Shown piece after piece: positions 1 through 35,101 of a stretch of DNA of 35,101 nucleotides; the first letter of the stretch is position 1; each line of letters opens with the position of its first letter. The notes beneath the pieces are model-generated. The model had not been told where the DNA came from. It saw nothing but the letters and a program-made list of their open reading frames with translations, and did not search any database. Location of the stretch: contig JAAYKH010000030.1 of NCBI GenBank assembly GCA_012522475.1, positions 86,063-121,163 of the forward strand. Reading direction: 5' to 3'. The position numbers and the translations under genes are program-made. The DNA is from Chloroflexota bacterium (GTDB lineage: Bacteria; Chloroflexota; Anaerolineae; Anaerolineales; Anaerolineaceae).

Positions 1-662
1 TTTAAGCGCAGCGTGTAGCTGGGAGCTGGTACACCAGCATCATCCCAAACTGTATTGACCTCATATTCATCCAAGTTGGCCTTTGAAAGCAGCGGCAGCA
101 GGTACTGCAGCTTGTTCTCAACAAACAACACTGGAACCTCTGCTTTTAAAATCACATCCTTCAATAATTGTCCGGGCGAGCCCAAGGGTGAGTTGCCAAA
201 CAGGTTGAAGGGCGCCAACACGGTTAAACCGGGCACACCCAGGAAGAATTTCTCCAAGCTTTGCGAGTGAGTCGGCCCATAGCCGCGGCGGCCGCCCATT
301 GGTGTACGAATCACCACCGGCGCAGTAGCCGCACCGTGATACATATCATTGAACTTGGCGATGTGGTTGATCACCTGGTCGCTGATCAATGTAATAAAAT
401 CCCCAAACATGATCTCGACCACAGGCCGCAGGCCGCGCAGCGCCATTCCGCCGGCAATCCCGGTGACGCCGGCCTCAGAGATAGGCGTGGTTAGCACCTG
501 GTCTGGAAAAGCACTTGAAAGCCCGCGGCTGACTTTAAATGCACCCCCGTATGGGTCGAGCAGGTCTTCGCCCAGCAAAACCGCCCGCTTATCATCTGCC
601 AAAGATTGGTACAGGCCGTGATTAAGAGAATCAAGCACCGTGCGGATAGCTGGGCCGTTCAT
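1..662 (-). CDS. Thiamine-diphosphate dehydrogenase E1 component, beta subunit (C-terminus cut by window edge)
   Basis: This is the beta (pyrimidine-binding) half of a two-subunit 2-oxoacid or acetoin-type dehydrogenase E1, which with the alpha subunit decarboxylates a 2-oxo substrate using thiamine diphosphate. About 220 residues are readable without a stop. Visible family motifs are GED (residues 31-33), SEAG (62-65), FGDF (86-89) and GYGPTHSQ (127-134), the last carrying the conserved active-site-region histidine. The start ATG overlaps the alpha-subunit stop as ATGA, which implies translational coupling. The second domain is partly present and the reading frame leaves the window. The substrate (pyruvate, acetoin, branched-chain oxoacid or a sugar-derived oxoacid) cannot be told from sequence; no E2 or E3 gene is in view. 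Confidence 0.9.
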   Translation of the reverse strand, partial: MNGPAIRTVLDSLNHGLYQSLADDKRAVLLGEDLLDPYGGAFKVSRGLSSAFPDQVLTTPISEAGVTGIAGGMALRGLRPVVEIMFGDFITLISDQVINHIAKFNDMYHGAATAPVVIRTPMGGRRGYGPTHSQSLEKFFLGVPGLTVLAPFNLFGNSPLGSPGQLLKDVILKAEVPVLFVENKLQYLLPLLSKANLDEYEVNTVWDDAGVPAPSYTLRL

Positions 663-1546
663 CCTGCACCTCCTTCAGCAGCCAGGGCTGCCTCAAATGC
701 CTGTTGGATTTTCGCGTCAATATCTTGTATTACCTGGTTGTGCTCTGCCCCAGCTAAACGTTTGGCTTGAATGGCAATAGGATCACGCGATTGCCACAGG
801 CTCTCCAGCACACCAGGAGCGCGGGTATCATCACCTTTGGAATGTGACCCCAATCGCGCAGTGGTGATCATCAAAGCCCGGGGTGCAGATTCGTTTCGAA
901 CCTGCTCAATCAACGTCTCTGCCAGCGGGTAAATATCCAAGATATCACTGCTATCCAGCGCTGTAGTGGGTATCTCGAAGGCTTCAAAACGTTTGGGGAC
1001 GCTTCCGGCAATGGCCAGACTGCTGGGTGTGGTCTGCGCGATCTGATTATGTTCCAGGACGAGCAAAACCGGCAATTGCCAAAGTGAGATCATATTCAAG
1101 CACTCATAGACAATTCCCTCACCCAACGTTCCATCGCCCATAAAATCCACCACAATCGCCCCGCTTTGGGTGCGTTTTTCTGCCAGCGCCATCCCGGCTG
1201 CCATGGCAACAGTGCCCCCCTGCACACCGCTGGAATAGAAATTTCTCCAGTGAAGATGCTGGGAACCACCCACGCCGCCACAAACACCGGAGGGTTTGCC
1301 CATTAATTCAGCAAACAACGCTTGCGGGTCGCCGCCATAAGCCAGGAAATGCCCGTGACAGCGGTGATTGCTGACCACAACATCACCTGGCTCAAGGTGC
1401 GCCAGTACACCCACTGCGTTGGCCTCCTGCCCAAGGCTGGTATGCGTCGTCCCCGGGAATATCCCGGATTTGAACTGCTCAAGGAGAACAGTTTCAAAAC
1501 GCCTGATCTGGTAGAGCCTGCGGAAAAGCTCTTTGTTATCCAACAT
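659..1546 (-). CDS. Thiamine-diphosphate dehydrogenase E1 component, alpha subunit
   Basis: Alpha subunit of a heterotetrameric E1 dehydrogenase (295 residues, somewhat shorter than the usual 320-370). The ThDP-binding signature is present: GDG at residues 137-139, about 30 residues ahead of EHNQ with N167. The typical HRCHGHFLAYGG segment (61-72) and a GGVGGSQHLH segment (90-99, in place of KGGSMHM) are also visible. The start overlaps the end of the DNA glycosylase gene by 11 bases and the stop overlaps the beta-subunit start, so three genes form a tight operon. The lack of neighbouring lipoyl E2/E3 genes and the sugar epimerase upstream leave open a role outside central metabolism. Family assignment is firm; substrate is unknown. 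Confidence 0.9.
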   Translation of the reverse strand: MLDNKELFRRLYQIRRFETVLLEQFKSGIFPGTTHTSLGQEANAVGVLAHLEPGDVVVSNHRCHGHFLAYGGDPQALFAELMGKPSGVCGGVGGSQHLHWRNFYSSGVQGGTVAMAAGMALAEKRTQSGAIVVDFMGDGTLGEGIVYECLNMISLWQLPVLLVLEHNQIAQTTPSSLAIAGSVPKRFEAFEIPTTALDSSDILDIYPLAETLIEQVRNESAPRALMITTARLGSHSKGDDTRAPGVLESLWQSRDPIAIQAKRLAGAEHNQVIQDIDAKIQQAFEAALAAEGGAG

Positions 1547-2132
1547 CGATCGCTCCCTTTTGTACCAGAAACCGCCAGGGAATCGAACGCCAGGGCTCTG
1601 GCACAGAATTCAAACCCACACGCGGTGTTTGTTCAATCATCGCGTCGGCCCATCGTTCTCCGCTCTCAATATACAGCCCGTCAGACCGATCGCACAGGTC
1701 AACACGGTTAAAAATGCCATCAATGCCCAACGCCTGGGTTAATTTAGCCGGCCCATCTGTCCAACCGGGTTGCAAAGCCCGATATGGACGATTTTTTGCC
1801 ATAGCCGTTGTACCTTCCAGCGGGAGGATGGCGCGGATTAACACGGCTGCTGGCGTGCCTGCCTGGTCGGTCACCGCATTGAGCAGCCAGTGCATCCCGT
1901 AAGTAAAGTACACATAAGCATACCCGGGAGGCCCATACATCACAGACGTGCGCGGTGTTAACCCCGCCGAGGCATGGCAGCCTAAATCCTCTTCGCCCTG
2001 GTAGGCTTCCGTTTCCAAAATCAGTCCGGCCAGACGTTTACCGGATTGCACGCGTACCAATCGGCATCCCAGCAAATCACGTGCCACAGCCAGCGCCGGA
2101 CGGGCATAAAAATCGCGCTGATTGATTGACAT
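1536..2132 (-). CDS. DNA-3-methyladenine glycosylase, AAG/MPG family
   Basis: Monofunctional base-excision glycosylase that removes 3-methyladenine and other alkylated or deaminated purines from DNA. The 198-residue length is normal for bacterial members. Residues equivalent to the human AAG active site can be lined up: catalytic Glu at E42 in ETEAY (40-44), Y44, H53, and the intercalating-region tyrosine Y75 in the YVYFTYGM segment. The GPAKLTQALGI segment near residue 129 is also typical. It precedes and overlaps the E1 alpha gene by 11 bases, probably a chance co-transcription rather than a shared function. The ATG start sits 100 bases after the epimerase stop; no strong ribosome binding site is visible. 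Confidence 0.93.
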   Translation of the reverse strand: MSINQRDFYARPALAVARDLLGCRLVRVQSGKRLAGLILETEAYQGEEDLGCHASAGLTPRTSVMYGPPGYAYVYFTYGMHWLLNAVTDQAGTPAAVLIRAILPLEGTTAMAKNRPYRALQPGWTDGPAKLTQALGIDGIFNRVDLCDRSDGLYIESGERWADAMIEQTPRVGLNSVPEPWRSIPWRFLVQKGAIDVG

Positions 2133-2233
2133 GATGTTATTTTACTTGAAAAATTGATACTATCCGCCCAATATCCCAACCAGTGTGCGTCGTTAAATAA
2201 AATGAATGGCAACAACCCTTGCAATCAAAAGAA

Positions 2234-3172
2234 TCAAAGGCCATTCTTAAATTGCGGGTCGTGTTCAAGGGTCAACCGAACGCCCATCTCCAGGGGTATC
2301 AGGGGGATGTAATCCAGCCCGGTCTTCGCCGAGGAGAGATCAGCACACATGCGTGTGACGCCGCCACTGATACGGGTGTTATAAACCTCTTCAGGGGCGC
2401 CACCCGTGACTTTGGTGACGATCTTAACCAGATCGCGAATGCTGGTTTCGGTGCCGCTGCCGACGTTGATGACCTGCCCATTGACACTTTGGACAGTAGC
2501 AGCAGACACCAGCGCATTGACCACATCATCCACATAGACATAATCGCGGGTCTGATTGGCGTCCCCATGTAAGACCAGGGTGCCGTTTTGCAGCGATTGG
2601 TGAATAAAATTGGGGATCACCGGTGGATTTGAAGCTGGGATATGCTGACCCGGTCCGTAAGCATTAAAAATGCGCAAGCAAACTGTTTGAATTCCGGAAA
2701 GCATGCCAATAGTGCGTACATACCACTCCGCTGAGAGTTTTGAAACCGCATAGGGTGAAACGGGATGCGGTGACAGGTCTTCCGTCATGAGTGACTGTTG
2801 CTGCTCACCATAGACCGCGCCGGAGGAGGCCAGCACAACTCGTGGTGTGCCAGCATCGCGAATAGCTTCCATGAGCGTTACCGTGCCGCCCACATTAACC
2901 TCTGTGTAATCTCGTGGAAACAGAATCGATTCCTGCACTGACACCCGCGCAGCCATGTGATAAACACAATCAATATCTTGTAAAAGCGTCCATAATTTTG
3001 GACGGTCGTTGATATCTCCGCGTGTAAAGTGAACCTCAGGATCCAGCACATCCGGATTCCCGGTGGAAAGGTCATCCAATACACGCACATGATGCCCCTG
3101 CCGCAACAATCGATTGCTGAGCGCAGCACCCAAAAAACCCGCACCGCCTGTAATTAGAAAATTCATTGTCAT
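2234..3172 (-). CDS. NAD-dependent epimerase/dehydratase (extended SDR, UDP-glucose 4-epimerase-like)
   Basis: Cytoplasmic nucleotide-sugar epimerase or dehydratase of the extended short-chain dehydrogenase family, 312 residues. The N-terminal Rossmann motif GGAGFLG (residues 9-15), the SSGAVYGE segment with the catalytic Ser/Thr position, and YAVSK with the catalytic Tyr and Lys are all seen. The NAYGPGQ segment and a YVYVDD segment later are standard for GalE/RmlB-like enzymes. Two in-frame start codons (MTM) are possible; AAGG lies 5 bases before the first and 11 before the second, so both fit. Substrate is not determinable. It lies between a phosphodiesterase and a DNA repair gene on the same strand, with no polysaccharide cluster in view. 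Confidence 0.9.
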   Translation of the reverse strand: MTMNFLITGGAGFLGAALSNRLLRQGHHVRVLDDLSTGNPDVLDPEVHFTRGDINDRPKLWTLLQDIDCVYHMAARVSVQESILFPRDYTEVNVGGTVTLMEAIRDAGTPRVVLASSGAVYGEQQQSLMTEDLSPHPVSPYAVSKLSAEWYVRTIGMLSGIQTVCLRIFNAYGPGQHIPASNPPVIPNFIHQSLQNGTLVLHGDANQTRDYVYVDDVVNALVSAATVQSVNGQVINVGSGTETSIRDLVKIVTKVTGGAPEEVYNTRISGGVTRMCADLSSAKTGLDYIPLIPLEMGVRLTLEHDPQFKNGL

Positions 3173-3233
3173 CTACACCTTAATTATGATCTGCCAAACA
3201 TAATAGCACACTCGCCGCCGAGTAGATAGGGCT

Positions 3234-4178
3234 CTACACAATAGTTTCCACTGGGAGTAGTTTTGCTAACTGCGAAGGCGTGTCGGTAGTGAGTGCATCC
3301 ACGCCATGAGCAATCAGGGTTTGAGCCAGTTCAACCTGGTCGGTTTGACGCACATCAATTGTCCATCCATCCACCTTTGAGCCAGCCTGGTGCAAAAAAT
3401 CAATCCAGTCAAAACCAGCCTCCAATGCCTTCTGGAGCACCTCTGCCCGGATAAACCAATCGATGCCTTGCGGCACCTGATACAGCAGGGTTTCTGCCCG
3501 GGCGGCAAAATATTCACTCAACGTACCCCAGCGATATGCCGATAGCGGATGATCATCTAATAAGCCGTAAGCACCGATGCGAAAGGGTGGCGCCGCTGCG
3601 GGGCGGGCTTCATCCCTGGTCAGGTCAAGGTACAGCAGCGGGTCAAAACCAAGGGCCAGGGACAGGTCGGTGCGCGCCAGTAAACGCACCACCCAATCCG
3701 CTACTGAGGTGATTTGCACTCGCGTCTTCACAGGTGCTATCATTTCCAACAATCTCTTTAAATTTGTTGGTGTCAAAGGTGTATAAGGTTTAAAATCCAG
3801 TTGCAATCGTTTTGTATGGGGATAAGCTGCCAGCAACTCGAGCGCGCTTTCAAGAAACCCAACTTTTTCTTCAGTTACCTGGCCATTAACACGATAATGC
3901 AGATCCTGCACCTGGTCGCGCCGCATGTGGGGTGCCTTGCCTGTGCCGTCGGTCTCTTCATCCAGGTTCTGCTCGTGTAAGAGGACAAAGCTTCCATCGG
4001 CCAGCGGTAGAACATCAATTTCCACCACTGCCGCGCCTGCCATAAGACAGTGCTCTAACGCAGATAACGAACTTGGCGGTCTGCCATGTTCACTTTGAGC
4101 GGCATGATGGATCAGGGTAACGGGTTGTGCTCGTTTTTTGATATTATTTTGGGGCGTGGATGCATTAGTACCAGTCAT
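3234..4178 (-). CDS. Glycerophosphodiester phosphodiesterase-like protein (divergent GDPD)
   Basis: TIM-barrel phosphodiesterase of the GDPD/UgpQ family, expected to hydrolyse glycerophosphodiesters to glycerol-3-phosphate and an alcohol. The VEIDV segment with the metal-binding Glu and Asp, the LLHE segment with the later histidine, and the C-terminal GWTIDVR...GVDALTTDTP pattern identify the family. The signature N-terminus is degenerate: IHHA replaces the usual HRG and RPPSSLSAL replaces PENTLAAF. I place the start at the ATG at 4178 (314 residues), preceded by a weak TTAGG; a TTG 27 bases upstream is also in frame. No signal peptide, so probably cytoplasmic. It could have a different phosphodiester substrate or reduced activity. 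Confidence 0.8.
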   Translation of the reverse strand: MTGTNASTPQNNIKKRAQPVTLIHHAAQSEHGRPPSSLSALEHCLMAGAAVVEIDVLPLADGSFVLLHEQNLDEETDGTGKAPHMRRDQVQDLHYRVNGQVTEEKVGFLESALELLAAYPHTKRLQLDFKPYTPLTPTNLKRLLEMIAPVKTRVQITSVADWVVRLLARTDLSLALGFDPLLYLDLTRDEARPAAAPPFRIGAYGLLDDHPLSAYRWGTLSEYFAARAETLLYQVPQGIDWFIRAEVLQKALEAGFDWIDFLHQAGSKVDGWTIDVRQTDQVELAQTLIAHGVDALTTDTPSQLAKLLPVETIV

Positions 4179-4235
4179 TGGCCTAATTTTAACGGCAAAA
4201 CCCAAAAAAGTAAAAGAAAACTCATTTTATTTTTC

Positions 4236-4283
4236 TATAATTCATTTTATGAAGGGGCAGAGATGATTTTTTGTGAGTATAAT
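4236..4283 (+). promoter_or_regulatory. Candidate promoter region for the fba-fprA unit
   Basis: Two perfect TATAAT hexamers occur on the plus strand at 4236-4241 and 4278-4283 in an AT-rich stretch between divergent genes. Neither has a convincing TTGACA-like box at 16-18 bases upstream, so the call rests on the -10 boxes and context alone. The untranslated leader to the aldolase start would be about 75-120 bases. Confidence 0.4.
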
Positions 4284-4363
4284 TGAGAGCAGCAAAGTTC
4301 CAACAGGGTCTGCGCTCCAATTTCAGGAGGTGGCCTTTAATAAATTGACGAAGGAGTAAAAAA

Positions 4364-5314
4364 ATGATTGTAACAACCAAGAAATTATTCGAAGCAGCCT
4401 ATGGGAAGTATGCCATTGGTGCCTACAATATCAACAACCTGGAGCAAACTGTGGGATTGTTCAAGGGTAACCTGCTTTCACAAGCACCTTTCATTATCCA
4501 GATCAGTAAGGGTGCCAGGGCATATACTGACAAAGTATTTTTAGAATATCTGATACGCGCTGCTGATGAGGTCTATCCTGAGGCCATTTTTGCTGTCCAC
4601 CTGGATCATGGCGATGAGGAAGCAGCCATGGATTGCATCGAATCGGGCTTTTACAGCTCGGTGATGATCGATGCCAGCCACGAAGATTTCGAGACCAATA
4701 TTGCCATTACCAAGCGCGTGGTCGATGCCGCCCACGCCAAGGGTGTTGTGGTTGAAGCCGAGTTGGGTCAGCTGGGTGGTGTGGAAGAACACATCCAGGT
4801 CGCCGAGGCAGATGCTAAGCTCACCGATCCCAAACAAGCCAAGGAATTTGTGGAACGCACCGGCTGCGACTCTCTGGCTGTGGCCATCGGTACCAGCCAT
4901 GGGGCGTTCAAGTTCTCTGGCTCACAATCGCTGCATTACAACGTTTTAGCAGAAATCCAAAAAGAACTGCCCGGTTATCCGCTGGTCATGCACGGCGCCA
5001 GCTCTGTACCCCAGGAAGAAATCGCTCGCATCAACGCGGCAGGCGGTAATATCGTCGGCGCCAAAGGCGTTGACGCTGATCAGTTTAAACCAGCAGCCAA
5101 GCTGGGCGTGACCAAGATCAATATCGATACCGACGGCCGCCTGGTATGGATACGCGTGCATCGTGAAATCCTTCAAGATCGCCCCGAGGTTTTTGACCTG
5201 CGCACACCTGGCAAGATCTTTATTGATGAATATGCCAAATTCATTGCCGAAAAGAATGAATACCTGGGCAGCGCCGGACAGCTTGATAAAGTGCGGGTCC
5301 TCTTAGCTGAATAG
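4364..5314 (+). CDS. fba: Class II fructose-1,6-bisphosphate aldolase
   Basis: Zinc-dependent aldolase that reversibly cleaves fructose-1,6-bisphosphate to dihydroxyacetone phosphate and glyceraldehyde-3-phosphate in glycolysis and gluconeogenesis. The 316-residue length fits the class IIB group. The HLDHG motif (around residue 83) supplies the catalytic Asp and a zinc-binding His; the EAELGQLGG, GTSHGAFKF and VMHGASSVP segments provide further metal and phosphate-binding positions, and NIDTDGR is the phosphate-binding segment near the C-terminus. A good ribosome binding site (AAGGAG, 7 bases before ATG) fixes the start. The flavodiiron gene follows after 8 bases. A tagatose-bisphosphate or other sugar-bisphosphate aldolase cannot be excluded. 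Confidence 0.93.
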   Translation: MIVTTKKLFEAAYGKYAIGAYNINNLEQTVGLFKGNLLSQAPFIIQISKGARAYTDKVFLEYLIRAADEVYPEAIFAVHLDHGDEEAAMDCIESGFYSSVMIDASHEDFETNIAITKRVVDAAHAKGVVVEAELGQLGGVEEHIQVAEADAKLTDPKQAKEFVERTGCDSLAVAIGTSHGAFKFSGSQSLHYNVLAEIQKELPGYPLVMHGASSVPQEEIARINAAGGNIVGAKGVDADQFKPAAKLGVTKINIDTDGRLVWIRVHREILQDRPEVFDLRTPGKIFIDEYAKFIAEKNEYLGSAGQLDKVRVLLAE

Positions 5315-5322
5315 GAAACCTG

Positions 5323-6525
5323 ATGAGACCTGTTGAAATACGACCGGGGATCTACTGGGTTGGCGTAAATGATCGTGTCACCGATCTTTTCGAAGGCCTG
5401 TGGCCAATCGACCAGGCCGGGGTTTCCTACAATGCGTACCTGATCAAAGACGAAAAATCTGCCCTGATTGACCTTTCTAAGGAAATACTCAGTGATGATT
5501 ACCTTGCCCAACTCAGCGAGGTCGTTGACCTGGCCAGTTTGGATTACGTGATCATCAACCATATGGAACCTGACCACACCGGCGCACTACAGCGGATTTT
5601 AGAATTTGCCCAAAATGCCCAAATTTTAGGGATGCCGAAAACTGTGCGCATGCTGGATGATTTTTATGGCCTGACCGAGAATATCACCCAGCTGGCTAAC
5701 AACGAGGAACTTTCTTTAGGGAAAAACACCCTGCGCTTCGTTTATACACCCCTTGTACACTGGCCAGAAACCATGATGACCTACCTGGTCGAAGAACAGA
5801 TCCTGTTCTCTTGCGATGGCTTTGGTGGTTATGGCACACTGGACGGGGGCATTTTCGACGGTGACTACGCCGATTTGGCCTTCTTTGAATCTGAAGCCTT
5901 GCGCTATTTTTCAAACATTGTGGCCGCCTTCAGCAAATCGGTGCTGAGTGCGATGAAAAAATTCGCCGACGTGCCGATCAAGATGGTCGCTCCCTCCCAC
6001 GGGCTGATCTGGCGCAAAGACCCCGGCCGCATCCTCGAGCTATATCAAACCTGGTCAGAATATCACCGTCAGCCGGCCGAGGCAGGGATCACAGTCCTGT
6101 TCGGCACCATGTACCGCAACACCGAACACGCCCTCAACGCAGCCCTGGAAGGGATCGCGGCAGAAGGCGTGCCGGTCAGCGTTCACGATGTGCGTAAGAC
6201 CCATGTCAGCCATATTCTGCCCGATCTGTGGACTCAACGTGGCGTACTGGTGGCAGCTCCCACCTACGAAGGCAAGCTGTTTCCGCCTGCCATGGACGTT
6301 TTGATGATGGCCAACCGCAAACGGGTGACCCATAAGACCGCTGCCTACCTGGGCAGCTACGCCTGGAGCGGCGGCGGACAGGCCGACTTTGAAGCCATCG
6401 CAGAGAAAATGGGCTGGCAGGTCTCCCAGGGTTTTGGCTTTATTGGCGGCCCCAAAACAGATGGCCTGACACGAGCCTACGAAATGGGTAGGCAGCTGGC
6501 AAAGGCGGTAAAAACCGTTTCCTAA
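5323..6525 (+). CDS. Flavodiiron protein (FprA-family A-type flavoprotein)
   Basis: Soluble enzyme that reduces oxygen to water and/or nitric oxide to nitrous oxide, protecting anaerobes. The N-terminal metallo-beta-lactamase-like domain keeps all di-iron ligands: H80-x-E82-x-D84-H85, H146 in LVHWPET, D165 in SCDGFG, and H226 in PSHGLIW. The C-terminal flavodoxin domain starts near residue 252, with an FMN phosphate-loop GTMYRNTE and a YAWSGGG segment. At 400 residues it is a class A protein without added rubredoxin or flavin-reductase domains, so a separate electron donor is needed. It follows fba by 8 bases with AGGAA as ribosome binding site, so the two are probably co-transcribed. Substrate preference cannot be read from sequence. 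Confidence 0.95.
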   Translation: MRPVEIRPGIYWVGVNDRVTDLFEGLWPIDQAGVSYNAYLIKDEKSALIDLSKEILSDDYLAQLSEVVDLASLDYVIINHMEPDHTGALQRILEFAQNAQILGMPKTVRMLDDFYGLTENITQLANNEELSLGKNTLRFVYTPLVHWPETMMTYLVEEQILFSCDGFGGYGTLDGGIFDGDYADLAFFESEALRYFSNIVAAFSKSVLSAMKKFADVPIKMVAPSHGLIWRKDPGRILELYQTWSEYHRQPAEAGITVLFGTMYRNTEHALNAALEGIAAEGVPVSVHDVRKTHVSHILPDLWTQRGVLVAAPTYEGKLFPPAMDVLMMANRKRVTHKTAAYLGSYAWSGGGQADFEAIAEKMGWQVSQGFGFIGGPKTDGLTRAYEMGRQLAKAVKTVS

Positions 6526-6558
6526 TGGTTCGCAGCGGTCACTGAGCTGACCTTCTCA

Positions 6559-6607
6559 ATCGGGGAATGCTTGTGCATCCTGCACAAGGAATGAAAGTTC
6601 CCCCGAT
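6559..6607. repeat. Two-tier inverted repeat downstream of the flavodiiron gene
   Basis: An outer stem ATCGGGG (6559-6565) pairs with CCCCGAT (6601-6607). Inside it a perfect 8-bp hairpin CTTGTGCA/TGCACAAG (6570-6577 and 6581-6588) has a TCC loop. There is no T-tract, so it is not a standard intrinsic terminator; it may mark the 3' end of the fba-fprA message or protect it. Confidence 0.6.
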
Positions 6608-6631
6608 CTGTATGATTTAATCAAACCAAAG

Positions 6632-6660
6632 CACGAGGCAGGGTAAAACCTGCCCTCGTG
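6632..6660 (+). terminator. Hairpin just ahead of glnS, weak terminator or leader structure
   Basis: CACGAGGCAGG (6632-6642) pairs with CCTGCCCTCGTG (6649-6660), 11 bp with one bulged C and a short loop, followed by TTATATT. This could weakly terminate the upstream unit. If glnS transcription starts earlier, it would instead sit in the glnS leader, 45 bases before the start codon. Confidence 0.45.
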
Positions 6661-6704
6661 TTATATTGAAAATAAAGTTTGAGCATTGTTTTTTGGAGCA
6701 TTAT

Positions 6705-8399
6705 ATGTCTGAGGAAAACATACCATCTCGATCGAATTTCATTACCGAGATCATCGATCAACACCTGGAAAATGGTCGATTCACGAACGTACACACCCGT
6801 TTCCCGCCCGAGCCGAACGGTTATTTGCACATCGGCCATGCGAAATCGATTTGCCTGAATTTTGGCATCGCCCGCGATTATGGCGGGCTGACCAACCTGC
6901 GCTTTGATGATACCAACCCGATCACCGAAGAGGTGGAATACGTAGAATCAATCCAGGATGACATCCGCTGGTTGGGTTTCGATTGGGAAGACCGCCTGTA
7001 TTTTGCTTCAGATTATTTTGCCCAGATGTATGACTATGCCCTGCAGTTGATCAAACTGGGTAAAGCTTTCGTGTGCGACCTGAACGTCGATGAATTGCGT
7101 CACTATCGCGGCACCCTCACCGAGCCCGGGAAAAATAGTCCCTATCGGGAACGATCCATCGAGGAAAACCTGGATTTATTTCAACGGATGAAAGCTGGCG
7201 AGTTCCAGGAAGGTTCGCACACCCTGCGTGCCAAGATCGATATGGCTTCGCCCAACCTGAACCTGCGCGACCCGGTACTCTATCGTATCTTGCACGCACA
7301 TCATCACCGCACCGGCGACGAATGGTGTATCTATCCGATGTACGATTACGCCCACGCCCTTTCGGATTCGATCGAGGGTATCACCCATTCAATCTGCACC
7401 CTGGAATTTGAAGACCACCGTCCCTTGTATGACTGGTGCTTGCAAACGCTGGGCATCTTCCACAGCCAGCAGATCGAATTTGCCCGCCTGAACCTGACCC
7501 ACACCGTGATGAGCAAGCGTAAATTGCTGCAATTGGTGCGCGAGGGACACGTCAGCAGTTGGAATGACCCACGCATGCCCACGCTTTCAGGCATGCGGCG
7601 GCGGGGCTACACCCCCGAGGCGATTCGCACCTTTGCCGACATCATCGGCGTGGCCAAAGCGCACAGCAATGTCGACATGGAATTGCTGGAGCACGTTTTG
7701 CGTGATGATCTGAACGCTCGCGCCCGCCGGGTGATGGTTGTAGTGGAACCGCTTAAAGTCATCATTGGCAACTATCCCAGCGACAAGGAAGAGACCTTTG
7801 ACGTGCCTTATTTCCCCTCCAGCCGCGCTCTGGACGACAGCCCAACGCGGCAGGTACCCTTCAGCAGAGAGATCTTTATCGAACGTTCGGACTTCATGGA
7901 AGAACCACCCAGCAAGTTCTACCGCCTGGCTCCGGGCCGTGAAGTGCGCCTGATGAACGCCTATTACATCACCTGCACGGACGTTGTCAAAGATGCAAAT
8001 GGAGAGGTTGTTGAACTCCATTGCACTTACGACCCTGAATCGCGCGGCGGTATGTCGCCCGACGAGCGCAAGGTGCGCGGCACGCTGCACTGGGTTTCTG
8101 CCCGGCACGCCATTAACGCAGAATTGCGTTTATATGACACGCTCTTCACTCTGCCCAACCCCTTTGACGTACCCGATGATGGAGATTTCATGGACAACAT
8201 CAACCCCAATTCATTACAAGTGGTCACAGACGCGAAACTTGAGCCTGTCCTGGCCGAAGCTGTGGTAGGCGAATTCTTTCAATTTATGCGCCAGGGGTAT
8301 TTCTGCCTAGACTCGGTAGATTCGCAGGCAGGCGCGCCAGTCTTCAACCGCTCCATCTCGCTGGTCGATACCTGGGCTAAAATGCAGCAAAACAGGTGA
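6705..8399 (+). CDS. glnS: Glutaminyl-tRNA synthetase
   Basis: Class I aminoacyl-tRNA synthetase that charges tRNA-Gln directly with glutamine. HIGH is at residues 42-45 and the KMSKS-equivalent VMSKR at 268-272; the [16 protein letters not shown] segment is diagnostic for GlnRS rather than bacterial GluRS. The C-terminal beta-barrel anticodon-binding domains are present, giving 564 residues, close to E. coli GlnS (554). I start at the ATG at 6705, with GGAG 9 bases upstream; an in-frame non-ATG start at 6666 would add 13 unlikely residues. GlnRS is patchily distributed in bacteria outside Proteobacteria, so presence here suggests either an ancient transfer or loss of reliance on GatCAB for Gln-tRNA. 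Confidence 0.96.
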
Positions 8400-8474
8400 G
8401 GATAAAAAAACACGAAGCACTCACAAGCCAAAAGAATGCCTCTTCCGTAGAGGCAAAATTTGACTGCGGTTGTA

Positions 8475-8502
8475 TTGACAAACAAATTTGATTGTGTAAT
8501 AC
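8475..8502 (+). promoter_or_regulatory. Strong sigma-70-type promoter of a small transcription unit
   Basis: A perfect -35 TTGACA (8475-8480) is followed after 16 bases by TAATAC (8497-8502) as -10. It would drive a transcript of roughly 175 bases that ends at the terminator at 8651-8684 and contains the 19-codon ORF. Confidence 0.65.
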
Positions 8503-8569
8503 TACTGCTAACAGTCATCAAAGGTTTAGTTAAAGACACGCAATCCCACTAAAAAGGAGGTGGTGTACA

Positions 8570-8629
8570 ATGATAGACAGTAGTTACTTATCAATGGCTG
8601 TAGCACCCCTCCTTGTTAGTTTACGATAA
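8570..8629 (+). CDS. Candidate 19-residue peptide (leader peptide or small protein)
   Basis: A short ORF, MIDSSYLSMAVAPLLVSLR, begins 9 bases after a near-perfect Shine-Dalgarno sequence AGGAGG (8555-8560), which is stronger than that of most genes in this window. Its last seven codons form the 5' arm and loop of a 13-bp perfect hairpin (8596-8643), and the stop codon lies one base before the 3' arm, as in translational or transcriptional attenuators. The loop also holds CCTCCTT, able to pair with the AAGGAGG of its own ribosome binding site. I do not recognise the peptide; its central part is hydrophobic. It has no runs of one amino acid as in classical amino-acid operon leaders. Translation is inferred, not shown. 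Confidence 0.5.
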   Translation: MIDSSYLSMAVAPLLVSLR

Positions 8630-8643
8630 AGGGTGCTACAGCC
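8596..8643 (+). promoter_or_regulatory. 13-bp perfect hairpin overlapping the small ORF
   Basis: GGCTGTAGCACCC (8596-8608) is the exact reverse complement of GGGTGCTACAGCC (8631-8643), with a 22-base loop. The inner GCACCCC of the 5' arm (8603-8609) can alternatively pair with GGGGTGC (8662-8668), which spans the loop of the downstream terminator. Two downstream sites therefore compete for one upstream strand, a switch-like geometry. Confidence 0.7.
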
Positions 8644-8650
8644 CAAACAC

Positions 8651-8684
8651 AAAAGCCGCTCGGGGTGCGAGCGGCTTTTTGGTT
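8651..8684 (+). terminator. Intrinsic terminator upstream of the moe operon
   Basis: A 12-bp perfect stem AAAAGCCGCTCG / CGAGCGGCTTTT (8651-8662 and 8668-8679) with a GGGTG loop is followed by a T-rich tail. It should end the short upstream transcript before the moeA promoter. The rest of the gene-free stretch 8400-8784 holds only the small unit described here and the moeA promoter. Confidence 0.88.
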
Positions 8685-8709
8685 ATTAATAAGGCCCTAA
8701 CAGCGTTTA

Positions 8710-8738
8710 TTGCCATCTTGATTGATTGAAGATATAAT
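8710..8738 (+). promoter_or_regulatory. Promoter of the molybdenum-cofactor operon
   Basis: TTGCCA (8710-8715), a 17-base spacer and a perfect TATAAT (8733-8738) form a good sigma-70-type promoter about 46 bases before the moeA start codon. Confidence 0.7.
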
Positions 8739-8784
8739 CTGCGTACTCAATCACTGACAAGCAGATCGTGAAAGCCAAGCAATT

Positions 8785-9987
8785 ATGTTAGAGGTGAAAA
8801 CACTGGCGCAATTAAACCAAATCATCACAGATCGATTTGGTCATTTACGGACGCAAAGCGAAAGCGTCCGCCTGAAAGCAGCCCTGGGGCGTCGACTGGC
8901 TGAAGATGTGCTGGCCAACGAGTACGTGCCGAATTTCAACCGCTCAACCGTGGATGGATATGCCCTGATCAGCGCCGATGTATTTGGTTGTTCTGAGAGC
9001 ATACCTGCCATTCTGAGCGTCGTTGGACAATCGCAGATGGGTGAACACAACCCATTAAAGCTGCAACCGGGCGCGTGCGCCTATGTGCCCACCGGTGGGG
9101 AACTGCCGGATGGGGCTGATGCCGTGGTCATGCTGGAGCATACCGAAGATTATGAAGATGGAACTATCGGCGTGATAAAAGCCACGGCGCCGGGAGTTAA
9201 CCTGATTTTCAAAGGGGACGATCTGAAACCCGGCCAGGTTATCTATCAACAAGGTAAAAAGCTTGATGTAGGCGATATTGGCACGCTGGCTGTGCTGGGC
9301 TTTATACAGATACCCGTTTGGCAAGCTCCGGTGGTTGGGCTGATTTCCACCGGGGATGAACTGGTTGAGCCAGGCGAGCCTCTTGGTATGGGGCAAATCC
9401 GCGACGTGAATGACCCCATGCTGACAGCTGCTTTAGTGAAAATTGGCGCACAGGCCCTTTCCTTTGGCATCTGTAAAGATGAGCCAGCAGCCATTCGAGA
9501 AAAAATCCTTGCTGCCCTCCAAACATGCGACGGTTTAATGATCACCGGGGGCACTTCGGTGGGCTTTCAAGACGTGATCCCAGATTTGGTCAGCGAGCTG
9601 GGCACGCTGCTAGCGCATGGCGTTGCCGCCAAACCCGGAAAACCCACGCTGGTGGGTGCCATCCAAGAAAAACCGGTATTTGGCTTGCCGGGCAACCCGG
9701 TAGCCGCGTTTTTCATGTTCCAGGTACTGGTGAAACCTCTTATCGAAGCGATGATGAGCGGACACACACAAGATATCCGTTTAAAAATGCCGCTGGCCCG
9801 CGCGGTGCCAAGCAATCACGGACGCGAAGACCTTTTGCCTGTAAAAATCGAGGCGGGTCAGGCGAACCCGATGATCGGCAAGTCCGGGTTGATCACTACC
9901 CTGGCGGGAACCGATGGCTATATTCGCATCCCCCGCGAAAAAGAGGGCTTGAAAAAAGACGAGATGGTTGATGTAATTTTATTTTAG
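8785..9987 (+). CDS. moeA: Molybdopterin molybdenumtransferase MoeA
   Basis: MoeA inserts molybdate (or tungstate) into adenylylated molybdopterin, the last step of Moco synthesis. The 400-residue protein has the N-terminal NRSTVDGYAL segment (52-61, D57 matching the conserved Asp of SxMDGYA), a GGTSVG motif near residue 253, KPGKPT, and GLPGNPVAAFFMF typical of the MPT-binding domain III. The small C-terminal domain IV is present. It is first in the operon, 9 bases before a second, larger moeA paralogue, which suggests that the two copies divide the work, perhaps between Mo and W. No clear ribosome binding site precedes the ATG; an in-frame GTG 9 bases further on is also possible. Confidence 0.94.
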   Translation: MLEVKTLAQLNQIITDRFGHLRTQSESVRLKAALGRRLAEDVLANEYVPNFNRSTVDGYALISADVFGCSESIPAILSVVGQSQMGEHNPLKLQPGACAYVPTGGELPDGADAVVMLEHTEDYEDGTIGVIKATAPGVNLIFKGDDLKPGQVIYQQGKKLDVGDIGTLAVLGFIQIPVWQAPVVGLISTGDELVEPGEPLGMGQIRDVNDPMLTAALVKIGAQALSFGICKDEPAAIREKILAALQTCDGLMITGGTSVGFQDVIPDLVSELGTLLAHGVAAKPGKPTLVGAIQEKPVFGLPGNPVAAFFMFQVLVKPLIEAMMSGHTQDIRLKMPLARAVPSNHGREDLLPVKIEAGQANPMIGKSGLITTLAGTDGYIRIPREKEGLKKDEMVDVILF

Positions 9988-9996
9988 GAGAATAAA

Positions 9997-11916
9997 ATGC
10001 CCTTTCAATATCTAACCAACACACCCTTGGATGAAGCAGTACAAACATACCTTGATGCGCTCAACGCTAAAGGAATAATGCTGGGTAACGAAACCCTCCC
10101 CACACAAAATACACTGAACAGAGTGACCGCCCAGGCGGTGTACGCCCGCATTTGCGCGCCGCATTACAATGCTTGCGCCATGGACGGCATCGCACTGGAC
10201 GCACAGATCACTTTTGGTGCGACAGAAACAACACCTGTCAGGTTAACTGAGCAGGACTTCACATGGGTTGATACTGGCGACCCCTTGCCTGCGGGCTGTA
10301 ATTCCGTGGTGATGGTGGAAGATGTCGTGGTGGAGGATGACACTTACCTCCTTTATGCAGCAGCCACCCCCTGGGAAAATGTCCGTCAGATCGGCGAGGA
10401 CATCAGCGCCGGTGATATGATCCTGTCATCTTACAGCCCGATCACACCCGCTGCCATGGGCGCGATGCTGGCTGGTGGGGTGCTGCAGGTTGAAGTATTA
10501 AAACAACCTGTCATCGGAATTATTCCAACTGGCGATGAGATTGTACTGCCCACTGATCAGCCAGCAGAAGGCGAGATCATCGAATTCAACTCGACAATCT
10601 TCAGTGGCATGCTCACCACTTGGGGGTGTATCCCCAAAGTTTATCCCATTGTTAAAGACAGTCCTGAAAAAATCCGCCAGGCGCTTAAAACGGCGTTGGC
10701 AGAATGTGACGGCGTCATCGTCAACGCTGGCTCTTCTGCCGGGCGTGAAGATTTCACAGCTGAAGCAATTCGCACAATGGGTGAGGTTGTCCTGCACGGG
10801 ATTGCCATCAAGCCAGGTAAACCTGCTGTGCTGGGCATGATCAACACCTCACAAGAGAATAGAGTCATCCCGGTGATTGGCTTACCGGGTTACCCTGTGT
10901 CTGGCATCCTTGTACTGGAATTGGTGTTCAAACCAGTCCTTGACCTGCTGACCAAACAGATCACTGCCGCACCCGAGGTCATTGAAGCGGTTATTTCACG
11001 CCGCTTGAACTCCTCACTGAAATACAGAGAGTTTATCCGCACCAGGTTGGGCCTGGTAGGCGGAAAAATTGTGGCAGTGCCCCTGCAACGCGGTGCAGGC
11101 GTTGTCAGCTCCTTTGTGAAAGCCGACGGGATCATCGACATCCCGCAGGAGCGCGAAGGCTACGAGGCGGGTGACGCCGTACAGGTCAGGCTGACCCACA
11201 GCCTGGACGAGATTCGCTCGATGCTGGTAGTTACCGGCAGTCATGACCCATTGTTGGACGAGATCGCCGACCTGATGAGGCAACGCTGGCCCGGCAGTCA
11301 GGTGGGCTCATCCCATGTTGGCAGTATGGGCGGCATCATGGCGCTACGGCGTTCTGAAGCACATCTCGGCGGTATTCACCTGCTGGATGAAGATAGCGGC
11401 ACCTATAATATCCCCTATGTTCAAAAATACTTCCCACAGGGGGGCGTTGTGCTGATTGAATGCGTTCAGCGCACCCAGGGCCTGATGGTCACAAACGGCA
11501 ACCCGAAAAACATCAGGGGCTTTGAAGATATCGCTGGTTTAGAATTTGTCAATCGCCAGAAGGGGAGCGGCACACGCATCCTTTTCGATCACCTCGCCAA
11601 ACAAGTTGGGATGGATACCTCCAGCCTGCGCGGCTACGATCGCGAAGAGTTTACACATACAGCCGTCGCCGCGGCCATCGCCGCAGGCACTGCGGATGTG
11701 GGCATGGGCATCCTGGCAGCAGCCAGGATTTACGACCTGGATTTCATCTCGATAGCAGATGAACAATATGATCTGTTAATTGCTGAGGATGCGCTGGAAC
11801 TGGAGGCTGTTCAGCGATTCTTAGAAGTTTTGCAAAGCCAGGCATTCGCCCTACGGTTAGAAAAATTGGGTGGTTATGCCCTGAAAAATCCCGGTAGGAT
11901 GATCAAATGGAATTGA
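9997..11916 (+). CDS. MoeA-PBP fusion: molybdopterin molybdotransferase with C-terminal substrate-binding-like domain
   Basis: Residues 1-410 form a second MoeA, with CAMDGIAL near the N-terminus, AGSSAG in place of GGTSVG, KPGKPAVLG, and GLPGYPVSG in place of GLPGNPVS. Residues from about 425 to 639 form a periplasmic-binding-protein-like domain (the PBP_like/PF12727 type), with GSHDPLLDEIADL at its start and RQKGSGTRILFD and GTADVGMGILAAAR later. Such fusions are known from archaea and anaerobic bacteria, where the extra domain is thought to bind an oxyanion or cofactor intracellularly; no signal peptide is present. A ribosome binding site AGGAG lies 8 bases upstream. The altered MoeA motifs next to a canonical MoeA make metal or substrate specialisation plausible. 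Confidence 0.92.
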   Translation: MPFQYLTNTPLDEAVQTYLDALNAKGIMLGNETLPTQNTLNRVTAQAVYARICAPHYNACAMDGIALDAQITFGATETTPVRLTEQDFTWVDTGDPLPAGCNSVVMVEDVVVEDDTYLLYAAATPWENVRQIGEDISAGDMILSSYSPITPAAMGAMLAGGVLQVEVLKQPVIGIIPTGDEIVLPTDQPAEGEIIEFNSTIFSGMLTTWGCIPKVYPIVKDSPEKIRQALKTALAECDGVIVNAGSSAGREDFTAEAIRTMGEVVLHGIAIKPGKPAVLGMINTSQENRVIPVIGLPGYPVSGILVLELVFKPVLDLLTKQITAAPEVIEAVISRRLNSSLKYREFIRTRLGLVGGKIVAVPLQRGAGVVSSFVKADGIIDIPQEREGYEAGDAVQVRLTHSLDEIRSMLVVTGSHDPLLDEIADLMRQRWPGSQVGSSHVGSMGGIMALRRSEAHLGGIHLLDEDSGTYNIPYVQKYFPQGGVVLIECVQRTQGLMVTNGNPKNIRGFEDIAGLEFVNRQKGSGTRILFDHLAKQVGMDTSSLRGYDREEFTHTAVAAAIAAGTADVGMGILAAARIYDLDFISIADEQYDLLIAEDALELEAVQRFLEVLQSQAFALRLEKLGGYALKNPGRMIKWN

Positions 11917-12389
11917 CCCACATTAACAAGCATGGGGAGGCTGCGATGGTTGATATCAGCCAAAAACCAGCCACGCTGCGCACGGCTGAGGCTTATGCGG
12001 CTGTTAAAATGAAAGCCAGCACACTTGCGACGATCCTCTCCGGGGACTTGCCAAAAGGTGATGTGCTCGCCTGTGCGCGCATTGCGGGTATAATGGCTGC
12101 CAAACGAACCTCTGAGCTAATCCCACTATGTCACCCGATCGCGTTAACACACATTAGCGTGGATTTTGAGCCCAAAGAGCCAGATATACTTGAAATTACC
12201 ACCCGGGCTGCCTGCCAATACAGTACAGGCGTTGAAATGGAAGCTTTATGCGCCGCCAGCCTGGCCGCCCTGACTATTTATGATATGTGCAAAGCCATCG
12301 ACCGCGGCATGGAAATCCTTAACGTGAGTCTGCTTAAGAAAACCGGTGGACAATCGGGCGCTTATGAAAAAGGAAACCTTAAAGAATGA
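11907..12389 (+). CDS. moaC: Cyclic pyranopterin monophosphate synthase MoaC
   Basis: MoaC converts 3',8-cyclo-dihydroguanosine triphosphate, made by MoaA, to cyclic pyranopterin monophosphate. The 160-residue length is standard. Residues matching the E. coli active site are present with an offset of one: K50, H76 in LCHP, E110, E112, D126 and K129. The start ATG at 11907 lies inside the end of the moeA-PBP gene (10-base overlap), and the stop overlaps the moaA start as ATGA, so the three genes are translationally coupled. Confidence 0.97.
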   Translation: MELTHINKHGEAAMVDISQKPATLRTAEAYAAVKMKASTLATILSGDLPKGDVLACARIAGIMAAKRTSELIPLCHPIALTHISVDFEPKEPDILEITTRAACQYSTGVEMEALCAASLAALTIYDMCKAIDRGMEILNVSLLKKTGGQSGAYEKGNLKE

Positions 12390-13333
12390 TTGACCAATTC
12401 GGACGAAATATTAATTATTTACGTCTTTCGGTTACTGAACGTTGTACGCTGCGCTGCGTTTATTGCCGCGCAGATGAAGGCCTCTGTCCCAAAGCGGCTG
12501 AACTCTCCGGGGCAGACTTTTTACGCATTTCCAGAGCCTGTGTGGCCCTGGGCATCAGGCGCATCCGTCTCACCGGTGGCGAGCCCTTGCTCCGCAAGGA
12601 CATCCTCGAGATTGTGAGCGGATTGGGCCAGATTGACGCGCTTGAAGATCTTTCCATGACCACCAACGCTCAGATGCTGGCAGAACAGGCTGAAAGCTTG
12701 AAACAAGCTGGCTTAAAACGCGTCAATATCAGCCTCGATTCGCTCAAAGAAGATCGGTACAGGCAAATCACCGGCGGCGAGCTTCAAAACGTTATCGATG
12801 GTATCGACGCGGCTGTGCGCGTGGGACTTTTACCGGTCAAGATCAACATTGTGCTGGTACGCGGCATTAACGATGATGAGGTTGATGATTTTATCGCCCT
12901 GACCAAGGACAACCCGATCGATGTACGACTGATTGAGCTGATGCCGCTTGGCGTCCTCGGACAGGATGAAAGCTTGCGCATCAACAACAACGAGTTGATG
13001 GCCGCCCGACCATATTTACAACCCCTGCCCCCCAGTTATTCGGGACAGCCCTCACGCGATTATAAAATTGATGGTCATCGAGGGCACATCGGTTTTATCA
13101 GCCCCATCTCGCACAGTTTCTGTGCTGATTGCAACCGCATCCGCGTGATGAGTGACGGTATGTTGCGCCCTTGCTTGGGGAGTAATGCTGAAATCTCTTT
13201 GAAGCCTGCTTTACAAGCAGGTGATGCTGCCCTATTGGAGGTTATTCGCACGACCATTTTCAATAAGCCGATGCGACATCACTTCGAGGAGGGGTTCAAG
13301 CCCGTCAAGTCCATGTCAAGGATTGGAGGTTAA
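12386..13333 (+). CDS. moaA: GTP 3',8-cyclase MoaA (radical SAM)
   Basis: Radical SAM enzyme that starts molybdopterin synthesis by cyclising GTP. The N-terminal [4Fe-4S] cluster motif is C20-x3-C24-x2-C27 in CTLRCVYC; the substrate-binding C-terminal cluster uses C246, C249 and C263 in the CADCNRIR...RPCL region. The protein ends in Gly-Gly, as required in MoaA for activity. TGGEPLLR (63-70) is the SAM-binding GGE motif. Length is 315 residues, and the ATG overlaps the moaC stop by 4 bases. The next gene follows after one base. Confidence 0.97.
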   Translation: MIDQFGRNINYLRLSVTERCTLRCVYCRADEGLCPKAAELSGADFLRISRACVALGIRRIRLTGGEPLLRKDILEIVSGLGQIDALEDLSMTTNAQMLAEQAESLKQAGLKRVNISLDSLKEDRYRQITGGELQNVIDGIDAAVRVGLLPVKINIVLVRGINDDEVDDFIALTKDNPIDVRLIELMPLGVLGQDESLRINNNELMAARPYLQPLPPSYSGQPSRDYKIDGHRGHIGFISPISHSFCADCNRIRVMSDGMLRPCLGSNAEISLKPALQAGDAALLEVIRTTIFNKPMRHHFEEGFKPVKSMSRIGG

Positions 13334-13334
13334 T

Positions 13335-13772
13335 ATGGCAGCATACGTGGTTGCTGTTAACATCAGCGAGGAAAAAGGGACTATCAAGCACCCGGTTGAT
13401 GAAGTTCATTTGAAAATTGATGAGGGCATCCAGGGTGATGCCCACGCTGGAAACTGGCATCGGCAGATCAGCTTGCTGGCCCAGGAAAGCATCGATAAGA
13501 TGACCGCACTGGGTGTTAAGAACCTGACCCCGGGTATTTTCGCCGAAAATATCACCACCACCCATATTGAACTGTTTTCATTGCCGGTGGGAACGCGCTT
13601 GCAGGTGGGTGAGGCTGAGCTGGAAGTCACCCAAATTGGCAAGGAATGCCACCACCACTGCCAGATTTACCGCGAGATCGGCATGTGCGTGATGCCCGCA
13701 GAGGGCATCTTTGCCAAGGTAATTATTGAAGGAACGCTGCGCGCCGGTGACGAAATCAAGATTCTATCATGA
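13335..13772 (+). CDS. MOSC-domain protein
   Basis: A stand-alone MOSC (Moco sulfurase C-terminal) domain of 145 residues. MOSC domains bind or transfer sulfur or the molybdenum cofactor; the conserved cysteine region KECHHHCQIYREIGMC and the downstream AEGIFAKVI segment are intact. I place the start at the ATG at 13335, one base after the moaA stop, with GGAGG 5 bases before it; a longer in-frame extension overlaps moaA in another frame and is not credible. The stop overlaps the mogA start by 4 bases. Single-domain MOSC proteins between moaA and mogA are common in anaerobes, where they may handle a sulfurated or bis-MGD form of the cofactor; the exact role is unproven. Confidence 0.9.
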   Translation: MAAYVVAVNISEEKGTIKHPVDEVHLKIDEGIQGDAHAGNWHRQISLLAQESIDKMTALGVKNLTPGIFAENITTTHIELFSLPVGTRLQVGEAELEVTQIGKECHHHCQIYREIGMCVMPAEGIFAKVIIEGTLRAGDEIKILS

Positions 13773-14260
13773 TCCATGTTGCCATTTTAATTGTCAGTGA
13801 TAAAAGTTACCAGGGATCGCGCGGCGATCAGACCGGCCCGGCGTTGACCAAAGTGTTATCCCCCCATGCCAGCGTCAGCCCGGTACAGATCATCCCAGAT
13901 GAATTCGAGATGATTAAAGCAGCCTTGATCGAATTGTCCGATAGAGGGGAATACGATATTATTTTCACCAGCGGGGGTACCGGCCTATCCCCTCGGGATG
14001 TAACGCCCGAGGCCACCCTGGCTGTAGTCGAACGTCTGGCGCCTGGCATTCCTGAAGCAATGCGGGCTGCCAGCTTGGAAATCACCCCACGGGCCATGCT
14101 CTCACGTGCCATATCAGGTGTACGTGGGAAGACCCTGATTGTCAACCTGCCCGGCAGCCCCAAGGGGGCTCTGGAGAATTTGCAGATCTTCCTGCCAACC
14201 ATGCTGCACGCCGTGGAAACCCTGCGCGGCGACGCCCACGAATGTGCGCCTCTTAGTTGA
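13769..14260 (+). CDS. Molybdopterin adenylyltransferase (MogA/MoaB family)
   Basis: This enzyme adenylylates molybdopterin, making the substrate of MoeA. Seen in sequence: TSGGTG at residues 67-72, D77 in the RDVTPEAT segment, and PGSPKGA near residue 129, all of which build the MPT-binding site. The 163-residue length matches MogA and MoaB; the two names cannot be separated here. The ATG overlaps the MOSC gene stop (ATGA). It is the last gene of the moe-moa operon before a 350-base gap. Confidence 0.93.
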   Translation: MIHVAILIVSDKSYQGSRGDQTGPALTKVLSPHASVSPVQIIPDEFEMIKAALIELSDRGEYDIIFTSGGTGLSPRDVTPEATLAVVERLAPGIPEAMRAASLEITPRAMLSRAISGVRGKTLIVNLPGSPKGALENLQIFLPTMLHAVETLRGDAHECAPLS

Positions 14261-14436
14261 TTGCTGACTGCGCATAACTGGCAGTTGGCACAGCCTGTGG
14301 CCTGTAGCGATTGGCAGAGACCTTTGCCCTTAGGGTTCGAAGCCTTGTGTTATATAACCTTCCAGCCACTACCTAACCGCCTCATTTCCAGTCCCTGTTC
14401 CCAAATCGTCAAATCTTCTGTTTTCCGCTGTTCGCC

Positions 14437-14465
14437 TTGACAGTTACTACAAGTGCCCTTATCAT
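14437..14465 (+). promoter_or_regulatory. Promoter of tupABC
   Basis: A perfect TTGACA (14437-14442), a 17-base spacer and TATCAT (14460-14465) form a near-consensus promoter. Transcription would start near 14472, giving a leader of about 140 bases that is almost entirely base-paired. Upstream of it, 14261-14436 contains no gene or other signal that I can recognise. Confidence 0.75.
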
Positions 14466-14471
14466 AGGGCT

Positions 14472-14604
14472 TGTTCTTCGACTCGACACCCTTCGGGAAT
14501 AACCATGGGTGTACGAGCGGCAGCTTGCCGGCAAAATCCCAGCATGCCGGATAAGCTCAAGGGTTCCGCGGGAAACTGCGGTGCCTCCCGTATTAGGAAA
14601 GGAG
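14472..14604 (+). promoter_or_regulatory. Structured mRNA leader of tupA, candidate Moco/Tuco-family riboswitch
   Basis: Three hairpins are visible. First, CTCG+ACACCC (14482-14491) pairs with GGGTGT+A+CGAG (14507-14517). Second, AGCTT-G-CCGGCA (14522-14533) pairs with TGCCGG-AT-AAGCT (14545-14557). Third, CCGCGG/CTGCGG (14566-14571 and 14576-14581) closes a GAAA tetraloop. They are followed by GCCTCCCGTATTAGGAAAGGAG, in which CTCC (14585-14588) can pair with the GGAG ribosome binding site of tupA (14601-14604). The GNRA-capped stem, the GCCTCCCG element and the AAAGGAG end agree with my recollection of the Moco RNA family (Rfam RF01055), known ahead of Mo and W cofactor and transport genes. 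I infer translational control by the cofactor. The family match needs a covariance search. Confidence 0.65.
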
Positions 14605-14610
14605 AATAAG

Positions 14611-15441
14611 ATGAGAAAGTCGTTAATAATCGTTAGTACCTGTGTCATGCTGTTAGGCCTGATGGCCTGTACAGCAAAAACCCCACCAGCCCCTGAAATT
14701 GTAAACGAGGTCATCCGTCTTTCTACGACGACGTCGGTCAACGATTCAGGTTTGCTGCCCTACCTGCAACCCTACTTTGAAGAAGATACCGGCTATAAGA
14801 TGGAAGTTACTTCTGCAGGTACTGGTGCTGCCATCGAAAAGGCACGCACGGGCGATGCAGACTGCCTGCTGGTACATGCCAAGTCTTCTGAAGAAGATTT
14901 CATCGGCGAAGGCTTTGGTGAAGAACGCCTGCCCTTTATGTTCAATTACTTTGTAATTGTCGGCCCCGAAGATGACCCGGCAGGTATCAAGGACGCTGCC
15001 ACAGCGGCCGAAGCGTTCACGGCAATCGCCAACAGCGGCTCAAAATTTGTCAGCCGCGGCGATGAAAGCGGCACCCATGTCAAAGAGAAAAATATCTGGA
15101 AAGATGCCGGTATTGACCCCGCTGATGAAGATTGGTATATCAGCATCGGCGCTGGTATGGGGCAGACACTAACCGTTGCAGATGAGGAATTGGCGTACAC
15201 CCTCTCGGATAAGGCCACCTTCCTGGCGCATGATAATTCCCTCAGCCTGCTGAAGGAAGAAGCAGACGACATGAAAAATACCTATTCTTTGATTGCTATC
15301 ACGCCAGAACGATGGGAAGACACCAACTATGCGGGCGCATTAGCCTTCATTGAATGGATCACCTCACCGAAAGCGCTGGACCTGATCGATGCCTACGGCG
15401 TGGATACGTATGGTGAAGGTCTTTTCTTCTCAATCCGCTAA
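14611..15441 (+). CDS. tupA: Tungstate ABC transporter, substrate-binding lipoprotein TupA
   Basis: Membrane-anchored lipoprotein that captures tungstate for import. The signal peptide ends in a lipobox LMAC with C20 as the lipidated cysteine. TTTSVNDSGL (39-48), the TSAGTGAAIEKARTGDAD segment (67-84), LLVHAK, and the SRGDESGTH segment further on are characteristic of TupA rather than ModA or phosphate-binding proteins. I start at the ATG at 14611, 6 bases after AAAGGAG; a longer in-frame ORF reaches upstream through the structured leader and is rejected. Mature protein is about 256 residues. A strong hairpin separates it from tupB. Confidence 0.94.
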   Translation: MRKSLIIVSTCVMLLGLMACTAKTPPAPEIVNEVIRLSTTTSVNDSGLLPYLQPYFEEDTGYKMEVTSAGTGAAIEKARTGDADCLLVHAKSSEEDFIGEGFGEERLPFMFNYFVIVGPEDDPAGIKDAATAAEAFTAIANSGSKFVSRGDESGTHVKEKNIWKDAGIDPADEDWYISIGAGMGQTLTVADEELAYTLSDKATFLAHDNSLSLLKEEADDMKNTYSLIAITPERWEDTNYAGALAFIEWITSPKALDLIDAYGVDTYGEGLFFSIR

Positions 15442-15454
15442 CCAAATATGATGA

Positions 15455-15490
15455 CTTGAACACGGGGATGTAAATATCCCCGTGTTCAGG
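15455..15490 (+). repeat. Long perfect hairpin between tupA and tupB
   Basis: GAACACGGGGAT (15458-15469) pairs exactly with ATCCCCGTGTTC (15476-15487) around a 6-base loop, and the stem extends by three more pairs (one G-U) to 15455/15490. There is no T-tract. Such stems after a binding-protein gene commonly stabilise the upstream message and lower expression of the permease genes; that function is inferred here. Confidence 0.8.
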
Positions 15491-15531
15491 GGTTGATCAT
15501 ATCTGTTTGAAATCCATCTCATTTAAAACTA

Positions 15532-15550
15532 CCCCGAAGGGGCTTTCCCC
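15532..15550 (+). promoter_or_regulatory. Mutually exclusive mini-hairpins covering the tupB ribosome binding site
   Basis: CCCC-GAA-GGGG (15532-15542) and GGGG-CTTT-CCCC (15539-15550) share the same GGGG. The only purine-rich stretch ahead of tupB, AAGGGG at 15537-15542, lies within them, 14 bases before the ATG, and would be masked in either fold. Confidence 0.45.
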
Positions 15551-15556
15551 AACCCC

Positions 15557-16240
15557 ATGGACGGAATAATTAAAGCTCTTAGCCTGCTTTTTGGCGAAAA
15601 CCCGGAATTGCGCCAGATTATCGGGGTGACATTGCGCATGTCGGTTATTTCAACGACGATCTCCTCAGGGCTGGGCATCCCGCTGGGCGTGCTTATCGGC
15701 AGCAAAGAATTCAAAGGGAAACACTGGGTCCAACGCTTTACAAACACCCTGATGGGCTTACCGCCCGTCGTCGGGGGCCTGGCTGTCTTCCTCCTGCTCT
15801 CCCGCAGCGGACCTTTAGGGACATTAAAACTCCTGTATTCCGTTACAGCCATGGTGATCGCGCAGGTGGTTCTAATCACACCGATCATGACCGGCCTGAC
15901 CGCGACCATTATCTCCATCCCCGCGCCGCGCATCCGGGAAACAGCCCAGGGGGTGGGTATTTCAGCCTGGCGGCAGATGTGGTTGATGATCTATGAGTGC
16001 AGAAGCCAGTTGATTTCAACCATTCTGGTCGGGTTCGGCAGGGCAATTGCCGAGGTCGGCGCAGTGCAAATCGTGGGCGGCAATGTGCAATACAAAACAC
16101 GGGTGATGACAACCGCCATTATGATGCAAACCAATATGGGGCAATTTCACTTTGCCATTGCCCTGGGCATTGTGCTGCTGACCATTTCTTTTGGGATCAA
16201 CGCTCTGGTGCACTTTTTAGAATCGAGGGGGAGAACATGA
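15557..16240 (+). CDS. tupB: Tungstate ABC transporter, permease TupB
   Basis: Inner-membrane permease of 227 residues with about five hydrophobic segments (roughly 22-47, 66-90, 95-119, 151-175 and 197-220). The EAA-like cytoplasmic loop that contacts the ATPase lies at about 128-168, from the RETAQGVGISAW segment to GRAIAEVGAV. It lies 115 bases after tupA, beyond a strong hairpin, and its start has a poor ribosome binding site; the first ATG is used because the N-terminal amphipathic segment before the first membrane span is usual in the family. The stop overlaps the tupC start as ATGA. Confidence 0.93.
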   Translation: MDGIIKALSLLFGENPELRQIIGVTLRMSVISTTISSGLGIPLGVLIGSKEFKGKHWVQRFTNTLMGLPPVVGGLAVFLLLSRSGPLGTLKLLYSVTAMVIAQVVLITPIMTGLTATIISIPAPRIRETAQGVGISAWRQMWLMIYECRSQLISTILVGFGRAIAEVGAVQIVGGNVQYKTRVMTTAIMMQTNMGQFHFAIALGIVLLTISFGINALVHFLESRGRT

Positions 16241-16908
16241 TTGAAATAAAAGGTGTGGTTAAAACTTACGACAAGCGGATGGTATTGAACATTCCTCACC
16301 TGGTCTTCGACGATTCCAAACGTTATGCCCTGATCGGCGTTAATGGCAGCGGAAAAAGCACACTCTTACGCATCCTGGCAGGTGTGTTGAAACCCGACAC
16401 AGGCGAAGTGACCCATATCCCGCCCAACGACATGGGTTACATGCCCCAAGCGCCTTATGCCTTCAGCTTTTCAGTGAAAAAAAATGTGTCTATCGCCCTG
16501 GGAAAAGGTTATGAAGATAAAGGCCAGGTACAGCATGCGCTTCAAGCCGTGGGGATTAATCATCTACAAAACGCACGCGGCAACCAGCTTTCCGGCGGTG
16601 AGACCCAAAGAATGGCCCTGGCACGGATGATCGTAAAACGCCGTAACCTGCTTTTGCTGGACGAACCAACGGCCTCGGCCGATATTCGCGGCATCAGTCA
16701 GATTGAAAAAGTGCTCTTAGATTATGCCGACGAGAACAATTGCACCCTGATCCTTTCCACTCATTCACCAGCCCAGGCATTGCGCCTGGTGGATGAGGTA
16801 CTTTTCCTCGACCAGGGTGAGGTGATTGCGCAAGGCCTGGCTGAGGACGTGCTCCACACACCGAAACACCCGGTAATCCAAGAATTTCTCGACCATTGGA
16901 AAATTTAA
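16237..16908 (+). CDS. tupC: Tungstate ABC transporter, ATP-binding protein TupC
   Basis: ATPase that drives tungstate import. Walker A is G34 to T42 (GVNGSGKST), the Q-loop glutamine is Q71, the ABC signature LSGGE is at 118-122, and Walker B ends in D142-E143. With 223 residues it is a minimal ATPase without the C-terminal molybdate-binding (TOBE) domain of ModC, which supports TupC. The ATG at 16237 overlaps the tupB stop and is preceded by GGGGGAG; a much longer in-frame ORF upstream is only the +1 frame of tupB. Confidence 0.94.
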   Translation: MIEIKGVVKTYDKRMVLNIPHLVFDDSKRYALIGVNGSGKSTLLRILAGVLKPDTGEVTHIPPNDMGYMPQAPYAFSFSVKKNVSIALGKGYEDKGQVQHALQAVGINHLQNARGNQLSGGETQRMALARMIVKRRNLLLLDEPTASADIRGISQIEKVLLDYADENNCTLILSTHSPAQALRLVDEVLFLDQGEVIAQGLAEDVLHTPKHPVIQEFLDHWKI

Positions 16909-16919
16909 ATCGGCGGACT

Positions 16920-16944
16920 ACAGCCTGAAGATCGTTATGGCTGT
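16920..16944 (+). terminator. Weak hairpin between convergent tupC and the MOT1 gene
   Basis: ACAGCC (16920-16925) pairs with GGCTGT (16939-16944), followed by CTTTGAT. It is the only candidate end signal between the two convergent genes, but the stem is short and the T-run poor. Confidence 0.3.
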
Positions 16945-16975
16945 CTTTGATCTCCAGTCCCCCGTCTTCACAGTG

Positions 16976-18118
16976 TTATTGTGTGGGAAAGGATTGTTTA
17001 CGCTGCACCGCGTTAAACACCTGCGCGGCCGCCAACCCGCCCAAAAAACCAATGCCGATATTGGTCGCGATGGAAAGCGCCGCGGTGCCCAGTGCCAGGG
17101 CCAACTCCCAGCCGCGCAATTTCCTGGCCGTTCTGGCCAACTGGATGCCCACCAGCAGCATCATACCGGCGATTAAGGGCATTGGAAAGGCAGCCATCAG
17201 GGCCGCAATCGAGCCGCTGAGAAACAAACCGATCAGTACCTCAATGACGCCCTCCAGAATTGGCGCGCCACCGGTGCGTGCCCCAAAATAGTATTGCCCG
17301 GCCAGCCCGCCCGCCCCGTGGCACATGGGCATGCCCCCCAACAAAGATGAAAACACATTCATGACCCCCATGTTAAGCATCAATTTTTCTTCGCTAACAG
17401 ACTTTTTAGGGAAATAATCGCGTATGAGTGCCGCCGGGGCGATGATCGCATTGGAAATCGAAAGCGGAATCTGTGCGAATCCCGCCAGCAACATGCTCTT
17501 CCAAATATCAGCCAGGCGGGGAACGGCAATCACCGGCAGCGTAAGACAGACATCCCAGTGCCTGGGCAAATTGCCCTGCCAGGCAAGGATGACGACACCC
17601 AGAATCATCAACACCACTGAAGCGGGTGCATAGCGGTTATTGCGCAGAAGTAACACAACGGCAACTGCTACCAGCCCCAACAGGGGTGCCGGGCGCATCC
17701 ACTGCAGCGCCTGCCAAAATAGCGTAATACCAAGGGCCAGCTGGATGCCGCGCACAATGTAATCGGGGGTAATGCGCACCAGCCAGCGCAGCAAGCCGGT
17801 CAGCGTCAGCAAAATCCACAAGACACCCAAACCCAACCCGGAAGCGTAGATTAAATCGGGCGACCATTTCTGGGTGATGGCAGTAATAGCTACGATCTTT
17901 TTCGGCTGCAGCGGCATCGGCAGGCGGTAGATCAAACCCAGGGCAATATTCGTCAGCCCCAGCATAATAAACATACCGGCCGGGTTCAGGCCATTGACGG
18001 CAATGTAGCTAACAGCCAGGGGAAACAGGGTGCCAAAATCACCCATGGAGCCCGCCAGCTCGCGCAGGTTAAACTCAAAATCTGGATGATTGGGTTCAAC
18101 GAAAGTTTGATCGGTCAT
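16976..18118 (-). CDS. MOT1-family molybdate/sulfate transporter
   Basis: Integral membrane transporter of 380 residues in the MOT1 group related to SulP anion transporters. Seen are GSMGDFGTLFPL (23-34), PLQPKK (68-73), and PMCHGAGGLAGQYYFGARTG (near 265-284), the hallmark motifs of plant, algal and bacterial MOT1 molybdate transporters, with about ten hydrophobic segments. It lacks the C-terminal STAS domain of true sulfate permeases. Facing the tup operon, it gives the locus a second, secondary-active oxyanion uptake route, probably for molybdate. An extended -10 (TG-N-TATAAT) is visible on the minus strand about 30 bases upstream. Specificity is inferred from family and context. Confidence 0.9.
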   Translation of the reverse strand: MTDQTFVEPNHPDFEFNLRELAGSMGDFGTLFPLAVSYIAVNGLNPAGMFIMLGLTNIALGLIYRLPMPLQPKKIVAITAITQKWSPDLIYASGLGLGVLWILLTLTGLLRWLVRITPDYIVRGIQLALGITLFWQALQWMRPAPLLGLVAVAVVLLLRNNRYAPASVVLMILGVVILAWQGNLPRHWDVCLTLPVIAVPRLADIWKSMLLAGFAQIPLSISNAIIAPAALIRDYFPKKSVSEEKLMLNMGVMNVFSSLLGGMPMCHGAGGLAGQYYFGARTGGAPILEGVIEVLIGLFLSGSIAALMAAFPMPLIAGMMLLVGIQLARTARKLRGWELALALGTAALSIATNIGIGFLGGLAAAQVFNAVQRKQSFPTQ

Positions 18119-18207
18119 ATACTGAGTTCTTCAGGGTATGAATTATACCAAGAAAACTGTCAGCGACTGGTGAATTTTTTAGTTAAATTTCTTCCAGAAA
18201 GCTCATT

Positions 18208-18249
18208 GCAGGTCAGGTTGGAAGCCCAACCGACATATTGCTTACCTGC
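18208..18249. repeat. Nested inverted repeat between the protease and MOT1 genes
   Basis: An inner perfect 6-bp hairpin GGTTGG-AAGC-CCAACC (18216-18231) is enclosed by GCAGGT (18208-18213) and ACCTGC (18244-18249). It lies just after the protease stop on the minus strand and lacks a T-run on that strand, so it may be a processing or rho-dependent end site. Confidence 0.5.
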
Positions 18250-18258
18250 TTTCACCTA

Positions 18259-21228
18259 TCATAGTTGACTCACCCTCCAGCCCTGTGCCAACTGGTATAA
18301 TCCTTGCAAAAATTCCCCGATCAGTACCGTCAAGTTGTTCAGTATCAAACCCAGGTGATTCAAATAGTTGACCAGCCTCAAATCCTGACGGGTGAGCGCA
18401 TCTTTGTGTAACTCAATCTCAGCCGTTGCACTTAAATACAGGCTTTTGGCAGCTTTAACGGTCATGGTATGAACGTTCTCACTCATCGGCTGAAACATCC
18501 AGTAAAATCCACCCGTCAAATCGGGGTCGAGGGGGTTGGCCGTGGTCACGACCTGCTGCTGACCATTCGAAACTACTGCACCTAAAAGCGGCATGCTGGA
18601 ATGCCGATCATTCACAAAGCCTGCCAGCAGGCCTCCTTCTAACAGGGCACAGGTATGGCTGCCAACCTGGACACGGTCAACCTGCCACCACCACTCGGCA
18701 TTGGCATTGTAATAATGAAAGCGCACGCGCACATCAGCTTGGTAAGCGACCAGCGCGCTGATGTCCAGCGTTTGATGTGCAGGGCCGCGTTCAGTTTCCG
18801 TCTGCCGCAACACCGTCTGCCACGCACCACCCCCAACCGAAACATCCACATCGGCAATTTCATCCAGGTTGCCCGCATAAGTGAAGAAATCCTGGTCAAA
18901 CGAAAGGATGACCGTCGCTTCATCTGAAAAATCCATCGATGGCGTGATCAGCGAAGTATCCACATCCAACGGGCCGGGGTAATCGGAATCCACCATGGCA
19001 AACCCACCTGAGTTACCCGTCAGGTTGCCACGTTCGGTTTCGTTGTCAAAGCCCCAGGTAACACCTGTCCCTGCATGATCCCAAACCTCCCAGCCAGGCG
19101 GCAGTTCCCGGCCCTCAAAGTACTCGGACAGTGTGTTCAGCAGGGCGTACCCGGGTGCTTCACACGCATCCGTAATCTCCAGTGCATGTTCTAACGGCAC
19201 AGCCAGATCATCATAAACAAAGCCCGAGGTCAGCAAAGACTGGTAGCCCGGAACCATCGCGGTGACGTTCAGGTCATACGCCAGGTCGTCATAAAGGTTT
19301 ACCTGGTACAGCCCATCAAAGGGGTTGCTGTAAAAAACCTCGTGATAACCCTCGGTTTCCACCCGAATATGAGCATACAGCGGGTATCCATGTCCGCTGC
19401 CATCGGATACCCTGCCCGTGAGGGTGACAATGTTCGTTTTAGCTATTAAATTAAAGTGCGTGGTACTGGTTTCGCCCGCGACCGGAACCAGCACATCTTC
19501 AATCGCCGCCGGGTGAAATCCATAAGCAGACACCCTCAGGACATAAGGGGTTTCACTGTTGATATAAATGCGATAATAACCATTTTCATCGGTCAGCGTG
19601 GAACTGGCTAAAAGTGCATCTTCCTGAAAAATAGCCTCAACCAGCGCACCGGCGATCGGCAATTGACCAGCACTGTCAACCACATATCCATCCAAAAAAC
19701 CGCCGGAACAATATGACCGAGCCGCTTTCACCGCTGCCAGGGCGTCAACCTCACCCCATCCGGTGGCATGGTTAGGAACAAAACCTGGCCCCTCATCACC
19801 CTGGCCCGTATCGTAGGGAATCGGGCGGGCGCTGTCCAGGATCAGCCGTTCAGTTGCAGCGGTATCGCCCAGCAGACAGCCTGCCGATCCCCACATCAAA
19901 GCCACCAGGCCCGTTACATGCGGCGCAGACATGGAAGTGCCGCTTAAAACTGCGTAAGCGCTGTCATCAACACCCACCGCCGAGAGGATATCCACGCCTG
20001 GCGCCACCACCTCTGGCTTGATGGTCGGGTAACTCTGGGAATCATCGGGGGCATCCGTCGGCCCCCAATTGGAATGCGGCACATAAGCACCATCATTCAG
20101 GCCGGTGGAGCCAACTGCGGTCACATTATGGGCACGAGCCGGGTTGCCGACAGTGTTCAACCCGGGCGGTGTGCTGTACCCGCAATTGCTGGCGTTCCCG
20201 CTGGCAAACACCGGGTAGATACCCGCGGCCACCCAGGCGTCGATCACACCCTGGTACCAGGGGCTATAAACCTGCCCGCAATCACCCCAGGAATTGTTAA
20301 TCGCCTGTGGTCGCAAGTTCGGATTGGGGTTTTCACCGTTTAAATTGGTAGGCGCGGCCATGAACTGACCGCATTTGATCAGGTCGTGCCCCAGGGCGCG
20401 CCCATTCGCACTGATCGCCTTACACGCGATCCAGCTTGCATCCGGTGCCACACCGATCGCATCCCCCGAGCCAACCCCGCCGGCCATAACACCAATCACG
20501 TGGCTGCCGTGTCCATGATCATCATAGGGTTCATCCTGGTGATCGACGGCATCCCACCAGTGATAATGATGACTGAAAGTACCTTCGCCCAGGTTGCCAC
20601 GATATGTGCCCAGTAAAGCCTCATGAGTGAAACGCGCCCCGGTATCGATAGCGCCAAGCACCACGCCGGCGCCCTGATCACCCTGGGCCCAGACCTTATC
20701 CGCATTAATTTGAACCAGGTTGGCAGATGCCCCAACAGCTGCCTGTGAATTGGTTTCAGCGGGTATTGAATCAGGCAGTTCTTCTAAAAACACCTGGGGA
20801 ATCGAGCGGAGCGCTTCGATTTCACCGAAATTCAACAGTCCGGTCAGGGTCTCCGCTGTGGAGGACTGAACGGCGATCACATTCTGGATCCAGAAGGCTT
20901 CATAAGGGGCGCCCTGTGCATCCAGGTAGGCGCGCACCTCCGCTTGGGCACTTTCAGAGAGCTTTGTTAGTGTGTCATAAACATACCAACCACGCGCTTC
21001 CCACGACATCTCATCAGCCATGCTGAGGTCTGCCTGATCCTCAAAATAAATCAAAAAATCAAGCGGTTCAGAGGTCTTTGACTTGGCCAGTAAGGCCGGA
21101 TCTACCCAGGGGATATTCTGGTTTCCGTCTTCTGCGTTAACCAACAGATAAGCATTCCCCAAAAAAGTTAGACCGATAATTCCGATCAAAGACAAAATTC
21201 CAAATCGCAAAGCCAGTTTATGTTTCAT
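18259..21228 (-). CDS. Secreted subtilisin-like serine protease (S8) with C-terminal accessory domains
   Basis: Large extracellular protease of 989 residues from the ATG at 21228. A hydrophobic signal segment follows MKHKLALR. The S8 catalytic residues are D195 in AIDTGA, H240 in DDHGHGSH, oxyanion N345 in ASGNAS and S432 in SGTSMSAPH, resembling the bacillopeptidase F type. An inhibitor-like propeptide lies before residue 165. After the catalytic domain come a carboxypeptidase-regulatory-like beta-sandwich (about 512-595), a second such domain (about 600-675), a jelly-roll/MAM-like segment starting at EYFEGRELPPGWEVW, and a third short beta domain. The last 45 residues are leucine-rich. In-frame ATG at 21276 and TTG at 21279 would lengthen the N-terminus by 16-17 residues; no start has a good ribosome binding site. 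Confidence 0.93.
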   Translation of the reverse strand: MKHKLALRFGILSLIGIIGLTFLGNAYLLVNAEDGNQNIPWVDPALLAKSKTSEPLDFLIYFEDQADLSMADEMSWEARGWYVYDTLTKLSESAQAEVRAYLDAQGAPYEAFWIQNVIAVQSSTAETLTGLLNFGEIEALRSIPQVFLEELPDSIPAETNSQAAVGASANLVQINADKVWAQGDQGAGVVLGAIDTGARFTHEALLGTYRGNLGEGTFSHHYHWWDAVDHQDEPYDDHGHGSHVIGVMAGGVGSGDAIGVAPDASWIACKAISANGRALGHDLIKCGQFMAAPTNLNGENPNPNLRPQAINNSWGDCGQVYSPWYQGVIDAWVAAGIYPVFASGNASNCGYSTPPGLNTVGNPARAHNVTAVGSTGLNDGAYVPHSNWGPTDAPDDSQSYPTIKPEVVAPGVDILSAVGVDDSAYAVLSGTSMSAPHVTGLVALMWGSAGCLLGDTAATERLILDSARPIPYDTGQGDEGPGFVPNHATGWGEVDALAAVKAARSYCSGGFLDGYVVDSAGQLPIAGALVEAIFQEDALLASSTLTDENGYYRIYINSETPYVLRVSAYGFHPAAIEDVLVPVAGETSTTHFNLIAKTNIVTLTGRVSDGSGHGYPLYAHIRVETEGYHEVFYSNPFDGLYQVNLYDDLAYDLNVTAMVPGYQSLLTSGFVYDDLAVPLEHALEITDACEAPGYALLNTLSEYFEGRELPPGWEVWDHAGTGVTWGFDNETERGNLTGNSGGFAMVDSDYPGPLDVDTSLITPSMDFSDEATVILSFDQDFFTYAGNLDEIADVDVSVGGGAWQTVLRQTETERGPAHQTLDISALVAYQADVRVRFHYYNANAEWWWQVDRVQVGSHTCALLEGGLLAGFVNDRHSSMPLLGAVVSNGQQQVVTTANPLDPDLTGGFYWMFQPMSENVHTMTVKAAKSLYLSATAEIELHKDALTRQDLRLVNYLNHLGLILNNLTVLIGEFLQGLYQLAQGWRVSQL

Positions 21229-21346
21229 CAGCATATCCAATCTTGAATGGTCGAACCGGGCACGCCGGCCTTTCATCAAAGAATTACACCGATTTCAATA
21301 GCAAGATACGTACCAAAAGCAACTTGTGCATTCCAGTCGGCTTTCC

Positions 21347-21355
21347 TGCTATAAT
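21347..21355 (+). promoter_or_regulatory. Extended -10 promoter of the UbiD-family gene
   Basis: TG-C-TATAAT (21347-21355) is an extended -10 element 25 bases before the start codon. No clear -35 box is found at normal spacing, as expected for extended -10 promoters. The leader would be about 20 bases. Confidence 0.5.
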
Positions 21356-21379
21356 TTGATAAATACAAAGGCGGCCCTT

Positions 21380-22681
21380 ATGACACTCAGAAATTACCTG
21401 CAGATATTGGAACAAGCGAAGCAATTGGTCACGGTTCACAAACCAATTTCGAAACACCTGGCTCTATCAGGGCTGTTAAAAGCCCTGGAGCCCGCCCCCG
21501 TCCTGTGTGAGCAGGTGCTCGCATCCAAATTCCCGGTGATGGGCAACCTGCTGTGTACCAAAGAGGCCTTCGCCAACTACTTGGACATCCCCGTAAAAGC
21601 GATCATCCCCCGCATGATCAGCGCCATCGAAGCGCCAAGCGCGCCCGAAAGGGTGTCGTCCGCCCCCTGCCAGGCGGTAGTCATCGACCAGCCAAACCTG
21701 GACGACCTGCCGATTCTATTTCATTGTGAAGGTGACGGCGGGAATTATATCAGCTCGGGTGTGATGATCGCCGGTCATCCCCGCTATGGGCAAAATATGG
21801 ACTTCCACCGCTGCATGCAGTTTTCCAAAACCGAAATGGCGGTGCGTGTCGTTCAGGGTCGCAATTTTGACGCCTTCTTACGGGATCTGGGACAGGTGGA
21901 TGTGGCGATCTGCATCGGCGTCGCTCCCAATATTCTGGTAGCCGGGGCCACATCCGTCCAGATTGGCGTCGATGAGCTGGGCATCGCCAATGCCCTGGCG
22001 CCTTTCCAGGTGGTGCCAGCGCGCGCATCCAATCTGCTGATCCCGGCTGAGGCCGAGTTTGTGTTGGAGGGTACCGTTTATCGCGACCGCCGACACGCCG
22101 AAGGCCCCTTTGTAGACCTGACCGAAACCCAGGATACCATCCGCCAGGAACCCGTATTGGTGGTGAAATGTATCACCCACCGGGAGGATGCAATCTGGCA
22201 TGCCCTGCTGCCCGGCGGGCTGGAGCATAAGCTCCTCATGGGCATGCCGCGCGAACCGACCATCTTTCGCGAGGTCAACCGCGTGGTGCAATGTCTGGAC
22301 GTGCACATCAACCCGGGTGGCTCTTCCTGGTTACACGCGATTGTGCAAATTCGCAAACGCACACCCGACGACGGCTTGAAAGCGATCCACGCAGCCCACC
22401 AGGGACACAGCTCCTGCAAGCATATTTTCGTGGTCGATGAGGATATTGATATCTATGACCCCTTGGCGGTGGAGTGGGCCCTGGCCACCCGCTTCCAGGC
22501 CGACCGCGACCTGGTGTGGCTCGGTCGCGAGCGCGGCTCCTCGCTAGACCCCAGCGCAGAACCCACGACCCATGCAACCTGCAAAGTTGGCTTTGACCTG
22601 ACTGCTCCCATAGATCTCGCCAGGAAAACCTTTGTGAAGGTTCCCTTTCCGCAGGTGGACCCGGGACAGTATGATGTTGGA
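21380..22681 (+). CDS. UbiD-family prenylated-FMN-dependent decarboxylase
   Basis: Member of the UbiD family, non-oxidative (de)carboxylases using prenylated FMN. The 433-residue protein has the NYISSGVMIAGHPRYGQNMDFHRCMQF segment (metal and prFMN region), VAICIGVAPN, EGPFVDLTE with the conserved EGPF motif, and the C-terminal DVVDEDIDIYDPLAVEWALATRFQ-like segment. I start at ATG 21380, with AAAGG 9 bases upstream; an in-frame extension to 21326 has no support. No ubiX (prFMN synthase) is nearby. Classical ubiquinone synthesis is unlikely in this type of organism. Aromatic-acid decarboxylation, menaquinone (futalosine) synthesis or anhydromevalonate-phosphate decarboxylation are possible; proximity to the mevalonate-type decarboxylase 540 bases downstream makes the last worth testing. 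The stop codon lies at the end of the ORF, just before 22685. Confidence 0.85.
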
Positions 22682-22743
22682 TAAACTGGCAGGCGTTGAG
22701 TAAAATTTGTTCAATTAGGCAATTCAGAAACTTGGAGGCAAAC

Positions 22744-23052
22744 ATGAAATTCAAGAATTTTCTTAGTTTTGAACGGATGATCACTCCGGTGATTATTAAA
22801 GTTTTGTTTTACATCGGGTTGATCAGCAGTCTTATCGGTGGGATTGCTGTTTTTATTGTGGGTGTAATTGCCGGATTTTCGGACGGTGGGGTTGGCGCTA
22901 TCCTGTTTGGTTTGATCGGCGGCCTGATTGGCGGCCTCATCACCGCAATTTTAGGCATGCTGGTTGCCCGTATTTACGCCGAACTGCTGATCTTGTTCTT
23001 CCGCATCAACGAGACCCTGACAGATATCAAAGGTTTATTGCAGAAAAATTAA
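22744..23052 (+). CDS. Small membrane protein, DUF4282-like
   Basis: A 102-residue protein with two long hydrophobic segments (about 17-42 and 48-78) and the N-terminal FLSFERMITPVIIKVLFYIG pattern of the DUF4282 family. A glycine-rich FGLIGGLIGGLITAI run forms the second membrane segment, and a short polar tail follows. The function of the family is unknown. The ATG at 22744 has GGAGG 6 bases upstream and is preferred over an upstream in-frame start. It sits between two decarboxylase genes but with 60-170 base gaps, so a functional link is not implied. Confidence 0.8.
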   Translation: MKFKNFLSFERMITPVIIKVLFYIGLISSLIGGIAVFIVGVIAGFSDGGVGAILFGLIGGLIGGLITAILGMLVARIYAELLILFFRINETLTDIKGLLQKN

Positions 23053-23224
23053 GCTGAGCCCTTGGGCGTTAAGAATCGGGAAGCAGGTACCAGGAATCAG
23101 GAAAGTAAGCATCAATTTCCTGGTTCTTCAATACCCAATGCTTGATACCCGCTAACCGCCCCAGCTTATAATGACAAGCCGCTAACAATTGACCGCCAGG
23201 CCGGTTTGGAGTATTCTGCAATTT

Positions 23225-24229
23225 ATGAATATGCATGCCACCGCGCTGGCCCATCCTAATATCGCCTTCATTAAATTCTGGGGGCTGGCTGATGAAGCCC
23301 GCCGTATCCCCGCGAACAATTCCCTTTCAATGAACATCGGCTGCTTGGCCACCAAAACCAGCGTAACCTTTGACCCCGCGCTAAAGGCAGACGTGCTGAC
23401 CCTCAACGATGAGCTGGTATCGGGCGACGGATTAGCGCGCGTGCAAAGGTTCATGGACCGCATCCGGCATATGGCCGAAAAAGACCTGTACGCACACATC
23501 ACCAGCACGAACAACTTCCCCATCGGCGCTGGCCTGGCCTCCTCGGCTGCGGGGTTTGCCGCGCTAACGCTGGCGGGGACGGTCGCGCTGGGCCTCTCTC
23601 TTTCTGAAAAAGCGCTTTCTGCGCTGGCCCGTTTCGGCTCTGGCTCAGCCTGCCGCTCTATCCCGGGTGGGTTCGTTGAATGGGTGGTCGACCCCCTTAC
23701 GGGCGAGACCTACGCACAATCGATTGCCCCCGCGGATCACTGGGAGCTGGTGGACTGCATCGCCATCCTCAACCAGGACCATAAACCGGTCGGGTCGGAA
23801 ATGGGTATGCGCAGTGCGGCATCCAGTCCGCTGCAAGCAGCGCGGGTTGCCGATGCAAAGCGCCGTTTCTCGCGCTGCCGCACAGCAATCCTTTCGCGCG
23901 ATTTTGCTGCCCTATCTCAAATCACCGAACTGGATAGCAACCTGATGCACGCCGTGATGATGACCTCCAACCCACCCCTGTATTACTGGCGCCCCGGGTC
24001 GCTGGCGATCATGCAGGCGGTCAAAGCCTGGCAGGCAGAAGGGCTGCCGGTCACCTTTACCCTGGATGCCGGCCCGAATGTGCACCTGATCACAACCCGG
24101 GCCAGCGTGGATGAGGTCTTACACCGTTTGCGCCAGTTTCCCGAGGTCATCGATATACGCAGCGGCATTCCCGCAGGCCCGGCGCGCCTGCTGGAGCAGG
24201 ACTCACCATCCCGGACGGTGCAGGTATAA
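23225..24229 (+). CDS. Diphosphomevalonate or phosphomevalonate decarboxylase (GHMP family)
   Basis: ATP-dependent decarboxylase of the mevalonate pathway to isoprenoids. In the 334-residue protein, K17 in NIAFIKFWG, the ATP loop GAGLASSAAG (101-110), GSGSACRSIPGGF (138-150) and the catalytic D281 in TLDAGPN match the family. The usual KRD after FWG is LAD here, so the arginine-containing motif is altered. In related Chloroflexota (Roseiflexus) a homologue is a mevalonate-5-phosphate decarboxylase working with isopentenyl phosphate kinase, so the substrate may be the mono- rather than the diphosphate. Start is the first ATG of ATGAATATG; an in-frame TTG at 23189 is less likely. A TATAAT at 23167-23172 may be its -10. 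Confidence 0.88.
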   Translation: MNMHATALAHPNIAFIKFWGLADEARRIPANNSLSMNIGCLATKTSVTFDPALKADVLTLNDELVSGDGLARVQRFMDRIRHMAEKDLYAHITSTNNFPIGAGLASSAAGFAALTLAGTVALGLSLSEKALSALARFGSGSACRSIPGGFVEWVVDPLTGETYAQSIAPADHWELVDCIAILNQDHKPVGSEMGMRSAASSPLQAARVADAKRRFSRCRTAILSRDFAALSQITELDSNLMHAVMMTSNPPLYYWRPGSLAIMQAVKAWQAEGLPVTFTLDAGPNVHLITTRASVDEVLHRLRQFPEVIDIRSGIPAGPARLLEQDSPSRTVQV

Positions 24230-24260
24230 TTATTAATTAATCAATCGATTCAAAACAACA

Positions 24261-24289
24261 CCCACGCAGCCCATTCTGTGTGGGTTCTT
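24261..24289 (+). terminator. Hairpin between the decarboxylase and rseP genes
   Basis: CCCACGCAG (24261-24269) pairs with CTGTGTGGG (24276-24284), 9 bp including one G-U pair, followed by TTCTT. It could be a weak terminator or a structure in the rseP leader, since rseP starts 10 bases later. Confidence 0.4.
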
Positions 24290-24298
24290 GAGGACAAT

Positions 24299-25375
24299 AT
24301 GAGTGCGTTATTAATCATTTTACAGGTTGTAGTCGTCATCGGCTTATTGGTTTTCTTCCACGAGCTAGGCCATTTCCTGGCCGCTCGGGCGGTCGGTGTG
24401 CCGATTGAAGAATTTGGTTTTGGCTACCCGCCGCGGCTGGCGAAGATCGCCACCTGGCAGGGCACCGAGATCACCCTCAACTGGATTCCTTTTGGCGGGT
24501 TTGTCCGTCCCAAGGGTGAGGCTGACGAAACCATTGAAGATGGCATGGCCGCAGCTCCGGCCTGGAAACGCCTGGTCATCGCCGCCGCCGGACCGTTGAT
24601 GAACTTTCTAATCGGCCTGATCATCCTGGTTGTGATTTACAGCGCCATGGGCATTCCAGCCTCAGACCAGGCCATGATCTCTCAGGTGGCGCTCGATTCG
24701 CCAGCCCTGCAGGCAGGCCTGCTCCCCGGTGACATCGTCACCCATGTGGATAATGAACCGATTGAGGATATTGACCATCTGATCCGCATAATTACTGAAC
24801 GAGCAGGTATGCCGGTGATGCTGACCGTTTTACGCGGCGAGCAGACGGAAACCCTGACCCTGACCCCGCGGCTGAACCCGCCCCCGGGCGAGGGCGCCAT
24901 GGGCGTAGGCTTGAGCAACCCCTTAAAACCCACCCCCTTTATCCAATCAGTGGAGTATGCCTTCAAAGCCACGGGACTCATCATTCGCGAGACGCTTTTA
25001 CTGCCCGGCAAGTTGATCCGCGGCACCGTCGACCCCGCCCTGGCGCGCCCGGTGGGTTATAAAGGCATTTATGACATTTACAGCCAGGCGGTTGAGATGG
25101 ACCAGGAAACTGAGCTGGTCACCGCCGAGCCGCTGCCCATTTTCACTCTGTCGATCGTCGCCAATATCTCACTCGCCCTGGGGATTACCAACCTCCTGCC
25201 CATCCCCGCCCTGGATGGCGGACGCATTTTGTTTACACTGCCAGAGTTGATCCTGCGCAAACGCATTCCCCAGAAATGGGAAAATGTCGTCAACACAGCC
25301 AGTTTTCTGCTGCTGATTATGCTGATGGTCGTGATCACCGTGCTGGATTTCACCAACCCCGTTGTGCTGCCCTGA
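24299..25375 (+). CDS. rseP: Site-2 intramembrane metalloprotease, RseP/RasP family (M50)
   Basis: Membrane zinc protease that cuts transmembrane anti-sigma factors or signal-peptide remnants. HELGH is at residues 21-25 in the first membrane span and the third zinc ligand D306 lies in NLLPIPALDGGR (298-309). A PDZ domain covers about 125-190, with the QAGLLPGD binding loop. Four membrane spans are expected (about 5-28, 93-115, 281-303, 335-355). Length is 359 residues. The ATG at 24299 has AGGA 5 bases upstream. dxr, which often neighbours rseP, is not here; an isoprenoid gene of the mevalonate type precedes instead. Confidence 0.93.
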   Translation: MSALLIILQVVVVIGLLVFFHELGHFLAARAVGVPIEEFGFGYPPRLAKIATWQGTEITLNWIPFGGFVRPKGEADETIEDGMAAAPAWKRLVIAAAGPLMNFLIGLIILVVIYSAMGIPASDQAMISQVALDSPALQAGLLPGDIVTHVDNEPIEDIDHLIRIITERAGMPVMLTVLRGEQTETLTLTPRLNPPPGEGAMGVGLSNPLKPTPFIQSVEYAFKATGLIIRETLLLPGKLIRGTVDPALARPVGYKGIYDIYSQAVEMDQETELVTAEPLPIFTLSIVANISLALGITNLLPIPALDGGRILFTLPELILRKRIPQKWENVVNTASFLLLIMLMVVITVLDFTNPVVLP

Positions 25376-25399
25376 TCTGCTGGTTGAAAGGAAAGCCCA

Positions 25400-26404
25400 A
25401 TGCCTACAAATCATCAACATTCCTATTCTTTTGACGCCGTCAAAGCCGCGCTGCTTGATACCACCGCGCCCTTTCCACCGGCGATGATCTACTTTTTCTC
25501 CGATATCACCGGTGAAGACTTGGACCGGCTGAAAGCAGTCTGGCCCCAGGTGAGCATCGAGCGGCGCCGGGGCTTACTGGAAGATATGGAAACCCTGGCA
25601 GAAGGCGACACCCTGCTGAACTTTGACCCGGTGGCGATAATGTGCCTGGAAGACCCTGACCCGGTGGCGCGCGCCACCGCCATCCGCGCTTTGTGGCAAT
25701 CTGACCAAGAGGACCTAGTGCCCCTGCTGGTGAAACGCCTGCAGGAGGACCCGGAGGCAGTCGTGCGCACCGCGGCTGCTACCGCGCTGGGTACCTTCGT
25801 CGAGCTGGGTGAACTGGATGAAATCAAAGCAGAGACGTATCAGCAGGTGGTGGCGTGCCTGATCAAGGCGCACCTCGACGCCAAGGATACGCTGGTCTGC
25901 CGGCGCGCGCTGGAATCCCTCGGTTTTGCCAGCCACCCGGACGTGCAGGACTTTATCCGTCGCGCGTATGAATCCAATGATGATGAATGGCTGCAAAGCG
26001 CCCTGTTTGCCATGGGCCGCTCTTACGATCAGCAGTGGATCGACCTGGTCCTGCACATGTTTGAGCATCCTGATCCCCAGGTGCGTTATGAAGCGATACG
26101 CGCCGCCGGCGAGCTGGAAGCCAAAGCAGCGCGCGAGCTGATCTTTGACATTCTGGAAGAGGGCACCGACGACGAGGACCTCTATGACGCAGCCCTGTGG
26201 GCGCTTTCAAAAATTGGGGGCGAGGGCGTGCGCGAGCTGATCGAATCTGCTCTGGAAGACACCGAAGATATGGATGAAACCCTGTTTTTGGAAGAAGCCC
26301 TGGAAAACCTGACCTTTACCGAGCAGGTTGGCGAGCTTGATCTGATGCGCTTTGACGATGAAGACCTTGATGATTGGTTGGATGATGACGCGGCAGTTTT
26401 TTAA
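25400..26404 (+). CDS. HEAT-repeat protein
   Basis: A 334-residue protein built mainly of helical HEAT-like repeats from about residue 75 to 300, recognisable by recurrent pairs such as PDPVARATAIRALW, PEAVVRTAAATALG, DDEWLQSALFAMG, PDPQVRYEAIRAAGELE and DEDLYDAALWALSKIGG. The C-terminus is very acidic (FDDEDLDDWLDDD). There is no signal peptide or membrane segment, so it should be a cytoplasmic scaffold or binding protein; partner unknown. It follows rseP by 24 bases with a ribosome binding site AAAGGAAA, so it is probably in the same transcript. Confidence 0.85.
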   Translation: MPTNHQHSYSFDAVKAALLDTTAPFPPAMIYFFSDITGEDLDRLKAVWPQVSIERRRGLLEDMETLAEGDTLLNFDPVAIMCLEDPDPVARATAIRALWQSDQEDLVPLLVKRLQEDPEAVVRTAAATALGTFVELGELDEIKAETYQQVVACLIKAHLDAKDTLVCRRALESLGFASHPDVQDFIRRAYESNDDEWLQSALFAMGRSYDQQWIDLVLHMFEHPDPQVRYEAIRAAGELEAKAARELIFDILEEGTDDEDLYDAALWALSKIGGEGVRELIESALEDTEDMDETLFLEEALENLTFTEQVGELDLMRFDDEDLDDWLDDDAAVF

Positions 26405-26443
26405 CCGCTTGATGGCTTGTTAACACTTCCATTGGTGATGCCT

Positions 26444-26737
26444 ATGACCGAGCAAAACACCCAGCGCTTACACGCCCATGTGGAAGGTCACGTCCAGGGG
26501 GTCGGTTTTCGCTATTTTGTCCTGCGGGAAGCTCAAGCGTTGGCGCTGACCGGCTGGGTGCGCAACCGTTTCGACGGCCGTGTGGAGGTCGTGGCCGAGG
26601 GGGGGCTGACCGACCTGAACCGCCTGCTGGCCGAATTGCGCAAAGGCCCACTCAGCTCGGAGGTCTGGGCTGTGGATTATAAATTTGAAACCGCCCGGGG
26701 GGATTTTGACCGTTTCAACCTGTTAATGACCGGTTGA
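26444..26737 (+). CDS. acyP: Acylphosphatase
   Basis: Small enzyme that hydrolyses acyl phosphates such as carbamoyl phosphate and 1,3-bisphosphoglycerate. The family signature is intact: GHVQGVGFRYFV with the catalytic arginine and GWVRNRFDGRVEVVAEG with the catalytic asparagine. The protein is 97 residues from the ATG at 26444; an ATG 6 bases earlier is equally possible, and an in-frame TTG at 26417 less so. The ribosome binding site is weak. It lies 40 bases after the HEAT-repeat gene and faces uvrB. Confidence 0.93.
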   Translation: MTEQNTQRLHAHVEGHVQGVGFRYFVLREAQALALTGWVRNRFDGRVEVVAEGGLTDLNRLLAELRKGPLSSEVWAVDYKFETARGDFDRFNLLMTG

Positions 26738-26775
26738 ACCGTCAGAACACCGCTTTTTTTTGACCACCCACGCGT

Positions 26776-28812
26776 TTAAACATCCCCGCCGGCCAGTACC
26801 TGCACCTTTTTCCAGGGTGGCAGGTCAGATTCATCCGCCAGCAGGGCCCGCAGTTCAAAAACCTGGTCGCGCAACAGGGCCGCCTGCTCAAATTCCAGTT
26901 CCCGTGCGGCGGCTTTCATTTGCTGTTCCAGTTCGTTAATCATTTTACGCAGCTCTTTTTGCTCCAGCCGGCTGGCCTTGCCGCGCAGGGGTTCCCCTGC
27001 ATCAACATCTACAGTGCGCGTCAGGCGGTCCGTCAGGTCGCGCACAGCCTTGACCACACTGGCTGGCTCGATGTGATGCTCCACGTTATAGGCCACCTGG
27101 ATCGCCCGGCGGCGATTGGTCTCATCGATGGCGTGGCGCATGGCCTCGGTGACCGCATCGGCGTACATGATCACCTGCCCGTGCAAGTGCCGGGCTGCCC
27201 GGCCGATCGTCTGGATCAGGGCGGTATCCGAGCGCAGGAAGCCCTGCTTATCGGCATCTAAAATCGCCACCAGCGAGACTTCCGGCAGATCCAACCCCTC
27301 GCGCAAAAGGTTGATCCCTACCACCACATCGAACACGCCCAAACGCAGGTCTCGCAGGATGCCCACCCGTTCCAAGGTGTCGATTTCAGAGTGCAGGTAG
27401 TGCACCTTCAACCCCAGTTCCATCAGGTAATCCGCCAGGTCCTCCGCCATACGCTTGGTAAGCGTGGTGATCAGCACACGCTCGCCCACCGCCACCCGGC
27501 GGTTGATCTCGCCCACCAGGTCATCAATCTGACCCTCCGTCGGGCGCACGTTGATCTCGGGGTCAACCAGCCCTGTCGGGCGAATGATTTGTTCCACCAC
27601 CTGCTCGGCAATAGCAAGCTCGTAGGTGGCGGGCGTGGCCGAGGTGTACAGGGTGATGCCCATTTGCTGCTTGAATTCCTCGAACTTCAGCGGGCGGTTA
27701 TCCAGCGCCGAGGGCAGGCGGAAGCCATAATCGATCAGCACCTGCTTGCGCGAGCGGTCGCCGTTATACATGCCGCGGATTTGTGGGATCATCATGTGCG
27801 ATTCGTCGATCACCAGCAAATACTCCTTGGGCAAAAAGTCAATCAGCGTCCAGGGCGCCGACCCGGCAGCCCGGCCGTCGATGTGCCGCGAGTAATTCTC
27901 GATCCCCGAACAATAGCCCACGGCGCGCATCATTTCCAGGTCGTAGCGGGTGCGCTGTTCCAGGCGCTGGGCTTCCAATAACTGCTCCCGGGAGCGCAGT
28001 TCTGCCAGGCGCTCATCTAACTCGTTTTCAATGTTCACCATGGCCTGCACCATGCGTTCATCCTCGGCGATATAGTGCTTGGCGGGGTAAATTTCCACCG
28101 TGTCGTGGGTTCCAAAGATCTCGCCGGTGAGGGGGTTGACGGTGATGATGCGCTCCACCTCGTCGCCAAAAAAGCTGATCCGAAAGGCCCGCGTATCATC
28201 GTATGCGGGCAGCACTTCCAGCGTGTCGCCGCGCACGCGAAACACACCAGGTTTCAACTCGAAGTCGTTGCGGACATACTGGCTTTCCACCAGGCGCCGC
28301 AGCAGGGCATTGCGCCGGTAAATTTGCCCCACCTCCAGGTGCACAACGGTGTCGTGGTAAGCTTCGGGGTCGCCCAGCCCATAGATGGCCGACACCGAGG
28401 CAACGATGATCACATCCTTGCGCGAGAGCAGCGCGGTGGTGGCCGCCAGGCGCAGACGGTCGATCTCCTCGTTGATTGAGGTTTCTTTTTCAATGTACAG
28501 GTCGCGCTGCGGCACATAGGCCTCGGGCTGGTAGTAATCGTAATAAGAGACGAAGTATTCCACCGCGTTGTGGGGGAAGAATTCCTTAAATTCGGCATAC
28601 AACTGGGCGCCGAGGGTCTTGTTATGGGCCAGCACCAGTGTGGGCAGCTGCACCTGCTGGATCACATTGGCGATGGTGAAGGTTTTGCCCGTGCCGGTGG
28701 CGCCCAGCAGCACCTGGTGACGCAAGCCGCGCTGAATCCCCGCCACCACTTCGGCAATCGCCTGGGGCTGGTCGCCGGTGGGTTGAAAAGGGGCATGGAG
28801 TTCAAAAGGCAT
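26776..28812 (-). CDS. uvrB: UvrABC excinuclease subunit B
   Basis: DNA damage-recognition helicase of nucleotide excision repair, working with UvrA and UvrC. Walker A is G37 to T44 (GATGTGKT), the damage-probing beta-hairpin region is [10 protein letters not shown] (90-99), a DESH box lies near 337, and helicase motifs [14 protein letters not shown] and QTIGRAAR follow. A C-terminal UVR domain that binds UvrC is seen from about 630 on ([22 protein letters not shown]). Length is 678 residues, normal for the family. AGGAAA precedes the ATG by 5 bases. It is a single gene between two convergent or divergent units. Confidence 0.97.
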
Positions 28813-28964
28813 GGGGGTTTCCTGGGCATGGGTTGGTTAATCTGCACACAGGATTTTACCCTAATTTTATGCCTTGCGGCGCGCGGCTGATGGGAATTGC
28901 CATCGGGATAAAAAATGAAGTAAACTTAAGTTAAATTCATCACCGGAAGATCAGGACCATATCC

Positions 28965-29717
28965 ATGGGCTACATCGAAAAAATAATCGCCATACTCACA
29001 GAGATCAAAACCCAGGAAGCAACTGCGCTCAACAGCGCAGCCAAAGCCTGTGCCGCGTCCATTCAGGCCGGGCGGGCGGTGCTGATGTTTGGCGCCGGCC
29101 ACAGCGCCCTGCCGGCGCAAGAGGCGTTCCCGCGCATCGGCAGCATCCCCGGCTTTGTGCAGATCACCGAACCCGCACTGGGTTTTAATGGGTTTGTCAC
29201 CGGCAAGGGCGGTCAAAAGCAAATGTCCTTCCTCGAGGGAACGGCCGGCTTTGCCGAAGTGATCCTTTCCAATTACGCGCTCACACCACAGGATACGTTG
29301 ATTGTGTTTTCTAACAGCGGGATCAACGCCCTGCCGGTGGAGTTGTGCTGGCTGGCCAAACAGCAGGGGCTCACCACCATCAGCATCGGTTCCACCGCCC
29401 ACTCCCTGGCCAATCAACCCAAAAACCCGCTGGGCAAACGCTTGCTGGAGGTGGCAGATCTTCATATCGACAACCACACCCCCGTTGGCGATACGCTGAT
29501 CACGCTGGAAGATGGCGCCCAAATCGGCGGCAGCTCTACCATTGCCAGTATGCTGGTGATGAACGCCGTCGTGGTGGCAACCATCCAAATCCTGCGCACC
29601 GCCGGGGTGGACTGCCCGGTTTATCCGAGCCACAACGTTTCGGAAGACCTGTCATCCGTCCACGCCCAGGAAGAAGCCCTGTTTGAATTTCACAAACGAC
29701 TGCTTGCAAAACTATAG
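28965..29717 (+). CDS. SIS-domain sugar-phosphate binding protein (UPF0309-like)
   Basis: A 250-residue protein with one SIS (sugar isomerase) domain of the type annotated as UPF0309, related to phosphoheptose isomerase and sugar-phosphate sensors. GAGHSALPAQEAFPR (43-57) and FSNSGINALPVEL (about 114-126) form the phosphate-binding loops. A C-terminal EDLSSVHAQEEALFEFHKRL segment is typical. It precedes a transaldolase-like gene by 9 bases, so the pair probably acts in the metabolism of an unidentified phosphosugar. The start ATG at 28965 has AGGA 8 bases upstream. Confidence 0.85.
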   Translation: MGYIEKIIAILTEIKTQEATALNSAAKACAASIQAGRAVLMFGAGHSALPAQEAFPRIGSIPGFVQITEPALGFNGFVTGKGGQKQMSFLEGTAGFAEVILSNYALTPQDTLIVFSNSGINALPVELCWLAKQQGLTTISIGSTAHSLANQPKNPLGKRLLEVADLHIDNHTPVGDTLITLEDGAQIGGSSTIASMLVMNAVVVATIQILRTAGVDCPVYPSHNVSEDLSSVHAQEEALFEFHKRLLAKL

Positions 29718-29726
29718 GAGGCAAAC

Positions 29727-30374
29727 ATGAAATTATGGCTGGCCAGTGCCAACCCCCAACGCGTGCAGACCTGCCTGGCCTACGGCGTTTTTACCGGTGT
29801 GATCACCAACCCGCACGTGGTCGCCCAGGAAGGCCGGGATCCTAAACAGATCTTCGCCGACCTGTGTCAATTGGCGCCCGCGGCTTACTACCAGTTGCAG
29901 GCCGGGACGGTTGAGGCGATGCAGCGCGAAGCGGAGACCATGCTGGCTATCGACCCGGAGCGCATGCGCATTAAAGTGCCGGCCACCCGCAACGGGCTGG
30001 CCGTCATCCGCCGCCTGAGCGACCAGGGCCTGCCTGTCATGGCGACTGCCGTCCCCACCAACACCTGGATGGTACTGGCTGTGGCCGCCGGCGCGGTGGC
30101 GGTAGCGCCCTACAGCGGCATGCTCCAGCGACGCCACATCCTGCCCAAAATGGAGGGCGTCTTCGCCATGCAGGCCATCATCGACCGGCAAAACTACCCG
30201 GTTGAACTGTGTACCGGCATTTACGACGCCACCGAAATTGCCCAGTACGCCGCCCGGGGGGTGAAATCGGCCTTCCTCTGGGATAAGGATGTGGAAACCT
30301 TTCTGACGCAGGAACTGGCCGACGAAGCCGCCGCCAACTTCAACAGCGACTGGGCGCAGATGAACGCGTATTAA
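29727..30374 (+). CDS. Transaldolase / fructose-6-phosphate aldolase-like protein
   Basis: Small transaldolase-family TIM barrel of 215 residues, the size of TalC/FSA. GVITNPHVVAQEG matches the conserved TNPS region, and the Schiff-base lysine is in MRIKVPAT (about residue 85). The first strand reads LWLASAN where the family has (Y/F)(L/V)DT, so the catalytic aspartate appears to be alanine. A strong ribosome binding site AGGAGG lies 6 bases before ATG. It is downstream of the SIS gene and ends before a strong terminator. The fold call is secure; activity on fructose-6-phosphate is not assured because of the missing Asp. Confidence 0.85.
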   Translation: MKLWLASANPQRVQTCLAYGVFTGVITNPHVVAQEGRDPKQIFADLCQLAPAAYYQLQAGTVEAMQREAETMLAIDPERMRIKVPATRNGLAVIRRLSDQGLPVMATAVPTNTWMVLAVAAGAVAVAPYSGMLQRRHILPKMEGVFAMQAIIDRQNYPVELCTGIYDATEIAQYAARGVKSAFLWDKDVETFLTQELADEAAANFNSDWAQMNAY

Positions 30375-30384
30375 TTAATCAACC

Positions 30385-30415
30385 GCCCGGCAGGGGGCCT
30401 GGGCCGGGCTTTTTT
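30385..30415 (+). terminator. Intrinsic terminator of the SIS-transaldolase operon
   Basis: GCCCGGC (30385-30391) pairs with GCCGGGC (30403-30409), followed by TTTTTT (30410-30415), 10 bases after the transaldolase stop. Confidence 0.9.
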
Positions 30416-30490
30416 ACCCGATGCGCCGATTCTGGCGCGCTTAGCCCTGGAAATTCACGCGGGCCAGGCGCACAATTTCACCGCTCAGTA

Positions 30491-30499
30491 TGGTATAAT
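30491..30499 (+). promoter_or_regulatory. Extended -10 promoter of tRNA-Lys
   Basis: TG-G-TATAAT (30491-30499) lies 17 bases before the tRNA 5' end. No clear -35 box is present at normal spacing. Confidence 0.5.
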
Positions 30500-30515
30500 C
30501 TTTTTCCGTAAAGCA

Positions 30516-30587
30516 GGGCCCGTAGCTCAGCGGCAGAGCAGGCGGCTCTTAACCGCTTGGTCGTAGGTTCGAATCCTACCGGGCCCA
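30516..30587 (+). tRNA. tRNA-Lys (anticodon CTT)
   Basis: A complete 72-base cloverleaf can be drawn. The acceptor stem is GGGCCCG (30516-30522) with CGGGCCC (30580-30586) and discriminator A; the D arm holds TAGCTCAG; the anticodon stem is GGCGG/CCGCT with loop CTCTTAA, giving anticodon CTT for lysine AAG codons; the T arm is GTAGG-TTCGAAT-CCTAC. The 3' CCA is not encoded. It stands at the left border of the restriction-modification region. Confidence 0.96.
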
Positions 30588-30698
30588 TGGGAAACTCCTT
30601 GTTTTTAAAATTTTCAATCCAGCCGGGTTTTTTCCGTTATAATCTCTGTTAAGAGGTTTTTTTATTTTAATTTCATCCACAGGTCGAGGGAGTTTTTT

Positions 30699-32243
30699 AT
30701 GGCAAGCCACACCAACAACGCCGCCGAGCCGATCGAAAAACAACTCTGGAAGGCTGCTGATAAACTGCGGAAAAACATCGACGCGGCTGAATATAAACAC
30801 GTAGTGTTGGGCCTGATTTTTTTACGCTATATCTCGGAGGCTTTCGAAGCCTTACACGCCCGGCTGAAAAGCGGCCGCGGCGAGTACGAGGACGCCGACC
30901 CCGAAGACCGGGATGAGTATCGCGCGGAAAATGTGTTCTTTGTGCCTACCACCGCCCGCTGGTCCTATTTGCAAGCCCGGGCCAAGCAACCAGAAATTGG
31001 CAAGGACATCGACGAGGCCATGGATGCCATCGAAAAAGAGAACCCCTCGCTAAGGGGCGTTTTGCCCAAGGTGTATGCCCGGGGCAACCTGGACCCAACC
31101 AGTTTGGGCGAATTAATTGACCTGATGAGCAATATCGCCCTGGACGCAGCCCAACAGCACAACGCAGACCTGCTGGGGCATGTGTTTGAATACTTCCTGG
31201 GTGAATTCGCCCTGCAAGAAGGGAAAAAAGGCGGGCAGTTCTATACCCCCCGGCCCGTGGTGCGGCTGCTGGTGGAGATGCTGGAACCCTTTGAGGGCCG
31301 CGTTTTCGACCCTTGCTGCGGGTCGGGCGGGATGTTTGTTCAATCGGAAGCCTTCGTCCTCAGCCACCAGGGCAGAATTAACCAGATTTCAATCTACGGG
31401 CAGGAGAGCAACCTGACCACCTGGCGCCTGGCGAAAATGAACCTGGCCATCCGCGGCATCGATTCCTCGCAGATCCGCTGGAACAACGAGGGTTCATTCC
31501 TCAACGACGCCCATAAAGACCTGAAAGCCGATTATGTGATGGCCAACCCGCCCTTCAACGACAGCGACTGGGGCGGCGACCTGCTGCGCCGCGACGGCCG
31601 CTGGCAATACGGTACACCGCCCGAGGGCAACGCCAACTTCGCCTGGATTCAGCATTTTGTGTACCACCTGAGCCCGCGCGGGCAGGCTGGCTTTGTGCTG
31701 GCCAAGGGCGCGCTTACCTCGCAAACCTCGGGCGAGGGCGAGATCCGCCGGGCGCTGATCGAAGCCCGCCTGGTGGATTGCATCGTCAACCTGCCGGCCA
31801 AACTCTTCCTGAATACCCAGATCCCGGCCTCGCTGTGGTTCTTAAGCCGCGACAAAGCCAACGGCTGGTTTCGCAACCGCCGGGATGAAATCCTGTTTAT
31901 CGACGCCCGCGAGGTGGGCTACATGCTCAACCGGCGCACGCGCAGCTTTTCAGACGCAGATATTGCCAGGATCGCCAGCACCTACCACAACTGGCGCAAT
32001 ATGGACGGCGCCTACGAAGACGTGCCCGGCTTTTGCAAATCTGCCACCGTGGCAGACGTACAGGAAAAAGCCTATGTGCTCACCCCCGGGCGCTATGTGG
32101 GGCTGCCCGAGGAGGAGGATGACTTTGAGTTCACGGAACGCTTCACTGCCCTCAAAGCCGAATTTGAAAGACAGCTGGAAGAGGAAAACCGCTTGAACGT
32201 ACTGATTATTGAAAAGTTGGGAAAGATAGAAGGAAATGACTGA
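30699..32243 (+). CDS. hsdM: Type I restriction-modification system, DNA methyltransferase subunit HsdM
   Basis: N6-adenine methyltransferase subunit that pairs with HsdS to methylate the host target site. The N-terminal helical HsdM domain (about 12-150) is followed by the methyltransferase domain with motif [10 protein letters not shown] (214-222) and catalytic NPPF (293-296). The C-terminal [22 protein letters not shown] is the coiled segment that contacts HsdS. At 514 residues it is complete and is GC-rich like the chromosome. The stop overlaps the start of the DUF3800 gene by 8 bases rather than hsdS. The ribosome binding site is GAGGGAG. A TATAAT lies at 30638-30643 in the leader, which starts right after tRNA-Lys. 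Confidence 0.95.
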
Positions 32244-33054
32244 AAATCAACGCGCCCAGCTTTATTTTGTTGATGAAGCTGGAGATTCGACGATATTTTC
32301 CCGGACAGGGAAAATAATCATTGGCTGTGAAGGGTGTTCAAGATTTTTTATTTTAGGGCTATTGGAGGTGAGTAATTTAGATTCTTTAAATACCGATCTT
32401 AAACAACTTAGAGCAAATCTTTTATCTGACCCATATTTTAAAGGCGTTCCATCAATGCAACCAGAAGCTCGAAAAACTGCGCTTGCTTTTCATGCAAAAG
32501 ATGATATCCCCGAAGTTCGCCGGGAGGTTTTTAAACTTCTCTGTGATCGGGATGACTTGCGCTTCTTTGCGGTTGTTTCGGACAAGTTCAGTACTTTATC
32601 CTATATTAAAAACAGACAATCTGCTGATTTGCAATATCATTACAGAAAAAATGAAGACTATGATTTTCTGGTTCGACGCATCTTCAAAGAGCGTTTACAT
32701 CAATCTAATGCTTATCAAATTGTGTTTGCTAAGCGCGGAAACCGTGAACGAGATCGCATTTTGCAACAGCAGTTAGAAATTTCTCGTAGTAGGCACACAA
32801 AAGCCACTGACGATCCCCCTGCTATGCAAGTAAGCTCCGGGTTACCCAAAGATCATCCTGGCTTGCAGGCCACGGATTATTTTTTATGGGCGTTGCAACG
32901 GCTTTACGAACGACACGAGGATCGTTTTCTGGTTCCACTCTGGCAACGTTTCAGACTTGTGATGGATATCCACGATACAAGAAACCACAATTATGGTGAG
33001 TATTATCACAAACGCAATCCGCTCACTTGGGATAAGATTAAAGGAAGAATGTGA
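32236..33054 (+). CDS. DUF3800-domain protein
   Basis: A 272-residue protein of the DUF3800 family, which is thought to have an RNase H-like fold with acidic catalytic residues; biochemical function is not established. YFVDEAGDS (10-18) is the family signature, and an [11 protein letters not shown] segment near residue 212 carries the C-terminal conserved Asp. There is no signal peptide or membrane segment. Its ATG overlaps the hsdM stop by 8 bases (ATGACTGA), implying coupled translation with the methyltransferase. The gene is notably more AT-rich than hsdM, pointing to separate acquisition. DUF3800 genes recur in defence islands, often inside type I or BREX-like loci, so a nuclease or accessory role is a fair inference only. 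Confidence 0.85.
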
Positions 33055-33227
33055 GACAGAAAAAGCCACCGGATATAGGGTTTCCTGACCGCAGCCTGGA
33101 AACCACACGGCATGGAGCCGAATTTTGTCCGCTGGCAACTATAGTATGACATATTTTCTACCGGTTGTCAACCTCGAGTTGCGCGAGCAGATAGGTAGTA
33201 GGTGTTTTGAAAGTAATCTGTGAATGA

Positions 33228-33320
33228 GAAGTAAAAGAACTGGTTGAACAGACAGAAGGAGAAAGCCGCCTGAACGCCCTCACGATCGAGAGTTTAGAGA
33301 AAGTGAAGTTGAATGTGTAA
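33228..33320 (+). pseudogene. Relic of an hsdM 3' end immediately before hsdS
   Basis: In the frame 33228-33320, reading EVKELVEQTEGESRLNALTI and then ESLEKVKLNV before TAA, the translation aligns with the last residues of the intact HsdM ([21 protein letters not shown]): about 12 of 22 positions are identical by eye, including RLN-x-L-x-IE. A stop codon at 33225-33227 precedes it, so the rest of that hsdM is gone. Its TAA overlaps the hsdS ATG by 8 bases, the arrangement expected of an intact hsdM-hsdS pair. The rest of 33055-33227 shows no gene. Confidence 0.75.
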
Positions 33321-34419
33321 GTGGAGAGAAATTACTCTTGTAGATTATATAAAAACAAACGATGAGAGTATTTCACATACCTATCCTTACGAAAGGATAC
33401 TGTATTTAGACACAGGCTCGATAACATCTGGAAGGATCCAGAAATTACAAGAGATGGACCTTTCAAATGCACCTTCAAGGGCTAAACGCTTAGTTTGTGA
33501 AAATGATATCATTTATTCTGCTGTGCGACCGAATCAGAGGCATTTTGGATTTATAAAAAATCCTCAAAGCAATCTTGTGGTATCAACTGGTTTTATTGTC
33601 ATATCTTGTGTTTCGTCACAATTGTTTCCAAAGTATCTCTACTATTACCTTACGTCTGATCGCTCTATAGAATATTTACATTCCATCGCAGAAGGCTCTA
33701 CATCAGCTTATCCATCCCTGAAACCAACAGATATTGAGTCTTTGAAAATTATTCTCCCCCCACTTGCTGAACAGCGCGCCATTGCCGATGTTCTCTCCGC
33801 CCTCGATGACAAGATTGACCTGCTGCACCGCCAGAACCAGACCCTGGAAGCCCTGGCGCAAACCCTCTTCCGTCAGTGGTTCATCGAAGAAGCCGAGGAC
33901 GATTGGGAGGAGGGCACTTTGGGGGATTTGGTTGAATTTCATTATGGCAAAGGATTGCCACAATCAAATAGATCAGGTTCAGGTTATCCTGTTGTAGGGT
34001 CTAGTGGAATTATTGATTTTCACTCAGAATTTTTAGTTGATGGACCTGGAATTGTCACAGGAAGAAAAGGGTCTTTAGGGAAAGTTATATATATTTTTGA
34101 AAATTTTTATCCGATTGATACAACTTTTTATGTAAAAACAATAAAAGACAGCCCAAACCTTTACTTTGAATACTGTCTTCTAAATTCTATAGGCTTTGAG
34201 AACATGAATACAGATAGCGCAGTCCCAGGATTAAACAGAACGAATGCATTATCGGTGGAAACAAATATCCCATCCCAACAAAATATCACAAGGTTTAATA
34301 ATCTTGTTCATCCAGCATTCCAAAAAATAAAATCAAATACATCTCAAATTCAGACATTGGAAAAAATACGTGAAACATTACTTCCTAAATTGATGAGTGG
34401 TGAGGTGCGGGTGAGGTAA
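33313..34419 (+). CDS. hsdS: Type I restriction-modification system, specificity subunit HsdS
   Basis: DNA-recognition subunit with two target-recognition domains (about 1-158 and 205-320), each reading one half of a bipartite site, separated by conserved helices. The central spacer LAEQRAIADVLSALDDKIDL to LFRQWF (161-200) and the C-terminal RFNNLVHPAFQKI to LLPKLMSGEVRV (about 328-368) are the paired coiled-coil segments. At 368 residues it is at the short end of the family but appears complete. The recognition domains are AT-rich while the central spacer is GC-rich, a mosaic that suggests domain exchange. The ATG lies inside the end of the hsdM relic. The recognition sequence cannot be predicted. 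Confidence 0.93.
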   Translation: MCKWREITLVDYIKTNDESISHTYPYERILYLDTGSITSGRIQKLQEMDLSNAPSRAKRLVCENDIIYSAVRPNQRHFGFIKNPQSNLVVSTGFIVISCVSSQLFPKYLYYYLTSDRSIEYLHSIAEGSTSAYPSLKPTDIESLKIILPPLAEQRAIADVLSALDDKIDLLHRQNQTLEALAQTLFRQWFIEEAEDDWEEGTLGDLVEFHYGKGLPQSNRSGSGYPVVGSSGIIDFHSEFLVDGPGIVTGRKGSLGKVIYIFENFYPIDTTFYVKTIKDSPNLYFEYCLLNSIGFENMNTDSAVPGLNRTNALSVETNIPSQQNITRFNNLVHPAFQKIKSNTSQIQTLEKIRETLLPKLMSGEVRVR

Positions 34420-34454
34420 TGAAAGAAACGCAACCAGAGGTTGAAGAATGGTAA
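34419..34454 (+). CDS. 11-codon mini-ORF linking hsdS to darT
   Basis: The hsdS stop and this start share a base (TAATG), and the mini-ORF (MKETQPEVEEW) ends in TAA seven bases into darT, overlapping its start as ATGGTAA. It would let ribosomes move from hsdS to darT by two successive stop-start steps. It may simply be chance; no protein function is proposed. Confidence 0.3.
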   Translation: MKETQPEVEEW

Positions 34455-35077
34455 ACATTTATCACATTACTCACATAACCAATTTGCCAAGCATTATTGA
34501 GGCTGGGGGGTTGTGGTGTGATGCTAAAGTGAATTCTGGCGAAGTTTCTGCCATGGGAATTGCACATAAGCACATCAAAGAACGGCGGCGCAGAAGGAAT
34601 GTTGATCTGGCTCCTGGGGGAAATCTCTGTGATTATGTTCCTTTTTATTTTGCACCGCGTTCTCCAATGTTGTATTCAATTCATCAAGGGTACGTTGAAG
34701 GTTACCATGGCGGCCAGGATGACATCCTTCATCTTGAAGCTCAAATAGAGCAAATCATTCAACGTGAACTGCCCTTTGTTTTTTCAGATGGGCATGCAGA
34801 AATGAGTCTGAGTAAATTTTTCAATGACCCTAAGGACCTAAGGGAGATCGATTGGGGGCTGATGAAATCAACTTACTGGAATGATACACAGGATGAATCT
34901 GATCGGAAGAGAAAAAGACAAGCTGAATTTCTGATTCACACTTTCTTTCCCTGGGAACTTGTCACAAAAATTGGTGTCAGGTTGCTCAAGACTCAAACTC
35001 AAGTTCAGGATATAATAGAACAAAAGAGCAAAGATCACCGCCCTATTATTGAAATAAAACGTGAATGGTATTATTAA
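34448..35077 (+). CDS. darT: DarT-family DNA ADP-ribosyltransferase toxin (DUF4433)
   Basis: Toxin of DarTG systems, which attaches ADP-ribose to thymidine (or guanosine) in single-stranded DNA, blocking host or phage replication. The protein has 209 residues. NIYHITHITNLPSI (3-16), the IAHKHIKERR segment (38-47), DYVPFYFAPRSPMLY (62-76) and QAEFL with the catalytic Glu at E160 (same number as in Thermus DarT) are clear family features. It follows hsdS by 28 bases, and an ATG with its own ribosome binding site follows 17 bases after its stop, where the DarG antitoxin would be expected. A DarT on its own would be toxic, so darG is strongly anticipated. Confidence 0.93.
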   Translation: MVNIYHITHITNLPSIIEAGGLWCDAKVNSGEVSAMGIAHKHIKERRRRRNVDLAPGGNLCDYVPFYFAPRSPMLYSIHQGYVEGYHGGQDDILHLEAQIEQIIQRELPFVFSDGHAEMSLSKFFNDPKDLREIDWGLMKSTYWNDTQDESDRKRKRQAEFLIHTFFPWELVTKIGVRLLKTQTQVQDIIEQKSKDHRPIIEIKREWYY

Positions 35078-35094
35078 GTCTGAGGAGACATCAG

Positions 35095-35101
35095 ATGATT
35101 A
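35095..35101 (+). CDS. Start of the next gene, probably darG (only 7 bases in window)
   Basis: GAGGAG (35082-35087) lies 7 bases before ATGATTA at the window edge, a good translation start. From operon position right after darT, the macrodomain antitoxin DarG is the expected product; the sequence shown is too short to identify it. Confidence 0.45.

Follow-up and report, generated by a model that had tools for sequence, protein, structure and literature searches.

Leader-peptide transcription attenuators consist of a promoter, a short open reading frame (ORF) with a strong Shine-Dalgarno (SD) sequence, overlapping hairpins and a terminator. Yfr1 of cyanobacteria carries an anti-SD motif of the CUCC type and is thought to bind the SD sequences of mRNAs through this stretch. 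The Chloroflexota, from which the locus described here comes, have, in our judgement, seen little RNA biology so far. Yfr1 is presented as a small RNA almost universal in cyanobacteria and treated as non-coding in the portion of PMC6778093 on which we draw, which also names tmRNA, 6S RNA, 4.5S RNA and RNase P RNA as universal RNAs. In Helicobacter pylori the AapA mRNAs, which encode type I toxins, contain metastable hairpins that sequester the SD, and an untranslatable primary transcript is given as a hallmark of type I toxins in the sections of the source cited here (PMC6733600). The Chloroflexi-1 and pan motifs, according to the relevant part of PMC2864571, both have Rfam numbers.

The unit analysed here lies at 8475-8680 on the plus strand of the window (the whole stretch of Chloroflexota DNA under study, 35,101 nucleotides long) and combines a promoter, an SD sequence, a 19-codon mini-ORF, a hairpin and a terminator in one transcription unit. 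The earlier note had listed these parts, and all of them are present. The promoter (8475-8503), recognised from the sequence and at homologous loci, has a -35 box TTGACA at 8475-8480, a spacer of 17 nt and a -10 box AATACT at 8498-8503, with a TG ahead of it as in an extended -10. It is followed by a conserved 5' leader motif, GCAATCCCAC (8540-8549; consensus GC.ATcct in 147 family and order sequences), and by region 1, AAGGAGGTGGTGT (8554-8566), which comprises the extended SD, beginning at 8554 with AAGGAGGTGGTG, and the spacer, and which duplex and swap tests identify as the first strand of a helix A. The mini-ORF, MIDSSYLSMAVAPLLVSLR (8570-8629, 19 codons and TAA), is kept in homologues and contains near its start the sequence AGTAGT (8579-8584), for which serine codon usage points to conservation at the RNA level. 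Within the ORF lie the 5' arm of a second helix, B (8596-8608), and region 2, the anti-SD stretch GCACCCCTCCTT (8603-8614), which is the second strand of helix A by duplex and swap tests and shares 8603-8608 with the arm of helix B. Region 3 (8631-8643), the 3' arm of helix B, abuts the stop codon and forms a perfect 13-bp hairpin with the 5' arm inside the ORF, both arms being identified by folding, covariation and the swap test. An intrinsic terminator (8651-8680, stem 8651-8679), found by a terminator scan and at homologous loci, completes the unit. The positions of promoter and terminator imply an RNA of about 170 nt in the window, and in folding energy 8475-8700 lies 5.3 standard deviations below its dinucleotide shuffles, none of the 200 shuffles being as low.

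Rfam 15 gave no match at the gathering score over the unit in the window (best 21.2 bits, against 80) and none over 17 homologous loci; the author of the earlier note had recognised no described family. A search of PubMed Central found no literature naming such an element, a result that leaves absence from print unproven; we class the unit as a probable SD-lock RNA, of a family that we have not found described in Rfam or PubMed Central. The molybdenum cofactor (Moco) riboswitch RF01055 was considered as the identity of the unit and rejected, as it has no match in 8475-8684. Elsewhere in the window, a Moco/tungsten riboswitch RF01055 match (14464-14620, 56.5 bits) runs into a gene for a PBP-like binding protein (14509-15441), overlapping its start as called.

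The same layout recurs across many genomes in covariance-model searches, so that the original observation goes beyond chance. A DNA search matched 18/61 genomes, the genome of the window itself included and one, G054, through the terminator alone. A first covariance model built from 16 sequences (E<=0.01) found the unit in 88/147 genomes and 35/40 genera of the family, and a second, built from 88 sequences of that one family, found it in 281/400 genomes and 113/130 genera of the order (E<=0.01), 190/298 genomes and 121/186 genera of the class (E<=0.001) and 84/301 genomes and 45/178 genera of the phylum (E<=0.001). Of the 84 phylum matches, 32 fall in the class of the window and 52 outside it, the latter with E-values of just 1e-8 to 8e-4 that are rough, the model having been trained on one family. 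A pattern scan of GTDB contigs returned Chloroflexota throughout the at least 80 records listed, as judged from their titles or their affiliation. Anaerolinea thermolimosa IMO-1 carries a match, and the matching genomes are taken by us to include Chloroflexus aurantiacus, C. aggregans, Roseiflexus and Herpetosiphon. A search of eight whole genomes for AAGGAGGTGRT gave 69 occurrences, compared with 62 for the reversed control.

The earlier note had proposed that homologues scattered as a simple mobile repeat would refute its reading. We reject a mobile repeat, there being one copy of the unit in its own genome, while of the 190 matching class genomes 188 have no more than one match. No match to 8541-8680 was found by blastn in plasmids or phages. 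In a repeat search at E<=1 of 17 genomes lacking a match, 14 gave weak matches only and three gave none; 13 of the weak matches were inspected by eye, and two (L309 and L312) resemble diverged or shortened copies while the others do not. A loose pattern matched one of 16 of these genomes, unconvincingly. Some nearly complete genomes therefore seem to lack the unit. In one family, f85, the separate hairpin has apparently been lost. At L258 and L271 (unit at about 3001-3112) and at the weak match L312 the unit is shorter, with the ORF ending in the loop of the terminator itself.

Homologous units were compared in several sets. Set A2 omits L018 and L020 of the DNA search, which match only in a terminator-like part, as well as L014 and L019, which are pieces at contig edges, and set A4 was derived from the 93 matches of set A3 by removing four reverse-strand hairpin matches and L110. 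A further set took as input 60 of the 80 pattern-scan loci listed and nine of the 15 order-search loci L230-L244, and 60 hits were fetched from the class and phylum searches, 32 of these loci coming from outside the class. Sets A4, A5 and A6 together gave 217 rows and 208 unique units, of which 205 were used; the other three had no SD-plus-ORF by our rule, the start codon being farther away in L186, the ORF having nine codons in L292 and the unit being diverged in L277.

Two alternatives had been offered at the outset, a peptide-sensing attenuator of moeA and a stand-alone gene for a small RNA or peptide, and it is the second that is borne out. A promoter scoring at least 9/12 within 150 nt 5' of the SD was found at 168/195 homologous loci, compared with 28/195 in shuffled sequence and 29/195 on the opposite strand, and the distance from promoter to SD is 40-59 nt in 139 of these 168. 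Terminators were found at 175/203 homologous loci and in 7/203 shuffled sequences. In the window the unit lies between a glutaminyl-tRNA synthetase gene (Pfam domains) and moeA. A minus-strand terminator-like hairpin (8437-8455) lies between the synthetase gene and the unit. The layout of promoter, leader ORF, hairpin and terminator is that expected of a transcription attenuator acting on the next gene, here moeA, but the next predicted gene varies and is on the opposite strand at 113/195 loci (same strand at 82/195), pairing with the terminator is not conserved in the swap test, and moeA has a promoter-like site of its own at 8710-8738; we regard this explanation as hardly credible. Downstream moeA was recognised at only two (L001 and L002) of the 88 family loci. 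No neighbour gene is constant among the 195 loci, the largest downstream clusters being a convergent phosphofructokinase gene at 32 loci (Pfam) and a photolyase gene at 16 (named from protein sequence), where all neighbours come from a simple ORF caller whose individual calls may be wrong. Since the downstream gene varies in both identity and strand, the unit is not the leader of a fixed gene, and because the RNA ends at its terminator, its output should be the RNA itself, the ribosomes on it or its peptide.

At seven of 205 loci (L251, L257, L261, L263, L264, L266 and L272) the unit lies directly 5' of smpB, and at five of these (L251, L261, L263, L264 and L272) a tmRNA gene follows. This adjacency, limited to two family labels, may hint at ribosome rescue or may be synteny within a single clade.

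The central conserved feature is the one first noticed in the window, where CCTCCTT (8608-8614) is complementary to, and could mask, the unit's own AAGGAGG (8554-8560), and it is borne out by duplex and swap tests. Helix A joins the SD and spacer to region 2 and, as read from the sequence of the window, consists of 8554-8560 with 8608-8614 and 8562-8566 with 8603-8607, T8561 being bulged; helix B joins the region 2 stretch to the segment after the stop codon. In the window the two share only 8603-8608, and because these bases are common to both, helices A and B cannot both be complete, though helix B could keep its lower half alongside helix A as a pseudoknot. Covarying stems, which had been named as a check, were found: in the 16-sequence alignment, 97.5% of the cells of helix B and the terminator are paired, with eight double-change pairs, and none of 500 shuffles scored as high. 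An unsupervised covariation scan over 147 sequences places pairs of the terminator or of helix B in the top nine ranks, and a helix A pair (the base before AGGAGG with the loop) comes 14th, behind two that do not represent base pairing. The duplex between SD and ORF is stronger than with base-shuffled ORFs, at the 5% level, in 140/146 units, as is helix B in 133/146; L085, L246, L247, L258, L271 and L278 have no significant SD:ORF duplex in this ORF-shuffle test of 146 units. Outside the class, 31 loci were testable for the helix A duplex, and 26 of them passed.

Beyond the SD itself, the spacer positions of helix A vary and remain paired, in a table built on the best duplex and thus biased towards pairing: among 205 units, position +6 is C-G in 147, A-T in 17, G-C in 11, T-G in nine, T-A in eight and unpaired in 13, and position +7 is C-G in 72, A-T in 24, G-C in 18, T-A in two and unpaired in 89. 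Each of the four Watson-Crick pair types is present at these two positions, which lie outside the SD, among the class and phylum units. A swap test compared own with between-genome partners for 15 segment pairs, relatedness being uncorrected throughout. With that qualification, SD and region 2 bind their own partners better in A4 (Z -8.8) and A5 (Z -7.7), and in A6 (60 order-level units), where both strands are nearly invariant, Z is +0.2; regions 2 and 3 bind their own partners better in all three sets (Z -11.2, -7.0 and -17.6). The terminator also shows own-genome matching, and weaker matches appeared in one set each for SD:region 3 (-3.8, A6), SD:N-terminus (-3.7) and N-terminus:region 3 (-3.4, both A5), on which we do not rely. 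No better own-genome match was found between region 2 and the terminator in three sets (Z -0.6, +0.7 and +3.1), the first value being blurred by L109, a locus whose contig ends early and which distorts the A4 terminator averages; the pairing of GCACCCC with GGGGTGC in the terminator loop that had been proposed for the window is local to it. Sequence comparison thus indicates matched changes in both helices, A and B.

These matched changes bear on whether the anti-SD stretch acts on other transcripts. The unit might encode a small RNA that acts in trans, pairing through its exposed anti-SD (CUCCUC or AUCACCUC) with the SD of other mRNAs, the mini-ORF serving only to time the exposure, and in keeping with this the unit is stand-alone, nearly always has a single match per genome, and has a conserved anti-SD stretch. 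However region 2 is matched to its own SD and to the 3' arm, so that a role in cis explains it, and a plain small RNA would need no kept reading frame. We hold this explanation to be possible but doubtful.

The leader motif at 8540-8549 has no matched partner among the segments in the swap test on three sets. A hairpin between leader and SD was considered and set aside, as there is no own-genome matching (Z -0.5, -1.6 and +0.9), and a pairing of leader with region 3 likewise (Z +3.2, +1.7 and +0.6). The conserved motif is perhaps a protein site. In Chloroflexus-like loci the leader motif is GCCGTCYAGGC-like, as opposed to the GC.ATcct of the family and order.

An ATG-initiated ORF of 15-20 codons is present at all 88 family loci, and an ORF of 11-24 codons in 205 of the 208 unique units. 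Its frame is kept in 83/87 family units and 59/60 units of a further set despite variable raw lengths, the exceptions being L009, L013, L015, L078 and L167, of which L013 has the region 2 codons in the usual frame and a shifted anchor. In 83/87 family units the distance from start to anchor is 32, 35, 38 or 41 nt, while that from SD to start ranges from 7 to 12; since the latter varies and the former changes in steps of the frame, the frame itself has been selected. These observations, and the common M-x-D-S-S type of ORF start, would also suit a gene for a functional micro-peptide whose RNA structure merely holds expression low. However the peptide sequence and the frame of region 2 differ among groups, being GCA TCA CCT (..AVASP..) in Anaerolineae loci and, in another frame, GGC ATC ACC or close variants (..GVTAGEAR) in Chloroflexus-like loci. 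Moreover, serine codons are AGT in 314/366 cases at positions 2-7 of the ORF compared with 17/284 later in it, and codons 2-7 also include TGT (48) and CGT (48), a bias that points to selection at the RNA level. A micro-peptide gene is consequently, in our judgement, improbable. The sequences suggest rather that the RNA and the act of translation are kept, and the peptide seems not to be. The stop codons of the 205 mini-ORFs are TAA in 121, TAG in 73 and TGA in 11, TAG accounting for 41/58 among the class and phylum units; since TAG is usually the least used of the three, its frequency here may have to do with RF1 or with RNA structure.

Folding predictions indicate how the two helices might alternate. 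In RNAs cut at the stop codon, SD:ORF pairing is predicted with P>0.5 in 86/87, 60/60 and 37/58 units of the three sets, leaving 21/58 below this level for helix A in the deepest set, and in the full RNA it is predicted in only 4/87, 1/60 and 3/58. The predicted unpaired fraction of the SD core rises from the stop-cut to the full RNA from 0.01 to 0.23 and from 0.00 to 0.14 in two sets, and in the deepest set the mean is the same for both RNAs (0.20 and 0.20). The full RNA thus loses its SD:ORF pairing, yet its SD core is predicted to be unpaired at only 0.14-0.23 on average.

We consider it rather probable that this stand-alone short RNA with its mini-ORF is a two-state SD lock, most likely a ribosome-gated regulator and not the leader of the next gene. 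As long as the RNA reaches no further than the stop codon, helix A would form and close the SD; once region 3 is present, helix B would displace helix A. Given the order in which the segments emerge during transcription, the SD is predicted to be closed first and then freed from the ORF with region 3. Translation would initiate mainly on the complete RNA, and every ribosome reading the ORF would open helix B. Which segments are exposed, the anti-SD-like region 2 or the SD-like regions 1 and 3, might then depend on the traffic of ribosomes, on their release at the stop codon or on trimming of the 3' end, and the RNA would most likely serve as a regulator in trans or as a reporter on translation.

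A bolder version, which we think rather unlikely, makes the ribosome itself the ligand: through its extended SD and an internal mimic of the 16S rRNA tail the RNA would sense either free 30S subunits or slow termination, and in response change which of its regions are exposed. If true, this would be a class of regulatory RNA so far undescribed.

A metastable SD lock is also what a type I toxin mRNA would possess, and sequestration of the SD by an anti-SD within the ORF, displaced later, is described for AapA3 in the part of the source cited (PMC6733600). However antisense promoter-like sites are found at 10/202 loci, compared with 15 in shuffled sequence (a promoter scan only, and a weak test). 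The peptides, of 12-22 amino acids, are on average not membrane-like, with mean GRAVY values of 0.39, 0.25 and -0.27, though single values range from -1.95 to 1.56. There is nearly always one match per genome across the class, and the lack of blastn matches in plasmids and phages also speaks against a toxin, an identity that we consider very improbable.

It is uncommon for a non-ribosomal RNA to be retained as one copy per genome across an entire bacterial class. The universal RNAs are central ones, and a unit of such spread without an Rfam family is a concrete gene to test, to which the matches in cultured strains give access. The unit is apparently a case in which selection retains the act of translation and the helices and not the peptide.

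Compared with the known systems, the unit resembles leader-peptide attenuators in its layout and in a short leader ORF whose kept frame (83/87 and 59/60) indirectly points to translation, but unlike them it has no constant downstream gene and no alternative between terminator and antiterminator. Like Yfr1 it is a small stand-alone RNA, but it differs in that its ORF is kept and its own SD has a matched pairing partner in cis, and it is patchier outside its class than Yfr1, with 190/298 class genomes and 52 outside-class matches among 301 phylum genomes. AapA, as modelled, is the nearest mechanism to the present unit: in both, on the cited part of the AapA account, the SD would be closed during transcription by an anti-SD, in one case inside the ORF, which a later and stabler structure displaces (PMC6733600). 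The two diverge in that full-length AapA RNA is closed and opened by 3' truncation, according to the same sections, whereas the full RNA of the present unit is predicted to be without SD:ORF pairing (PMC6733600). Unlike AapA, the present unit has no excess of antisense promoters, no membrane-like peptide on average and typically one match per genome.
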